64,000 bases of DNA. It comes from Candidatus Thioglobus sp. (GTDB taxonomy: Bacteria; Pseudomonadota; Gammaproteobacteria; PS1; Pseudothioglobaceae). Location of the stretch: the NCBI GenBank assembly GCA_028228555.1, contig JAOJBP010000001.1, positions 1-64,000 of the forward strand, written 5' to 3'. Shown here in pieces: positions 1 to 64,000 of the stretch (its first letter is position 1; every line of letters begins with the position of its first letter). The notes under the pieces are model-generated. The model had not been told where the DNA came from. It did no database searches and was given only the letters and a program-made list of their open reading frames with translations. A program made the translations under genes and the position numbers.

Positions 1-781
1 CTTTTTAGTACCCTACCCTCTTCTTATAAGGTCATTAGAAAAAACAATCCTCTACATTTTTCTGATAACCCATTTAAAAATAAAACTAACTCAGGCTTCA
101 CTCTTTAATCATGTTTAATATGTTTAATATGTTCTCAAATAAAATTCCATCGAAAAATGTAAACCTGCGAAATCTTGTCTGGTTCTTTGTAGTTTATAAA
201 TAGTATTTAACTTAGTTACTAAGTCCTTGTGAGATTATGGTGCCGAAATAAAGGACAATAATTTTTACATTCTCTTTTATGTCGAGTATTTTTTTAAAGC
301 TAACATTCTTCCAGCTTTAAGATTTTTACTTATAAATGCAAAGATAATAATAGGTGAGCTTAACATGTATGCCTGACTTCTCAAGAATTAAGGAAATTGC
401 ATTTGAAATTGAAACTACTTTGTCCGTAAATTTGTATTTAAGTAGAGTTCCAAAACCACTAGGAATAAAATCAACTCGCCTTGAATAAGCCACAGGGATT
501 GGATGAAAAAATTTAGTTAATATGCGCTGCGTACCTTGTCCGTTTGAACATGAATACAGTCGAACTTACCTTTGAATTGAGATGATTTAAGCAAAGCATC
601 TAACGCGCTTTCTACAGTAATTACATAAACATAGCTCTTTGAGATTATTAATTAGCCTTTTATCGCCATTAACTGGAAAAATACCCTTGGACATCAAACT
701 TTTAATTGTATAAAGCGTTTGTCGTTCCTCGCCATTCCAAGTCTTTTCGGTATTAATTTGTAAAATTTTCACTAAAGCCAT
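1..781 (-). pseudogene. Decayed GT4-type glycosyltransferase (5' part)
   Basis: Read on the minus strand from 781, a recognisable glycosyltransferase N-terminus appears (MALVKILQINTEKTWNGEER), the sugar-nucleotide-binding start typical of GT4 enzymes. The frame breaks near 640, and another frame continues with YVYVITVESALDALLK and FDCIHVQTDKVRSAY. It breaks again near 510 and resumes as LTKFFHPIPVAYSRRVDFIP followed by FTDKVVSISNAI. Weaker matches (LDIKENVKII near 250-280, MGYQKNVEDC near 30-60) lead to the left edge in shifting frames with stops. The pieces fall in family order over about 780 bases, so this is one gene broken by several frameshifts. The rest probably lies left of the window. 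In intact form it would add a sugar to LPS or a surface glycan. Confidence 0.8.
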
Positions 782-846
782 TCTTGTTCAGATTTAATAT
801 AAAATTATCATACATAAAATAATCACGAGAATATACCTTACCAAAA

Positions 847-1782
847 ATGAAGGACGAATCAACTAGATTTACAATTGCTGTTATTCATAGAAATGGACTT
901 GGGAGACTTGTATGCGTATTGGACAGTATTTTGACTAATATATCTGCTAATGATGAAGTTATTATTATTGATAACAATAGCACCGATGGATCAATAGATA
1001 AAATTGAAAAAAATAGTTTATATAAAGACGTTAAAATTATTAAAAATACATGTAATACTGGTTATGCCTTTCCTTGCAATCAAGCAATGCTTTTAGGTAA
1101 TGGCAGGTACTTTTTACTTTGTAATAACGATATAAAATTACCTGAAAAATGTTTGGATGAGTTTGAAGAAATTTTCAATAATTCGCCACAATCTGGAATT
1201 ATTGGCGGACAATTAATAGATGCCAATAAAAATATGGTTGGATCATATTCCAAAACCCCTACATTTCTATCTGAGCTGGATTCGATTGTACGCTTAAGAA
1301 CCCCTGAAAGACACCAAACTATCCGCGAAGTGGGCACATTGCTTGGCGCATGCCTTGCCGTGAGAAAAACAACAATTGAATCAGCAGGAATGATGGATGA
1401 TGATTTCTTTTTTTATTTTGAAGAAACTGAATGGTGTATGAGGATAGCGAAAAATGGCTGGAAAGTTCTAACAGCACCACATATTAAAATTATGCATATT
1501 GGTGGCGATAGCACTAAATCTGTTTATCATGGCTCTAGAATTGAGTTCTTTCGATCAAGATTATTATTTTGGCGTAAAACTATGCCTACATATCTTGTCA
1601 TAATTTTATACTTATGGAACATTCCAAAACTTATTGTTGATGGCTGCTTTTATCTAATAGTTACCATTCTAACACTTGGTCTAAATATCAGAATGCGCAA
1701 TAAGTTAATAGATAGGGTCGTGGTTTTAAGCTGGCTACTTCTTGGAAAGCCAAAAACATGGGGACTCCCTGGAAAATGTTAA
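847..1782 (+). CDS. Family 2 glycosyltransferase (rhamnosyltransferase-like)
   Basis: A 311-residue GT-A-fold glycosyltransferase, probably cytoplasmic and loosely membrane-bound, moving a sugar from a nucleotide donor to a growing surface glycan. Visible motifs are the nucleotide-binding [13 protein letters not shown] (residues 37-49), the metal-binding NND (93-95), and the EETEWCMR segment (192-199) containing the probable catalytic acid. A hydrophobic stretch from about 248 resembles the C-terminal membrane-associated tail of rhamnosyltransferase-like GT2 proteins. The stop is 7 bases before rmlA, so the gene probably heads the rhamnose operon. That position suggests dTDP-rhamnose as donor, but the donor cannot be read from the sequence. 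Confidence 0.85.
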
Positions 1783-1789
1783 ACTTATC

Positions 1790-2671
1790 ATGAAAGGAAT
1801 AATCCTAGCAGGCGGCTCAGGCACACGCCTTTATCCTTTGACTAAAGGCGTATCAAAGCAACTAATGCCCATTTATGACAAGCCAATGATTTATTACCCA
1901 TTGTCGGTTCTAATGCTCGCCGGCATTCAAAAGGTTTTGATTATCTCTACCCCTGAAGATTTACCAAGGTTTGAACAGCTCCTTGGTGATGGATCTGACA
2001 TTGGCATGAAGTTTGAATACATAGTACAACCTTCTCCTGATGGACTAGCACAAGCATTTATCTTAGGTAAGGATTTTATTGGTGATGATGATGCTTGTTT
2101 GATTCTAGGTGACAATATTTATTATGGTCATGGTATGACTGATATGTTGGCTAACGCTGTGTCAAACGCTAAAGATAAAAATATGGCAACTGTATTTGGT
2201 TACCATGTTAATGATCCTGAGCGCTATGGTGTGGTTGATTTTGATCACACTGGTAAGGCGCTTAGCATTGAAGAAAAACCAGAAACTCCTAAAAGTAATT
2301 ACGCAGTGACAGGTTTGTACTTTTATCCTAATGACGTCGTTAAGAAAGCTGTTGAAGTTGTACCCTCTGATAGAGGTGAGTTAGAGATTACTACGGTTAA
2401 TCAAATGTATTTGAGTGAAGAACGTCTAACCGTTGAACTTATGGGTAGAGGTTACGCTTGGCTTGATACAGGCACTCATGAGAGTCTATTAGAAGCTTCA
2501 ACATTCATAGAGACCATTGAGCGAAGACAAGGCTTAAAAGTAGCCTGTATCGAAGAGATTGCATTTGAGCAAGGCTATATTAATAAAGAACAACTTATAG
2601 AGCTGGCTAAACCCTTAGCTAAGAATCAATACGGACAATACTTACTCAGACGTGCAGAGGAAGTAAATTGA
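1790..2671 (+). CDS. rfbA: Glucose-1-phosphate thymidylyltransferase
   Basis: RmlA makes dTDP-glucose from dTTP and glucose-1-phosphate, the first step to dTDP-L-rhamnose. The nucleotidyltransferase signature [11 protein letters not shown] lies at residues 8-18, and GDNIYYGHG carries the metal-binding Asp. Length is 293 residues, normal for the family. The frame stays open upstream to 1742, but the family's conserved N-terminus MKGIILAGG starts at 1790, so this start is used. The 3' end overlaps the TTG start of rmlC. It is the first of four contiguous rhamnose genes. Confidence 0.95.
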
Positions 2672-3222
2672 AGTTTACCTCTCAGTCAATTGAAGGTGTA
2701 ATACTTATTGAGCCCACTATACATGGTGATAATCGAGGGTATTTTGTAGAAACCTTCAGGCAAGATTTACTTGAAGAGGCTATCGGATACCAAGTTAACT
2801 TTGTACAGGATAATGAATCAAAATCAACCAAGGGCGTGCTTCGAGGCCTTCACTATCAACTGCCACCCTACACCCAAGCTAAACTCGTCAGAGTGATTGA
2901 AGGTAGTGTATTAGATATAGCTGTTGATATACGCAAATCTAGCCCTACTTTTGGCCAGCATGTGTCTGTAGAACTAACAGCACAGAACAAGCATCAGTTA
3001 TTTGTTCCGCACGGTTTTGCACATGGCTTTGTTGTACTTAGTGATAGCGCTACCTTTGCTTACAAAGTAGATAGCTACTACGCACCTGAGCATGATCGAG
3101 GCATTGCTTTTAATGATGCCCAACTTAAAATTGATTGGCAATTATCAGCAGAAGAGTTACAACTCTCAGATAAAGATAAAATCCATCCATCTTTAGCAAA
3201 TGCTAAAGATTTGTTTGAATAG
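2668..3222 (+). CDS. rfbC: dTDP-4-dehydrorhamnose 3,5-epimerase
   Basis: RmlC epimerises dTDP-4-keto-6-deoxyglucose at C3 and C5, the third step of dTDP-L-rhamnose synthesis. The cupin core is recognisable from [10 protein letters not shown] (catalytic His) and VPHGFAHGF, and the 184-residue length is typical. The start is TTG at 2668, whose bases overlap the rmlA stop (TTGA), indicating translational coupling. The downstream rmlD starts 9 bases after the stop. Confidence 0.94.
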
Positions 3223-3231
3223 CTGACAGTC

Positions 3232-4125
3232 ATGAAAATACTCGTTACCGGTAAGAATGGCCAATTAGGGCGGTCTATTTATAAAATAGTTAATACAGCC
3301 AATGGTGACAACCTACCCCCTAATGAATTTATCTTTGTTGGTAGAGAAGAGCTAGACTTAAGCAGTGAGAGCAGTATTAGTCACTACTTCGATAGTAATG
3401 ACAGGTTCGATGTTATTATTAACTGTGCAGCCTACACTGCTGTTGATAAAGCAGAAGAAGAGCAAGAGCTTGCTAACCAAGTTAACCATTTAGCAGTTAA
3501 TCAATTAGCTGGGATCGCCAAAGAGCAGAAAGCCAGGCTAATTCACATCTCCACAGATTATGTTTTTAATGGAGAGAGTGATAAACCGTATATAGAGACA
3601 AGTGAGACTAATCCAATTAATGTTTATGGAAAAACCAAGCTGGCTGGAGAAAAAGCACTGCAAGCAGTGATACCAATGAATGCTGTTATCATTAGAACTA
3701 GCTGGGTATATTCAGAATATGGCAATAACTTTGTTAAGACCATGTTAAGGCTAGGCAAAGAGCGAGATGAGTTAAACGTAGTCAGTGATCAAATAGGCTC
3801 TCCTACTTATGCTACTGATTTAGCAGGTGCAATATTAGAAATTATAAAGAAGAAAGAATTTAGAGAAGAAGATCAAGCGACTCAGATTTATCATTATTCA
3901 AATGAGGGTGAGATAAGTTGGTATGATTTTACAAAGGAAATTTTTAAAATAGCAAGGACAAATTGTAAGGTTAACCCGATAACAACACAGCAGTATCCAA
4001 CCCCTGCAAAGAGACCAAAAAATACCTTAATGAATAAAAATAAAATAATAGAAAAATTTGGAGTTAAGAATGCCAACTGGAAAGAACCCCTAAACACTTG
4101 TATTACAACACTAAAGGAACAGTAA
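3232..4125 (+). CDS. rfbD: dTDP-4-dehydrorhamnose reductase
   Basis: RmlD reduces dTDP-4-keto-L-rhamnose with NAD(P)H to dTDP-L-rhamnose, the final step. It has an N-terminal Rossmann motif (GKNGQLG, residues 7-13), an STDYVF segment and the SDR Tyr-Lys pair in YGKTK. Length is 297 residues, usual for the family. The stop codon overlaps the rmlB start (TAATG at 4123-4127), so the two are translationally coupled. Confidence 0.94.
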
Positions 4126-5198
4126 TGGCTTCAAAAAAACTACTCATTACTGGCGGTGCTGGCTTCATAGGCTCTGCTGTCATTCGTCACATTATTAACA
4201 ACACCAACCATAGTGTTATTAATCTTGATAAGCTTACCTATGCAGGTAATTTAGAATCTTTAGTTTCAATTGAAAGTGATCCAAGATATACATTTGAACA
4301 AGTAGACATTTGTGATGCTAGTGAGATCAAACGTGTGTTTAATGAACACCAGCCTGATATCGTCATGCATCTTGCAGCAGAGTCACATGTTGATAGATCA
4401 ATTGACGGCCCTGGTGAATTTATTCAAACCAACATCGTAGGAACTTATGTATTGCTCGAAGAGGCTAGAGATTATTGGTCTAATCTAGATAGTGATAAGA
4501 AAGATGGTTTTAGATTCCATCATGTATCTACTGATGAAGTCTATGGTGATTTAGAAGGTACAGATGATCTATTTACTGAAGATACGCCTTATGCACCTAG
4601 CTCACCTTACTCTGCCGCTAAAGCTAGTTCCGATCATTTAGTACGTGCATGGCAACGAACTTTTAAATTCCCAACACTGATTACCAATTGTTCTAATAAT
4701 TATGGCCCCTATCAGTTCCCTGAAAAGCTTATTCCATTAATTATTCTAAATGCACTAGAAGGTAAAGATTTACCAATATACGGAGACGGCAAACAAATAC
4801 GTGATTGGTTGTATGTTGATGACCATGCAAGAGCGCTACTTCATGTAGCGCTTACAGGTGAAATTAGTGAGACATACAATATTGGTGGTCACAATGAACT
4901 TCAAAATATTGAGGTTGTAAAAACCGTTTGTAGTATTTTAGATGAACTAGTACCAAGCAAGCTTGACAGCGTTACTAGATACGAACAACTTATTACTTAT
5001 GTCGGCGATAGAGCGGGGCATGATGTCAGATATGCAATTGACGCCACTAAAATTGCTAATGAGCTGAATTGGACGCCTGATGAAACTTTTGCAACAGGTA
5101 TTAAAAAGACCATTGAGTGGTATTTAGAAAATACCGTTTGGTGCGATAATGTTAAAGATGGTAGCTATCAAGGGGAAAGATTGGGAGTGATAAACTAA
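4125..5198 (+). CDS. rfbB: dTDP-glucose 4,6-dehydratase
   Basis: RmlB converts dTDP-glucose to dTDP-4-keto-6-deoxyglucose, step two of the rhamnose pathway. Motifs are the NAD-binding GGAGFIGS near the N-terminus, STDEVYGD (catalytic Asp-Glu) and the [10 protein letters not shown] Tyr-Lys pair. The frame is open from 4098, but the conserved [11 protein letters not shown] begins at 4125, overlapping the rmlD stop. That gives 357 residues, the family norm. Gene order A-C-D-B differs from the common enteric B-D-A-C arrangement. Confidence 0.95.
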
Positions 5199-5225
5199 AA
5201 AAACACCTAGATAGACTGAACTGGA

Positions 5226-6458
5226 CTATTTAACTAACCTCCTATTAAAGGAAACATGACCAATAACAACTACTAATATTACTGCAAAAAACAGTGCTGT
5301 TGATTGATGTGCAAAAACAGTTGCAGTAAAAGAATAAAATAAATAATGGAGAATTAAAAACATCCCTACAATGACTAACTGCCTTTGGTGGAAATTAAAT
5401 ATTTCTAGCTTCATAGAAACAAAAAGATATTTTAGCGGGAATAATAGCAATAAAATAAATGCCAACAGCCCAATCGCGCCTTGCTCAATAAGACTGGTAA
5501 TATATTCATTGTGAGGGTGAGAGAAATTACCAACAAATTTACTCACCTCACCCTTGTCTATAATTTTTTTTTGGTGTTTCGCATAATTATCCTCACCCAC
5601 ACCAATTAAAGTATTGTCTTTAATTATTATATAAGATGTCTTCCACATTTCCAACCTTGCACCTGCCGAGGTGTTGGCCTTGCCACTTTCAGACCAGCTA
5701 ACCACATTATTCAATGCTGTATCAATTCTACTTTTAACGCCTGTTTGTGGCACAAGATATGCACTCATAAAAATACTGAAAAATAAAAGCATAACAATAA
5801 ACCTAACTCTTAATTTCCAATTGATAGGATTAACAAATAAAACAATCAAAAAAGAAAGGAAGGCGGAAATCCATACGCCACGCCCCCCTGATAATATAGA
5901 GGCTAAAATTCCAAAAACAAAGGCTGTAAAAAATATAAAGTTTTTCACATAAGAATTATCTTTATTAATAAACATTAAGCTGGACAATCCAAATATTGAG
6001 GAAAATAATGAAAAGACACCCGTCTGAATCGAAACTACTTTTGATAAATAAATCACATCAATCATGCCAAATTTGATCACTCCTGATACGATTGCACCAA
6101 GAACAATGCCCCATATAAGCCAATTAGCGCTAACGTCTGTTTTTCTAATGAAAAAATAAATTGGCAACACAAGTATCAATCTAGAAGGTGTATCAAGATC
6201 ACGTAAATACCCATCAAACCACCATAAATTTATTGCAATAACTGCAAAGTAAAAAACAAAAGAGAAAACAAAATATTTCTCCCATTTATTTAATTTCATC
6301 CTCTCTCTTTTTATGGTCAAACCTACAACACTTAAAATAAGCATCAAAACAACAATACTTCCACCTTTTGGAATAGCAGCCAACGCAGTTGGAAGGATAA
6401 AAATTAATAAACCCATTAAAAAATTTATTAGTAATAATAGTTTGTTAGTAATGTTCAT
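5226..6458 (-). CDS. O-antigen ligase / Wzy-C family membrane protein
   Basis: A polytopic inner-membrane protein with about ten hydrophobic segments. It carries the Wzy_C hallmarks SGGRGVWIS and the periplasmic-loop motif HPHNEYITSLIEQG. Proteins of this family join undecaprenyl-linked polysaccharide to lipid A-core (WaaL) or polymerise O-units (Wzy). The sequence does not separate the two, although the nearby core and rhamnose genes favour the ligase. The frame is open to 6548, which would overlap the start of the divergent gene at 6477. The Met at 6458 (MNITNKLLLLINFL) avoids that overlap and gives about 410 residues. No clear Shine-Dalgarno sequence decides between the starts. Confidence 0.8.
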   Translation of the reverse strand: MNITNKLLLLINFLMGLLIFILPTALAAIPKGGSIVVLMLILSVVGLTIKRERMKLNKWEKYFVFSFVFYFAVIAINLWWFDGYLRDLDTPSRLILVLPIYFFIRKTDVSANWLIWGIVLGAIVSGVIKFGMIDVIYLSKVVSIQTGVFSLFSSIFGLSSLMFINKDNSYVKNFIFFTAFVFGILASILSGGRGVWISAFLSFLIVLFVNPINWKLRVRFIVMLLFFSIFMSAYLVPQTGVKSRIDTALNNVVSWSESGKANTSAGARLEMWKTSYIIIKDNTLIGVGEDNYAKHQKKIIDKGEVSKFVGNFSHPHNEYITSLIEQGAIGLLAFILLLLFPLKYLFVSMKLEIFNFHQRQLVIVGMFLILHYLFYSFTATVFAHQSTALFFAVILVVVIGHVSFNRRLVK

Positions 6459-6476
6459 ATATGGATAATAATACCA

Positions 6477-7931
6477 ATGAAGAAAGTAAATAAGAATGAG
6501 CCATTTTATCATCCAGTATTTTGGCTGTTTATTTATATTTTTATTCATTTATTGGTGCGAATCTTATTCAGCCAAACACTTCAGGTTGACGACGCTGAAC
6601 AGATTGATTATGCACAAAATATCTTTTTAGGCTATCCAATCCCCCAGCCCCCTTTATACAGTTGGATGAGCTGGCTGTCATTTCAAATATTTGGCACGGG
6701 ATTGCTTGCATTAACCCTACTTAAATATACATTTATTGCGCTAACTTTTTGGTTTACATGGCTTGTTTCTGGACAGTTATTTCAGCATTTACAAACGCGT
6801 TATATTGCCACTTTTTCCTATTTGTTAATGCCGTCATTTGCTTGGCACATGCATCAAGGATTTACCCATACCATCTTGCTAGGTTTTGGTATTATTTTGT
6901 CATTACATGCATTGTTGTCGCTCAAAGACAATCCGACGACTAAAAACTACTTGTATTTAGGTCTTGCTTTTGGTATTGGGCTAATGGGTAAATACAGTTT
7001 CTTATTGTTTATGATTCCAATATTTATTGCTGCAGTATCTATTGGTTCTTTTAGACAGATTTTTGCTAATAAAAAAACATGGCTGGCTATTGGTGTGTTT
7101 GTGTTAATTATTGGTCCACATACTTATTGGTTAACCCAACATTATCAGGAAATATTCTTGTCGATCGATCAAAAATTAAAAGTGACTAGTAATAATTTGT
7201 TACTTGATCGAATGAAATCTGTGGGGCAATTTATTGGTGCCGCTGTCTCTTTTGTTGTGCCTTTTGCTTTAGTTTTTATAATCAGTGGCTGGAAGAAATT
7301 ATTTAACATTGATAAACAAGTCTCAAAAAATGATAATGCCCAACTGTTAAGCCGTTTCTATCTGATTATTATCGCCCTGGTATTGATATTGGCTATTTTT
7401 ATCAGTATGCCGCACTTTAAAGTACGTTGGTTTCATCCATTAATGATGATATTCCCTTTATGGATGCTTGCTCGAATTGAACGACAGGTGCCTCTCTCAA
7501 AATCAATCATGCGCTGGTTTGCTAGCATCATGATTATTTTTACTATACTGATACTCTCAATCCGTATTACACAAGTAACCATCGGCCCTGATCTTGGTAA
7601 TTATGGGCGGCTTAATAGACCAATTATTGAAACGTTTGATAAATTACCAATATCTACCTTAGCGGGCTCAATTATAAAAACTGAAGATGGCTTTATTGGC
7701 TCTCATTTGTTGTCTTATTATCAAGATACAAATATTATTATTGGCAGTAGGAATTTTAGAAAAGAATACTTTAAAGACTCGACTCAATGCTTGTGGCTAT
7801 GGGACGATGACACGCCATATACCAAGCCGAGCATTGATCGGATAATCGAATCTGGGCAATTGGAAACTTATATTGCTGATTTTAAATACACGCTTTTTTA
7901 TGCGCTTAGCTCAAAACAAGAATGCAACTAA
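6477..7931 (+). CDS. GT39-family lipid-linked sugar glycosyltransferase
   Basis: A 484-residue integral membrane protein of the dolichyl-phosphate-mannose mannosyltransferase / ArnT superfamily. It has an N-terminal TM segment, then the first periplasmic loop with the catalytic acidic pair (QVDDAEQIDYAQ), GYPIPQPPLYSWM and WHMHQGFTHT, then many further TM helices. Such enzymes move a sugar from a polyprenyl phosphate to lipid A, a glycan or a protein. The LAB_N and ArnC-like GT2 genes facing it fit a complete module: GT2 loads the sugar on the lipid, GT39 transfers it. The final acceptor is unknown. Its 3' end overlaps the LAB_N gene by 4 bases. Confidence 0.82.
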   Translation: MKKVNKNEPFYHPVFWLFIYIFIHLLVRILFSQTLQVDDAEQIDYAQNIFLGYPIPQPPLYSWMSWLSFQIFGTGLLALTLLKYTFIALTFWFTWLVSGQLFQHLQTRYIATFSYLLMPSFAWHMHQGFTHTILLGFGIILSLHALLSLKDNPTTKNYLYLGLAFGIGLMGKYSFLLFMIPIFIAAVSIGSFRQIFANKKTWLAIGVFVLIIGPHTYWLTQHYQEIFLSIDQKLKVTSNNLLLDRMKSVGQFIGAAVSFVVPFALVFIISGWKKLFNIDKQVSKNDNAQLLSRFYLIIIALVLILAIFISMPHFKVRWFHPLMMIFPLWMLARIERQVPLSKSIMRWFASIMIIFTILILSIRITQVTIGPDLGNYGRLNRPIIETFDKLPISTLAGSIIKTEDGFIGSHLLSYYQDTNIIIGSRNFRKEYFKDSTQCLWLWDDDTPYTKPSIDRIIESGQLETYIADFKYTLFYALSSKQECN

Positions 7932-8203
7932 ATATCGCTCGTCTGCTCTTTTCGAATCAGCATAAGGTTGCGTACATAAACAAACAAACCCATGCCTTGG
8001 CCAATAATAAACACCGGGTCTTGTCTTAAAATAGCGTAGCTTAAAAGCGTTAAACCACCTGCTAAACTAAAATACCAAAATGCGTGTGGAATGATGCTTT
8101 TTTTATGTTTTTCGCTATAAATCCATTGGATTAGAAAACGCATAGAAAACAACCCTTGACCAATGAGTCCTATGATTAACCATGAAGTTGGAATGTCTTG
8201 CAT
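7928..8203 (-). CDS. Lipid A biosynthesis N-terminal domain (LAB_N) protein
   Basis: A 91-residue protein with three hydrophobic segments, carrying the LAB_N pattern (GLIGQGLFSMRFLIQWIYSE near the N-terminus, SLAGGLTLLSYAI in the middle). The family is small, membrane-embedded and typically encoded between a polyprenyl-phosphate GT2 and a GT39 enzyme, as here. Its biochemical role is not firmly known. A part in flipping or handling the lipid-linked sugar is an inference from context. It starts one base after the stop of the upstream GT2 gene and is surely co-transcribed with it. Confidence 0.85.
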   Translation of the reverse strand: MQDIPTSWLIIGLIGQGLFSMRFLIQWIYSEKHKKSIIPHAFWYFSLAGGLTLLSYAILRQDPVFIIGQGMGLFVYVRNLMLIRKEQTSDI

Positions 8204-8204
8204 T

Positions 8205-8924
8205 TTAAAGCTCCTGTGTGTCGGTTAGTCGTGCACGATTTTGTAGCCAACGTACACCTAAAATATCAACAATACCTACCCATAATCGATTATGAAAACC
8301 GTATTTTGATGTGCCTTGCATTCGATAGCGATGATTCACCTCTACCGATACAACTCGCCCACCTTGTCGCTGAAATAGTGCTGGAATATAACGGTGCATG
8401 TGATCAAAATAAGGCAATGCTAAAAAACTATCGCGCGCAAAAATCTTAAGGCCACAACCGGTATCAGGCGTTCCATCTCTTAATAATTTATCACGTATGC
8501 CATTAGCATATTTTGAAGAAATGCGCTTCAACCAGGTATCTTTGCGTTTTTTTCGATAGCCAGCAACTACCAGCCATGGATCAGAATTTTGATTGTCAAC
8601 TAGTTCGCTATATAAGTTGGGTATATCAGCTGGATCATTCTGGCCATCGCCATCAAGTGTTGCTATCCAATTTGATTTTGCGTGCTGCACACCTGTTCGT
8701 ACTGCTGTTGATTGGCCACTATTTTTAAGGTGTTTAATGATTCTTAAAGTAGACAAGTCTTGCTTTATTTTTAATAAAACTTCAAGTGTATTGTCCGTAC
8801 TTCCATCATCTATGACAATAATCTCATGCTGATATTGCCCATCAAGCGCATGTGTAATTTCATTAATCAACGTACCAATACTTTCTTCTTCGTTACAAAC
8901 TGGAATTACAACTGAAAGATCCAT
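8205..8924 (-). CDS. Polyprenyl-phosphate glycosyltransferase (DPM1/ArnC-like GT2)
   Basis: A 239-residue family 2 glycosyltransferase. IDDGSTDNT binds the nucleotide sugar, LDGDGQNDP provides the metal-binding DxD-type motif, and DTGCGLKIF is typical of dolichol-phosphate-mannose synthase-like enzymes. It lacks the C-terminal TM pair of ArnC and so looks like a soluble, membrane-associated type. Its probable role is to load a sugar on undecaprenyl phosphate for the GT39 enzyme. The upstream UDP-glucuronate epimerase and Ugd suggest a uronic acid is made nearby, but the donor specificity is not visible. Confidence 0.85.
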   Translation of the reverse strand: MDLSVVIPVCNEEESIGTLINEITHALDGQYQHEIIVIDDGSTDNTLEVLLKIKQDLSTLRIIKHLKNSGQSTAVRTGVQHAKSNWIATLDGDGQNDPADIPNLYSELVDNQNSDPWLVVAGYRKKRKDTWLKRISSKYANGIRDKLLRDGTPDTGCGLKIFARDSFLALPYFDHMHRYIPALFQRQGGRVVSVEVNHRYRMQGTSKYGFHNRLWVGIVDILGVRWLQNRARLTDTQEL

Positions 8925-8936
8925 ATTTCCATCCTA

Positions 8937-9944
8937 TTAAATATTATTATATTGCTTATACCAAACCGCAAAATTCTCCACACCCTGCTTAACACTCATG
9001 CTCGGTTTGTAGCCAAACTCCTCTACTAAGTCATCAACATCTGCATAAGTATCAGGGACATCTCCAGGTTGGAGTGGTAGTAGTTCTTTTTCTGCAGTTT
9101 TACCAAGTGAGGTTTCCAGTGCTTCAATGTAATCCATCAACTCAACTGGATTGTTATTGCCAATATTATAAACCCTGTATGGGGCGCTAGAGGTGGCAGG
9201 ATCTGGGTTATTACTATCCCAGTTAGGGTTTATTGGTGCCGGCCTGTCAAGCACTCTGATGATGCCTTCAACAATATCGTCAATGTAGGTGAAGTCTCTA
9301 CGATGTTTGCCGTAGTTAAATACCGTGATAGGCTCATCATTCATAATAGCTCTGGTGAACTTTTGTAATGCCATGTCAGGCCTGTCATACGGACCATACA
9401 CCGTAAAGAACCTAAGGCCTGTGGTTGGTAAATCATACAGATGAGAATAGGTATGTGCCATTAACTCATTAGCTTTCTTGGTAGCTGCATATAAGCTAAC
9501 TGGATGATTAACACCGTCATGCGTTGAGAATGGCTGTTTGGTATTAAGCCCATAAGTAGAGCTTGATGAGGCATAAACAAGGTGTCCCACCTTGTTATGT
9601 CTGCAACCTTCTAATATGTGGGCAAAGCCTACTAAGTTTGTATCAATATAAGCTAGAGGATTCTCAATAGAATATCTAACACCTGCTTGCGCTGCTAGAT
9701 TAACCACCCCTTCGAATTGATGATCTTTAAAAAGTTTGGCCATCGCTTCGCGATCTTCAAGATTCATTCTAATGTGTGTATAGTTTGGATGATCAGCATG
9801 TCTTGCTAAGCGCGCCTCTTTTAAAGCGGGATCGTAATAGTCATTATGATTATCAATACCAATAACGGTATCACCTCTATCAAGCAGTCTAATTGAGAGT
9901 GCTGAACCGATAAAACCTGCCGAACCTGTTACTAATACTTTCAT
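8937..9944 (-). CDS. UDP-glucuronate 4-epimerase-like NAD-dependent epimerase
   Basis: A 335-residue extended SDR enzyme with the GSAGFIGS Rossmann motif at the N-terminus, the [15 protein letters not shown] segment characteristic of UDP-glucuronate 4-epimerases, YAATKKANE (catalytic Tyr and Lys) and [17 protein letters not shown]. It would convert UDP-glucuronate to UDP-galacturonate. Its immediate upstream neighbour is Ugd, which makes UDP-glucuronate, so the two form a two-step route to UDP-galacturonate for the LPS core or surface polysaccharide. Confidence 0.9.
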
Positions 9945-9988
9945 ATAATAATTCTTATTTTTAATGTGTTGTTTTGTTGTTTACTTAA

Positions 9989-11164
9989 CTAGTCTGAGTT
10001 AAATAAATCTCTTGTGTAAACCTTAGCTTTAACATCTTGCAATTCATTCACCATTCTATTGGCAACAATCACATCACTGATTTGCTTAAAGTCGTCTAAA
10101 TTATCAATAATCTTTGAATGGAAGAACTCATTCTCGCCCTGTTCTGTGAGTACCGGCTCATAAATAACCACTTCAATGCCTTTAGCTTTAATGCGCTTCA
10201 TGATACCTTGAATGCTTGATGCTCTAAAGTTATCAGAACCTGTCTTCATGATCAGTCTATGAACGCCAACAACCTTCGGTTGTTTGGCGATGATAGAGTC
10301 TGCAATAAAATCTTTACGCATCGCATTCGCATCAACAATAGCGCTGATTAAGGCATTAGGCACATCTGCATAATTGGCTTTGAGTTGTTTAGTGTCTTTT
10401 GGCAGACAATAGCCACCATATCCAAATGAAGGGTTGTTGTAGTGTGATCCAATTCTTGGATCAAGGCCTACACCCTCAATGATTTGTTTTGAGTTTAGGT
10501 TGTGCGTTTCTGCGTATGAGTCTAACTCATTAAAATATGACACGCGCATAGCTAAATAAGTATTACTAAAAAGCTTAACCGCCTCTGCCTCAGTAGAATT
10601 TGTAAATAAGACATCTATATCTTCTTTAATAGCGCCTTCTTGTAATAGGTCTGCAAAAACTTTAGCCCTATCTGATTGCTCACCAACAATAATACGCGAC
10701 GGATATAGATTGTCGTGTAGTGCCAAACCCTCTCTTAAAAACTCTGGTGAGAAAATAATATTATCGCAAATAAACTTCTCTTTAATACTTTGAGTGTAGC
10801 CAACTGGTACGGTTGATTTAATAATCATCACTGCATTAGGATTAATGCTAATAACATCTTGAATAACCGCTTCTACCGAAGCGGTATTAAAATAGTTGTT
10901 AGTGGTGTCGTAATCAGTAGGTGTGGCAATGATGACAAAATCAGCATTTTTATAGGCTAGCTGTTTATCCAGTGTGGCGGTAAAGTTAAGGTTTTTATTA
11001 GCTAGAAAATCTTCAATTTCAGCATCGACAATAGGGGGTATCTTGTTATTAAGTTGCTCAATCTTCTCAGGGATGATATCAAGGACGACTACCTCATGAT
11101 TTTGAGACAACAACATAGCATTAGACAGGCCTACGTAGCCGGTACCGGCTATTGCTATTTTCAT
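9989..11164 (-). CDS. ugd: UDP-glucose 6-dehydrogenase
   Basis: Oxidises UDP-glucose twice to UDP-glucuronate with NAD+. The Rossmann motif GTGYVGL begins at residue 7, and [15 protein letters not shown] contains the catalytic Cys and Lys. At 391 residues it belongs to the shorter E. coli Ugd-type class. The start ATG overlaps the stop of the heptosyltransferase gene (ATGA at 11161-11164), which places ugd second in the minus-strand run waaC-ugd-epimerase-GT2-LAB_N. Confidence 0.94.
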
Positions 11165-12165
11165 GGCTTATCCTTTAATAATTCTTTCGTTATTTTAACA
11201 ATATCACTCACTTTGATCGTTTTAATTGAAAAATCATTCTTGTCAATCTTATAAGGATCGACTTTAGATTCAGACTCAAGGACTTGATTAATGTTAGTTG
11301 TATAAGTATTGCGATAACCGGGTGTTGAGCCAAATAGCGCAATAGACTGAACATTGAGTGCCCACGCCATATGAGTTGGCCCGGTATCACCGCCAATTAC
11401 TAGATCCATTTTTTCGATAAATACTTTTAACTCATCTAGCGTTAATTTATCTGCAACCTGGACTGCTGGTGCAATTTTCTGAATTTGTTGCGCCATATTT
11501 TTTTCTGATTCATTGCCCCATAGTACAATAAAATTAGCATCTAATTCTTGAGCGATTTTAGCGTATTGCTCTAATGGATAAATTTTAGACTTGAAAGATG
11601 CGCCAGGAATTAGTGCAATGTTAGCTTTGTTATCGGAAATCACACTAGGTAATATTTTGCTAATAGAAAATAAGAAAGGCTGCTTATTTAAAATCTCATC
11701 ATGTGTAATCGTAATGCCTAGAGCTCTAGCTATTATAGCAGTATTACGGTTGATAATATTTTTATCATAACCAATTTTGCAAGTATCTGTATAAAACCAA
11801 GCAGCAAATGATTCGCGTAAGGAATTCTTATCAAAACCAAAGATTCTATCTGATGGGGTTATGCGAGATACAAGTGCAGATTTAATCAATCCTTGTAAAT
11901 CAATGACCAGATCATACCTTGGTAATTTTCTAAGTTTTTTAAACTCTTTAAATAGCAAGCTTAAAGATTTATTTTTCTTAGCTTGCTTAATATTAACCGT
12001 ATGGATAGCATTGATATCAGGATTATTCATTAAGATATCTTTAAAACCTTCTTCAACAATCCAGTCAATACTTGAGTCAGGCAAATGGTGCTTGATAAAT
12101 TGCAACGCGACCATGGCGTGGATAATATCCCCTAAGGCAGAAAGTTTAACGATTGCAATTCTCAT
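11161..12165 (-). CDS. waaC: Lipopolysaccharide heptosyltransferase I
   Basis: A GT9 family enzyme adding the first heptose to Kdo of the LPS inner core. The N-terminus [18 protein letters not shown] is the conserved acceptor-site start of heptosyltransferases. [13 protein letters not shown] near the C-terminus binds the ADP-heptose donor. The frame is open to 12195, but the family start is the Met at 12165, giving 334 residues. It is divergent from glnS and heads a five-gene run. Confidence 0.9.
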
Positions 12166-12216
12166 AAAACAGATTTTACTACGACCTTCGCTCAATATAT
12201 CAGTATGAGTGTTTAA

Positions 12217-12225
12217 TGATATAAT
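12217..12225 (+). promoter_or_regulatory. Probable extended -10 promoter for glnS
   Basis: TGATATAAT is a full TATAAT hexamer (12220-12225) preceded by TG one base upstream, the extended -10 form that needs no strong -35 element. It lies 28 bases before the chosen glnS start in the divergent gap with waaC. No good -35 box is seen at the usual spacing. Confidence 0.5.
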
Positions 12226-12253
12226 TCTCGCATTATTCTCCTATCCAAGATTT

Positions 12254-13924
12254 ATGAGCGACAATACGCCAATTGATAAGCCTGTTAACTTTATTCGTCA
12301 TCAGATTAATGATGACCTAGATTCTGGATTACATTCATCTATTCAAACGCGATTTCCGCCTGAGCCAAATGGCTATTTACATATTGGCCATGCCAAATCA
12401 ATTTGTTTGAATTTTGGCCTAGCAAAGGACTATAACGGCAAGTGCAATTTGCGTTTTGATGATACAAATCCTGCGAAAGAGGATATAGAGTTTGTAGAAT
12501 CGATCAAGGCTGATTTAGCATGGCTAGGTTTTGAATGGGATGGTGAAATTCAATACAGCTCTAATTATTTTCCAAAATTTTATGAGTATGCACGTGAACT
12601 GATTAATAAAGGCTTGGCGTATGTATGCTTTTTAAATGCCGAAGAAACACGTGAGTATCGCGGCACCTTAAAAGAAGCTGGCAAAGATAGTCCGTATCGT
12701 GAAACTTCTGTTGAAGAAAACTTAGCGTTACTTGCTAAAATGAAAGATGGTAAATTCTCCGAGGGCGAATGCGTACTGCGTGCCAAGATTGATATGGCCA
12801 GCTCGTTTATGTGCATGCGTGATCCAGCGCTATATCGCATTCGCTTTGATAAGCATCATCAAACGGGCAATGAATGGCGTATTTATCCGATGTATGATTT
12901 TGCACACTGTATTTCTGATGCAATTGAAAATGTCACTCACTCTTTATGCACATTAGAGTTTCAAAATAATCGACATTTGTACGATTGGATTCTTGAGCAT
13001 TTAGATGATTTTGACAAACCTGACCGCCCACATCAGTATGAGTTTTCAAGGCTTAATCTTGAATACACCGTTATGTCAAAGCGCAAACTTCAACAATTAG
13101 TGGAAGATAGATTAGTAACTGGCTGGAATGATCCACGCATGCCTACGATTTCAGGACTAAGACGACGTGGCTATACAGCGGCGAGTATTCGTGATTTTTC
13201 TGATCGTATTGGTATTTCAAAAGTTGACAGCATGACCGATATGAAAATATTAGAAGATGCTGTACGTGATGACTTAAACATAGTAGCACCAAGAACCATG
13301 GGCATCATTGATCCGATACGAGTGATTATTGAGAATTACCCTGAAGACAAAATCGAAACTTTGCAAGCGCCAATTCATCCTCAAAATGAAGCCATGGGTA
13401 AGCGCGAGATACTTTTCTCACGTGAGCTATTTATTGACAGAGCTGATTTTGAAGAAGTTGCGCCTAACAAAAAATTTAAACGCCTGGCAATTAACAAAGA
13501 AGTACGCTTGCGTAATGCTTACGTCATTAATGCTACTACTTTTGACACAGATTTTGATGGCAATATCACAACGGTCTATGCTACTTATGATGCAGATACA
13601 TTAGGCAAAAATCCGGCTGATGGTCGAAAAGTTAAAGGGGTTATTCATTTTGTAGAAGCCACTAAAGCCTTAAGAGCTGAATTTAGACTATATGATCGTC
13701 TATTTACACTTGAAAATCCAGGCAAGAATGATCATTTTGAGCAGTTAATTAACTCTGACTCACTTGTAAGCACCTATGGCGTTATTGAGCCTAGTATGGC
13801 TAATGCTGAGCCGGAAGTGACTTACCAATTTGAACGTGAGGGATATTTTTGTCGTGACAACCAATCCCCTGACGAAATCGTATTTAATAAGACAGTCAGT
13901 TTAAGAGATACTTGGAGTCATTAG
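12254..13924 (+). CDS. glnS: Glutaminyl-tRNA synthetase
   Basis: A class I aminoacyl-tRNA synthetase charging tRNA-Gln. Motifs are [15 protein letters not shown] (HIGH, near residue 35) and VMSKRKL (the KMSKS equivalent), with a two-part beta-barrel anticodon-binding C-terminus. It has 556 residues, close to the E. coli enzyme. The frame is open from 12209 but [14 protein letters not shown] at 12254 fits the family and lies downstream of the promoter-like element. Its 3' end overlaps the convergent surE by 4 bases. Confidence 0.96.
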
Positions 13925-14664
13925 TCTAGCTCGCTTAACCAATCTGAAACTGTATCAATTTCGTTGTATTTAGTTAAGTCAATTTGTAATGGTGTCACTG
14001 ATACGTAGTTATTATTAATGGCGTGAAAATCAGTGCCTACATCGTTGTCGGCTTGTTTACCATTTTCACCAATCCAATATAAAGTCACATCTTCCTTGTC
14101 TTGAACGCTAGGTTCAGACATATGGCGCTTACCTAAACGAGTCGTTTGAAACCCTTGAATATCCTCATACGCTATATCTGGAATATTCACATTGAGCACA
14201 GTATCGTGCGAAAGTTGCGAAACGTGGATTTTATTGATGACTTTTTGGGCAACTTTTCCTGCCGTTTCAAAATTCTCCCCTTGCCAACTAGCTAGAGATA
14301 TTGCCACCGATGGTAGGCCTAAAAAGCGCCCTTCTATAGCGCCAGCAACCGTGCCTGAATAGATCACGTCATCGCCTAAATTTGGCCCGAAGTTAATCCC
14401 TGTTACTACTAAATCAAACTGATCTTTTAAGAACCCACATAGTGCTAAATGAACACAATCACTGGGTGTGGCGTCAATACTATAGGTATTTTCGTTAATT
14501 TTTACTGGTTTTAGCCCTCGATTAAGAGTTAGAGAGCTACTCGCTGCTGATTTATTTTCACTCGGCGCTACAACGATTACATCATGATCCTGTGATAAAT
14601 ATTTAACTAAAGTCTGAATGCCTTTGGCTTGATAGCCATCATCATTACTAACAAGGATTTTCAT
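13921..14664 (-). CDS. surE: 5'/3'-nucleotidase SurE
   Basis: A divalent-metal-dependent survival protein that dephosphorylates nucleoside monophosphates. The N-terminal [10 protein letters not shown] carries the metal-binding Asp pair (residues 8-9), and [11 protein letters not shown] is the second family block. Length is 247 residues, as usual. The start overlaps the clpA stop (TAATG), so it is the last gene of lptG-clpS-clpA-surE. Confidence 0.95.
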
Positions 14665-16883
14665 TAGGTAATATCTAACGTAATTTGATCTTTTTTAACA
14701 CCAACTTTTACCATGCCGCCATTTATTAACTTACCAAATAAAAGCTCATCAGCCAACGGCTTGCGAATTTCTTTTTCAATAAGACGCGACATAGGGCGAG
14801 CACCCATTTGTGCATCATAGCCATTAATAGCAAACCATTTTCTAGCGGAATCAGAGATGGTAAGAGAAACCTTTTTATCCTCTAAAGTAGCTTCTAACTC
14901 AAATAAGAATTTATTCACCACATATACAATCGTATCTTTATTGAGTGAATTAAAGTAGATTACTTCAGACAAGCGGTTTCTAAATTCTGGGGTGAAAGTT
15001 TTTTTAAGTTCGCTTTCATAATCTAGCGCATGATCTTGCTCACTAAAACCAATCGATGCACGTTGAACACTGTGAGCACCGACATTTGAAGTCATTACTA
15101 GTATCACGTTTCTAAAATCAATTTCTCGTCCGTTAGCATCCGTCATCTTGCCGTTATCCATGACTTGCAAAAGAATATTAAACAAATCTGGGTGTGCTTT
15201 TTCTACTTCATCTAATAGCAATACTGCATATGGATTAGAGTTAACCGCTTCAGTTAATAAGCCGCCTTCATCATACCCCACGTAACCTGGAGGGGAGCCA
15301 ATTAGCTTTGAAACAGAATGGCGCTCCATATATTCACTCATATCAAAACGTAAAAGCTTCACGCCCATAATGCGTGCCAGTTGTTTACAAATCTCGGTCT
15401 TTCCTACACCTGTTGGGCCAGCAAACAAAAATGAGCCCATGGTTTTATCTTCTTGGGACAATCCAGAACGAGCTAGTTTAATTGCCGTAGAAAGGCTACC
15501 TACAGCTTCATCTTGACCAAAAACACCCAGCTTAAGCTCTTCTTCTAAATTTTTAAGTAATGACTTGTCGTCATTTGTTACTTGGCGTGATGGAATACGG
15601 GCAAGTTTAGCGACAATATCTTCAATATCACTAACACCAATATTAATTTTGCGCTTAGACTTTGGCTGAATTTGCTGCAACGCACCTACTTCATCAATAA
15701 CATCAATAGCTTTATCCGGCAAGCGACGATCATTGATATAACGATGTGATAGCTCCACTGCCGATTCCAATGCTGCAGTTGAATATTTTACTTTGTGATG
15801 ATCTTGGTAATATTTTTTTAATCCATGCAAAATCTTAACTGTATCTGTTACTGACGGCTCTTCAATATCAATTTTCTGGAATCGACGAGTCAGCGCATGA
15901 TCCTTTTCGAATACTTTACGAAACTCCTCAATGGTTGTCGAGCCCATGCATCTAAGTGATCCATCCGCTAAAGCAGGTTTAAGCAAATTAGATGCATCAA
16001 GTGATCCACCAGAAACACTTCCTGCACCAATCATAGTATGGATTTCATCAATAAATAAAATTGCATGTGGAATTTTTTCTAAATCTGTTATAACGGCTTT
16101 TAAGCGCTTTTCAAAATCACCTCGATACTTTGTACCAGCAATCAAAACACCGATATCTAGTGAATAAATACTCGCCTCTTTTAAAACCTCTGGCACCTTA
16201 CCATCAACAATTTTCTTAGCAATTCCTTCAGCAATAGCGGTTTTTCCAACGCCTGCTTGTCCAACAAATAGTGGATTATTTTTGCGACGACGAGATAATA
16301 CTTGAACAGTTCGCAAAACTTCTTCTTCTCGGCCAAGCAGTGGGTCAATCTTTCCAGACCTGGCTTTTGCACATAGATTAACCGTGTAGGTCTCAAGAGA
16401 GGATTTTTTGGGTTTTTGAGTCTCAGACTCAATAGCAACACTCTCTTCATTAGTTTCAGGCTCTTGATTAGCAATACCTTCCATCACTTCTAAGCGAGAG
16501 ATATTATTAAGCTTAAGCAAATATACGGCATGCGACTCTTTCTCTGATAAAACACTCACTAAAACATTCATCGCATACACGGTATTTTTTTGGGCCGATT
16601 GCGCTTGATAAACACTGCGCTGTAAAACTCTTTGAAAACCAACCGTTGGCACAATATCAATTTCAGAATCTTGGGCAATTAATGGCGTATGTGAATTAAT
16701 ATACTCTTCCAGCTCTTCACGAATCTCGTCGAGATCAACGCGTTTATTGCGCAAAAAAGTAATCACCTCATCAATATTCAATAAAGCGAGGAGCAAATGC
16801 TCAACAGTTACAAACTCCAGACGATTGTTTCGTGCCTGAGTCATGATAAAGTTAATTTCTTGTTGTAGTCCTGATTCAATCAT
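14664..16883 (-). CDS. clpA: ATP-dependent Clp protease ATPase subunit ClpA
   Basis: A double AAA+ unfoldase feeding substrates to ClpP. It has an N-terminal Clp_N repeat domain (about residues 1-145), a first AAA domain with Walker [10 protein letters not shown] and Walker B ILFIDEIH, and a second with GPTGVGKTE and [11 protein letters not shown]. The ClpP-docking loop tripeptide is IGF (ASIGFSEQD). The frame is open to 16928, but [13 protein letters not shown] at 16883 is the natural start, giving 739 residues. It sits directly after the adaptor clpS, as in most gammaproteobacteria. Confidence 0.96.
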
Positions 16884-16900
16884 AGTATCTCTATTATAAA

Positions 16901-17200
16901 TTAGTCGCTCAATTCGCGCAAAACGCACATAAGTGGTTGTTTATTATTTCTTGCAAAATCTGTTACTTGGGTTACTTTTGTATTAGCAATATCATGCGAA
17001 TAAGTGCCACATACTCCTTCCCCATCTACATGAATTTTAATCATAATTGCATTTGCTGCTTCTTCGTCTTTAGAAAAAAACCTCATCAACACAGCCACTA
17101 CAAACTCCATAGTTGTATAGTCATCATTGAGTAATAGAACCTGAAATCTTTTAGGCTTTCCCAACTTGGGTTTGGCAACTTTAGTTTTTAATTCTTCCAT
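16901..17200 (-). CDS. clpS: ClpA adaptor ClpS
   Basis: The adaptor that delivers N-degron substrates to ClpAP. The core [16 protein letters not shown] and the later [13 protein letters not shown] are typical, including the residues lining the N-degron pocket. The frame extends to 17239 into lptG, but the Met at 17200 ([12 protein letters not shown]) gives 99 residues, the normal size. It begins one base after the lptG stop. Confidence 0.94.
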
Positions 17201-17201
17201 T

Positions 17202-18290
17202 TTATTGAGCTGATTTTCTTTTAAGTAAAATATAAACAAAGACTAAAACGATTAAAGTAGGAGTCGATGCAACCAAGAAGTGATTGTAATCAAATCTGAG
17301 GGATAATACCCCGCCAATTCTTGAGAATAATTCAAAAAATAAACTCAAGGCCACTCCCAGAAAAATTTTCTTACCTAATGACGCATCCCTGAGTGATCCA
17401 AAAATAAACAACATCGAGAAAATAATCATTGCTATCAGGGTGAATGGCTTAACAAGTCTCTTATACAATTCAACTTCAAATGGGTCTGATGCCAATCCAT
17501 TTTGCATTAAAAAACTAATTTGATTGTATAAATTCCAAGTAGATAATTCACGAGGCTTTTTGCGCAAACTACTAACAAACTCTTGATCAAAAGAAACTGG
17601 AACTTGATGTTGGGTTAAATGATCAACATCAAACTTGTTAAATTTCTCACCTTCACTTTGATCAATTTGATAGAGATTAACCTTTTCTAGCATTAAATTT
17701 TCACCATCAAATACGGCCTTATCAGTCTGCCCAACTGATGCTATTGTTTTATTATTCTTTAGATTAATTAACATTACATCATTAAATAGATGCCCATCAA
17801 AATTTTTGCCAACATGAACAATTGATTGCTTATCTTTTACCCAAAATCCTTGTTGATTTTTGGCCAAAATATTATGCCCAAAAGCTTTAGCTTTAGAATT
17901 TTTCGCAGCTTGATTGGTTGCAGGTGCAAGAAATTCACCGATTAGAGTCGATATAACAATAAATACCAATGCTGTTTTTAAGACAATCTTAGTGATATTC
18001 ATAATTGAAATGCCAGAACCTCTTACAATAATTAGTTGCGAAGTCCCCGCTAAATGACCTAATGCTAGAAGCGTTCCAAGAAGAATGACCACAGAAGAAT
18101 GACCAGAGATTACATCTGGTAATTTCAAAGAAATATAGATAATTGCCTCTGAAATCGTGTAATTCGCCTGTCCAATTTCATTAACTTCATTTAAAAAACT
18201 AAAAAACGAGTAAACCCCTACCCAAATCAGCATAACAGCTAAAGTATAAAAAGCCATGGTTTTAATAATATATCGATCTAGAATTTTCAT
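17202..18290 (-). CDS. lptG: LPS export ABC transporter permease LptG
   Basis: An inner-membrane subunit of the LptB2FG transporter that extracts LPS for transport to the outer membrane. At 362 residues it has N-terminal TM helices (residues 10-120), a periplasmic beta-jellyroll region rich in polar residues (about 130-265) and C-terminal TM helices. [20 protein letters not shown] is the coupling-helix region typical of LptF/LptG. Its adjacency to clpS is unusual, and no lptF lies beside it in this window. Confidence 0.9.
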
Positions 18291-18335
18291 TAAAATACGG
18301 GGTTCTTTCAGGTTTAATTAAAAAACAACACTATT

Positions 18336-19913
18336 ATGACAAATATTCATAACGATAAAATCCTTATTCTTGATTTTGGCTCTCAATATACGCAACTTAT
18401 TGCCCGTCGCGTGCGCGAGATTGGCGTTTATTGTGAATTGTTTCCATATGATGTAGATATAGCTTTTATCGAAAATTTCAATCCTAAAGGTATTATTCTT
18501 TCTGGCGGGCCTGACACAGTGACTACCGATGATTCAGCTAGAGCGCCGCAAATTGTGTTTGATTTAGGTGTGCCAGTACTTGGCATATGCTACGGTATGC
18601 AAACCATGGCCATGCAACTTGGCGGTAAAGCAAGTTCAGCTGAAAAGCATGAATACGGTTTTGCTCAAATAAAGTGTGAAGATGATGCTTGTGAATTATT
18701 TACTGACTTACGTGATGACACACACACTACGGGCAATGCCCTGCTTGATGTTTGGATGAGTCATGGTATTGAAGTCAATGAATTACCAAAAGATTTTAAG
18801 TTGATTGCCTCTACAGACAACTGCGCAATCGCAGGTATTGCTAATGTTAGCAAACATTATTATGGCTTACAATTTCATCCAGAAGTCACACATACTAAAC
18901 AAGGCAAGCATATTCTTGATCGTTTTATCAGCAGCATTTGCGGTTGTGAAAAAAATTGGACTACTGAAAATATTATTACCGACCTTGTTCAAGGTCTTAA
19001 AAATCAGATTGGTGACGGTAATGTGTTATTGGGATTATCGGGTGGTGTTGATTCATCTGTTGTAGCCGCCCTCCTCCATCAAGCGATTGGCGATCAACTG
19101 ACTTGCGTGTTTGTAGATAATGGCTTGCTTCGTCTTAATGAAGGCGATGAAGTCATGCAAACTTTTGCTGACAATATGGGTGTTAAAGTCATTCGCTCAA
19201 ATGCACAAAAGAAATTCTACAATGCCCTAGCAGATGAAGCTGATCCTGAAAAGAAACGTAAAATTATTGGTCATGCTTTTATAGAAGTCTTTGAAGAAGA
19301 GGCTCAACAATTAGACAATATTGAATTCTTAGCTCAAGGTACTATCTATCCAGATGTGATCGAGTCAGCAGGTGCTAAATCTGGAAAAGCTAAAGTTATT
19401 AAATCACATCATAATGTTGGAGGACTTCCAGAAGATCTTAAATTTGAATTAGTCGAGCCACTTAGAGAATTGTTTAAAGACGAAGTTCGCACTATCGGCG
19501 TCAAACTTGGTATTCCTGAACATATGCTCTATCGTCATCCTTTTCCAGGGCCGGGCCTAGGTGTAAGAATCTTAGGTCAAGTTAAAGAAGAATATGCTGA
19601 TATTTTGCGTAAAGCTGATGCGATCTTTATGCAAGAACTTTATAACCATGATCTTTACGATAAAGTTGACCAAGCTTTCACGGTTTTCTTGCCAGTTAAA
19701 TCAGTCGGTGTTACTGGCGATGAACGCAGATATGACTATGTAGTCGCATTGCGTGCTGTAGAAACCATTGACTTTATGACAGCTCGTTGGGCGCGACTAC
19801 CGTACGATTTCCTGGATTTTGTCTCTAACCGCATCATGAATGAAATCACGCGTGTATCGCGCGTCGTATACGATATTTCAGGCAAACCACCCGCTACCAT
19901 TGAGTGGGAATAG
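18336..19913 (+). CDS. guaA: GMP synthase (glutamine-hydrolysing)
   Basis: Converts XMP to GMP with glutamine and ATP. The N-terminal class I amidotransferase has the nucleophile in GICYGMQ and the His-Glu pair in HPEVTHT. The ATP-pyrophosphatase domain has the P-loop [10 protein letters not shown], and the C-terminal dimerisation domain ends in KPPATIEWE. It has 525 residues, the family norm. guaB is not adjacent. Confidence 0.97.
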
Positions 19914-19918
19914 TTACC

Positions 19919-19925
19919 AAGGAAG
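19919..19925 (+). promoter_or_regulatory. Ribosome binding site that sets the tadA TTG start
   Basis: AAGGAAG lies four bases before TTG at 19930. The only in-frame ATG upstream (19840) is inside guaA, and the next downstream ATG (19954) lacks such a site. Confidence 0.6.
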
Positions 19926-19929
19926 AACC

Positions 19930-20388
19930 TTGTCATCGCTAGATGAAAAATGGATGAAACTTGCTTTGGAGCAGGCAAGGCTTGCTCAGGCAATAGATGA
20001 GGTTCCGGTCGGGGCAATTTTAATAAAAGATGAGCAACTCATTGCCAGCGCTCACAATCAACCTATTATCAACCATGACCCAACAGCTCATGCTGAAATT
20101 CAGGTATTGCGCGCTGCAGGCAAAAAACTCAATAATTACCGCCTACCTGATACTACCTTATATGTAACTCTGGAGCCCTGCACAATGTGCCTAGGTGCGA
20201 TGATTCATGCACGTGTATCGCGCGTAGTATTTGGCGCGTATGATCAAAAAACTGGTGCATGCGGGTCTTGTCAAGATTTAACCACCAGTGATTGCTTTAA
20301 CCACTCAATTATCACCCAAGGGGGTATTTTGTCGAATGAATGCAAAAGCTTACTACAACTATTTTTCAAAAATAGGCGCAATAAATAG
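19930..20388 (+). CDS. tadA: tRNA-specific adenosine deaminase TadA
   Basis: Deaminates A34 to inosine in tRNA-Arg(ACG). The zinc and catalytic residues are PTAHAEIQVL (His-Ala-Glu) and the PCTMCLGAMIHARV block (PCxxC). The chosen start is TTG at 19930, 16 bases after the guaA stop and behind AAGGAAG. This gives 152 residues, in the normal range. The frame is open through the end of guaA, but that upstream part does not resemble the family. Confidence 0.93.
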   Translation: MSSLDEKWMKLALEQARLAQAIDEVPVGAILIKDEQLIASAHNQPIINHDPTAHAEIQVLRAAGKKLNNYRLPDTTLYVTLEPCTMCLGAMIHARVSRVVFGAYDQKTGACGSCQDLTTSDCFNHSIITQGGILSNECKSLLQLFFKNRRNK

Positions 20389-20432
20389 TTAATTAAGAAC
20401 TATACTTACATCTTTATATTCTTGGGAAAAAT

Positions 20433-21989
20433 ATGAAGATTGGTTTTTTATTACTTTTAATAATACCAATGCCACTTCTTGGCGCTAATACTTCGACTGG
20501 AAGTAATGCACTTCTAAACAACTCATCAGGCATTAAAAATGTCGCTATTGGCGACTCAGCTATGAAAGAAAACACAAGTGGCCTTAATAATACATCAGTC
20601 GGTTATTTTGGTCTGCGAAACAATACTTCAGGCAAGCAAAATACCGGTATTGGTAGCTACTCTCTGCGCTATAACACCACGGATGATGACAACACCGCAG
20701 TGGGTTTTGAATCACTCAAATATAATACCACTGGTGATAAAAATACCGCGGTGGGCAACTACGCCTTGCAAGAAAATACAACCGGCACAAGTAATACTTC
20801 AATTGGTAATTACTCACTTAGTGACAACACCTCGGGTGATAAAAATACGGCAATAGGAAGCTACTCGATGCGCTCAAACTCCTCAGGAAATGACAATACT
20901 TCCATAGGTAACTACGCTATGCGCGCCAATACTTCAGGATCTGATAATACCGCCAGTGGCAACTATTCAATGCGTTACAACACTACAGGATCAAACAATA
21001 CAGCATTTGGCAATCAAAGTATGAGATCCAATACCACTGGTGGGTTTAACACAGCAATTGGTGACGATGCACAATTAGCCAACACATCAGGATCGTACAA
21101 TGTTTCAAATGGCAATGGCACTCTTAATAGTAGCAACGGCGACAGTAATACTGCCATTGGCTATCGAGCTGGATACACCAATGCAATAGGATCTGGCAAT
21201 GTCATGATTGGGCATAAAGCAGGCTACAACGAAACCGGATCAAACAAGCTTTATATTTCCAATAGTGACACTTCGACAGCCCTCATTCAAGGTGATTTTT
21301 CCACACAAGAAGTTACTATTAACGGCAATCTTACGGTTAATACTTTGAAAGATTCGTCAGGAAACAGCATGATACGAAAAGTGGGTGATATTGTACATAT
21401 TGGCAAAAATTCTTTCACCATCGAGGACTCGTCAACCTCCAGTAGTAGCAAAGATGAAATTGCATCCAGTATTAATGAGCTTCAAATTGGTACCAGCACT
21501 TCTCACAATACAACCGTACTTGGCACACTAAGTGTACAAGCGCCAACGAGTGATAATCACGCCACCACTAAAACTTATGTTGATACTGCTACCAATGCCA
21601 ATACAACTAGCATTACAACAAACAGTACAGATATTAGTGCCGTACAATCAAAAAACACTTCCCAGGATAGCACCATTGCTTTAAATAGTACAGCAATATC
21701 TGCCAATACCACCTTGATTAACACCAATGCTAGCGCTATTAATGTCAATATTAATGCCATACAAGAACTGGAAACTGGCGTGGCGCAATCTATGGCCATG
21801 GGTGCACTCAGCACACCTAGCTTCGGTAAGTCTAATTTTTCTATTGCAACAGGCAACTACAATGGAACTCACGCTATTGCTTACGGATTTTCACACCATG
21901 ACAGTAAACAGGATATTATCTTTCGCTTACTTGGTTCGCAATCAGACGGCATCTCCAGTTCAGCAGCTTCAGTTGGCTGGAGTTTCTAA
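20433..21989 (+). CDS. Trimeric autotransporter adhesin (YadA-like)
   Basis: A 518-residue surface protein. It has a short signal peptide (residues 1 to about 18, cut near LLGA), then at least 13 head repeats of 17 residues with consensus NTAIGNYSMRxNTSGxx (residues 36-271), then a linker with a TTKTYVD stalk motif and a Thr/Ser/Asn-rich coiled stalk. The C-terminal 70 residues (GVAQSMAMGALSTPSFGKSN, then IATGNYNGTHAIAYGFS) match the YadA-type beta-barrel anchor ending in aromatic Phe. Type Vc proteins trimerise and mediate adhesion. It is much smaller than many adhesins of this type. A Wzz-like gene follows after a strong hairpin, and tadA lies upstream. Confidence 0.85.
   Translation: MKIGFLLLLIIPMPLLGANTSTGSNALLNNSSGIKNVAIGDSAMKENTSGLNNTSVGYFGLRNNTSGKQNTGIGSYSLRYNTTDDDNTAVGFESLKYNTTGDKNTAVGNYALQENTTGTSNTSIGNYSLSDNTSGDKNTAIGSYSMRSNSSGNDNTSIGNYAMRANTSGSDNTASGNYSMRYNTTGSNNTAFGNQSMRSNTTGGFNTAIGDDAQLANTSGSYNVSNGNGTLNSSNGDSNTAIGYRAGYTNAIGSGNVMIGHKAGYNETGSNKLYISNSDTSTALIQGDFSTQEVTINGNLTVNTLKDSSGNSMIRKVGDIVHIGKNSFTIEDSSTSSSSKDEIASSINELQIGTSTSHNTTVLGTLSVQAPTSDNHATTKTYVDTATNANTTSITTNSTDISAVQSKNTSQDSTIALNSTAISANTTLINTNASAINVNINAIQELETGVAQSMAMGALSTPSFGKSNFSIATGNYNGTHAIAYGFSHHDSKQDIIFRLLGSQSDGISSSAASVGWSF
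20538..21245 (+). repeat. 51-bp tandem head repeats of the adhesin
   Basis: About 14 in-frame, diverged 51-base units encode 17-residue repeats that begin with N-[TV]-x-x-G and carry N-[ST]-[ST]-G near the end. Each unit would supply one turn of a left-handed beta-roll in the trimer. Copies differ at many positions, so this is an old array. Confidence 0.85.
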
Positions 21990-22020
21990 TTCTAAAAAAA
22001 GCATTTTAGAATTAGAAACT
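21981..22020 (+). terminator. Perfect 17-bp hairpin over the adhesin stop codon
   Basis: AGTTTCTAATTCTAAAA (21981-21997) is the exact reverse complement of 22004-22020, with a 6-base loop. The left arm contains the adhesin stop codon (21987-21989). There is no U-tract beyond the stem, so it could be an attenuator, an mRNA 3' stabiliser or a remnant of an inserted repeat rather than a classical terminator. Confidence 0.6.
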
Positions 22021-22029
22021 CCCGTTAAA

Positions 22030-22722
<693 letters not shown>

Positions 22723-22769
22723 AATATTGAAAAATCCTTAAATGGCACCATTTTAAGCCGTTAAAACCT

Positions 22770-22818
22770 AAAAAACCCTTTAAAAACAATGATTTATCAC
22801 GTTTTTAAAGGGTTTTTT
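22770..22818. terminator. Strong bidirectional terminator
   Basis: An 18-base perfect stem (22770-22787 against 22801-22818) with a 13-base loop has runs of A on the left and T on the right. It can therefore stop transcription from the Wzz-like gene on the plus strand and also transcripts arriving from the fabG side. Confidence 0.85.
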
Positions 22819-22920
22819 AATGAAAAATTAACCAACAATCAAAAATATTAGAAATTCTTTAAATGAGTAATATTTAGTGATTTACCTAATTGTTTAGCGA
22901 GTATTTTTTTATTTTTACAA

Positions 22921-22963
22921 GGCAAACTTGCCAAAACTTGACTGAGCATAGTTAAAGCTATGC
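22921..22963. other. Paired small hairpins downstream of fabG
   Basis: GGCAA-AC-TTGCC (22921-22932) is followed by GCATAG-TTAAAG-CTATGC (22946-22963), flanked by ACTG on both sides. They lie between the end of fabG and the terminator. They may form a weak fabG terminator or belong to an intergenic repeat family. No second copy was noticed in the window. Confidence 0.4.
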
Positions 22964-23012
22964 GACTGAAAGTATTTGGGGGTTTAACACCGTAAAAAAG
23001 AAAAAGACGACA

Positions 23013-23759
23013 CTAAACGGTGTACATTCCTCCGTTGACGTGGATAGTCTGGGCTGTAATGTAAGCCCCCGAATCACTCGCCAAAAATAACACCGAAGCT
23101 GCAATCTCTTCAACTGAGCCTAAACGTCCCATGGGAATCTGCTTAGACAAGGCTTCTGTTTGCTCTTCTGGGAGTGCGTCAGTCATATCAGTTTTAATAA
23201 AGCCTGGCGCCACACAATTAACCGTAATGCCTCTTGGGCCGACTTCGCGAGCGAGCGACTTGGTAAAACCCATAATGCCTGCTTTAGCGGCAGCATAATT
23301 AGTTTGCCCTGCATTACCCATCGCGCCAACTACTGAAGCGATTGAGATAATACGACCTTCACGTTTTTTCATCATGCCGCGAAGAACAGCTTTTGACATT
23401 TTATAAACGGACTTCAAGTTAGTATTCATAATATCATCCCACTCGTCTTCTTTCATGCGCATCAGAAGATTGTCACGCGTGATTCCAGCGTTGTTAACTA
23501 AGATGTCAACAGGACCATAGGTGTCTGTGATATTTTTCATTACATCAGAAATTTGATCATTATCCGTAACGTTTAACGCCATGCCTTGCCCGCTTAAACC
23601 CTTATCTTTTAAAGTAGCACTAATTGAATCTGCGCCTTTTTCGCTAGTAGCTGTTCCAATAATAGTGGCACCAGCACCGCCTAAAGAGATCGCGATGGCT
23701 TGGCCAATTCCGCGACTTGCGCCTGTTACTAATACGATTTTTCCTGATAAATCTGACAT
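23013..23759 (-). CDS. fabG: 3-oxoacyl-ACP reductase
   Basis: Reduces 3-ketoacyl-ACP with NADPH in fatty acid elongation. It has GASRGIGQA (NADPH binding, residues 13-21), NNAGITRDN, and the Ser-Tyr-Lys triad with YAAAKAG. Length is 248 residues. It begins 9 bases after fabD, so the two are one operon. The usual next genes acpP and fabF do not follow. Instead there are hairpins and then oppositely oriented genes. Confidence 0.95.
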   Translation of the reverse strand: MSDLSGKIVLVTGASRGIGQAIAISLGGAGATIIGTATSEKGADSISATLKDKGLSGQGMALNVTDNDQISDVMKNITDTYGPVDILVNNAGITRDNLLMRMKEDEWDDIMNTNLKSVYKMSKAVLRGMMKKREGRIISIASVVGAMGNAGQTNYAAAKAGIMGFTKSLAREVGPRGITVNCVAPGFIKTDMTDALPEEQTEALSKQIPMGRLGSVEEIAASVLFLASDSGAYITAQTIHVNGGMYTV

Positions 23760-23768
23760 ATTATTCCC

Positions 23769-24698
23769 CTATTTAATTTCTGCTAAAGTTGCTGCTACAC
23801 TAGCTGAATCTAGCACGGCATTTGCTGTTAATGATTTTTCAATTCTTCTAGTTAATCCGGCTAATACTTTGCCTGGCCCTGCTTCAATCAACTTTTCTAC
23901 GCCATTATTATGCATGGCTCTGACACTTCCTGTCCAAAGCACTGGCTTGTGTAATTGTGCCACTAATTTAGCCCTCATGTCATCAATATTGCTAGCTTTT
24001 GTGCCATCAACATTATGCAATACATCGATATTGCCCATGTTAAATGCCACTGCATCTACGGCTATTTTAAATTCAGCTGCTGCGTCGTCCATCAAAGAGC
24101 AATGTGAAGGCACACTCACTGGCAACACCACGGCGCGCTTAGCACCTACTGTCTTCATGGCTTCACATGTTGCGTCTACTGCGGCTTTATTGCCAGCAAT
24201 CACTACTTGTCCATTTGAGTTAAAGTTTACCGCCTGAACAATACCTTCGCCTGCATAATCAGCACAGACTTTAACCACAACCTCATCTTCTAATCCTAAA
24301 ATAGCGGCCATTGCGCCCACACCAGCAGGAACAGCTGATTGCATAAGCTCAGCGCGCGTACGTACTAATTTAATACCATCACTAAATCCAAGTGAGTCTG
24401 AAGCTACTAAAGCCGTATATTCACCTAAAGAGTGTCCTGCCATGCAAATTGGTGATAGCTCAGTTTCACTCGTTAGTGCACGATAAGTAGCAACACCGGC
24501 TGCCAACATAGCGGGCTGAGTGTTTTGAGTTTGATTTAACCCCTCTTGATCTTCTTGAGTAAGCTTCCAAAGATCAAAGCCTAGTGCATCACTTGCTTCA
24601 GTAAAGGTATCTTTTACAATAGAAAAATTCTCAGCAAGCTCTGATAGCATACCAAGTGATTGTGAGCCTTGGCCCGGGAATACAATTGCGTATTTCAT
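23769..24698 (-). CDS. fabD: Malonyl-CoA-ACP transacylase
   Basis: Loads malonyl groups on acyl carrier protein. It has an FPGQGSQ start, the catalytic serine in GHSLGEYTAL and the catalytic His in VPSHCSLM. At 309 residues it has the family length. It is upstream of fabG. A terminator for the ribosomal protein genes lies just before it, so fabD-fabG probably has its own promoter in 24699-24738. Confidence 0.95.
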   Translation of the reverse strand: MKYAIVFPGQGSQSLGMLSELAENFSIVKDTFTEASDALGFDLWKLTQEDQEGLNQTQNTQPAMLAAGVATYRALTSETELSPICMAGHSLGEYTALVASDSLGFSDGIKLVRTRAELMQSAVPAGVGAMAAILGLEDEVVVKVCADYAGEGIVQAVNFNSNGQVVIAGNKAAVDATCEAMKTVGAKRAVVLPVSVPSHCSLMDDAAAEFKIAVDAVAFNMGNIDVLHNVDGTKASNIDDMRAKLVAQLHKPVLWTGSVRAMHNNGVEKLIEAGPGKVLAGLTRRIEKSLTANAVLDSASVAATLAEIK

Positions 24699-24738
24699 AA
24701 TAAATTTAATAAACGAAATAGCCTTATTTTAATTAATA

Positions 24739-24763
24739 AAAAAGCGCCTGTAAGGCGCTTTTT
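24739..24763 (-). terminator. Rho-independent terminator after rpmA
   Basis: AAAAAGCGCCT (24739-24749) pairs with AGGCGCTTTTT (24753-24763) around a 3-base loop. Read on the minus strand, the stem ends in a T-run, 22 bases past the rpmA stop. Confidence 0.9.
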
Positions 24764-24784
24764 GAGATAAATCTTAAGTTATGC

Positions 24785-25042
24785 TTATGCAGTTTCGATT
24801 GAAACTGTTTGACGCATGAATTTACCTTTCTTAGCAAAAACTACTTTACCGCCTGCTGTTGCAAACAATGTGTCGTCTTTACCTTTACGAACGTTAGTAC
24901 CTGGGTGAACTTTAGTGCCTCTTTGACGAACTAAAATGTTGCCCGCTAATACTACTTGACCACCAAATCTCTTAACACCTAGGCGTTTCGACTGGGAGTC
25001 TCTTCCGTTATTAGTACTACCACCTGCTTTCTTGTGTGCCAT
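24785..25042 (-). CDS. rpmA: 50S ribosomal protein L27
   Basis: An 85-residue large-subunit protein whose N-terminus reaches the peptidyl transferase centre. It begins [20 protein letters not shown], the uncleaved canonical L27 N-terminus, and contains [14 protein letters not shown] and HPGTNV. It lies 11 bases after rplU in the standard rplU-rpmA operon. The usual downstream obg (cgtA) is missing here and fabD follows the terminator. Confidence 0.97.
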
Positions 25043-25053
25043 GGGTTATTCTC

Positions 25054-25365
25054 CTATGCCTTAATTTTTGTAATTTCAATTTCAGTGTAAAGTTGTCTGT
25101 GACCTTGAGTCTTCATAGAGTGCTTACGACGACGGAACTTTAGGATTGTAACTTTCTTGCCCTTGCCTTGTGAAATAACTTTTGCTTCCACTGTTGCTTT
25201 AGCAACTAAAGGAGCGCCAACTTGAATGTTGTCGCCGTCAGCAATCATTAACACTTCTTTAAAGGTAACTTTTTTGCCCGGCTCAACTTCTAATTTTTCA
25301 ATCTTTAAAGTTGTTCCCTCTGCCACTCGAAACTGCTGACCACCTGTTTTAATAACTGCGTACAT
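25054..25365 (-). CDS. rplU: 50S ribosomal protein L21
   Basis: A 103-residue large-subunit protein that binds 23S rRNA. It begins [14 protein letters not shown] and carries [16 protein letters not shown] near the C-terminus. The frame is open to 25401, but the Met at 25365 is the universal start. A TTCATA-N16-TATAAT promoter lies 36-63 bases upstream on the same strand. Confidence 0.97.
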
Positions 25366-25400
25366 AATAAAACCTAAATATGAATTCGTAAAAAGGGGCA

Positions 25401-25428
25401 ATTATACGCCAACGAGCTCATTTATGAA
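25401..25428 (-). promoter_or_regulatory. Sigma-70 promoter of rplU-rpmA
   Basis: On the minus strand TTCATA (25423-25428) and TATAAT (25401-25406) are 16 bases apart. The start codon of rplU lies 36 bases downstream. The -10 box is a perfect match. Confidence 0.65.
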
Positions 25429-25478
25429 AGGGAGTTTTAAGTATAATTTGTATTTTTATTTACATAGATGAGCGAACA

Positions 25479-25964
25479 ATGATTATTTTTGAAACAAACA
25501 TGGGTGATATCCATATAACAGTTGATTCTGAGAAAGCGCCAATCAGTGCTAAAAACTTTACAGACTATGTTGAGTCAGGCTTCTTTGATGAAACTATTTT
25601 TCACCGTGTCATTAAAAACTTTATGATTCAAGGTGGCGGATTTAACCAAGATATGTCACAAAAGCCAACTAATGCAGAAATTGAAAATGAAGCTAAAAAT
25701 GGCTTAAAGAATGCTAAGTATTCTTTATCTATGGCTCGAACTGCTGCGCCTCATTCTGCTAGCTCACAATTTTTCATTAACACCAAAGATAACGCATTCT
25801 TAGACTTTCCAGGCCAAGATGGTTGGGGCTATTGTGTATTTGGTGAAGTGGTTGAAGGTTTTGATGTAGTTGATAAAATCAATGAAGTCTCAACTGGCAA
25901 TAAAGGTGGACATGGAGATGTGCCAAATGATTCAGTTATTGTAACTAAAGCCTACATTAAGTAA
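25479..25964 (+). CDS. ppiB: Cyclophilin-type peptidyl-prolyl isomerase
   Basis: Cytoplasmic cis-trans prolyl isomerase of 161 residues without a signal peptide. Cyclophilin blocks are FHRVIKNFMIQGG (active-site Arg, Phe, Met, Gln), SMARTAAPHSASSQFFIN and WGYCVFGEVVEG. The gene is divergent from rplU and ends 6 bases before a strong terminator. Confidence 0.95.
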   Translation: MIIFETNMGDIHITVDSEKAPISAKNFTDYVESGFFDETIFHRVIKNFMIQGGGFNQDMSQKPTNAEIENEAKNGLKNAKYSLSMARTAAPHSASSQFFINTKDNAFLDFPGQDGWGYCVFGEVVEGFDVVDKINEVSTGNKGGHGDVPNDSVIVTKAYIK

Positions 25965-25970
25965 TGACAG

Positions 25971-25993
25971 CCCGGTTTTTAACCGGGTTTTTT
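25971..25993 (+). terminator. Rho-independent terminator after ppiB
   Basis: CCCGGTT (25971-25977) pairs with AACCGGG (25981-25987) around TTT and is followed by six T. The next gene's only early ATG lies two bases beyond the T-run. Confidence 0.9.
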
Positions 25994-25994
25994 C

Positions 25995-26729
25995 ATGCCT
26001 AAGTCTAAATCAAACACTTTAAGTATTCAGCAGATTTTAATCATTGCTGATTTGCACCTGGTTACTGACGAGGTGAAAAAAAATCAGCTATTTGAGAAAT
26101 TCTGCCAGCAAGCACAACAAGCTGATCAGGTTTTTATTTTGGGTGATTTATTTAACACTTGGTTGGGGGATGATATATCTTTGCCTTACTATCATGACAT
26201 TATTCAAATTCTTAAAGACTTAAGTCAAACAACTCGAGTTTTTGTAATGACGGGTAATCGTGATTTCTTGCTTTCGCAAGAGTTTGCTAATCAAACAGGT
26301 TGTGAATTAATTAATTCGCCTTATTTACTAGAAACCAATGAGCAACAATATGTTCTGACTCATGGTGATGAGCTGTGTACAGATGATGAGTCATATCAGC
26401 AAATGAAATCTATCTTGCAACATCCGATTACTAAAGCTATTTTTGTTCGTTTACCTAAAAATTGGCGTCTAAAGTTAAGTGGCCAACTGCGTCAAAAGAG
26501 CATCAATGCTCAACAGACTAAAACTCGACAGATTATGGATGTTAACCAATCTGCGGTTAATGAGCTAATGAAAAAATATCCAAATGCGAATCTTATTCAT
26601 GGACATACGCATCGACTTAATACACATATTGAGCCGACATTTACACGCCACGTTTTAGGAGATTGGTCAAATACTCAAGCTAATGCGATTGAGATTACGG
26701 ATAAATTAAGCCGTCTTGAAATTAGCTGA
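25995..26729 (+). CDS. lpxH: UDP-2,3-diacylglucosamine diphosphatase
   Basis: Cleaves UDP-2,3-diacylglucosamine to lipid X in lipid A synthesis, at the inner face of the inner membrane. It is a calcineurin-like phosphoesterase with metal ligands in IADLHL, LGDLFNTW, TGNRDF, THGDELCTDD and HGHTHR. It has 244 residues, family-like. The start ATG at 25995 abuts the ppiB terminator T-run and no Shine-Dalgarno sequence is possible, so expression may rely on readthrough or a start inside the hairpin region. The 3' end overlaps the convergent exoribonuclease gene by 24 bases. Confidence 0.92.
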   Translation: MPKSKSNTLSIQQILIIADLHLVTDEVKKNQLFEKFCQQAQQADQVFILGDLFNTWLGDDISLPYYHDIIQILKDLSQTTRVFVMTGNRDFLLSQEFANQTGCELINSPYLLETNEQQYVLTHGDELCTDDESYQQMKSILQHPITKAIFVRLPKNWRLKLSGQLRQKSINAQQTKTRQIMDVNQSAVNELMKKYPNANLIHGHTHRLNTHIEPTFTRHVLGDWSNTQANAIEITDKLSRLEIS

Positions 26730-28517
26730 TCGTTCCATCATATCAACCCGTGTAACTTGCAGCATGATCTTGTCATCTGGCTTAGGAATCTGATCTTCTT
26801 TAAATTTGATTTGTGTCATTAATCCAACTTCAGGAATCATAAATAAAGCTTTATCGCCACGAATATCAACCACCACACCTTCGCCTTTCCAATTAGGGTT
26901 TCTTTTTAAAAACAAGCACTTATAATGATCATTACTAAAGCGAGTTACACGGCCAACACTGGCTAATGCATTATTATTAATGCCAATAATTTCCTTAACT
27001 CGGGCCTTATCAAGTGTTGGTTTACCAGCAATAAAATTAGACAATTGCTGGTGTGCTAGTAAATCATAGTAGCGTCTTAGAGGGCTGGTAATTCTTAAGT
27101 ATGAATCCAAGCCAAGGCCATAATGTGGCAACGGCTTAATAGAGGTTGCTGAACGCTTGAAAAACTTAATCGCCTTAAAGGACTCAGCCGTACTTAAGTT
27201 TTCTTTTTTGTCCAAGACTTCCTGCGGGAACTCGCCTTCATCTTGTAAAGCATACGGCATAACGATATCGTTTTCTTGCGCATACTGAGAGATGGTTCGC
27301 CCTGCAGTAATCATAACTTCTGCCACAAAATCTCGACTAGGACTGGTTTTCTGCGGTGCTATCTCAACCTTCTCATCAATATATCTGACATCCACATTCG
27401 GCAAATTAAGACTAATTGAGCCACTTTTTTCACGGAAAGTTTTATGTTGATCAATAAATGTTTGAATTTTAATAAAATCTGGATTAACCCCTAGTTCTTT
27501 ATCTACAGCCTCATAAGTTGTATTGATCACTTTGATCTTGCTATGTACCACTTCAATATTACTAATAATGCCTTCACTCATATTAAGCCCGATAGACAAT
27601 GCTGGAGAGGTTTCTGTTTCTCCAAGTGCCAGCGCTTTAGTAATTGAAGTCGGGAGCATATGGATAATTTGCTCTGGTAAGTACAAATTAGAGCCGCGTT
27701 CGCGAGCATATTCATCTAACTCAGAGCCAGAATCAACAATAGTAGACACGTCAGCAATATGAATCCACAACTTGTCACCATCTACGCTAATTGCATCATC
27801 GGCGTCATTAGAGCCTTCATTATCGATTGCATAAGATGACATATGGGTTAAATCAACACGTTCAATTTCTGGCAGGCTGGTGTCAATCTCCTCATCTTCT
27901 GGAATGCTAAAACGTGCTGGATAAGGATTAAAACTATCTGTGAAATATTTGATTTTTAGAAGAAATTTATAAGCCGCTTCTTCAGAATTTTCTACGCCCA
28001 CATGATCTAAAATTTTTGCATGTTTGGAGTGGCTAAATGCAACCTTTTCTACCTCTTTCAAGAAAGGAATATCTTGTTCATCAAAGGTATTGTTAGCAAG
28101 ATTATCCAAGCAGTGTTGTAGGCTCTTAATAGCATCTTCTTCTGCCTGACGCTTATCAAGAATTCCTTGAATTTGCGCTGTAGGGCGAACAAACACACTG
28201 TCTTTTTGCCAATAAAAATACAAGCCCTCTTCCACTAAAAGACAAGTACACCAAGCACTTTGCGCAGTGTATTCGTCAAATAGCCATTCGGTGATTTCTT
28301 GTAATGTTAGAATTTCTTCCTGGAACTCATCAAGAACGCTCACATCTGCATGCGCACAAGATTCATTCACCTGAGTAAATTCTGGATGAATAAAGCGAAA
28401 GTCTTTTTCTCTAACCTTGCGTGTTGAACCATCTGCAAATTCTAAATCGAATTTATGCGTAGTAACACTAACAACACGCGCAGGTTTGCCTTTATAGGCA
28501 ACCAGTGAATTAACCAA
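26706..28517 (-). CDS. RNB-domain exoribonuclease (RNase II family)
   Basis: A 603-residue hydrolytic 3'-5' exoribonuclease-like protein. A small N-terminal beta domain is followed by a helical region and the RNB catalytic domain, whose signature AIDNEGSNDADDAISV holds the Mg-binding aspartates. YLPEQIIHMLP and ITSPLRRYYDLLAHQQL are further RNB blocks, and a short S1-like tail ends the protein. The arrangement resembles the shorter RNB proteins found beside housekeeping genes rather than canonical Rnb or RNase R. It follows gcvH by 11 bases. Confidence 0.85.
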   Translation of the reverse strand: MVNSLVAYKGKPARVVSVTTHKFDLEFADGSTRKVREKDFRFIHPEFTQVNESCAHADVSVLDEFQEEILTLQEITEWLFDEYTAQSAWCTCLLVEEGLYFYWQKDSVFVRPTAQIQGILDKRQAEEDAIKSLQHCLDNLANNTFDEQDIPFLKEVEKVAFSHSKHAKILDHVGVENSEEAAYKFLLKIKYFTDSFNPYPARFSIPEDEEIDTSLPEIERVDLTHMSSYAIDNEGSNDADDAISVDGDKLWIHIADVSTIVDSGSELDEYARERGSNLYLPEQIIHMLPTSITKALALGETETSPALSIGLNMSEGIISNIEVVHSKIKVINTTYEAVDKELGVNPDFIKIQTFIDQHKTFREKSGSISLNLPNVDVRYIDEKVEIAPQKTSPSRDFVAEVMITAGRTISQYAQENDIVMPYALQDEGEFPQEVLDKKENLSTAESFKAIKFFKRSATSIKPLPHYGLGLDSYLRITSPLRRYYDLLAHQQLSNFIAGKPTLDKARVKEIIGINNNALASVGRVTRFSNDHYKCLFLKRNPNWKGEGVVVDIRGDKALFMIPEVGLMTQIKFKEDQIPKPDDKIMLQVTRVDMMERSANFKTA

Positions 28518-28528
28518 GACTATGTAAC

Positions 28529-28903
28529 TTAGTCTAGTGTTTCAGTGTAGTCTTGCGCAGACATCAAATCTTCGATGTTTTCTGCTTTAAATTTAACTAA
28601 CCAGCCATCATCATAACAACTTGAGTTAACCAATTCAGGCTCATCATCTAATGCTTCATTAGTTTCAATAACTTCAAGATCAGCGGGAGCATAAACGCCA
28701 CTGGCTGCCTTGACAGATTCAACAACACAGAACTCATCTTCCTGAGAGGCTTCATCACCTGCACCTGGTAATTCTACAAATACCATATCACCTAATAGTT
28801 CCTGAGCATGATCAGTTACACCCATAGTGTAGGTGCCATCACCATTATCTAGAATCCATTCGTGTGTTTGTGTGTATTGTCTATCGTCTCTTACTTCGCT
28901 CAT
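28529..28903 (-). CDS. gcvH: Glycine cleavage system H protein
   Basis: The lipoyl carrier that shuttles the aminomethyl group between P, T and L proteins. The lipoylation site is the Lys in [13 protein letters not shown], and [19 protein letters not shown] is the conserved first half. The ATG at 28903 is preceded by GGAGAG (28908-28913), which decides it over the Met at 28915. This gives 124 residues. It is the partner of the adjacent gcvT. gcvP is not in the window. Confidence 0.95.
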
Positions 28904-28949
28904 TCTGCTCTCCAAATTCTTTATAGGCCTTACCTATAAAGGTTTTAAA

Positions 28950-30026
28950 TTAAACTAATACTTTACCATTGCGTACAAATGGTGGTTTGACTATTTTAGC
29001 CGAAACTAATTTATTTCGCATCTCAATTTCACACGATCCTGTTGCGCCCATTGGCACCCTTGCTAATGCGATCGCTTTGCCAATTGTTGGTGAAAAAGAT
29101 CCTGAAGTTACTTCACCATCGCCCAAACTTGTTACGACTTTTTGATGATCTCGAATTACGCCTTTTCCTTCTAACACCAAGCCTACAATAGTATTTTTTG
29201 GACCATCGTTTTTTAATTCTTCTAAAGCTTTGCGGCCAACAAACTGACGGCCTTCATTAGATAAGTCTACCGTCCATGAAAGCGCTGCTTCCAATGGTGA
29301 AACCTCGTCATTCATTTCAGAACCGTACAAACTCATGCCTGCTTCTAAACGTAGAGTATCGCGCGCACCAAGTCCACAAGGTTTGACACCTCCTTCGAGT
29401 AGCATCTTCCAAGTAAATTCTGCTGATTTATCAGGCAGCATAATTTCAAATCCATCTTCACCTGTATAGCCAGTTCGGGCAATAAATAAACTACCTAAAC
29501 TAGCTGCATTAAAGGGCTTTAATTCTCCGGCAATATTTTCAACACCAGGCATAGCTGCAAATACTTTTTCGCGTGCATTTGGCCCTTGAACAGCAATCAT
29601 CGCCAAATCAAATTTAGGCTCAACGCTCACATCAAAACCTTGCGCTTGTGAATTAATCCAGGCAATATCTTTTTCTGTAGTACCAGCATTAATCACCATT
29701 CGATAGTCTTCATCATTTATATAATAAACAATCAAGTCATCGACCACACCGCCACTCTCGTTTAGCATGCAACTGTATAACGCCTTGCCTTCTGTTTTTA
29801 ATTTTTCCACGTCATTAGCAATAAGCGTTTGTACAAAAACTTTAGCTTGTGTACCTTTAAAATCTACCACAGTCATATGTGATACATCAAACATCCCTGC
29901 GTCCGATCGAACCTGATGATGCTCTTCAATTTGAGAGCCATAATTAAGGGGCATTTCCCAGCCACCAAAATCAACCATTTTTCCTTGTGCATCTATATGT
30001 GCTTGATATAAAGGTGTGTGTTTCAT
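28950..30026 (-). CDS. gcvT: Glycine cleavage system T protein (aminomethyltransferase)
   Basis: Transfers the methylene group from the H-protein arm to tetrahydrofolate, releasing ammonia. Family blocks are [31 protein letters not shown] and [15 protein letters not shown], with a C-terminal beta-barrel. It has 358 residues, the usual length. It starts 12 bases after yciB, and no room for a glycine riboswitch exists directly upstream. Confidence 0.95.
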
Positions 30027-30038
30027 ATTAATCTCCTA

Positions 30039-30683
30039 CTACTTTTGTTTAGTGTACTTGCTAATCATTATCACCGTGACAACGATTAAAATAAAAGTTA
30101 ATCCCATGGTACCAAATAATTTAAAGTTAACCCATGATTCTTCTGTCTGTTGAGCAATATTGCACAAATCCGGCATCGTCGTTGCAACACAATCAAGCTC
30201 TGTTAATTCGATCTTGGGGTCTAAATCAGTCGAACCAAATAATGCATCTCTTGCACTTAAGGCCAGCTGAACATAATAAGCATTGACTAAGGCAATTCCA
30301 ACAAAACCAAGGCCCCAAATCCAACTCATTTGTCTCCAAACTATTTTTGGTAAATCTAATTCTTTGCCTAGCATTCTTTCTAATAAGGGCTTTTTACCTA
30401 CCCAAATGCTAATAATTAATACCGCAGCAAACACAACATATAGCGCACTAACTTTCCACATTAAAAATGCTGGGTCTCTTAGTGCTAATGTCACACCGCC
30501 CAAAACGACCAACAACCCAAATGTGACTAAATGAGTATTCTCAAATTTACCCTTTTGATAACGAGAGACCAGCATTTGCAAAGCAGTAGCGGCAATCATG
30601 GCGTAGATTGCTGCATACAAACCCATAGTCTTATAAACAATAAAGAATAATACAATCGGGAAAAAATCAAGTAAAAATTTCAT
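30039..30683 (-). CDS. yciB: Septation protein A / YciB family inner-membrane protein
   Basis: A 214-residue polytopic membrane protein beginning MKFLLDFFPIVLFFIVYKTM, the family signature. It has about five or six TM helices and the RDPAFLMWKVS block. YciB interacts with cell-envelope and division proteins and affects septation. There is a 25-residue longer C-terminal loop and extra TM helix relative to the E. coli protein (179 residues). It starts 3 bases after a small PP0621-like gene. Confidence 0.88.
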   Translation of the reverse strand: MKFLLDFFPIVLFFIVYKTMGLYAAIYAMIAATALQMLVSRYQKGKFENTHLVTFGLLVVLGGVTLALRDPAFLMWKVSALYVVFAAVLIISIWVGKKPLLERMLGKELDLPKIVWRQMSWIWGLGFVGIALVNAYYVQLALSARDALFGSTDLDPKIELTELDCVATTMPDLCNIAQQTEESWVNFKLFGTMGLTFILIVVTVIMISKYTKQK

Positions 30684-30686
30684 TAA

Positions 30687-30896
30687 CTACCTCAAACATT
30701 TTTTAGAACAAAAAACTTCACCATTCTGAATAATAGCTTCATTTTCAGGAATGTGCGTCTTGCAGATGCCACAAGAGAGCATTTTACTAGTAGATGGCTG
30801 AGGGATATTGTTATCAGGTTTTTTTCTAAATTGACGCCACAAACTAACGCCAAGCCAAATAACCAAAACTATAATAATTAACTTAACAATCCCCAT
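30687..30896 (-). CDS. PP0621-family small membrane protein with Cys motifs
   Basis: A 69-residue protein with one N-terminal TM helix (IVKLIIIVLVIWLGVSLW), a short basic linker and a C-terminal mini-domain holding CGIC and FCSKKC, a treble-clef-like zinc-binding pattern. These features match the PP0621 family of unknown function. The ATG at 30896 is preceded by GAGGTGG (30903-30909), which rules out the upstream TTG. It heads a run with yciB-gcvT-gcvH. Confidence 0.75.
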   Translation of the reverse strand: MGIVKLIIIVLVIWLGVSLWRQFRKKPDNNIPQPSTSKMLSCGICKTHIPENEAIIQNGEVFCSKKCLR

Positions 30897-30985
30897 AATA
30901 ATCCACCTCAAAAAAATAGAATTTTACCGATGCTTAGTATATAATTGCTTCTTTTTAATGTGTCTATAGTAATTACACAGTTCCT

Positions 30986-31072
30986 GCCCGGGTGGTGAAA
31001 TTGGTAGACACACAGGACTTAAAATCCTGCGCCTTTATCGGCGTGCCGGTTCGATTCCGGCCCCGGGCACCA
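30986..31072 (+). tRNA. tRNA-Leu (UAA)
   Basis: An 87-base class II tRNA. The acceptor stem GCCCGGG/CCCGGGC is followed by an encoded ACCA, the anticodon stem is CAGGA/TCCTG with loop CTTAAAA (anticodon TAA at 31020-31022), there is a long variable arm, and the T arm holds GGTTCGATTCC. All arms pair by eye. A polyol-utilisation operon begins 147 bases beyond its 3' end on the opposite strand. Confidence 0.97.
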
Positions 31073-31218
31073 TCTTTCGTTTTCACTACATCCCATAAAG
31101 ACTCACAGAGCACATAAACAAAGGGATTAGTGTCAAAACTGTGTTTCACACAATATCGTACAATCCCACCATAAATTAAATAGAATTGTTTGGTGATTGT
31201 CAATAATCGTATAGATTT

Positions 31219-32151
31219 TTAACTCTCTAATATTTCATAAATCCATGGTGGATTTGCGCCTTTCTTGGTAACAGTAAAACTGGCTACTTGATTGGCAAAA
31301 GTCAATGTTTGTTGAAGTATTGACTCATTCATAGTATCCAACTTTTCCCTGCCTAGTAGACCTTGCGTATCGAGACTAAAAAGGAAGCCCCCGTTAAAAC
31401 TATCGCCGGCGGCAATTGTATCAACAACACCGACTTTATTTGCTTTTACAAAAACTTCTTTACCATTATCAAATATAGCTTTTGAACCTTTAGAACCTAA
31501 AGTCAATATAACTAACTTCACACCGTTTTTGAGCCATTCATTACTGACTTCCTTGAAGTCTTGCATTCCATATAAATACTGATAGTCTTCCTCAGATATT
31601 TTAATAATATCTACTTTTGAAGTGAGTTGATTAAAACGCTCAATATACTTTGCCTTATTTTCTATAAAGTCAGGACGTATATTGGCATCAAAATAAATTA
31701 GGCAATTACCTGAGACTTGTTCAATTAACCATTGCCAAGACGCTCCACAAGGCTCTGCTTGAAGGCTAATCCCTCCAACCAACAACGCCTTAGTTTTTTT
31801 TAAGCTTTCAATAAAAGGTTCAAGACTTTGTTTATCTAGCATGCGCCCTGCAGAATGCTCATCAACAAAAGTATATTGAGCTATACCGTCAACAACGTCT
31901 GCATAAGCTAGCGTAGTAGGTCGATTGGTTTTAACTATAAAATCCTTTTTAACTTTAGAGTGTTTTAGCCGCTCTTCAATTAGTTCGCCATAAGAGTCAT
32001 TTGAAATAGCGCCACAATAAAAACTTTCAGCACCTAATCTGCCTAAAGTTATTGAGGTGTTCAAAATACTGCCACCAACATGTGGTGTGTATTCAGTCTC
32101 TCCTACAAAAGACACCATATCAATTAAAGATTCGCCGGCGCAAATTATCAT
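31219..32151 (-). CDS. PfkB-family sugar kinase, probable fructokinase
   Basis: Phosphorylates a sugar, most likely fructose to fructose-6-phosphate. It has the N-terminal PfkB block GGSILNTSITLGRLG and the C-terminal signature DTIAAGDSFNGGF with the catalytic Asp. Length is 310 residues. It is the last gene of the polyol operon, where a dehydrogenase would turn mannitol into fructose. That context supports fructokinase over other PfkB activities. Confidence 0.87.
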   Translation of the reverse strand: MIICAGESLIDMVSFVGETEYTPHVGGSILNTSITLGRLGAESFYCGAISNDSYGELIEERLKHSKVKKDFIVKTNRPTTLAYADVVDGIAQYTFVDEHSAGRMLDKQSLEPFIESLKKTKALLVGGISLQAEPCGASWQWLIEQVSGNCLIYFDANIRPDFIENKAKYIERFNQLTSKVDIIKISEEDYQYLYGMQDFKEVSNEWLKNGVKLVILTLGSKGSKAIFDNGKEVFVKANKVGVVDTIAAGDSFNGGFLFSLDTQGLLGREKLDTMNESILQQTLTFANQVASFTVTKKGANPPWIYEILES

Positions 32152-32162
32152 GAGAGGTTTAT

Positions 32163-33158
32163 TTAAACTCGCTTTCCATCTTTAAACATATGCACATTAG
32201 CCTCGTCAAAATCTAAAAACATTACTTCGCCTTTTTTATGAGACCCCATTCCTTCAACTCGAACTGTAATTTTCTGATCATCCTCTGATTGCATGTAATA
32301 TAAGGTATCTGCACCTAAATTTTCTAGATGCTTCAAAGTACATTTTATTTTTCCCTTAGTAGGTGAAAGCGTAATATGTTCCGGTCTTACACCATAGAGC
32401 TCTGCGCCACTTTGATTTACAATATCACCTCTTAAAAAATTCATGGTTGGCGAACCTATGAAGCCAGCAACAAATTCAGTTTTTGGGTGATTATAGAGCT
32501 CGGTTGGTGTATCAATTTGCTCAACAAGTCCATTATTAAGTACCACAATTTTATCAGCAAGAGTCATAGCTTCGATTTGATCATGTGTCACGTATATCAT
32601 TGTTGCATTTAGTTTTTCATGAAGCTCGGAAAGCTCTACTCTCATATCAGATCTCAAAGCCGAATCTAGATTAGATAATGGCTCATCAAATAAAAAAACT
32701 TTTGGCTCTCTAATAATCGCCCTACCAATCGCCACTCGTTGACGCTGACCACCAGATAATTGCTTAGGAAGCCTATCTAAAAGGTCATGAATTTGCAATA
32801 CCTCAGCTACCTTATTAACGCGATCTTTAATTTCATTCTTTTCCACTTTTGAAATTTTAAGTCCGAAAGCTAGGTTATCTAAGACAGTCATATGAGGATA
32901 CAAAGCATAAGACTGAAACACCATAGCCAATTCTCTTTTAGATGGGGGAACATCATTCATTTCTTCGCCGTCAATCATTAAGAGCCCCGAACTAATATCT
33001 TCAAGACCAGCAATCATTCTAAGTAAAGTAGACTTGCCTGATCCAGATGGTCCAACAAAAACAACAAACTCCCCATCATGAATTTCAATATCAACACCCT
33101 TAATGACGCCTACTTCATCATAATTTTTATATATTGATTCTAATTTAATTTCAGCCAA
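32163..33158 (-). CDS. Sugar/polyol ABC transporter ATPase (UgpC/MalK type)
   Basis: The ATP-binding subunit of a carbohydrate importer. It has Walker A GPSGSGKST, Q-loop VFQSYALYPHMTV, signature LSGGQRQR, Walker B VFLFDEPLSNLDS and the H-loop His in YVTHDQIEA. A C-terminal TOBE/OB extension (from about residue 235) marks the MalK class. It has 331 residues. It serves the permeases and binding protein encoded upstream in the same operon. Confidence 0.92.
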   Translation of the reverse strand: MAEIKLESIYKNYDEVGVIKGVDIEIHDGEFVVFVGPSGSGKSTLLRMIAGLEDISSGLLMIDGEEMNDVPPSKRELAMVFQSYALYPHMTVLDNLAFGLKISKVEKNEIKDRVNKVAEVLQIHDLLDRLPKQLSGGQRQRVAIGRAIIREPKVFLFDEPLSNLDSALRSDMRVELSELHEKLNATMIYVTHDQIEAMTLADKIVVLNNGLVEQIDTPTELYNHPKTEFVAGFIGSPTMNFLRGDIVNQSGAELYGVRPEHITLSPTKGKIKCTLKHLENLGADTLYYMQSEDDQKITVRVEGMGSHKKGEVMFLDFDEANVHMFKDGKRV

Positions 33159-33190
33159 AATTACTCTCCTTGCATAAGTCTAAAAACATT

Positions 33191-34636
33191 TTATAAATTA
33201 ATCTTATATTTTTTTTTCATTTCTTGAATTTCTTTAATAATTCCATCAACAAAGTCAGGGTACTTTTGTGGAATATCTCCCCAAAGTTCGGCTTCAGTTG
33301 CAAAACCAAGCTCTCCACCTTCAACTAAAAAAGGAGTTAACATGCTCCATTTTGGTTCGACATAGTCAAAACTTATCTTATTGGTAATTACTTGACATAG
33401 AAAAATATACCAACTTGCAATCGCCTTTAATGAAAACTCAGGCACCTCTCCTTTTGATAAATGCCACTCAACGACTGGCAATAAAAATATAGGAAACTTT
33501 GACCCTCCATCCATACAAATTCTTGACAAGGAGTCGGGTAAATTTTGATTTCCAAACCTTTCCTTGGTTGTGGACAAGTAATCTAAGTAATTAATTGAAG
33601 CCACTCTTGGTAGTGATGAAATGATTTCTTTTATTTGTATTGAATCGAAAAAATTAGATAGCTCTGGGTCACTTAATGCCGAGTAATAGGTTTCATGCCC
33701 TCGTAATACACCTAAATAAGCAAGAGCAGTATGCCCTCCATTTAATATACGAATTTTTGTATTTTCATAAGGCTCTACATCATCAACAATTTCGACTCCA
33801 ACAGAACTTAAAGGGGGCTTTTTTCCAGAAAATTTATCTTCAATCACCCATTGAATGAAGTCTTCAGAGACAACTGGGCAATCATCACTTCTACCAAAAG
33901 ACTCTTTAATTTTTAGTAACTCCTTAGTATCAACTTTAGGTGTAATTCTATCAACCATACTAGATGGAAAGCTGGCATTTTTTGAAACCCAATTTAGTAG
34001 AGCTTGGTCACCTGATTCATTTAAATACTGATTAAAGCATTGCTTTAGCATGACACCATTTTCTTGAATATTATCACAACAAGCAATTGTAACTGGAAGC
34101 CCATTATTTTCCATTCTCACTCTCAAACCTTTTGCAAGAGCTCCAAAAACAGTTATTGGCATTCCTCCATTTAGATCATTTTGAATATCTTTTGTTGTTA
34201 TTTTTAATTGTTTATCTTTATCAAAATAATAGCCACTTTCAGTAACTGTAGTTGTTATCAATTGAACATTGCTAGACGAAAAAAGATGTTGAATTTCCCT
34301 CTCATCACTCTCCCAATCATATAACTCTATAATTGATTTTATTTCTTCATGTTTGGCTTCTCCACTTGCTGAAATAGTCTTTAAGATATATTGATTATTA
34401 GATTTTTTTAAATCCATAATAAATTGACTTTGCTCTTTTCTTAAATTAATTCCAGCAACACCCCAATTACGTGAACTTGCATTTTTTAAAATATTATTAA
34501 AATATACTGCTTGATGCGCCCTATGGAAATTTCCCACACCAATATGAATTACTCCAACTTTACAGTCGGCAGGTTCAAAACTAGCTTTAACTAAAGACTC
34601 ACTTTTATTTTTGTTTTTTATAATATCTTTATTCAC
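33191..34636 (-). CDS. Mannitol dehydrogenase family polyol dehydrogenase
   Basis: An NAD-dependent long-chain polyol dehydrogenase, probably mannitol to fructose. GVIHIGVGNFHRAHQAVYF is the N-terminal Rossmann and family signature, and RILNGGHTALAYLG is the conserved active-site helix region. It has 481 residues, the usual length for mannitol 2-dehydrogenase and related fructuronate or altronate reductases. The transporter and fructokinase neighbours favour mannitol, sorbitol or arabitol over hexuronates. Its start overlaps the AraC gene's end by 8 bases. Confidence 0.9.
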   Translation of the reverse strand: MNKDIIKNKNKSESLVKASFEPADCKVGVIHIGVGNFHRAHQAVYFNNILKNASSRNWGVAGINLRKEQSQFIMDLKKSNNQYILKTISASGEAKHEEIKSIIELYDWESDEREIQHLFSSSNVQLITTTVTESGYYFDKDKQLKITTKDIQNDLNGGMPITVFGALAKGLRVRMENNGLPVTIACCDNIQENGVMLKQCFNQYLNESGDQALLNWVSKNASFPSSMVDRITPKVDTKELLKIKESFGRSDDCPVVSEDFIQWVIEDKFSGKKPPLSSVGVEIVDDVEPYENTKIRILNGGHTALAYLGVLRGHETYYSALSDPELSNFFDSIQIKEIISSLPRVASINYLDYLSTTKERFGNQNLPDSLSRICMDGGSKFPIFLLPVVEWHLSKGEVPEFSLKAIASWYIFLCQVITNKISFDYVEPKWSMLTPFLVEGGELGFATEAELWGDIPQKYPDFVDGIIKEIQEMKKKYKINL

Positions 34637-35513
34637 TTATTAATCCTTTATGTGCTGTCTTTCTGTATTCTCTTGGCGTCTCACCCTTTAATTTAACAAA
34701 TTGTCTATTAAAATTAGCAAGATTGTTATAGCCAGATTCAAAAGCTATAGTTGAAATATTTTTATCAGTTTCATAAAGCATAACGCATGCTCTTCCTAGT
34801 CTAATTCTTGAGACAAATTCTGAGAATCGGTTACCTGTTGTTTTCATAAAATATCTTGAAAATGCACTCTCACTCATATTTACAATTTTTGAAGCCTCGA
34901 CTAATGAAATATTATCTTTGTAGTTATCTATTACATAATTCACAACTTCATTGATACGATGTTGGCTACTTGAGGATAAACTAGGGTTTAATTTAGTAAG
35001 TGATAATGTTACTTTTTTTGACCATTTATTAAGCTCTTTTAGAAAATTCAAAAAATGCATCAGCCTTTCCATTCCTTGGCTATCGCGTATTAACTCTAAG
35101 CTCTTTTTGGCAAGTTCTGGGTCATAATTCTTAAATTCAATACCGGAGCGTGATGACTCTAAGAGTTGATCTAATTCCATCAATTCAGGAAACGCTTCAA
35201 ATGCCTTTTTCAATGTTTTATGATTAAATTGAATTAACATATCTCGTAATGGAATTTCATTACTTGAACTTTCTTCAGTTACCCAATTATGCGGCAAGTT
35301 AGGGCCGGTCAAAAATAAAGATCCAGGATAAAATTGTCCAACATAGTCACCAACAAAAACCTTGCCTGAAGTTTTTAAAACTAAATGCAGTTCATACTCT
35401 TCATGTGCATGCCAACGGCAAAGCGGGGTGGGCCAGCCATGCTCTAAATAACGAATCGTCTCTACCTTATCAACGATTTCAAACTCTGGTTTTATTTTAT
35501 CTATTATTGACAC
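34629..35513 (-). CDS. AraC-family transcriptional regulator of polyol operon
   Basis: A 294-residue regulator with an N-terminal cupin-like sensing domain (CRWHAHEEYELHLV near residue 35) and two C-terminal helix-turn-helix motifs (SLVEASKIVNMSESAFSRYF and ISTIAFESGYNNLANFNRQF). It ends with the typical GETPREYRK. Its place inside the operon, overlapping the dehydrogenase gene, suggests local control by the polyol. The likely operator lies upstream of the binding-protein gene. Confidence 0.9.
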   Translation of the reverse strand: MSIIDKIKPEFEIVDKVETIRYLEHGWPTPLCRWHAHEEYELHLVLKTSGKVFVGDYVGQFYPGSLFLTGPNLPHNWVTEESSSNEIPLRDMLIQFNHKTLKKAFEAFPELMELDQLLESSRSGIEFKNYDPELAKKSLELIRDSQGMERLMHFLNFLKELNKWSKKVTLSLTKLNPSLSSSSQHRINEVVNYVIDNYKDNISLVEASKIVNMSESAFSRYFMKTTGNRFSEFVSRIRLGRACVMLYETDKNISTIAFESGYNNLANFNRQFVKLKGETPREYRKTAHKGLISE

Positions 35514-35607
35514 AATTTGCCTTAACTTAAAACATTGTCACTATTTGCAACTGAAACCAGAATGATAGCATCTGATAAATCAGGCCATAAGTGTTGTTCT
35601 TTATTGA

Positions 35608-36444
35608 TCACTTCACTGCACCAAAGGTTAAGCCCTGGACTAGTTGTTTCTGGGCAAACCATCCAAATACAACAATTGGGGCACAAGCAAGTGTTGAAGC
35701 AGCAGATAGCTTCGCCCAAAATAACCCTTCAGGCATAGAATACGATGCGACCAATGCAGTCAGTGTTCCTGCATCTGCAGCAGTTAGTAAAATTGTCCAA
35801 AATGCCTCATTCCAGCATAAGACGATACTTAGAAGGGCAGCCGAGGCAATTCCGCCCCAGGCAAGAGGCAGCACAACATATCTAATTTCTTCCATTGTGC
35901 TAGCACCATCCATTCGACTAGCTTCAAGTATTTCTTTTGGAATCTCCTTAAAATATGCAAATAACAGCCACATAATAATAGGAAGGTTCATCATAGCAAG
36001 AATAAAAATAAGTACAATTCGTGTATCAAGGAGATTCGACCATTGCGCAAGTAAGTAAATTGGCATCAACACAGCAACAGCGGGCAACATTTTAGTTGAG
36101 AGCATCCAAAGCAGGATATCTTTGGTATATCGACCCGGGAAAAAAGCCATTGAGTAGGCGCTAGGAACGGCAATGATTATGGCAAGCGCTGTCGCCCCTA
36201 AGGAGGTAATTATTGAATTCAATGCGTGTTTAGTGTAGTCACTGTTCTCATTTATAATCGAGAAGTTTTCTAATGTTGGTTCAAAAAATAAAACTGGTGG
36301 AAATTGAATTGCTTGAAGCTCAGTTTTAAAACTTGTAAGAACCATCCAAAAAATTGGAAAGAAGAATATTACAGCAAGAACACAGCAAGCTAATACTGTA
36401 GCTTGATGCTTTATTCTTTTCATATTTCGGTAACCTATAATCAT
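35608..36444 (-). CDS. Carbohydrate ABC transporter permease (MalG type)
   Basis: A 278-residue inner-membrane permease with six TM segments and the EAA loop EASRMDGASTMEEIRYVVLPL that contacts the ATPase. It resembles SmoG/MtlG of polyol transporters. The start ATG overlaps the stop of the partner permease (ATGA at 36441-36444), so coupling supports it. A Met seven codons later is an alternative. Confidence 0.92.
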   Translation of the reverse strand: MIIGYRNMKRIKHQATVLACCVLAVIFFFPIFWMVLTSFKTELQAIQFPPVLFFEPTLENFSIINENSDYTKHALNSIITSLGATALAIIIAVPSAYSMAFFPGRYTKDILLWMLSTKMLPAVAVLMPIYLLAQWSNLLDTRIVLIFILAMMNLPIIMWLLFAYFKEIPKEILEASRMDGASTMEEIRYVVLPLAWGGIASAALLSIVLCWNEAFWTILLTAADAGTLTALVASYSMPEGLFWAKLSAASTLACAPIVVFGWFAQKQLVQGLTFGAVK

Positions 36445-37301
36445 TTCCCCATCCCTTTAGCAACTGTTTTAATTAAGAAAAATGCAATTATATTTGCAAC
36501 GATAATTGCAAAGACTCCACCAGCTGAAGCCACACCGACATCAAATGCTAGTAATGCCTGCTTGAAGATTAACCATGTGGTATTTGTACTATCATGCCCA
36601 GGGCCTCCGCCAGTCGTCACATAGATTTCTGCAAAAACACCAAGATGGAAAATTGCCTGAATCATCACAACCACTCCAATGGCCCGGCCTAAATGCGGCA
36701 AGGTTAAATATCTAAACTTCGTCCAAAATCCAGCGCCCTCAATTTCTGCAGCCTCGATTTGCTCTTGATCCATTGATTGGAGGGATGTCATAAATATTAG
36801 CAATGCAAATGGAGTCCACTGCCAACTAAGCATAATAATAATTGATAGTAGCGGCAACTCAGCTAGCCAATTTACAACTGGCAAGCCAAATATCTCACTG
36901 ACATATGCAAACAGCCCATAAGCTGGATTCATAAACATGTTCTTCCACATAAGAGCATTCACAGTTGGCATGATGAAGAAAGGTGAAATTAATAATATTC
37001 GGATAATTCCGCGCCCGCGGAACGCTTCTTGCAATAGGAGTGAAATTCCTAGACCTAAAATAACAGAAATAACGATCACACCGCCCACTAGCGTAAGAGT
37101 GTTCAAAACTGAAACTCCTAATGCTGGATCCGTGAGGAAAAAGTCATAATTAGAAAGACCGGCAAAACCAGAGCGTTCTGGATACAGTAAATGGTAGCGC
37201 TGAAAAGAAAAATATAGCGTCATACCTAGAGGAACAATCATCCATAGTAGTAATAGGATAATGCTCGGAGCTTGTAAAATTTTATGGATATTTATTTTCA
37301 T
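36441..37301 (-). CDS. Carbohydrate ABC transporter permease (MalF type)
   Basis: A 286-residue permease with six TM segments and the EAA loop EAAEIEGAGFWTKFRYLTLP. It forms the heteromeric channel with the downstream MalG-type subunit. N-terminal sequence LLLLWMIVPLGMTLYFSFQR fits SmoF/MtlF-like polyol permeases. It is separated from the binding-protein gene by about 210 bases with a hairpin. Confidence 0.92.
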   Translation of the reverse strand: MKINIHKILQAPSIILLLLWMIVPLGMTLYFSFQRYHLLYPERSGFAGLSNYDFFLTDPALGVSVLNTLTLVGGVIVISVILGLGISLLLQEAFRGRGIIRILLISPFFIMPTVNALMWKNMFMNPAYGLFAYVSEIFGLPVVNWLAELPLLSIIIMLSWQWTPFALLIFMTSLQSMDQEQIEAAEIEGAGFWTKFRYLTLPHLGRAIGVVVMIQAIFHLGVFAEIYVTTGGGPGHDSTNTTWLIFKQALLAFDVGVASAGGVFAIIVANIIAFFLIKTVAKGMGK

Positions 37302-37453
37302 AATTTAATTACTACATGTACTGAAATTAACGTTGTTGACTTTTTATATTAGCTACCTGAGGCTTAAGTAACATAAACATAATTAATATATAAACAACCA
37401 TTTTTTTCATTTGTTTTCGCAGTGAAAAAAAAATGCAAAAACAAATGAAAAAA

Positions 37454-37482
37454 ATGGGCCAATAAGACTATCACTGGCCCAT
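37454..37482 (-). terminator. Intra-operon terminator between binding protein and permeases
   Basis: ATGGGCCA (37454-37461) pairs with TGGCCCAT (37475-37482) around a 13-base loop. On the minus strand the stem runs into a T-rich tract. Its position after the binding-protein gene suggests partial termination, so that the binding protein is made in excess over the membrane subunits. Confidence 0.75.
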
Positions 37483-37509
37483 AAAAAATTAAAACTTAGA
37501 TATTATTGA

Positions 37510-38817
37510 TTAATAACCAGCTCTTTTCATCGCTCTTACCGCATAGGCTTGAGAATTATAAAGAGCTTGCTCAACAGAGATAGTTCCTGCTAAAGCGGCA
37601 CTCATTTGTTGACCTACCTCAGCACCAATTTCTTGGAACTCAGGGATAGCTGCGAACTGAACGCCTTGGTAAGGAGTTCGGTCTTGCGAGCTAAACGAAG
37701 GATCAGCTGAATTAATAGCTTTCAACTCTGCTTCAGCAAAGTTTGCTGCTGCTTTAAATTCAGCAATTTCATATGTACTTGCTCGAGTACCTGTTGGAAC
37801 ACTACCCCAACCAAGCTCTTTACCTACTAAAGCAATGTAGTCTTTAGAGGTTGCCCATTGAACAAATGCCTTAGCATCTTCAGCCTGCTCTGTTCCTGCT
37901 GGAACTGCTAGAGACCATGCCCATAACCAGTTTGCACCGCGGCTTGTTACAGCTACTGGGCTTTGTGCATAAGCAATCACATCAGCAACTTCTGACTCAG
38001 ATGGATCAGATATAAATGAAGCCGCAATAGTTGCATCAATCCACATACCACACTTACCTGTCTGGGTTAAAGGTAGGATTTCACCAAAGCTGTTTCCTTC
38101 TGATCCTGGAGGACCATATTTAGTTAACAAATCAACGTAGAAGCTTACTGCGTGATTCCAAGCTGGCGAATCTAGAGCTGGCCTCCAGTCTTCATCAAAC
38201 CATTTGCCACCAAACGAATTGGCCATTGTAGTTAAGAATGCCATGTTATCACCCCAACCTGGCTTACCACGTAAACAAATACCAGAAACACCATTGGCTC
38301 TATCAGTCATAGCAGCTGCTGCATCTTGAATATGTCCCCAAGTTGGATTATCTGGCATACTCATTCCTGCTGCATCTAGCAAGTCCTTACGATACATAAT
38401 CATAGAGCTCTCGCCATAGAAAGGTGCTGCATAAAGATTACCACCTGACGACAAACCATCACGTATAGCTGGCAACAGATCTTCCGTATCGTAAGAGGCA
38501 TCAAACTCAAGCTTATTCAGCCAGCCTTTTGCTCCCCACATAGGTGCTTCATACATACCGATTGTCATAACATCAAACTGGCCGCCCTTTGTGGCGATAT
38601 CTGTTGTTACCCTTGAACGAAGTGTTCCTTCATCTAAGGTTACCCAGTTAACTGTAACACCAGGGTTAGCCGCTTCAAAATGATGCGTTAGACCTTGCAT
38701 TTTAATCATATGACCGTTATTTACTGTAGCGATTGTTAATTCACCAGCTTGGACAGCAGTAGAACTTGCAACAGCAATAATCGCACTACTAGCCAATATT
38801 TTTATACTTTTCCTCAT
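37510..38817 (-). CDS. Periplasmic polyol/sugar-binding protein of ABC transporter
   Basis: A 435-residue extracellular solute-binding protein, family 1. It has an N-terminal signal peptide (positive KSIK, hydrophobic ILASSAIIAVASS, cleavage after AVQA) and then ELTIATVNNGHMIKM. KGWLNKLEFD and YAAPFYGESSMIMYRKDLLD are family blocks. The sequence resembles the SmoE/MtlE group that binds sorbitol or mannitol. It is the first gene of the operon, with the regulatory gap upstream. Confidence 0.9.
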   Translation of the reverse strand: MRKSIKILASSAIIAVASSTAVQAGELTIATVNNGHMIKMQGLTHHFEAANPGVTVNWVTLDEGTLRSRVTTDIATKGGQFDVMTIGMYEAPMWGAKGWLNKLEFDASYDTEDLLPAIRDGLSSGGNLYAAPFYGESSMIMYRKDLLDAAGMSMPDNPTWGHIQDAAAAMTDRANGVSGICLRGKPGWGDNMAFLTTMANSFGGKWFDEDWRPALDSPAWNHAVSFYVDLLTKYGPPGSEGNSFGEILPLTQTGKCGMWIDATIAASFISDPSESEVADVIAYAQSPVAVTSRGANWLWAWSLAVPAGTEQAEDAKAFVQWATSKDYIALVGKELGWGSVPTGTRASTYEIAEFKAAANFAEAELKAINSADPSFSSQDRTPYQGVQFAAIPEFQEIGAEVGQQMSAALAGTISVEQALYNSQAYAVRAMKRAGY

Positions 38818-39300
38818 TTATCTTCCCCTTTTAATTTTATATTTAAACGGCTAAGGTGCCATTTATCATATCTATATACTAGATTTGAATTTAACAATAT
38901 ACTCTTCAAAATGATGAAAATCTAATATAAAGATACCTGAAACTAATACTATATTGTTAAAATAATACTATTATGTTTTAAAGTAATACAGAAAACAATT
39001 ACTAGTTAGTATATTATGGTTTAATAATATTATGATATAAATATTGAATATTTCATTTTTTTTTGGATAGATTAGTATCAGCTTAGGGATGTGATATAAA
39101 TTATTGATATTCCTTTTTCTACGAATGTAGACTCGGTATAGGGCTCCCTTCAAATTACTAATCTTTAATATTCTTGACATAGTCAATTCTCTAAATTAAT
39201 TCAAGAAAATTACATGAAACATAAACAATGGTAGACGTAAAAAAAATAAGTGATAGAAAATGTATAATTTAGCTCTAGGCTTAAATAAAAGTTGATAAAA
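38818..39300. promoter_or_regulatory. AT-rich divergent regulatory region
   Basis: About 480 bases without a supported gene between the polyol operon and the thioredoxin-like gene. It is very AT-rich, with many TATAAT-like words. It most probably holds the polyol operon promoter and AraC sites near 38820-38960 and the promoter of the plus-strand gene near 39240-39290. No operator can be assigned exactly, and a short minus-strand frame at 38971-39186 has no family resemblance. Confidence 0.5.
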
Positions 39301-39552
39301 ATGTTTGAAGTAAAAGTATTAGACAATGATTACACTAAATGTATAACCACACAAAAATTAATCAAAGAAGTGGCTAGTGAAAATGGAATTACCATTGAAC
39401 TGGAGAAAGTTGAAGATGCGGCGAAAATTACGTCAACACCTGAAATTATCGTCAATGGAAAAACTGTCCATACTGGTAACACTCCAGACAAAAAAACTAT
39501 CTTGTCTTGGTTTAAGTCTTTATGCTGTCCAGCAGATGATAATTGCTGTTAA
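39301..39552 (+). CDS. Thioredoxin-fold redox protein with incomplete CxxC
   Basis: An 83-residue protein of the small thioredoxin-like family known as redox-active disulfide protein 2. The cis-Pro loop STPEIIVNGK is clear. The active-site position reads NDYTKC, so only the second Cys of the usual CxxC remains (Cys14). The C-terminus is odd, with four Cys in CCPADDNCC. The ATG at 39301 is preferred to the TTG at 39292. It lies tail-to-tail with an OxyR-like gene and near a Prx-Grx gene, suggesting a thiol-stress role, which is an inference. Confidence 0.7.
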   Translation: MFEVKVLDNDYTKCITTQKLIKEVASENGITIELEKVEDAAKITSTPEIIVNGKTVHTGNTPDKKTILSWFKSLCCPADDNCC

Positions 39553-39586
39553 AAATATTAAGTAAGTAAAAATGTGAGTAGAAATT

Positions 39587-40438
39587 TTATTCCAACAAAC
39601 TTTTGGCTATTCTTTTAATGTTAGTCACTTGATAATTATTATTTCTAAAGACAATACCAATACCTCTTGATGCTTGACAATGAGTTTCAGCAACTACATT
39701 TGGATAGTGTGATAAAACACCAAAATCAATCGCGATTTTTGGTAAAAAACTTACCCCTAAATTCATATTAATCATCGCCACCAAGGTAGAAATACTAGAA
39801 CAAGAAAAGCTGGATATCTGTTTCTCTGATACAGTATATCCCTGCATAACATGTGACCTTAAGCAATGACCTTGCTCCAATAAAAGCAACTCTTCATTAT
39901 TAATCTTTTTCGTTTTTCGATCTTTATGATGAATTAAACACAGTGAGTCTCTAAATAATTCATATCCGCCAATACCATCAGGTAAATCATAAGGAAAGGC
40001 AAAGATTGCAAAATCAATTTTATTTTGCTTAAGTTTTTCTAATAAATTGTCACTCGTATCTTCCACAAACGATATTTTTAATTTTGGAAAAGCTTTCTCT
40101 ATATTTCTCAAAAAATTTGGCAGGATGTAAGCCGAAATAGTTGGTATGGTTCCTACAATGATTTCCGATTCGAGAAAATCAATCTTTGTCATATCTACCA
40201 ATCCCTTGGCATCTGCTATAACAAGCATTGCTTGCAATACTACTTTTTCTCCTATTGGGGTAAATACTACTTTTTTGTTATTTCTTTCAACTAATGGAAT
40301 TTGTAGATCTTGCTCTAATTTAGCAATACCTGCGCTTAAAGTTGATTGACTAACATAACATTTTTTTGATGCTTTAGAAAAATGTAGCGTTTCCCTAAGT
40401 GCAACAAGATACTGAAGATTTTTAATAGAAGGTAGCAT
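39587..40438 (-). CDS. OxyR-like LysR-family regulator
   Basis: A 283-residue LysR regulator. The winged HTH is MLPSIKNLQYLVALRETLHF, with SQSTLSAGIAKLEQDL as recognition helix. In the sensor domain, LLLLEQGHCLR matches the OxyR peroxidatic-Cys block, with Cys192 equivalent to E. coli Cys199. The partner position nine residues on is Tyr201, not Cys, although Cys213 is nearby. It is divergent from a peroxiredoxin-glutaredoxin gene, the typical OxyR neighbour. It probably senses peroxide, perhaps by single-Cys chemistry. Confidence 0.85.
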   Translation of the reverse strand: MLPSIKNLQYLVALRETLHFSKASKKCYVSQSTLSAGIAKLEQDLQIPLVERNNKKVVFTPIGEKVVLQAMLVIADAKGLVDMTKIDFLESEIIVGTIPTISAYILPNFLRNIEKAFPKLKISFVEDTSDNLLEKLKQNKIDFAIFAFPYDLPDGIGGYELFRDSLCLIHHKDRKTKKINNEELLLLEQGHCLRSHVMQGYTVSEKQISSFSCSSISTLVAMINMNLGVSFLPKIAIDFGVLSHYPNVVAETHCQASRGIGIVFRNNNYQVTNIKRIAKSLLE

Positions 40439-40543
40439 TTTATAATCGTTTTTTTAGATTGTATTGATAGAAAATATTCGTTTTACTTAATTATAAACTA
40501 GACCTACAATGTGCACTAATAAATAATAATCAGGAGTAAGAAA

Positions 40544-41272
40544 ATGTTAAAAGATAATACGGGCAGTAAAATTCCATCAATTAATTTCAAAATTCAAAAA
40601 AATCATCAATGGATTAATTTATCAACAGAAGAGATTTTTAACAACAAAACGGTGGTGGTATTTGCTCTACCCGGTGCTTACACCCCTACCTGCTCCTCTT
40701 CTCACTTACCAAGATACAATGAGCTTGCGCCAGTATTAAAAGCTAATGGAGTTGATGAGGTTGTTTGCGTATCAGTCAATGATACTTTTGTTATGAATGC
40801 ATGGAGTAAAGATCAAGAGGCTGAAAATGTTTTAATGATCCCAGATGGAAGCGGTGAATTTACCGACGCTATGGGCATGCTTGTCAGTAAAAATGACATA
40901 GGATTTGGTAGTCGCTCTTGGAGATATTCAATGTTAGTTAAAGATGGCAAAATTGAAAGAATGTTTATTGAGCCTGAAGTAGAGGGTGACCCCTTTGAAG
41001 TATCTGATGCCGATACGATGCTAAAGTATATAAATAAGGATGTCAGCATTCCAGATACTGCTACTATGTTTAGTAGAAAGGGCTGCCCACATTGTGAGCG
41101 TGCTATGGCACTATTAAACCAACACAATATTTATGTAGAAAAAATAGAGCTTGATAATCCTATCACTTCTAGATCTCTTAGGGCTGTCAGTGGCCAGAGT
41201 TCAACGCCACAAATATTTATTGGTGGCAAGCATATTGGTGGCGCTGATGAGTTAGAAAAATACTTAAGCTGA
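40544..41272 (+). CDS. Peroxiredoxin-glutaredoxin hybrid (PGdx)
   Basis: A 242-residue fusion reducing peroxides with glutathione. A Prx5-type domain (residues 1 to about 165) carries the peroxidatic Cys50 in PGAYTPTCSSSH. The C-terminal glutaredoxin (about 172-242) has CPHC (Cys181, Cys184) and the SSTPQIFIGGKHIGGADEL glutathione-binding end. This architecture is known from Haemophilus and other gammaproteobacteria. AGGAG lies eight bases before the start. It is probably controlled by the divergent OxyR-like protein. Confidence 0.95.
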   Translation: MLKDNTGSKIPSINFKIQKNHQWINLSTEEIFNNKTVVVFALPGAYTPTCSSSHLPRYNELAPVLKANGVDEVVCVSVNDTFVMNAWSKDQEAENVLMIPDGSGEFTDAMGMLVSKNDIGFGSRSWRYSMLVKDGKIERMFIEPEVEGDPFEVSDADTMLKYINKDVSIPDTATMFSRKGCPHCERAMALLNQHNIYVEKIELDNPITSRSLRAVSGQSSTPQIFIGGKHIGGADELEKYLS

Positions 41273-41377
41273 TGAAACTTTTTAATAATAAATATTAAGA
41301 TACTTTAAGCATAGTATTCAAAAGCAAGAGGCAAGATTTTTATCAAATAAAACTAAGAAACGTTTATTTTTTTGATT

Positions 41378-41956
41378 TTATTTGGTTCGTAAAGTTTGTA
41401 ATCTATCGATCACTGTTATGTCTCCATTTTTAGATAAATGAAGCAAAATGAGTTCACCCGAACTTGGATATACTTTGCTAATGGCGCTTATATTAACTTG
41501 ATGTGTTACCAGCACCATTGGTTTCGATAGATCTTGCTTAGTTAGCCATTGTTTCAGCTTATCTGTTTGAGAATCTTCTCGCTCAAATTTCTGAAAAAAA
41601 GAGTTTAATAAAGGCAATGGTTGCACATCTCCCAGATCAAGAAATTGAGCTGTTTCTAAACAACGACACCATTGGCTTGAAAACACTTGTACGTTTTCAA
41701 TATTATTAGTGCGAAATAGCTCACCAATAGATTTTGCTTGATCATGTCCTTCGATGGACAAGTTTCGTTGTGTTTTGCAGTTGTCAAGCTCAAAATTTGA
41801 AGGGTCGCCTATTCCTGGTGCTATAGCATGACGCAACATAACGAAGTGATTATCACTTTTGAACGCATTCCAAAAATTAGAATCATCTGCATAAGATATG
41901 TTCATGACAACAAGGCTGGCACATAATACAAGCACCTTAAGCCAGCTATTTTTCAT
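41378..41956 (-). CDS. Exported histidine phosphatase family protein
   Basis: A 192-residue protein with an N-terminal signal peptide (WLKVLVLCASLVVMNISYA, cut before DDSNF). The histidine phosphatase fold follows: MLRHAIAPG carries the phosphorylated His (RHA in place of the common RHG), and LVTHQVN carries the second His. Similar periplasmic proteins are common in marine proteobacteria. The substrate is not known. No operon partner is evident. Confidence 0.85.
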   Translation of the reverse strand: MKNSWLKVLVLCASLVVMNISYADDSNFWNAFKSDNHFVMLRHAIAPGIGDPSNFELDNCKTQRNLSIEGHDQAKSIGELFRTNNIENVQVFSSQWCRCLETAQFLDLGDVQPLPLLNSFFQKFEREDSQTDKLKQWLTKQDLSKPMVLVTHQVNISAISKVYPSSGELILLHLSKNGDITVIDRLQTLRTK

Positions 41957-42194
41957 AATTCACCTCCAGTCATTTTTTATTTTAGCAACTACATAGTTTG
42001 GTTTAAAACTCTGATTTAAACCATGTATGTTTTCTAATAACTTTAAAGCTTGGGTTAAATATATTATTTGTTTTGTATAAAGATACACTATTGCAAGCTT
42101 GAAGATACATGATAGCGCGTTTTGCTATGTGATTTACAGTCTTCTCGGTTTGATATAGCTTAGGTAGCGAAAAGTAATGAAATTTGCTCAGAAT

Positions 42195-42650
42195 TTATAG
42201 CTTTTGAAGATTGTTCCAATTTTTATGTTTGTTTAAGCATCTTCCTTGAAGCTGCGTCATTTGAATTGTTGCGACAAAGTAGCCTGAATCTTCGATCAAC
42301 TTAGCCCACCCATTCTTTTTTTCAGCAACCCAATACTGCACCCCTTGGATTTTATTAACCTGTCTATAAGCACCAAAGTCTGGCACTAACAAAATATCGC
42401 CTTTAATTGTGATTTTTTTCCAATATACTTCAGAGCTCCAAGCCTTATCAAAAAATAGATTAAGAGGCTGGCCCAAAAAATCAATCGTATCGCCAATACA
42501 AGTTAATTGAAAATTATCATTAGAGATAGCTCTAGGTATTGTTTCAATGAGCTTAGATTTTTCTATATGAATAAAGCTATAAGGTGCATCATCGCTATTA
42601 ATGGCGAATGAATTTCCAATAATTAATATTAAAAAAACTGCTAATTTCAT
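42195..42650 (-). CDS. Hypothetical exported protein
   Basis: A 151-residue protein not recognised. It begins with a short hydrophobic signal sequence (KLAVFLILIIGNSFA) likely cut after SFA. The mature part is mixed alpha/beta by eye, with two Cys (CIGDT and GRCLNK) that could form a disulfide in the periplasm, and several Trp. The frame is clean and well bounded in a gap otherwise free of genes, which supports it as real. Confidence 0.55.
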   Translation of the reverse strand: MKLAVFLILIIGNSFAINSDDAPYSFIHIEKSKLIETIPRAISNDNFQLTCIGDTIDFLGQPLNLFFDKAWSSEVYWKKITIKGDILLVPDFGAYRQVNKIQGVQYWVAEKKNGWAKLIEDSGYFVATIQMTQLQGRCLNKHKNWNNLQKL

Positions 42651-42942
42651 TTTCTAATTTTTTTCATAACCAACAAGGATTATTAACTATCAAGTAAGCA
42701 AATACCGACTCTACACCAATTATAAACTACAAATAAACCCGTAAGAAAAACGGTTGTTATAAATATTTGAAAAATTAATCTAAGCTATCTACCTCTATAT
42801 TATTTTAGATTTATAGCTATCTTATAAGGTTAATAAATGTAATAAGTAGTAACCTACTAAAAGAGTCGGTTAATAAGAAAATCTCCAGTAAAATTACCAA
42901 TGGAAGGAACTAAAAATTATTTCATTGATATAAAATAGCTTT

Positions 42943-44640
42943 ATGATAAACAAGCCATCTCAAAAAATAAAAACACTCAGTGAACTTGCAAAGTTAGCTG
43001 ATTATTCTCTAGTTGATAATCTTAATTGCGACCCCGATGCAACAGAAAATGGCGTAGATTATTCGCCTAGACAAGTCTTTAGTGGCCACTATGTTCCGGT
43101 CAATCCTACACCCATAGAGAATCCAGAATACATTTCACATAGTAAGAGTTTTTTTAGTGAGCTTGGCTTAAGCGACAACATAGCGCAGACGGATGATTTT
43201 ATGCGGATGTTTTCTGGTGACACCTCTCACGCTCCGAAACCAATGCGACCACTTGGATGGGCGAGTGGGTATGCACTCTCTATTTTTGGCACCGAATACA
43301 CCCAGCAATGCCCATTCCAAACTGGAAATGGCTATGGTGATGGTCGTGCAGTTTCTGTATTCGAGACTGTTATCAATGCTCAACGATGGGAGATGCAGCT
43401 AAAAGGTGGCGGTCGAACACCCTATTGTCGCGGTGCAGATGGCCGCGCCGTATTGCGCTCAAGTATTCGAGAGTTTTTAGCTCAAGAGCACATGCATGCA
43501 CTCGGTGTTCCAACCTCACGATCTTTAAGTTTATATGTTTCAAAAACGCAAAGAGTCAATCGACCGTGGTATTCGCAAGGTTCGCGAGCGAAAGATCCTG
43601 ATATGCTAGCATCAGAAGCAGTTGCCATTACAACGCGTGTTGCGCCGTCATTTATACGAGTCGGACAACTCGAACTCTTTGGTCGTCGTGCTCGCAAGAA
43701 TGAGCATCCAAAAGCAATGGAAGAGCTCGAGATGATTGTGCTGCATTTAATTGATCGTGAATATGCAAATGACATTGACAAGACACTAAATACTGCTGAT
43801 AAAGTGGTGATGCTCGCACGAGAGTTTCGCGAACGTCTTACATCGCTTGTGGCTAATTGGATACGCGTTGGCTATTGCCAAGGCAACTTCAACAGTGATA
43901 ATTGTGCGGCTGGTGGCTTTACACTCGACTATGGTCCATTTGGATTCTGCGATGAATTTAGCCCGCAGTTCCAGCCTTGGTCGAGTGGTGGACTTCACTT
44001 CTCATTTTTAAACCAGCCTATTGCTGCGCAACGTAATTTTCAAATGTTTTGTAAGGCGTTACAGCCATTATTAACCTCGCATCAAAATCAATTACAACAG
44101 CTCGATGAAATTCTAAATAGCTTTTCTAAAGTAATGCAAAAGAAAATGGAAAAAATGTGGACTGCAAAGCTAGGGCTTGAAACTTTTGATGCCTTGTTGT
44201 TTACTGAGCTGCAATCACTTATGGCTCAAACACCTGTTGACTACACCCTCTTCTTTCGTGAACTATCAACAGTGCCTAATGATATTGCTCCACTCAAAAC
44301 AAGCTTTTATAGGCATTCAACCTCTCAAGATCTTGATCAGCGCTGGTCAGAGTGGTTTCTAAAATGGAAGCTACTTATCGATAGTTCGATGAACACTCAA
44401 GAACAGATTGCTAAGCAGATGAAACTGGTCAATCCAAAGTACAGTTTGAGAGAGTGGTTTGTTGTTCCTGCTTATCAACAGGCAGCTCAAAGAGATTATT
44501 CTCTAGTTCGAGAATTACAAGAAGTTATGACCCAGCCTTACGCTGAACAAACTAGTGATGTAGAGGAAAAATACTACCAATTAAAGCCACCTGAACTCTT
44601 TGAAGTTGGCGGAATGTCTTATTATAGTTGCTCATCTTAA
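42943..44640 (+). CDS. Protein adenylyltransferase SelO
   Basis: A 565-residue SelO (YdiU/UPF0061) pseudokinase-fold enzyme that transfers AMP from ATP to Ser, Thr or Tyr of redox-related proteins. [15 protein letters not shown], the glycine-rich LKGGGRTPY and the [14 protein letters not shown] block are the nucleotide-binding core. [20 protein letters not shown] carries the metal-binding Asn and Asp. It belongs to the longer version of the family, with [14 protein letters not shown] where the bacterial type usually has GAGxTPYSRxGDGR. The canonical C-terminal selenocysteine site of animal SelO is not conserved; the protein ends YYSCSS. Confidence 0.9.
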
Positions 44641-44780
44641 TTTTTTAAAAAGCTGCTTGCATAAAGGGTTTGTATTAATAATATAACTCTTTTTAAAAAG
44701 TAGTCATGGTGTTTTTTATCTGCATATCAACAAAATATTTCGTATAATCATTTTATGATTAACTCTAAAAAATAAACATT

Positions 44781-45188
44781 ATGAAAAAACAAATTATCTC
44801 TACCGATAAAGCGCCAAAAGCTATCGGTACATACTCTCAAGCTGTTTGCGTAACTGGCGGATCGACGATTTATTTATCTGGACAAATTCCTCTAATCCCT
44901 GAAACTATGGAAATGGTATCAGATGATATTGGCAAACAAATTGACCAAGTATTTAAAAACCTAGTCGCAGTTTGCAAAGAGTCAGGTGGCAGTCTCAATG
45001 ATATTGTTAAGCTTAATATTTTCTTAACCGACTTAAGCAACTTCCCAACAGTGAATGAAATTATGGCGCAATATTTTGACGAGCCATATCCTGCAAGAGC
45101 TGCAGTTGGCATTAAAGAATTACCTAAAGGTTCGCAAGTTGAAATGGATGGAGTAATGGTGATAGAATCATGTAACGACAATTCATAA
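44781..45188 (+). CDS. ridA: RidA-family enamine/imine deaminase
   Basis: Hydrolyses reactive 2-aminoacrylate and related enamines formed by PLP enzymes. [13 protein letters not shown] at the N-terminus and [20 protein letters not shown] (with the key Arg) are the family blocks. It has 135 residues, trimeric in the family. It is followed by recG after 8 bases. Confidence 0.93.
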
Positions 45189-45196
45189 AGATAGAA

Positions 45197-47263
45197 ATGC
45201 AGCATTTGTCTGATCCCATTATCAGCTTAAATGGGCTAGGTCCAAAAGCACAAGAAAGGCTTAATGCAATCGGCATTTATGCCTTGGAACATTTTTTGTT
45301 TCATTTGCCAAATCGCTATCAAGATAAAACCAAATTTACAACGCTAAGCGAGGCACAAGTTGGTTCAGAAATATTAATCGAACTAACCATTGATCGCATT
45401 GAAGAAGTTGCAACACGTCAGCGCCAGTTATTGTGCTATCTATCAGATGATAATAATCGTACATTGCTATTGCGTTTTTTCCACTTCAACCAATACCAAA
45501 AACAACAACTGACTCGAGGTGAGCTTATTCAATGCTTTGGTGAGGTGAAGATTGGGCGAGACGGGCTGGAAATTCATCATCCAGAATATCGACTTATTTC
45601 AAAAGGCCAGCCAACACTAATAGAAAAAACACTGAGCCCAGTTTATCCTTTAACAGGCGGCATCCATCAGCCGCAAATCAAGAAATGGATTAATATCGCC
45701 CTAGAAACACTACAAAAAAGCGATTTATTTGACTATTTCGAAAATTTGTCAAAAAATTCAATGCCTACTTTAAAGCAGGCCTTGCATACTCTACATCACC
45801 CTAAAATCGACGATAATATCGACCAAATTGCTAATTTTAGGCACATTTCACAACAAAGATTGATTATTGAAGAGCTTTGTGCGCAAAAACTTAGCTTGTT
45901 AATGCTAAAAAAAGAACGAAAACAGGTCATTTCCAATATTTTCAATATTTCTAAAGCATTGCCTGACCAATTATCTGAAAATTTAGGCTTTAAATTAACC
46001 GCTGCTCAACAGCGCAGTGTGGATGAAATTAATACTGACTTAAGCTCAAACCATCCAATGCTTCGGCTTTTGCAAGGTGATGTTGGCTCTGGAAAAACTA
46101 TTGTTGCTGTGTTTGCCTGCTTGCAGGCTGCTGAAAATGGTTTTCAGGCTGCTATTATGGCGCCAACAGAAATACTAGCCAATCAGCATTATCATGGATT
46201 TCGTGATTATCTAGAGCCGCTTGGTATTCGGATTGCTTTTTTAACAGGTTCGCAAAATGCCCAACAGCGAAGTGAGCAACTAGCACTCATTGTTTCTGGC
46301 ACTGCCCAAGTTGTCATTGGCACGCATGCGCTTTTTCAAAAAGCAGTGCAATTTAATAAACTCGGCCTAGTGATCATAGATGAACAGCATAAATTTGGCG
46401 TACACCAAAGATTGTCACTGGCGCAAAAAGCACATAATACACCGCATCAATTAGTTATGACTGCTACGCCAATTCCAAGATCGCTCACCATGAGCGCTTA
46501 TGCTGATCTTGATTCATCGATAATTGATGAACTACCACCCGGTAGAAGCCCAATACAAACAATCGCATTGGCGAATAACAAAAAAGATAAAGTGCTTGAT
46601 AAAATCAGGCAAGTTTGCAAAGAAAATAATCAAGTTTATTGGGTATGTACTTTAATTGAAGAGTCCGAAGTTTTGCGTGCTCAAGCAGCCACCACGACCC
46701 ATCTTTATTTAGAAGAAAACTTACCCGATCTTAATATTGTATTAATTCATGGAAAAATGAATAAACAAGAGAAAAACGATATCATGCTTCGATTTAGTAC
46801 TGGTGATATTAACGTGTTAGTAGCAACAACTGTTATTGAAGTGGGTGTTAATGTGCCGAATGCTTCGCTGATGGTAATTGAAAATTCTGAAAGATTGGGT
46901 TTGGCGCAACTACATCAATTGCGCGGTCGTGTAGGTCGTGGATCTGATGCGAGTATCTGTATTTTGATGTATCAGCCGCCGCTAAGTGGTAATGCTATTG
47001 AGCGTCTTGATATTTTAAGACAAACCAATGATGGCTTTAAAATTGCCAATAAAGATTTGGAATTGCGAGGCCCGGGAGAGATATTAGGCACACAGCAAAC
47101 TGGTATTGCGGATATGAAAATTGCCAATATTGTGCGTGATGGGTATCTACTTAATCAAGTGAATTATTATGCAGAACAATTCTTACAAGATGGTGAAAAA
47201 AATCAGCACGCGCTGATTAATCGCTGGATCACTCATGACAAGTCACAGTATGCCAATACTTAG
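45197..47263 (+). CDS. recG: ATP-dependent DNA helicase RecG
   Basis: Remodels stalled forks and branched DNA. It has an N-terminal wedge/OB domain (residues 1 to about 235), then the SF2 helicase core with LLQGDVGSGKTIVA (Walker A), DEQHKFGVHQR (DExH), MTATPIPRSL, and motif VI QLHQLRGRVGRG. It has 688 residues, as in the family. It lies in a plus-strand series of housekeeping genes from ridA to the Bax-like gene. Confidence 0.96.
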   Translation: MQHLSDPIISLNGLGPKAQERLNAIGIYALEHFLFHLPNRYQDKTKFTTLSEAQVGSEILIELTIDRIEEVATRQRQLLCYLSDDNNRTLLLRFFHFNQYQKQQLTRGELIQCFGEVKIGRDGLEIHHPEYRLISKGQPTLIEKTLSPVYPLTGGIHQPQIKKWINIALETLQKSDLFDYFENLSKNSMPTLKQALHTLHHPKIDDNIDQIANFRHISQQRLIIEELCAQKLSLLMLKKERKQVISNIFNISKALPDQLSENLGFKLTAAQQRSVDEINTDLSSNHPMLRLLQGDVGSGKTIVAVFACLQAAENGFQAAIMAPTEILANQHYHGFRDYLEPLGIRIAFLTGSQNAQQRSEQLALIVSGTAQVVIGTHALFQKAVQFNKLGLVIIDEQHKFGVHQRLSLAQKAHNTPHQLVMTATPIPRSLTMSAYADLDSSIIDELPPGRSPIQTIALANNKKDKVLDKIRQVCKENNQVYWVCTLIEESEVLRAQAATTTHLYLEENLPDLNIVLIHGKMNKQEKNDIMLRFSTGDINVLVATTVIEVGVNVPNASLMVIENSERLGLAQLHQLRGRVGRGSDASICILMYQPPLSGNAIERLDILRQTNDGFKIANKDLELRGPGEILGTQQTGIADMKIANIVRDGYLLNQVNYYAEQFLQDGEKNQHALINRWITHDKSQYANT

Positions 47264-47277
47264 CATAAAATGTTAGC

Positions 47278-47748
47278 ATGATTGATACTCGCAACCTCTT
47301 TTGGCAAGACTTAACACTGGTCCAAAAAGCACCTGTAGCTGTTCAGCTTTGGCTGGATGACAACGCCTCATTAACGGCTAAATTAAAACAACAATTTTCT
47401 GATTTTTCAGTGCATGTATTATCACAACAAGAGCTCACCCCTCATGCTCATGAAATCAAGGTTATTAATGCTCATCAAGCCTACACAATTCGAGAGGTGG
47501 AGTTATTAGGCAATGGAAAAGTTATGGTTTTTGCACGTTCTGTTATCCCCCTTACTGATGATACTCAAGAGATTCTAAATATTGGCTCCAAGCCTTTGGG
47601 CGAGGTTTTATTTAACGACCCCAGTATTAAACGTGGTCTAATGCAGGTTACACACATTGATAATATCTGGGGAAGAAGGTCAACCTTTACCATTGGCGAG
47701 ACCAAATTATTAGTGAGTGAGTTTTTTATGGAAGAGCTGTATGCGTGA
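47278..47748 (+). CDS. ubiC: Chorismate pyruvate-lyase
   Basis: Cleaves chorismate to 4-hydroxybenzoate and pyruvate, the first dedicated step of ubiquinone synthesis. Family features are the IREVELLGNGKVMVFARSVI block (substrate Arg) and WGRRSTFTIGETKLLVSEFF at the end, with the conserved Glu. It has 156 residues. ubiA is not beside it. The 3' end overlaps cmoA by 8 bases. Confidence 0.9.
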   Translation: MIDTRNLFWQDLTLVQKAPVAVQLWLDDNASLTAKLKQQFSDFSVHVLSQQELTPHAHEIKVINAHQAYTIREVELLGNGKVMVFARSVIPLTDDTQEILNIGSKPLGEVLFNDPSIKRGLMQVTHIDNIWGRRSTFTIGETKLLVSEFFMEELYA

Positions 47749-48454
47749 TCAAATTTTTAGTCAAAAAAGTGACTTAGTAGATTTCACTTTTGATGCAAAA
47801 GTAGCTGATGTTTTTGATGACATGGTTAGACGAAGTGTGCCTGGTTATCAATCAATGATTGAGATGATTGGATTATGCGTCAAAACCTATGGCCAAGACG
47901 ATACAAACTACTACGATTTAGGTGCTTCAACCGGTGCCACATCGACTGCACTAGCTATCAACAATACACATAAGAATACACATATTATTGCTGTAGATAA
48001 CTCCTCCAGCATGGTGGAAAAATGCACCAAAACTCTAAAAGGAAAAATTGACAATGTACAAATAATTTGTGCAGACATCGAAACACTTAAGATAGAGAAT
48101 GCCTCTCTCATTGTGTTGAACTTAACCTTACAATTTATCTCGCCAGAAAATAGACAAGCTTTGATAGATAAAATATACCAAGGTCTTAATAAAGGTGGGG
48201 CGCTTATCGTCTCAGAAAAAATTCACTTTGAGGACCAGCAAAAACAACAGCAAATGACCGAATTGCATCTAGATTTTAAGCGTGCAAATGGCTATAGCGA
48301 ACTTGAAATTGCTGCCAAACGCCAATCTATTGAAAATGTATTAATTACTGATAGTCAATCAACGCACTTCAAGCGCTTTGATCAAGCAGGATTTACCTCT
48401 CATGCCTGTCATTTTCAGTGCCTTAACTTTGCTTCCTTTTTAGCGGTAAAATAG
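47741..48454 (+). CDS. cmoA: Carboxy-S-adenosyl-L-methionine synthase
   Basis: Makes carboxy-SAM from SAM and prephenate, used by CmoB to modify uridine-34 of tRNAs. [11 protein letters not shown]-like [30 protein letters not shown] (SAM site) and [15 protein letters not shown] are diagnostic. The Met at 47741 is preferred over the one at 47717 inside ubiC, giving 237 residues. cmoB is not adjacent, unlike in E. coli. Confidence 0.94.
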
Positions 48455-48462
48455 GCCTCATT

Positions 48463-49050
48463 ATGTTACTTATGATTGACAATTACGACTCTTTTACCTA
48501 TAACCTGGTGCAGTATTTTGGCGAGCTAGGACAAGTGGTTGAAGTTCATCGTAACGACGAAATAACGCTTAAAGAAATTGAAGCGCTAAAGCCTGAATTT
48601 TTAGTCATCTCACCAGGTCCTTGCACACCTAATGAGGCTGGAATCTCCATTGAAGCCATTAAACACTTTAGTGGAAAGATACCTATGATGGGCGTTTGTC
48701 TTGGTTTTCAGGCTATGGTTCAGGCATTTGGCGGCGACATTATCGGTGCTAAAAAAATCATGCATGGTAAAGTTTCAAAGGTTCATCATACTAAAAAAGG
48801 CATGTTTACTGATCTTAAAAATCCCCTCAACGCAACACGCTATCATTCTTTGGTAGCTGATCAAACTACACTACCAAGTTGTTTTGAAATTACTGCCTGG
48901 ACTGAAAATAGCGAAAGTGGTGTGGATGAAATTATGGGCATTAGACACAAAGAATTTGCACTTGAAGGTGTACAATTTCACCCTGAATCTATCTTGACAG
49001 AACAAGGTCATGAGATGTTAAATAACTTTTTACAAGGAAAAACACAATAA
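48463..49050 (+). CDS. Anthranilate / aminodeoxychorismate synthase glutamine amidotransferase
   Basis: A 195-residue class I amidotransferase supplying ammonia for anthranilate or 4-amino-4-deoxychorismate. [31 protein letters not shown], the nucleophile in GVCLGFQA and VQFHPES (His-Glu) are present. TrpG and PabA are often one dual-use protein and cannot be told apart here. No trpE, trpD or pabB gene is adjacent, which favours neither. Confidence 0.92.
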
Positions 49051-49052
49051 CT

Positions 49053-49472
49053 ATGGAAATTATTAATTTTTTATTTGCTGAGGATCAGTTGTTCACAACT
49101 ATCACCCTAATTATCTTAGTGGCGTTACTAATTGGCAACATTGTTGCTGACAAACTAAAAAAATATGAAGATATAGATGTCAATGCTGCAACATCACTCA
49201 TGGATGATGACAATCTGATTATTTTAGATGTTAGGGAAAAGAAAGAAAGGAAAAATGGCTACATTTCCAACGATACTCACATCCCCTTAAGCGATGTTAA
49301 ATCTCAACTAGATAGGCTTGATAAGGATAAAAATATTTTAGTTTACTGTCGAAGTGGTTCACGAGCAGCTCACATTGCTGGACTATTAACTCGCCATGAA
49401 TATGAAAATGTATACAACCTTAAAGGTGGTTTTCAAGCTTGGAAAAAAGCAAAGCTTCCTATTAAACTCTAA
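49053..49472 (+). CDS. Membrane-anchored rhodanese-domain protein (YibN-like)
   Basis: A 139-residue protein with one N-terminal TM helix (TTITLIILVALLIGNIVA) and a cytoplasmic rhodanese domain. The active-site Cys lies in LVYCRSGSRAAHIA, and NLKGGFQAW is the family end. It resembles YibN, which in many gammaproteobacteria precedes grxC and gpsA, as here. Its sulfur-transfer or redox role is not settled. Confidence 0.9.
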   Translation: MEIINFLFAEDQLFTTITLIILVALLIGNIVADKLKKYEDIDVNAATSLMDDDNLIILDVREKKERKNGYISNDTHIPLSDVKSQLDRLDKDKNILVYCRSGSRAAHIAGLLTRHEYENVYNLKGGFQAWKKAKLPIKL

Positions 49473-49490
49473 TATTAAAAGGATAAAAAA

Positions 49491-49739
49491 ATGAAAAAAA
49501 ATAAAATTTATTGCAGTGATTCTTGCCCTTTTTGCCAACGTGCTTATCAATTATTAGAAAGCAGAGGTATTCCATTTACAAAGCACTATGTTAAAAGCCC
49601 AAGTGATTGGGATGAAGTCATGGATCTTACTGGTAGAAATACCGTGCCTCAAGTTTTTATCAATGGCGTTCATATAGGTGGCTTTGATGATCTATCTGCT
49701 GCGGATCAGTCAGGCAAATTAGATAAAATGTTAGCCTAA
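49491..49739 (+). CDS. grxC: Glutaredoxin 3
   Basis: An 82-residue dithiol glutaredoxin with active site SCPFCQRA near residue 12, cis-Pro TVPQVFINGVHIGGFDD and the usual C-terminal helix. It reduces disulfides and glutathione adducts. It lies in the conserved rhodanese-grxC-gpsA order, 18 bases after the rhodanese gene; secB, which often sits between them, is missing. Confidence 0.94.
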   Translation: MKKNKIYCSDSCPFCQRAYQLLESRGIPFTKHYVKSPSDWDEVMDLTGRNTVPQVFINGVHIGGFDDLSAADQSGKLDKMLA

Positions 49740-49741
49740 TA

Positions 49742-50719
49742 ATGAATAATAATCTTAGTATTATTGGTGCTGGTGCTTGGGGAAGTGCACTAGCTATTGT
49801 TCTAAGCGAAAAGTTTGACACTATTTATCTTCATGCTCATACGCAGCTGGAAGCGAGTTCATTACAACCCCAACACCCCGCCCTTCCCAAACCTTACACC
49901 GGCAATATTCAAATTGTATATGGTTATGCTGAACTAGCTCAATGTAACAATATTTTAATCGCAACACCAAGCTATGCTTTTAGCGAAGTATTACAGACCT
50001 TAAAGCCTTTGCTAGATAAAAAACAGCAAATAGCTTGGGCAACTAAAGGCTTTGATACTTCTGCTAATTGTTTTTTGTATCAAAGCTTCGAGCGTATCTT
50101 GCCAGATTATCATGGCTGTGTTTTATCTGGACCTAGTTTTGCCTTTGAAGTGGCCAGCCAAAAACCAACAGCTTTGGTTTCAGCTTCTAAAGATAAAAAT
50201 ACTCGAAAGCATTGGGCTGATTTAATACAGACAAAGACTTTGCGTGCCTATACCAACGAAGATATTATTGGAGTTGAAATTGGTGGAAGTGTTAAAAACA
50301 TACTTGCAATTGCCGCCGGAATCGCTTCAGGATTGGGCTACGGAATCAATACTCAAGCTGCTTTAATTACTCGTGGCTTAGCTGAAATGACCCGCTTAGG
50401 TAAAAGTATGAATGCTAACGAATCTACTTTCGTTGGGTTATCTGGTTTAGGAGATTTAGTATTAACCTGTTCTGATGATTTATCTAGAAATAGGCGCTTT
50501 GGTAAAGAGTTGGCTAAAGGTAATAATATAGAACAAGCACTCAATAATGTGGGCGCCACAGTGGAAGGTTTGAATACACTAGATCTCATTCTATCAATTG
50601 CTGTTGAGCAGCAAGTAGAGATGCCAATTTGCGAGCAAGTGCATCTGGTTACTCTAGGCAAAGCGAGTCCAACTCAAGCAGTTAACCATCTAATGTCACG
50701 AGAACAAATTGATGAATGA
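49742..50719 (+). CDS. gpsA: Glycerol-3-phosphate dehydrogenase [NAD(P)+]
   Basis: Makes sn-glycerol-3-phosphate from dihydroxyacetone phosphate for phospholipids. GAGAWGSALAIVL (Rossmann, residues 9-21), ATKGFD, VLSGPSFAFEVA, the catalytic Lys in GGSVKNILAIAAGIASG, and GLSGLGDLVLTCS are all present. It has 325 residues, typical. It starts 2 bases after grxC and its stop overlaps the next start (ATGA). Confidence 0.96.
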   Translation: MNNNLSIIGAGAWGSALAIVLSEKFDTIYLHAHTQLEASSLQPQHPALPKPYTGNIQIVYGYAELAQCNNILIATPSYAFSEVLQTLKPLLDKKQQIAWATKGFDTSANCFLYQSFERILPDYHGCVLSGPSFAFEVASQKPTALVSASKDKNTRKHWADLIQTKTLRAYTNEDIIGVEIGGSVKNILAIAAGIASGLGYGINTQAALITRGLAEMTRLGKSMNANESTFVGLSGLGDLVLTCSDDLSRNRRFGKELAKGNNIEQALNNVGATVEGLNTLDLILSIAVEQQVEMPICEQVHLVTLGKASPTQAVNHLMSREQIDE

Positions 50720-51240
50720 AGCTTAGTCTTCTGCGCCACGGAGAGCCAGTTGGCGGTCGCATCTATCGTGGCAACCAAGATGATCCGCTAACTGAGAAAG
50801 GTTGGCAGCAAATGCTAGATGCCACTCAAAACCAGTCATGGGATCTAATCATCACCTCACCCCTTCTTCGCTGTCAATCATTCGCTCAACACTTGCATCA
50901 ACAACAAAAATCATCACTAGAAATTGTAGATAATTTTTTAGAATTAGGCTTTGGCGATTGGCAAGGTCAAAGCTCAATGCAAATTGGACAAGATTTAGTT
51001 GACGCATTTAAACTTAGTCCTATTGAAAATAAACCACCAAATGCTGAGGATTTGTATGATTTTCAACATCGAGTTTTAAATGCTTTTAAAATAATTACTG
51101 CTAAAAAGTCTAATTCTGTTCTCATTATTGCTCATGCTGGAGTGATAAGAGTTATTAAATCTTATCTGCTCAATTTACCTATCGAAAAAATGTTTACAAT
51201 AGATGTCTTAAGCGCATCTTGTGAAGAATTTGAAATTTAA
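50716..51240 (+). CDS. Histidine phosphatase (alpha-ribazole phosphatase-like)
   Basis: A 174-residue cytoplasmic histidine phosphatase. It begins MKLSLLRHGEPVGG with the catalytic RHG. LGFGDWQGQ and IIAHAGVIRVIKSYLL (second His) match the CobC/PhpB subgroup. Whether it acts on alpha-ribazole phosphate is doubtful, since no cobalamin genes are nearby. It is translationally coupled to gpsA. Confidence 0.85.
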   Translation: MKLSLLRHGEPVGGRIYRGNQDDPLTEKGWQQMLDATQNQSWDLIITSPLLRCQSFAQHLHQQQKSSLEIVDNFLELGFGDWQGQSSMQIGQDLVDAFKLSPIENKPPNAEDLYDFQHRVLNAFKIITAKKSNSVLIIAHAGVIRVIKSYLLNLPIEKMFTIDVLSASCEEFEI

Positions 51241-51943
51241 GTCAACAATACTAACGCTATTATTATTAACCTCATCTGTTCAGGCAGATGAATTTTGGGG
51301 GCTTGAGTCATGGATGAATTCACTTAAAACACCTGACTTTGAAAAAATACAAGATGTTAATCAGCGTAAACAGGCTTTTTTTGAATATCTATTGCCAGAA
51401 ATTAACAAACAAAATGAGAAGATTATCCAGCTAAGGCATGATATTAAAACTGGTGAAATCAATTCATTCAAATTGAAGAATATATACCGATACTATCGTG
51501 TCAAAGAAAATGATATTGGCACTCTTTTAAACCGAGTCGATATTGTGCCAGCTTCTCTGATATTAGCGCAAGGTGCCTACGAATCCAATTGGGGAAGATC
51601 GCGCTTTGCCAAACACTATCATAATTTTTTTGGTCTTTGGTGCTTTGAAAAAGGCTGTGGAGTAGTTCCCCTAAGACGCGACAAAGATGATACACATGAA
51701 GTGGCTAAATTTTCATCCTTGTCTAAAGGGGTTGAGTACTACTTGCGCTCTATTAACCGTAACTCTGCGTACACAACACTTAGAAAAATTCGAAAAAGTA
51801 AACGCGATCAACAAGCTCAAATTACAGGACATGCACTCGCAGAAGGGCTGGAGAATTATGCTGAAATTGGTTATGAGTATGTCGAAACAGTACAGTCCAT
51901 TATTCGCTTTAACAAATTATCAGAATATGACTACAAGTCTTAG
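51221..51943 (+). CDS. Bax-like glucosaminidase domain protein
   Basis: A 240-residue exported protein starting with GTG at 51221, 20 bases inside the previous gene. The signal peptide is LKFKSTILTLLLLTSSVQA, cut before DEFWG. The GH73-type glucosaminidase block is SLILAQGAYESNWGRSRFA with the catalytic Glu, then NFFGLWCFEKGCG and SSLSKGVEYYLRSINRNSAY. It resembles E. coli Bax and would cut peptidoglycan glycan strands in the periplasm. Confidence 0.88.
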   Translation: MKNLKFKSTILTLLLLTSSVQADEFWGLESWMNSLKTPDFEKIQDVNQRKQAFFEYLLPEINKQNEKIIQLRHDIKTGEINSFKLKNIYRYYRVKENDIGTLLNRVDIVPASLILAQGAYESNWGRSRFAKHYHNFFGLWCFEKGCGVVPLRRDKDDTHEVAKFSSLSKGVEYYLRSINRNSAYTTLRKIRKSKRDQQAQITGHALAEGLENYAEIGYEYVETVQSIIRFNKLSEYDYKS

Positions 51944-51952
51944 GCAACAAAA

Positions 51953-51974
51953 AACCCGCTGATAGCGGGTTTTT
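51953..51974. terminator. Bidirectional terminator between the Bax-like gene and rpsI
   Basis: AACCCGCT (51953-51960) pairs with AGCGGGTT (51964-51971) around GAT, flanked by A-run and T-run. It serves both convergent genes. Confidence 0.9.
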
Positions 51975-51995
51975 TTATTGTCTTTCGAAAAAGGC

Positions 51996-52391
51996 TTAAC
52001 GCTTCGAGAACTGCTCGCTCTTACGTGCCTTCTTACGGCCAACTTTTTTACGTTCCACAACTCTAGCATCACGAGTAACAAAACCTGCCTTACGTAAATC
52101 AGGTCTTAGGTCACCGTTATATTCCATTAGTGCACGTGTAACACCTAAACGAATTGCACCCGCTTGACCTGTATCACCACCACCTGTAACAATGATGTTG
52201 AAGTCAAATTTATCTCTCATTTCAACAGTGTCTAACGGTTGATTAATAATCATTGAAGAAGTTTCACGGCCAAAATATTCGTTCATTGGACGTTTATTTA
52301 CTGTGAATACACCTTTACCTTTAGTCATGTATACACGAGCTACTGATGTTTTTCTTCTGCCTGTTGCGTAAAATGTTTCTGTCTTTGCCAT
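51996..52391 (-). CDS. rpsI: 30S ribosomal protein S9
   Basis: A 131-residue small-subunit protein whose C-terminal tail contacts P-site t[24 protein letters not shown] at the start, [19 protein letters not shown] in the middle and [10 protein letters not shown] at the end are universal S9 features. It follows rplM by 13 bases. Confidence 0.97.
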
Positions 52392-52404
52392 AATAATTCT
52401 TACC

Positions 52405-52833
52405 TTAAATATCTAAAACTTGCGGTTGTTGTGCACCATGTGTATGCTCAGAACCTGCAAATACTTTCATTTTTCTAAACATATCTCTGCCTAGAGGACC
52501 CTTTGGCAACATGCCTCTAACAGCCTTGTTGATAATTTCTTCTGGTTGCTTAGCTTGTAAATCTTTAAATGCAATTGATTTCAAATTTCCAACATAGCCT
52601 GTGTGATGATGATACATTTTGTCATCAAATTTCTTACCTGTCACCTTAACCTTTTCAGCGTTAACAATAACAATATAATCACCAGTGTCTGTATGTGGCG
52701 TGTACTCAGCTTTATGCTTTCCACGAAGACGAGATGCAATTTCTGATGCCAAACGACCTAACGTTTTACCATCGGCGTCTACCAAGAACCAATCTCTTTT
52801 TACTTCATGTGCTTTAGCGCTAAATGTTTTCAT
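52405..52833 (-). CDS. rplM: 50S ribosomal protein L13
   Basis: A 142-residue 23S rRNA-binding protein needed early in assembly. [19 protein letters not shown], the [19 protein letters not shown] block and [20 protein letters not shown] are diagnostic. It is the first gene of rplM-rpsI. A TATAAT on the minus strand about 40 bases upstream is a likely -10 box without a clear -35. Confidence 0.97.
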
Positions 52834-53022
52834 AATAATGCGAGTATATTTTCAATCAGAATAATCGGACTATTATAATCACTTTTAATCCTTGATGTTG
52901 GTTTATCGATGAATATTCTTATTATAAATACATCAACTCTAATTTACTCTCTCCAAGCAAATCTTAATACAAAACTAATGATAGATGATTATGATATCCC
53001 TTAAAAGCTATCTTATTAAATT

Positions 53023-53697
53023 ATGATTAATTCTCATGCGCATCTAGATTTTGAAAACATGCAAAGCGTTGCAGAAAATGCAGTTGCTATAGTCCCTAGT
53101 ATTGGCCAGCAAAATTGGACCGATGTGCAAATGTACCCTTATTTTGCTTTTGGCATTCATCCGTGGATGGTTGACTCTCACTCGCAAACAGAGCTTGACT
53201 ATTTGGAGTATTTAATTAAATGCAATAATCCAGTTGCAATTGGTGAATGTGGACTAGATTACATCAAAGATATTGACAAGGAGAAGCAACTGCATTTTTT
53301 TACTGCTCAACTAATAATGGCAGAAAAATACGATCTTCCTTTAATCATTCATGCAGTCAAAGCTACTGAAGATGTTATCTTTCTACTAAAAAAATACTCG
53401 AAATTAAGGGGTGAAATTCACGGTTTCTCTGGCAGCGAGCCTCAAGCACAACAACTAACCCGTATGGGTTTTTATTTAGGTTTTGGCATGCAAGTTCTTA
53501 ATCAAAAATCAACCAAAATGCGTCAAATTGTTCAAAATTGCCCACTAGAGTATATCCTTATTGAGACTGATGATCATCCTAATCCGAGTGATTTGCACTT
53601 GGTAGCGCAAGAAATTGCCCAACTCAAACAAATACCAATAGACACTGTCATCACTCAATGTGATAATAATGCTATTTCTCTGTTTAGCTTAAAATAA
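53023..53697 (+). CDS. TatD-family metal-dependent hydrolase
   Basis: A 224-residue TIM-barrel metallohydrolase, putative 3'-5' DNase or D-aminoacyl hydrolase type. NSHAHLDF holds the first metal His pair, FGIHPWMV, GECGLDYIKD (bridging Glu), IIHAVKA, EIHGFSG and ETDDHPNP (metal Asp) follow. It is shorter than TatD (about 260 residues) and close to the YjjV-like group. It overlaps the next gene by one base. Confidence 0.87.
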   Translation: MINSHAHLDFENMQSVAENAVAIVPSIGQQNWTDVQMYPYFAFGIHPWMVDSHSQTELDYLEYLIKCNNPVAIGECGLDYIKDIDKEKQLHFFTAQLIMAEKYDLPLIIHAVKATEDVIFLLKKYSKLRGEIHGFSGSEPQAQQLTRMGFYLGFGMQVLNQKSTKMRQIVQNCPLEYILIETDDHPNPSDLHLVAQEIAQLKQIPIDTVITQCDNNAISLFSLK

Positions 53698-54437
53698 TGT
53701 CTGGAAGTTGTGCGCGCACTGAAATCTTATTAGGCCAAAAAGGCTTGGCCCGATTGGCTGAATCCCATGTAGTTATTGCTGGCTTAGGTGGTGTAGGTGG
53801 CGCTTGCGCTGAAAGTTTATGTCGAGCTGGTATTGGCACGCTCACTTTAATTGATTTTGACATCGTTGAAACAACTGACCTAAATCGACAAATTATTGCG
53901 CTTAACTCTACTTTAGGCCTGAAAAAAGTAGATGTATTGGCTGACAGACTTCATGATATCAATCCAACTACTATCATCATTAAGCGCGATGAATTTATTG
54001 ATCGGGAAAAAGCGCAACAAGTCGCATTGAATGAGGATTATCATTTTGTGGCGGATTGTATCGATGCAATTGCGTATAAAACTGTCTTAATAGATAGTTG
54101 CAATAAGTCAGGCATGGCTATTATTTCGAGTATGGGTGCAGGTGGTAGACTTGACCCAACACAAGTTAAAATTTCGCGGATGGATAAAACTCAAAATTGT
54201 GCCTTAGCAAGAGAAATGCGTAAACAACTTCGAAACATTCGAGCTTCCATGAAATTTCCAGTTGTACACTCAACAGAAATACCCATTAAAGCGCTACCAC
54301 ATAAAGCCGTTACCATTACCGACGCTACGCCAGAAAAAGGCATACCAAGAGCAGTAAATGGTGCAATTTCTTATATGCCTAATATTTTTGGGCTGATGAT
54401 GGCAGGCCATATCATTCAAACTTTATTAAAATCTTAA
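53697..54437 (+). CDS. tcdA: tRNA threonylcarbamoyladenosine dehydratase
   Basis: An E1-like enzyme cyclising t6A37 to ct6A in ANN-decoding tRNAs with ATP. VIAGLGGVGGACAESL (adenylate-binding), DFDIVETTDLNRQI, DCIDAIAYK and SSMGAGGRLDPTQ are the TcdA/CsdL blocks. It has 246 residues, close to E. coli TcdA. The start shares its base with the stop of the TatD-like gene. Confidence 0.93.
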   Translation: MSGSCARTEILLGQKGLARLAESHVVIAGLGGVGGACAESLCRAGIGTLTLIDFDIVETTDLNRQIIALNSTLGLKKVDVLADRLHDINPTTIIIKRDEFIDREKAQQVALNEDYHFVADCIDAIAYKTVLIDSCNKSGMAIISSMGAGGRLDPTQVKISRMDKTQNCALAREMRKQLRNIRASMKFPVVHSTEIPIKALPHKAVTITDATPEKGIPRAVNGAISYMPNIFGLMMAGHIIQTLLKS

Positions 54438-54461
54438 TCTTATTTAAACAAGGAAATACTC

Positions 54462-54854
54462 ATGGTTAGCACTCAAACACCTATTTGTGACTTTAACACG
54501 CCCGCTTTTGATTTTGAATTAAAGGGTACTGATGGTCAACTACATACATTAGAGAGCTGTAAAGGTGAAAAAGGTTTGCTGGTTATGTTTATTTGCAACC
54601 ATTGTCCCTATGTAAAAGCCATTATTGATCGAATTATTCGTGATACTGCCGAGCTTAAAGAGATGGGTTTAAATACAGTGGCTATCATGTCAAATAATCC
54701 TGATGAGTATAAAGATGATTCTTTTGTAAATATGCAAAAAATTTCTAAAGAAATGAACTTTGGTTTCCCCTACTTAATAGATGAAACACAAGAAATAGCT
54801 AAGGCCTATGGTGCGGTTTGCACGCCTGATTTCTTTGGCACGGTAAACATTTAA
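54462..54854 (+). CDS. 3'-truncated thioredoxin-family (AhpC/TSA-like) protein
   Basis: The first 125 or so residues match thioredoxin-like proteins of the redoxin family that are normally about 185 residues long. NTPAFDFELKGTDGQ and the active-site motif FICNHCPYVK (Cys45, Cys48) are followed by YLIDETQEIAKAYGAVCTPD. Right after TPDFFG the sequence leaves the family and stops within five codons, at 54854. The missing part includes the final strand and helix, so the product is probably inactive or unstable. The break coincides with the start of the recombinase-trio region. Confidence 0.75.
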   Translation: MVSTQTPICDFNTPAFDFELKGTDGQLHTLESCKGEKGLLVMFICNHCPYVKAIIDRIIRDTAELKEMGLNTVAIMSNNPDEYKDDSFVNMQKISKEMNFGFPYLIDETQEIAKAYGAVCTPDFFGTVNI

Positions 54855-54950
54855 ACCATACCCAGTACTACTTTACTTTCAATCTATAGACATTTTTCTC
54901 GCATAAGTCTAAATTTAATCTATTAAGCAATATACGTTGTAAAACTAATA

Positions 54951-55196
54951 CTAATCAATACTGTAGTGATCCCCGCCTTTCATAAGAAATTTTTTCCCGC
55001 TAATTTTCTCACATTCACCTATAGCTTCAACCAAAGCACTTTCTATCACACCTGAAAATGTAAGTTTATAACCATTATTTTTAGCCTCTGCACTAGCCCT
55101 TTTAAAAGCCTTCATTAGTTCAGTATCAACCCTAGCGCTAATCATTTTCTTTTTATCTTGGTCTGAATCTTTTTTTACAAATTTATATGCTGTCAT
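54951..55196 (-). CDS. Small ribbon-helix-helix-like DNA-binding protein
   Basis: An 81-residue basic protein. KMISARVDTELMKAFKRASA looks like the beta-strand and first helix of a ribbon-helix-helix fold, followed by a helix YKLTFSGVIESALVEAIGEC. Arc/MetJ and some antitoxins look like this, but no toxin gene lies beside it. AGGAG is five bases before the start. It is divergent from the recombinases across a gap that contains a perfect palindrome, so it may repress the element's genes. Confidence 0.65.
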   Translation of the reverse strand: MTAYKFVKKDSDQDKKKMISARVDTELMKAFKRASAEAKNNGYKLTFSGVIESALVEAIGECEKISGKKFLMKGGDHYSID

Positions 55197-55231
55197 GTAA
55201 CTCCTATTGCTTATTGTTTGCTTTGCTATAC

Positions 55232-55266
55232 TTTATATAATATATATATTATATATATTATATAAA
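55232..55266. repeat. Perfect 16-bp AT-only inverted repeat
   Basis: TTTATATAATATATAT (55232-55247) is exactly reversed and complemented at 55251-55266, with ATT between. It lies between the small DNA-binding protein gene and the first recombinase. It may be an operator, a strand-opening site or a recombinase-binding site. Part of it also offers -10-like words for both directions. Confidence 0.8.
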
Positions 55267-55427
55267 TAATGTAAAGTCAAAATGTATTGACATTTAATAC
55301 TTTTTAAGTTAAAAATACAATTAATCAAAATGATAGATGACTTTCAGATTTCAGTAATCATTTATTTTTGACTTTAATATTATTCTAAATTTTGATTGAG
55401 AAATAGATCTCAAAACTCATTTAATCT

Positions 55428-56723
55428 ATGGCAATACTTGAAAATATACAGCACCAACCTTTTGAATTCAAACCGTCTTCTGAGAACTTAGAATATGGAT
55501 TTATACCAAACACTAATAGAAAAATAGAAAAATCATTTCCTCAAATTTTCTTTTCAGATGGAGAGCCATGGCATGAAGTCAATCGATATGCTTTTTCTCG
55601 TTATTACGACCAACAAATAGATATAAAAACTGTTAACCGTGAAATGACTCATTTATCTCGTTATGCAAATTGGCTAGAAGAGGCAAGATTGCACTGGTTA
55701 CATTTTCCTAAGAAAAAATATGAACGATGTTTATTTAAATTTAGAGGATATCTAATATGGCTTAGGAATGAAGGTTTTTTAGCTCCATCAACAACATCAC
55801 AAACAATGAGAAATGTAGTAGCATTTTATCGGTGGGCATCAGACGAAGGATATGCACAAGCACAATCAAATTTATTTAATGATAAAAATAAAATCGTCTA
55901 CTTTTTTGACAATGTTGGTTTTAATCGTTCTATGAACGTGGTCTCTTCAGAGCTTTTTATTCCAAACCGGAAAAGAACAGGAACTCTACTAGAAGATGGA
56001 TTAATCCCTATTAATCAAGCTAGTACTAAAATTCTAATGACTCACCTATCTAAACACAGTAACCATGAGTTGCACCTGATGTTCAAGACCGCTCTTCTTA
56101 CAGGTTGTCGTCATGAAACAATATCAACTTTAAATATTGATACACTCAAGAAGTCTTACCCTGATCCTTTATTGTTAAATACCATGAGAGTTGAGATTGG
56201 TCCTGGGACCGGTGTTGAAACAAAGTTTGATGTGCATGGAGCTGTTTATTTTCCCAAATCACTGGTTATTGAATTGATTGAATATTTTGACTCCGCAGAA
56301 GCAATATTAAGGCGCTCTAAAGCTAAAAAATCGCTCCAAAGAAATATATTTTTAACTTCTCATGGAAATAGATATACAAAAGAAACATTTGGCACATTAT
56401 TGTATCGATTAAAGGAAGAGTTAATTGAATCTGGCCATACTGAATTTGGGCGATTTAAATTTCACCAATTAAGAGCAACCTTCGGAACGATGATGATGCG
56501 TGCATTATTGCAAACTCAAGACGTTTCATCTCTAAATGCTATTGAATTTGTAAAAAGATCTATGCTTCATAAAGATGAAAGCACAACTTGGAAATATATC
56601 AAATTTATTGAACACGAGCCTATTGAAGAGCAATTCTTGGAAGTTTTGTGGGCAATGTTTACTGGATCACTCGAACAATCTCAAGACATTATCGAGAACT
56701 TGACAAACGGGGAGGAGGCTTGA
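55428..56723 (+). CDS. Tyrosine recombinase/integrase, first of trio
   Basis: A 431-residue site-specific recombinase. An N-terminal SAM-like core-binding region (about residues 60-190) is followed by the catalytic domain. Box I Arg lies in LLTGCRHETISTLNI, HxxR is in FHQLRATFGTMMM, then His in MLHKDESTTWKYIKF with the likely nucleophile Tyr in the same block. All catalytic residues expected of an active enzyme are present. It resembles TnpA of Tn554-like elements in position. Its stop overlaps the next gene's TTG start. Confidence 0.85.
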   Translation: MAILENIQHQPFEFKPSSENLEYGFIPNTNRKIEKSFPQIFFSDGEPWHEVNRYAFSRYYDQQIDIKTVNREMTHLSRYANWLEEARLHWLHFPKKKYERCLFKFRGYLIWLRNEGFLAPSTTSQTMRNVVAFYRWASDEGYAQAQSNLFNDKNKIVYFFDNVGFNRSMNVVSSELFIPNRKRTGTLLEDGLIPINQASTKILMTHLSKHSNHELHLMFKTALLTGCRHETISTLNIDTLKKSYPDPLLLNTMRVEIGPGTGVETKFDVHGAVYFPKSLVIELIEYFDSAEAILRRSKAKKSLQRNIFLTSHGNRYTKETFGTLLYRLKEELIESGHTEFGRFKFHQLRATFGTMMMRALLQTQDVSSLNAIEFVKRSMLHKDESTTWKYIKFIEHEPIEEQFLEVLWAMFTGSLEQSQDIIENLTNGEEA

Positions 56724-58366
56724 TATCAAGCGAACTTCCAGACCTAACTGTTAAACATCAAAGCATTGCAGAAAACGAACTGCAAGTGTGGAATTTAATG
56801 CCTTTTGTATACCTTGGAGGGGCAAAGATAAAAAGAAATGGTTCCTGGATTTTGGAGGTTCAAAAACTACCGCTTGTCCCAGAGCGCATTAAGGTCATCC
56901 TGTCACTAAAAACGCATGTGATTGAAATGCTAGACTCCGGCAGTTCTTACCGTTCGATACAAAGCTTTTTAAGCGGATTGAAGGCGTTTATCCATTTTGT
57001 AGATGGGAGTAACAAAAACCTAGCAACCCCGGAAGAAATTGAAACAGCCTTATATGATTATGCGGAGTATCAATACACTCGCTATAGTCATAATAAAATA
57101 AAAATGAGTGCTGCATATTTATATGTTTATTTTGTGCGAAATATTTTTACTGGAGCTTTTGAAGATGTTAACTTCGACTTAAGATACACTCGATTAAACA
57201 AAACAGTCAAATCACAAAGGGCTACTAGTCGTGAAGCAGAGAAAGTAATGCTTACCGATGCCTCCAAATTAGCCGCCTTTTGTTTTGACATAACTACTAA
57301 TTTTGAACCTAACAATCTTAATCATGGAACACTTCCTATCAAAATTGAAATAAGAAGAAAGTTTTTAAAAGAATCTATCAATTTAACACCTAGCTACACA
57401 AAAAATACTCCCATAAATAAAAGCTTTTTTTATACAGAAGCCTCTCACGCCTTTAATAATCGAGTATCTGCTGAATCCATGATTTTCCTTGCAATGACTA
57501 TTCAGAATATTTCACCAACATACAACCTTAAAATTGAAAAATTCAGCTTTAAGCCTATCGGTGAAAAATACGAGGTAAGAGAGTTCAAAAATCGCAGAGG
57601 CGGTGAAGTTCTATTTAAAATACCAAAGCCATACAGACCACACTTTGAACGATATCTAGATTTTATTCACGAATATGCGCCTGAATCAAAATGGCTTTTT
57701 CCTTTTTTAAAAAAAGGAGTTGGGTATAAAAAAAGAATCGGCAACAGAGCTTACGGTCTAAAGAGGATTTGCATTAAATATCAAATCCCCTGGATACCTC
57801 CTAAGAACTTTAGAAAAATCGGTGAAAATGTTCTCATGCGACTATGTTCAGATGGGCAAACTACAGCGGATTATGCTAACCATGGAATTGCAACATTTAG
57901 ACAATCATACGAGCTTCCATCACTACAAAGAGCAATGATAGAAGTTGGAAGTTTTTGGGATAAAAACGACCCTTTAATACATGGGCCACCCAAAGTATCT
58001 TTATTCAATACACCATGCAATGGAATTCCAAAAGAAATTACTGACTCAACAAACAAACTTCCTAAACCAGATTGTATCAATCCAGCTGGCTGTATTGGCT
58101 GTAAACATTATAGAGATGAAGACTCTTTTGATTATGTGTGGAATTTGTGCAGTTTTAAATACCTAAAAATTGTTGAGTCAAGCTCTCACCGAACAAAAGA
58201 GGGGAAACCTTCAAATATTGCCATTGATTGGGCTAATATTAAAATTAACTGGTTCAAAAACTCTAAAAAATTAAAGCATAGAGAGTGGACTGAAGAGGCC
58301 AAAGCAAGAATTGAAGAAGGTCACTATCACTCTATATGGTCTAGAAAAATACAAGGAATAAATTAA
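56720..58366 (+). CDS. Tyrosine-recombinase-like protein, second of trio (degenerate)
   Basis: A 548-residue protein with TTG start at 56720 overlapping the previous stop (TTGA), just after GGGGAGGAGG. The C-terminal half has the outline of a tyrosine recombinase: NHGIATFRQSYELPS resembles the His...Tyr block and PKNFRKIGENVLM the HxxR block, but with Asn for His. The box I segment TIQNISPTYNLKIEKF lacks the usual Arg. It ends with a Cys-rich motif (CINPAGCIGC then LCSF) that could bind zinc. It is probably a structural partner of the active recombinases. The start choice is tentative, and the frame is open from 56648. Confidence 0.7.
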   Translation: MISSELPDLTVKHQSIAENELQVWNLMPFVYLGGAKIKRNGSWILEVQKLPLVPERIKVILSLKTHVIEMLDSGSSYRSIQSFLSGLKAFIHFVDGSNKNLATPEEIETALYDYAEYQYTRYSHNKIKMSAAYLYVYFVRNIFTGAFEDVNFDLRYTRLNKTVKSQRATSREAEKVMLTDASKLAAFCFDITTNFEPNNLNHGTLPIKIEIRRKFLKESINLTPSYTKNTPINKSFFYTEASHAFNNRVSAESMIFLAMTIQNISPTYNLKIEKFSFKPIGEKYEVREFKNRRGGEVLFKIPKPYRPHFERYLDFIHEYAPESKWLFPFLKKGVGYKKRIGNRAYGLKRICIKYQIPWIPPKNFRKIGENVLMRLCSDGQTTADYANHGIATFRQSYELPSLQRAMIEVGSFWDKNDPLIHGPPKVSLFNTPCNGIPKEITDSTNKLPKPDCINPAGCIGCKHYRDEDSFDYVWNLCSFKYLKIVESSSHRTKEGKPSNIAIDWANIKINWFKNSKKLKHREWTEEAKARIEEGHYHSIWSRKIQGIN

Positions 58367-60331
58367 ATGCTCAATCCTATGGAAAATTTACAATTTAAAG
58401 CAGATGTTAAATTTATATCTAAGGATTCTCCCTGCTTTAAATCCAAGGATTACCCGCCTAAAGATGATTTTGTAATGTCTATCGATGAAAATGAGGTCAT
58501 TGTAAGTTTATATGGAGATGATAAATGGGACTTCCGCCCTTTTGGAGGTAAGGGTGAGTTTCAATTTGGAGAGTATGATAACGCCAACAAACGCTTGTTC
58601 AAAAATATTATGTATTACCTCATATACAGCCATTTGTGTCCTTCAAAATATGCCAGTTTAAACGCTTGGTATTTAACTCTACGAAAGATTTTTAGATATT
58701 GCCACATCAACGAAATAAAAGCTAACGATTTAAGTCGCTATCCTAAGGCTATCGAAGAAATTGCTAAAAAAATTGCCAAAGACTCACCATCAATTTTTGT
58801 AACAACAGTTCTTCATCTGAACATTTTTTACAAGAATAATGAGCAAATCGGGTTCACGTTATTAAATAAAAATAGCATTACCTTATTTAAGTCTTTTGAC
58901 CCATCTTATAAAATGGGACAAACACCATATATTCCAGTGAGAATCTGGACAAACTTTATTCAACATCTCGACTCTGTGTTGGATGATTTTGAATGCAATC
59001 AAAATAAACTTGAGAAGCTTTTTCACTATTTAACTTCTGCTTATATTTCAAATGAAAATAAAGGGATTAGGGATCCTAGTCCTTTTAGTCAAAATAGTGC
59101 CAAGGATAAAATTAAATATAACGGAACATTTGAACAATATTTAAAAAGAAACAAATTACTAAAGTTTTTTGAACGGCATGTTGAGCGAATTAAAGACTCT
59201 AACACATATGATATTAGTCAATTTTCTTCTTTATTAAATAATACAATGTTAAGCTGCTTTATGTTTGTCATTTACTACTCGATAATGAGAAAAAATGAGG
59301 CAACCTCACTTCGTGCTGATTGTTTGATAACAGAAACAGATGAAAGATTGGGTGACTTCTTTCTACTTAGAGGTGAAACCACCAAGACTGACCCTGATAG
59401 CGATGATCGCTGGGTTGTCTGCAATCGTGTTGAGCGAGCTATAGCCATAGCCAAAACATTGCTAGAGTGGAAGCTTAAATACATAAAGCAGCATAAAGAA
59501 ACACATTATCTCTTTCAAAAAATAGATGTATGGCGTAAAGATGAGCGAACTTCAAAAGCAAGGGATTATGATTCATGCCAACATTTAATCAGCAGAGATA
59601 ATTTTAGTTTTTTCAATCTTGAACAGCATCGAATCACCCAAGAGGATTACGAAGAAGCGCTTGCACTTACACCATCTCTGATCAGAGAAGATTGGTTTAA
59701 AGTTGGAAACATCTGGCAATTCGGATTTCATCAATTCAGGCGCACCCTGGCAGTTCATTTTGCTTTAAATAGAGTCTCTTCTTCATCCACGCAGCTGCAA
59801 ATGAAACATGGCACTCGAGAACAACAGTTTCATTATCAAAACAATGCTGGTAGGCTACGCTTAAATCAGTCGGCTGAACAAGAGGTTGTAAATGAATATT
59901 ACGCTGAAATGGCGAGAAATATATCTTCAGTTGTGTATGGAGAAGATTCAATCACGCACACAAAATCACCTATAACTCAAGAGGTTGCTCGTTTTGTTGA
60001 AGAAGGCGAAATGAAGAAGCTACTAAAGGCTCAAAAAAATGGAGCAGTCGGCTACAGAAAGAATTTACTTGGTGGATGCATGAAACAAGGAACTTGTAAA
60101 TACGGAGGATTTGATTCAATTACCCATTGTGCTGGTGGTAATCGAAAAAGTATGTGTTCAGACCTTGTAATTGATAGCTCAAGAGAACAAGAGTTTAAAA
60201 AAGATAAGGCGCACTATGAAAATCAAATGGATGGAGCGCCTGAGAACTCTCCTCGTTACAAGTCTTTAAAGGCTGAGGTTCGAGGTTATAAGAAGGTCCT
60301 AGATATTATTAAAAACAAAAAGGCAGTATAG
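58367..60331 (+). CDS. Tyrosine recombinase-like protein, third of trio
   Basis: A 654-residue protein starting directly after the previous stop. Catalytic features are box I Arg in YSIMRKNEATSLRADCL, Lys in GETTKTDPDSD, HxxR in FHQFRRTLAVHF, and KHGTREQQFHYQNN with His and the likely nucleophile Tyr. A long N-terminal region (about 1-290) carries the DNA-binding part. The C-terminus has a Cys cluster (GGCMKQGTCKYGG, THCAGG, SMCSD) and ends in a charged helix. It is in the position of TnpB in Tn554-like elements. It appears catalytically competent. Confidence 0.8.
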   Translation: MLNPMENLQFKADVKFISKDSPCFKSKDYPPKDDFVMSIDENEVIVSLYGDDKWDFRPFGGKGEFQFGEYDNANKRLFKNIMYYLIYSHLCPSKYASLNAWYLTLRKIFRYCHINEIKANDLSRYPKAIEEIAKKIAKDSPSIFVTTVLHLNIFYKNNEQIGFTLLNKNSITLFKSFDPSYKMGQTPYIPVRIWTNFIQHLDSVLDDFECNQNKLEKLFHYLTSAYISNENKGIRDPSPFSQNSAKDKIKYNGTFEQYLKRNKLLKFFERHVERIKDSNTYDISQFSSLLNNTMLSCFMFVIYYSIMRKNEATSLRADCLITETDERLGDFFLLRGETTKTDPDSDDRWVVCNRVERAIAIAKTLLEWKLKYIKQHKETHYLFQKIDVWRKDERTSKARDYDSCQHLISRDNFSFFNLEQHRITQEDYEEALALTPSLIREDWFKVGNIWQFGFHQFRRTLAVHFALNRVSSSSTQLQMKHGTREQQFHYQNNAGRLRLNQSAEQEVVNEYYAEMARNISSVVYGEDSITHTKSPITQEVARFVEEGEMKKLLKAQKNGAVGYRKNLLGGCMKQGTCKYGGFDSITHCAGGNRKSMCSDLVIDSSREQEFKKDKAHYENQMDGAPENSPRYKSLKAEVRGYKKVLDIIKNKKAV

Positions 60332-60332
60332 A

Positions 60333-60722
60333 ATGAGTAAAGCAGAAAAAATGTTCAGAGAGGCCTTTAATCGTCTCAAAACTGGCACACCTATTAATAC
60401 TCCAAAGGGGACTAAAATAAGTCAAAATAATGTAGCAAAAGAGGCTGAAAAACACCCTACAGCCCTAAAAAAAGACCGCTTCCCATTGTTGGTTCTCGAG
60501 ATACAAGATTATTTAAAACAGCAAGAAATTGATAGTGATCTTCTTAACAAGAAAAAGCAACTACGCAAACAACGAACCCTTGAACAGCGATTGTCAGACT
60601 GCAAAAAACAAAGGGATAAGCTAGTTTCTATATGTGAAGCGCAATTTCAACATATAGAGCAACTTCAAGATGATGTTTCTGATCTAGGAAAAAGAACAAG
60701 TAAGTCAACACTTACGCTCTAA
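60333..60722 (+). CDS. Small coiled-coil accessory protein of the recombinase element
   Basis: A 129-residue protein starting two bases after the third recombinase. It is highly charged. The N-terminal part (KMFREAFNRLKTGTP, then KISQNNVAKEAEKHP) looks like a short HTH-like region, followed by a long helix rich in Lys, Gln and Glu (about 75-120) likely to form a coiled coil. In size and position it matches TnpC-type accessory proteins of Tn554-like elements. Sequence kinship was not established. Confidence 0.7.
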   Translation: MSKAEKMFREAFNRLKTGTPINTPKGTKISQNNVAKEAEKHPTALKKDRFPLLVLEIQDYLKQQEIDSDLLNKKKQLRKQRTLEQRLSDCKKQRDKLVSICEAQFQHIEQLQDDVSDLGKRTSKSTLTL

Positions 60723-60997
60723 TTACGAAACAACAAATACAGTATAACGGTTCATTAATCTGTAGCAGCCTGATACTTCTAGTCACACTTTAAGACGCTC
60801 TATATTTCTTTAAATGATTAGCAGCTCACTCAATGGATAGTGAATCGATTTGATTGAAACTTAAGATAGGCTTAAAGCTAATTACCGGTTTAACTACATA
60901 AAATACTTAACTTAAGACTAAAGCTTTTTCAGAAAAGATTGTTTTGGTAAGAGTATTACGGCAAGCAGTGACTGAATAAACCGCCTCCTGCTAAGCA

Positions 60998-61453
60998 CTA
61001 TTTAAACCTTGTATCGTATTTTTTCTGCAATTCAGCAGGCCAAAGATCATGAATATAATTCAATACTGCTTGTTTTTCACCCTCACTTAATTGATTTTTA
61101 AATGCTGGCATCCAACCCCCTAACTTAATACCACCATTATCAATAGTCTTCATTAATGCTGACGGTGAATGGTGCCAAGCATGTGCTGTGCCATTAATGG
61201 GTGGCGCAGGAAACTTGCCATTTTCATCTCTTTTCTTCCAATCTTTAACAAGTCCTTGACCCTCTTTACCATGGCAAGAAATACAGTTTTTTTCAAATAT
61301 TGCCTGTCCAGATTTATCAGTATTGTTACTAGATAAGGTTTTTTCTACTGGCGTATTTGCATTTAAATTTTCCTGATTATTGTTCTGCGCCTCTTCACTA
61401 TCAAAGCAGCCTGTTAAAAATAATGCACTTGATAAAACGATTAATAGCTTCAT
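60998..61453 (-). CDS. c-type cytochrome lipoprotein
   Basis: A 151-residue cytochrome c. The lipobox LFLTGC puts the acylated Cys at 16, followed by a long polar linker rich in Asn (about 20-48). The heme is attached at CISCH (Cys57, Cys60, His61), and GGWMPAF offers the Met ligand. It would be tethered to a membrane facing the periplasm. As the last gene of the copper cluster, it may carry electrons for cuprous-ion oxidation or respiration. Confidence 0.85.
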   Translation of the reverse strand: MKLLIVLSSALFLTGCFDSEEAQNNNQENLNANTPVEKTLSSNNTDKSGQAIFEKNCISCHGKEGQGLVKDWKKRDENGKFPAPPINGTAHAWHHSPSALMKTIDNGGIKLGGWMPAFKNQLSEGEKQAVLNYIHDLWPAELQKKYDTRFK

Positions 61454-61477
61454 AACCTTTCCTCTTTAAATAATTTT

Positions 61478-61912
61478 TTAATGTCGACCACGTCCGCCGC
61501 CCATACCGCCACGACTCATACCACTAGAGCCACCTTGTCCGCCACCCATGCTTTCTCTAAAAGCTTGTCGATCTTGGTCAGACATTGATTGCATTTGACC
61601 TCTAAAAGCCTGACGATCTTCATTTGACATTGATTGCATTTTATTACGCATATCGCCACCACTCCCCATGCCATTTTGACCCATCCCAGAATTCATATTA
61701 TTCATAAATTCCTGTCTTTCTTGAGTCGACATAAGCTCCATATTATTACGACTTTCATCTCTAAAATTTAACCGATCTGAAGCCGATACAGATTGAAACA
61801 AAGCGCCCCTATGCGTATGACCTTCATGGACATGATTGGCATCAATAGCCACATCTGCTTGCACCATTTGAGTGCCAAAAATTAACACTGATGTTATTAA
61901 TATTTTATTCAT
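61478..61912 (-). CDS. Exported Met/His/Gly-rich protein of copper cluster
   Basis: A 144-residue protein not assigned to a family. A signal peptide (ILITSVLIFGTQMVQA) is followed by DVAIDANHVHEGHTHRG, a His-rich stretch likely to bind metal. Then come two near-identical segments (MQSMSNEDRQAFRGQ and MQSMSDQDRQAFRES) spaced by few residues, and a Gly-Met-Arg-rich tail. Many Met residues suggest Cu(I) handling in the periplasm. That role is an inference from composition and neighbours. Confidence 0.6.
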   Translation of the reverse strand: MNKILITSVLIFGTQMVQADVAIDANHVHEGHTHRGALFQSVSASDRLNFRDESRNNMELMSTQERQEFMNNMNSGMGQNGMGSGGDMRNKMQSMSNEDRQAFRGQMQSMSDQDRQAFRESMGGGQGGSSGMSRGGMGGGRGRH

Positions 61913-61946
61913 TGTATTTTCCTTAAAAATTTAACTACGTACTGTA

Positions 61947-62459
61947 TTACATGCGTCCGCCGCCCATGCCACCTGAACTTGAGCCACCGCCCATACCGCC
62001 TGAACTTGAGCCTGAATCACTCCCATGTCCGCCGTCTGATGCTCCGCCCATACTACCAGAGCCAGAGCTACCATCCATTGAGCTGCCATGCTCAGCAATG
62101 CTAACATCTTGTTGCGCTTGCATGGCTTCTCTAGTACTAGTTGTTACTGTTTCTATGTTTGCTATTGCATCCGATACTGTTAAGTTAGCAGTATCAAGTG
62201 CTGCTTGCGCATCTGCTAATAACGTCAAATCAGCTGGGTCTACGGCATCATAGGCCGCTTGCGCGCTGACTAAATCAGACTGAGTAGTTGATACTAGAGC
62301 TCTAGCATCTGCAACACCAGACTCTATTTGACTACTGCCATCATTCCAATTAAAGCCACTACTATGATAATTGGCATCATGTGCAGCATTTGCTGTTACT
62401 AATAAACTCGCTGAAAAAGCAAATAAAATTCCTTTAATAATCTTTTTCTTTTTATCCAT
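61947..62459 (-). CDS. Exported Ala/Gly/Ser/Met-rich protein of copper cluster
   Basis: A 170-residue protein, family not recognised. It has a signal peptide (IIKGILFAFSASLLVTANA, cut before AHDAN), a central helical Ala/Asp/Thr-rich part (about residues 45-115), and a low-complexity tail of Gly, Ser and Met with repeated SSGGMGGG. The His-containing N-terminus (AHDANYHSSG) and Met-rich tail suggest periplasmic copper binding, as for the neighbour gene. Its GC-rich tail differs from the AT-rich surroundings. Confidence 0.6.
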   Translation of the reverse strand: MDKKKKIIKGILFAFSASLLVTANAAHDANYHSSGFNWNDGSSQIESGVADARALVSTTQSDLVSAQAAYDAVDPADLTLLADAQAALDTANLTVSDAIANIETVTTSTREAMQAQQDVSIAEHGSSMDGSSGSGSMGGASDGGHGSDSGSSSGGMGGGSSSGGMGGGRM

Positions 62460-62504
62460 GTTGTTTTCTCCTTTAATTGTTGTTTTATCCTTTGGTTGTT
62501 TTTT

Positions 62505-62909
62505 TTATTTGTTATAAGAGGGTTTTTGTACAGAACGTACATAGGCAACAATATCACTTACCCTTTCAGGTGGAACGCCTGTAATCATAGGCATGTCGCC
62601 AAATTTCCAATGATGCTGCCTAACGCCATTCTTAACTGCATAAAAAAATGATAAATCTGAATGATGCAATGGCTCATATGTACTATCGAGTAACGATGGC
62701 CCTTGGCCGGTTCCCATCAGACCCTCTCCATGACATCTTACGCATGATTGTTGATATCCACTTTCCCCTTTAGAGACATTAGCTTTGTAATTCAAGCTAG
62801 GCAATAGATCTTGACTAGCAACTCTTTTTGACTTCATCCACTCACTTTCGGACAATAGCGTAAAGAAACCAATCATAAGGGCCAATATAACCAATAAGGT
62901 CTTACCCAT
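62505..62909 (-). CDS. c-type cytochrome, membrane-anchored or secreted
   Basis: A 134-residue class I cytochrome c. An N-terminal hydrophobic segment (TLLVILALMIGFFTLL) is an anchor or signal. The heme site is CVRCH (Cys56, Cys59, His60), and FGDMPMITGV gives the Met ligand. The C-terminal VSDIVAYVRSVQ is the usual last helix. It lies between copB and the Gly-rich genes. Cytochromes of this type occur next to copA/copB in some copper-resistance clusters. Confidence 0.85.
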   Translation of the reverse strand: MGKTLLVILALMIGFFTLLSESEWMKSKRVASQDLLPSLNYKANVSKGESGYQQSCVRCHGEGLMGTGQGPSLLDSTYEPLHHSDLSFFYAVKNGVRQHHWKFGDMPMITGVPPERVSDIVAYVRSVQKPSYNK

Positions 62910-62971
62910 TTTTTTTCAATCTATCAGTATCAATGTAGCAATCACTTAACATTGGTATCTTTCAGGATACT

Positions 62972-63673
62972 TTAAAACCAAAAGCGAATACCTGTAACAA
63001 TTTGAGCATCTTCAACATCCTCACCTTCATTATTTGCAAAAGTTGCAGTATTTCCATATTTTTTACCCCAGTTAACACCGACATAAGGCGCAAACTCACG
63101 ACTTAATTCGTATCTTAGTCTAAGCCCTGCTTCGATATTAGATAACCCTTTCCCTGTGCCGGTCACCTCATCATCTTTTCCAAAGAAATTAACCTCAACT
63201 TCTGGCGATAAGACCAATTTCTGGCTAAACATATATTCGTACTCAAGATCTAAGCGCACGGCGGTACGTCCGGATTCACCAACAAACAATGAAGCATCCA
63301 CTTCAAGCAAATAAGGCGCCAAACCTTTGGCAGCAATTACACCCCAAGTTCGACTAGGCGTGGGCTTGAAATCTTTTTTGATGCCATATTGCAAATCCCA
63401 GAAAGGGGTAGTTGCTTTACTATAAAGAACTTGTAATTCTGCTTCAGTGATTTTTCCATTAAGTTTTTCACCTTCAGTTTTAATCCATATTTTTTCAAGA
63501 TCTTTACCAACCCAAGCGTCAACAGCCCAAACTTTAGGATTAGAGCCTGCCGTGCTTCGTGTTTCAATTTCACCCATCACTTTAGTTAGTATTGGGTCAT
63601 CATCTACGCCACCTGCATGTGCCAAGAATGATAAGCCTAAAAGCAAACTGGTTAATATTTTTATTTTTTTCAT
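62972..63673 (-). CDS. copB: Copper resistance protein B, short form
   Basis: A 233-residue outer-membrane beta-barrel protein. The signal peptide is ILTSLLLGLSFLAHA. WAVDAWVGKDLEKIWIKTEG, VLYSKATTPFWDLQYGI, and the C-terminal APYVGVNWGKKYGN with terminal IRFWF match CopB. The Met/His-rich N-terminal domain of classic CopB (about 300 residues or longer) is absent. It follows copA after 15 bases. Confidence 0.9.
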   Translation of the reverse strand: MKKIKILTSLLLGLSFLAHAGGVDDDPILTKVMGEIETRSTAGSNPKVWAVDAWVGKDLEKIWIKTEGEKLNGKITEAELQVLYSKATTPFWDLQYGIKKDFKPTPSRTWGVIAAKGLAPYLLEVDASLFVGESGRTAVRLDLEYEYMFSQKLVLSPEVEVNFFGKDDEVTGTGKGLSNIEAGLRLRYELSREFAPYVGVNWGKKYGNTATFANNEGEDVEDAQIVTGIRFWF

Positions 63674-63688
63674 TTTATCTCTCTTTCG

Positions 63689-64000
63689 TTATACAACATC
63701 CACACGACGGAACATGCCCAACATGTGATAAAGTAAATGACAATGATATGCCCAAGAACCTTTGGCATCGACTTTAACGCGATAGCTAATTTTTGCGCCT
63801 GGCTGAACAATCACCGTGTGTTTGCGTGGGATATACATATTGTCTCCCGTTTCTAAATCACTCCACATGCCGTGTAAATGCATAGGGTGGTTCATCATCG
63901 TATCATTCACAAAAGTAATACGCACAACTTCGCCAAATTTAAATTGTAGCGGCTCAGCATCGGAAAACTTTACACCATTAATAGACCACATATAGCGACT
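63689..64000 (-). CDS. copA: CopA multicopper oxidase, C-terminal part (runs off window)
   Basis: The last roughly 100 residues of CopA, the periplasmic multicopper oxidase of copper resistance. HPMHLHGMW is the T1/T3 copper motif, HCHLLYHMLGMF is the terminal T1/T3 motif with the axial Met, and PGAKISYRVKVD lies between. The stop is at 63689. The 5' part lies beyond the right edge, so this is incomplete only because of the window. It heads the minus-strand copper cluster seen here. Confidence 0.92.
   Translation of the reverse strand, partial: SRYMWSINGVKFSDAEPLQFKFGEVVRITFVNDTMMNHPMHLHGMWSDLETGDNMYIPRKHTVIVQPGAKISYRVKVDAKGSWAYHCHLLYHMLGMFRRVDVV

Follow-up and report, generated by a model that had tools for sequence, protein, structure and literature searches.

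The recombinase operon close to the right side of the window, by which we mean the whole 64,000-nucleotide stretch of Candidatus Thioglobus sp. DNA analyzed here (contig JAOJBP010000001.1, positions 1 to 64,000), is best explained as the core of a strand-biased circularizing integrative element (SE) that is inserted in a redoxin gene and carries an intact redoxin copy altered at the attachment site. We assign this reading as a whole a probability of about 0.92. The element occupies the forward strand from position 54838 to the end of the window at 64000 and runs on to contig position 70048, 15,211 bp in total; known SEs have a median length of 15.7 kb. The host genome comprises 1.25 Mb in a multi-contig assembly. 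No SE relatives were found in 82 other genomes of the host family and order, making the present element the only SE found among 83 genomes of its order.

The ends were placed by comparison with empty sites. The 5' part of the host gene, a member of the AhpC/TSA redoxin family (Pfam AhpC-TSA, E value 2e-18), lies at 54462-54837 on the forward strand and is cut after the codons for ...CTPDFFG, while its 3' part continues from contig position 70055, beyond the window. Relatives of the same genus hold the intact gene, and blastn alignments against these empty sites break at 54838/54839 and start again from 70055/70056, which puts the ends at 54838 and 70048 and extends the element past the window. 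The first-pass annotation had come very near the left end, at 54835, but its right boundary at 60722 falls inside the element, and what it described as a compact unit ending there is only the first part of an element of 15.2 kb.

At the left end stands the 11-bp motif C, CACGGTAAACA (54838-54848, forward strand), and at the right end its inverted repeat C', TGTTTACCGTG (70038-70048). Motif C is identical at the left end of locus L025, and close variants occur in L026 and L028. SEs are defined as having imperfect inverted repeats of 13 to 19 bp at their ends; here 11 bases are identical at each end and identity declines further in, which we count as agreement with that definition. The left end is preceded by the 6 bp CTTTGG (attB; 54832-54837, forward strand; compared with the empty sites L008 and L009), and the right end is followed by TAAAGT (70049-70054) and then by the host sequence TTATAATGCG, as in L008. 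The 6 bp next to C' are thus foreign to the target, as in other SEs; the corresponding bases in L028 are CTCACT. The attR pattern was not found in viral contigs or in the other genomes of the order. A second apparently broken target gene, in genome G011, was rejected as a scaffold gap (Ns) in which one end is duplicated. Inside the left end lies a subterminal repeat, TATAGACA (54885-54892, forward strand), which recurs at 69925 and 69968 and, with one mismatch and on the reverse strand, at 70022. The pattern T[A/G]TAGACA has just one more exact match elsewhere within the element, and repeats resembling it are also present close to the ends of L025, L026, and L028. These copies may be arm-type binding sites.

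Four genes on the forward strand make up the core: intA (55428-56723; 431 amino acids [aa]), tfp (56720-58366; 548 aa), intB (58367-60331; 654 aa), and srap (60333-60722; 129 aa). The TTG start of tfp overlaps the intA stop codon, the TAA of tfp is followed by the ATG of intB, and srap comes directly after intB. IntA is a tyrosine recombinase with a complete catalytic set (R228, K266, H346xxR349, H381, and Y390), as is the large recombinase IntB (R308, K340, H455xxR458, H481, and Y490). Tfp, a protein of the tyrosine recombinase fold, has Asn at the position of Arg I (N263) and has lost the His of HxxR but keeps the Lys, Arg II, His, and Tyr. All of this gene content, together with an 81-aa ribbon-helix-helix (RHH)-like open reading frame (ORF) divergent from intA, and the reading of two complete catalytic sets flanking a degenerate middle protein, had been described correctly in the first-pass annotation. 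The residues N263, K290, R365, H388, and Y397 are invariant in 24 Tfp homologues, and a partial residue set fixed in this way indicates that the middle protein has not simply decayed.

Family models recognize these proteins poorly. The only Pfam match among the core proteins is that of IntA to Phage_integrase (E value 1.6e-5), just under the cut-off, and an NCBIfam scan of all four found no family above the cut-off. The model NF040692, which we take to be that of the gamma-mobile-trio family, is labelled only "recomb_assoc" and had no control hit, so that its result is uninformative. A Tfp profile search against PDB sequences returned no recombinase, and a search of genome contigs with Tfp alone gave no match. 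The predicted fold of Tfp is that of a tyrosine recombinase, the best Z scores being about 10 (an integrase, XerH, and Cre), in a model that is poor near Y397 (pLDDT below 50 at 387-410). Because profile-profile comparison of IntA, Tfp, and IntB gives statistically weak alignments, the residue assignment in Tfp relies on motifs, spacing, and predicted fold. On this basis Tfp appears to have conserved Arg II, His, and Tyr positions, which refines the description of Tfp as a protein without the RHRY motif by Idola et al. 2023 (PMC10214605). Srap combines a helical N-terminal part with a long C-terminal helix (model pLDDT 84); we claim no fold class for it because all of its fold matches are weak (best Z score, 5.3). 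Conserved Cys clusters were also seen in the C-terminal parts of Tfp (C452, C458, and C461; window positions 58016-58110) and IntB (C571, C577, C588, and C597; 60077-60160), each a possible metal-binding module.

The four core proteins are one-to-one orthologues of SE IntA, Tfp, IntB, and Srap, encoded in the same order. IntA is 43% identical to its counterpart in L002 and 35% to that of SE-PaeBT2436, the tmexCD-toprJ SE; the values are 32% and 28% for IntB and 44% and 42% for Srap, while Tfp is 27 to 31% identical to SE Tfp proteins. All of these alignments cover nearly the full length. SE-PaeBT2436 has the orthologous intA, tfp, intB, and srap in the same order at 28 to 42% identity (PMC10214605). 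Its name was given by Idola et al. (PMC10214605) to the element with the Tfp/Srap pair WP_034039553.1/WP_023443007.1, found here in L004, where the copy adjoins umuD, carries tmexCD, and has no RHH match. The closest core proteins found are those of the SE-like loci L025 and L026 (uncultured Glaciecola/Alteromonadaceae) and L028 (Methyloprofundus), with 55 to 67% identity in IntA and up to 79%, in L028, in Srap. These three loci share the same or a similar motif C but differ in cargo, and none has the RHH gene; L025 and L026 are located in comM-like genes. A search of plasmid proteins for IntB relatives yielded 240 records; most of these relatives carry the annotation hypothetical, and they are typically encoded in four-gene operons. 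The orthology of all four genes, in order, extends to such plasmid-borne SEs.

The distribution of catalytic residues, with RHRY in IntA and IntB and an incomplete set in Tfp, is that of SEs. Tn554 likewise has two recombinases and a TnpC-type small protein and also brings in donor bases, but Tn554 and Tn552-II (tnpABC; hosts Staphylococcus and Enterococcus) lack a counterpart of Tfp, and the fourth gene, tfp, sets the present element apart from that three-gene family. Recombinase-in-trio (RIT) elements are defined by three recombinases of 315 to 410 aa, all with the catalytic Tyr, and no fourth gene; the proteins here have 431, 548, and 654 aa and are accompanied by Srap. The first-pass annotation was right to see a mobile unit built on recombinases, in which the middle subunit is degenerate and the small partner resembles TnpC of Tn554, and which is neither a plain Tn554 nor a RIT element. 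Its suggestion of a separate variety does not hold. Every one of the four genes has a one-to-one orthologue in the SEs, a class already described (Idola et al. 2023, PMC10214605), and this is the outcome that the annotation had itself named as refuting the suggestion.

GInts, the ginABCD islands that form a sister group, have the same general plan. They too encode a small helical protein alongside three that resemble recombinases, all essential, and use a 6-nt spacer (PMC5385486), and GinC also lacks the first Arg. However, Tfp and Srap of the present element can be aligned over their entire length with those of published SEs (30% and 42% identity), and in the analysis of Idola et al. (PMC10214605) GinC/GinD cluster apart from Tfp/Srap. 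L002 has a second unit of four genes that illustrates what a non-SE unit, a candidate GInt, looks like; its protein at the Tfp position is unlike the present Tfp. That the element is itself a GInt is thus very unlikely. The second unit of L002 (12371-17414; proteins of 385, 538, 617, and 117 aa) is diverged and lies between the SE core and a mer operon; its proteins match Tfp and Srap poorly, and it may be a GInt. A shade less probable still is an element kind of its own, in which four recombination proteins come with their own repressor. The left end does hold a divergent RHH gene (54951-55196, reverse strand), a candidate regulator, and a palindrome between it and intA. The distance between C and intA is 590 bp here and about 109 bp in each of L025, L026, and L028. 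But no counterpart of the RHH gene was found in 42 other SE loci, so four proteins and a regulator do not constitute the single conserved unit that had been suggested.

The RHH fold class is read from the sequence only, with no family match above the cut-off. Relatives of the protein, 38 to 42% identical, are encoded on chromosomes of the same family, and none was found on plasmids. With no match in the 42 loci and its nearest relatives on chromosomes, the RHH gene looks like a local addition, acquired in this member of the SEs. The palindrome (55232-55266), a possible operator whose presence had been noted in the first-pass annotation, scores 17, whereas the maximum in 200 Markov shuffles was 13 (0/200 reach 17), but it consists purely of A+T. 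The RHH protein may regulate intA via this palindrome. Two chromosomal RHH relatives, in L100 (1483-2073) and L101 (1147-1701), are followed by a small conserved ORF of 74 to 80 aa, a possible two-gene unit.

If the element works like the SEs that have been tested, IntA and IntB, together with Srap and a presumably noncatalytic Tfp, would join C and C' via exchange of one strand, yielding a nicked circular copy while the donor keeps its own (copy-out). The circle would then insert (copy-in) at a fixed site in the redoxin gene, with the 6 bp of the donor site ending up beside C' and the 6 bp of the target beside C. The host gene is split, the carried intact redoxin should restore its function, and the carried gene, being altered at the attachment site, should itself be a poor target. 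With a Tfp that lacks Arg I, part of the synapse might be incapable of cleavage, which could impose the strand bias. The conserved replacement of Arg I by Asn in Tfp, with the Tyr kept, offers a specific hypothesis to account for the exchange of a single strand.

Downstream of the core, the cargo starts with genes for two cytochromes c, two small secreted-type proteins, and CopB (60998-63673, reverse strand; Pfam matches to CopB, E value 1.7e-81, and to Cytochrome_CBB3), followed on the same strand by the C-terminal end of a multicopper oxidase (63689-64000, the gene continuing to 65485). Past the window come a cytochrome c, a two-component system of a histidine kinase and a response regulator, and the intact redoxin gene (69355-69912; 185 aa), which lies about 126 bp inside the right end and has a good ribosome-binding site, AAAGGAGGGG. 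Over the first 124 residues of the interrupted gene, the carried redoxin shares 63% identity with it, and this genome has no other match to that gene. At the attachment site it reads CTTTGGTCTATCAAAAC, versus CTTTGGYTATAATGC in the host gene.

The same arrangement occurs in a second element. The SE of L028 also carries a redoxin gene adjoining its right end, 84% identical to the present one, and its other cargo is unrelated, consisting of restriction-modification-like genes. The right flank of L028 resumes within the same codon as that of the present element but with a different 6 bp, CTCACT rather than TAAAGT, which agrees with the prediction of the SE rule. The carried redoxins of both elements depart from nearly all host genes just past FFG, where the attachment site lies. 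The left flank of L028 (1-60) ends in another redoxin codon, ...LLVMFIC, and the right flank (11000-11066) restarts at YNADLKL, about 78 residues after the left-flank end; there is thus no single empty site, and one insertion cannot yield both flanks. Two insertions may have formed a hybrid here, or the assembly may be at fault.

A chimeric allele was found in G004, a related genome in which neither Tfp nor an SE was detected. Its redoxin gene (L013, contig C19, about 1500-2055) is host-like 5' and element-like 3' of the site: compared with other host genes, it has 79 to 85% amino acid identity before the site and 61 to 70% after it, and compared with the carried copies, 64 to 66% before and 79 and 91% after. 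This chimera would be explained if a host gene had recombined with a carried copy; transfer of a diverged allele is an alternative. In another relative, G007, the redoxin gene (L017, C4:28743-28922) lacks about residues 28 to 90, a deletion with no SE.

Carriage of a target gene is not new in kind, since SE-6283, which targets bcp, is published as carrying a bcp copy (PMC9345347). SE-6283 and SE-6283-like elements of Vibrio share the four core genes, the 6-bp rule, and insertion into a gene of the redoxin superfamily (PMC9345347). Unlike bcp, the target here scores poorly against a Bcp-type thiol peroxidase model (PRK09437; E value 0.0018; 18/140 bits), and unlike SE-6283, the present element has copper cargo and an RHH gene. 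Tn552-II also carries a gene like its target, for which rescue was proposed. Among umuC-inserted SEs, that of Stutzerimonas stutzeri 4C29 (genome G415; L076/L091, joined 10278-11973) has complete umuD and umuC directly after srap, while five others examined (G410, G413, G418, and two in G420) showed no second umuC copy. With a target copy in only one of six, target replacement is not general: target-gene carriage recurs among SEs but is not universal.

The redoxin copy might instead be ordinary cargo or a resident duplicate rather than a replacement kept by selection, considering that redoxin genes are common, that just two elements with this particular redoxin target were found, and that most of the umuC-targeting SEs have no target copy. 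Yet in both elements the copy belongs to the same family as the target and lies beside the right end amid otherwise unrelated cargo; here it is altered at the attachment site and is the sole intact match to the broken gene, and bcp-targeting SEs carry bcp. We consider ordinary cargo rather improbable and favor a replacement for the gene that was broken.

Beside the published bcp case, the present element provides a second redoxin target among elements that bring along a copy of the very gene they disrupt. We give even odds to a broader model, in which some SEs break housekeeping redox or repair genes and supply a site-altered replacement that would keep the host fit, block a second insertion (immunity), and be able to recombine with the host gene into a site-resistant chimera that outlasts the element. 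With the copy and the right site common to two elements of unrelated cargo in different bacteria, and with a chimeric allele in one relative, such a "break and replace" idea is testable.
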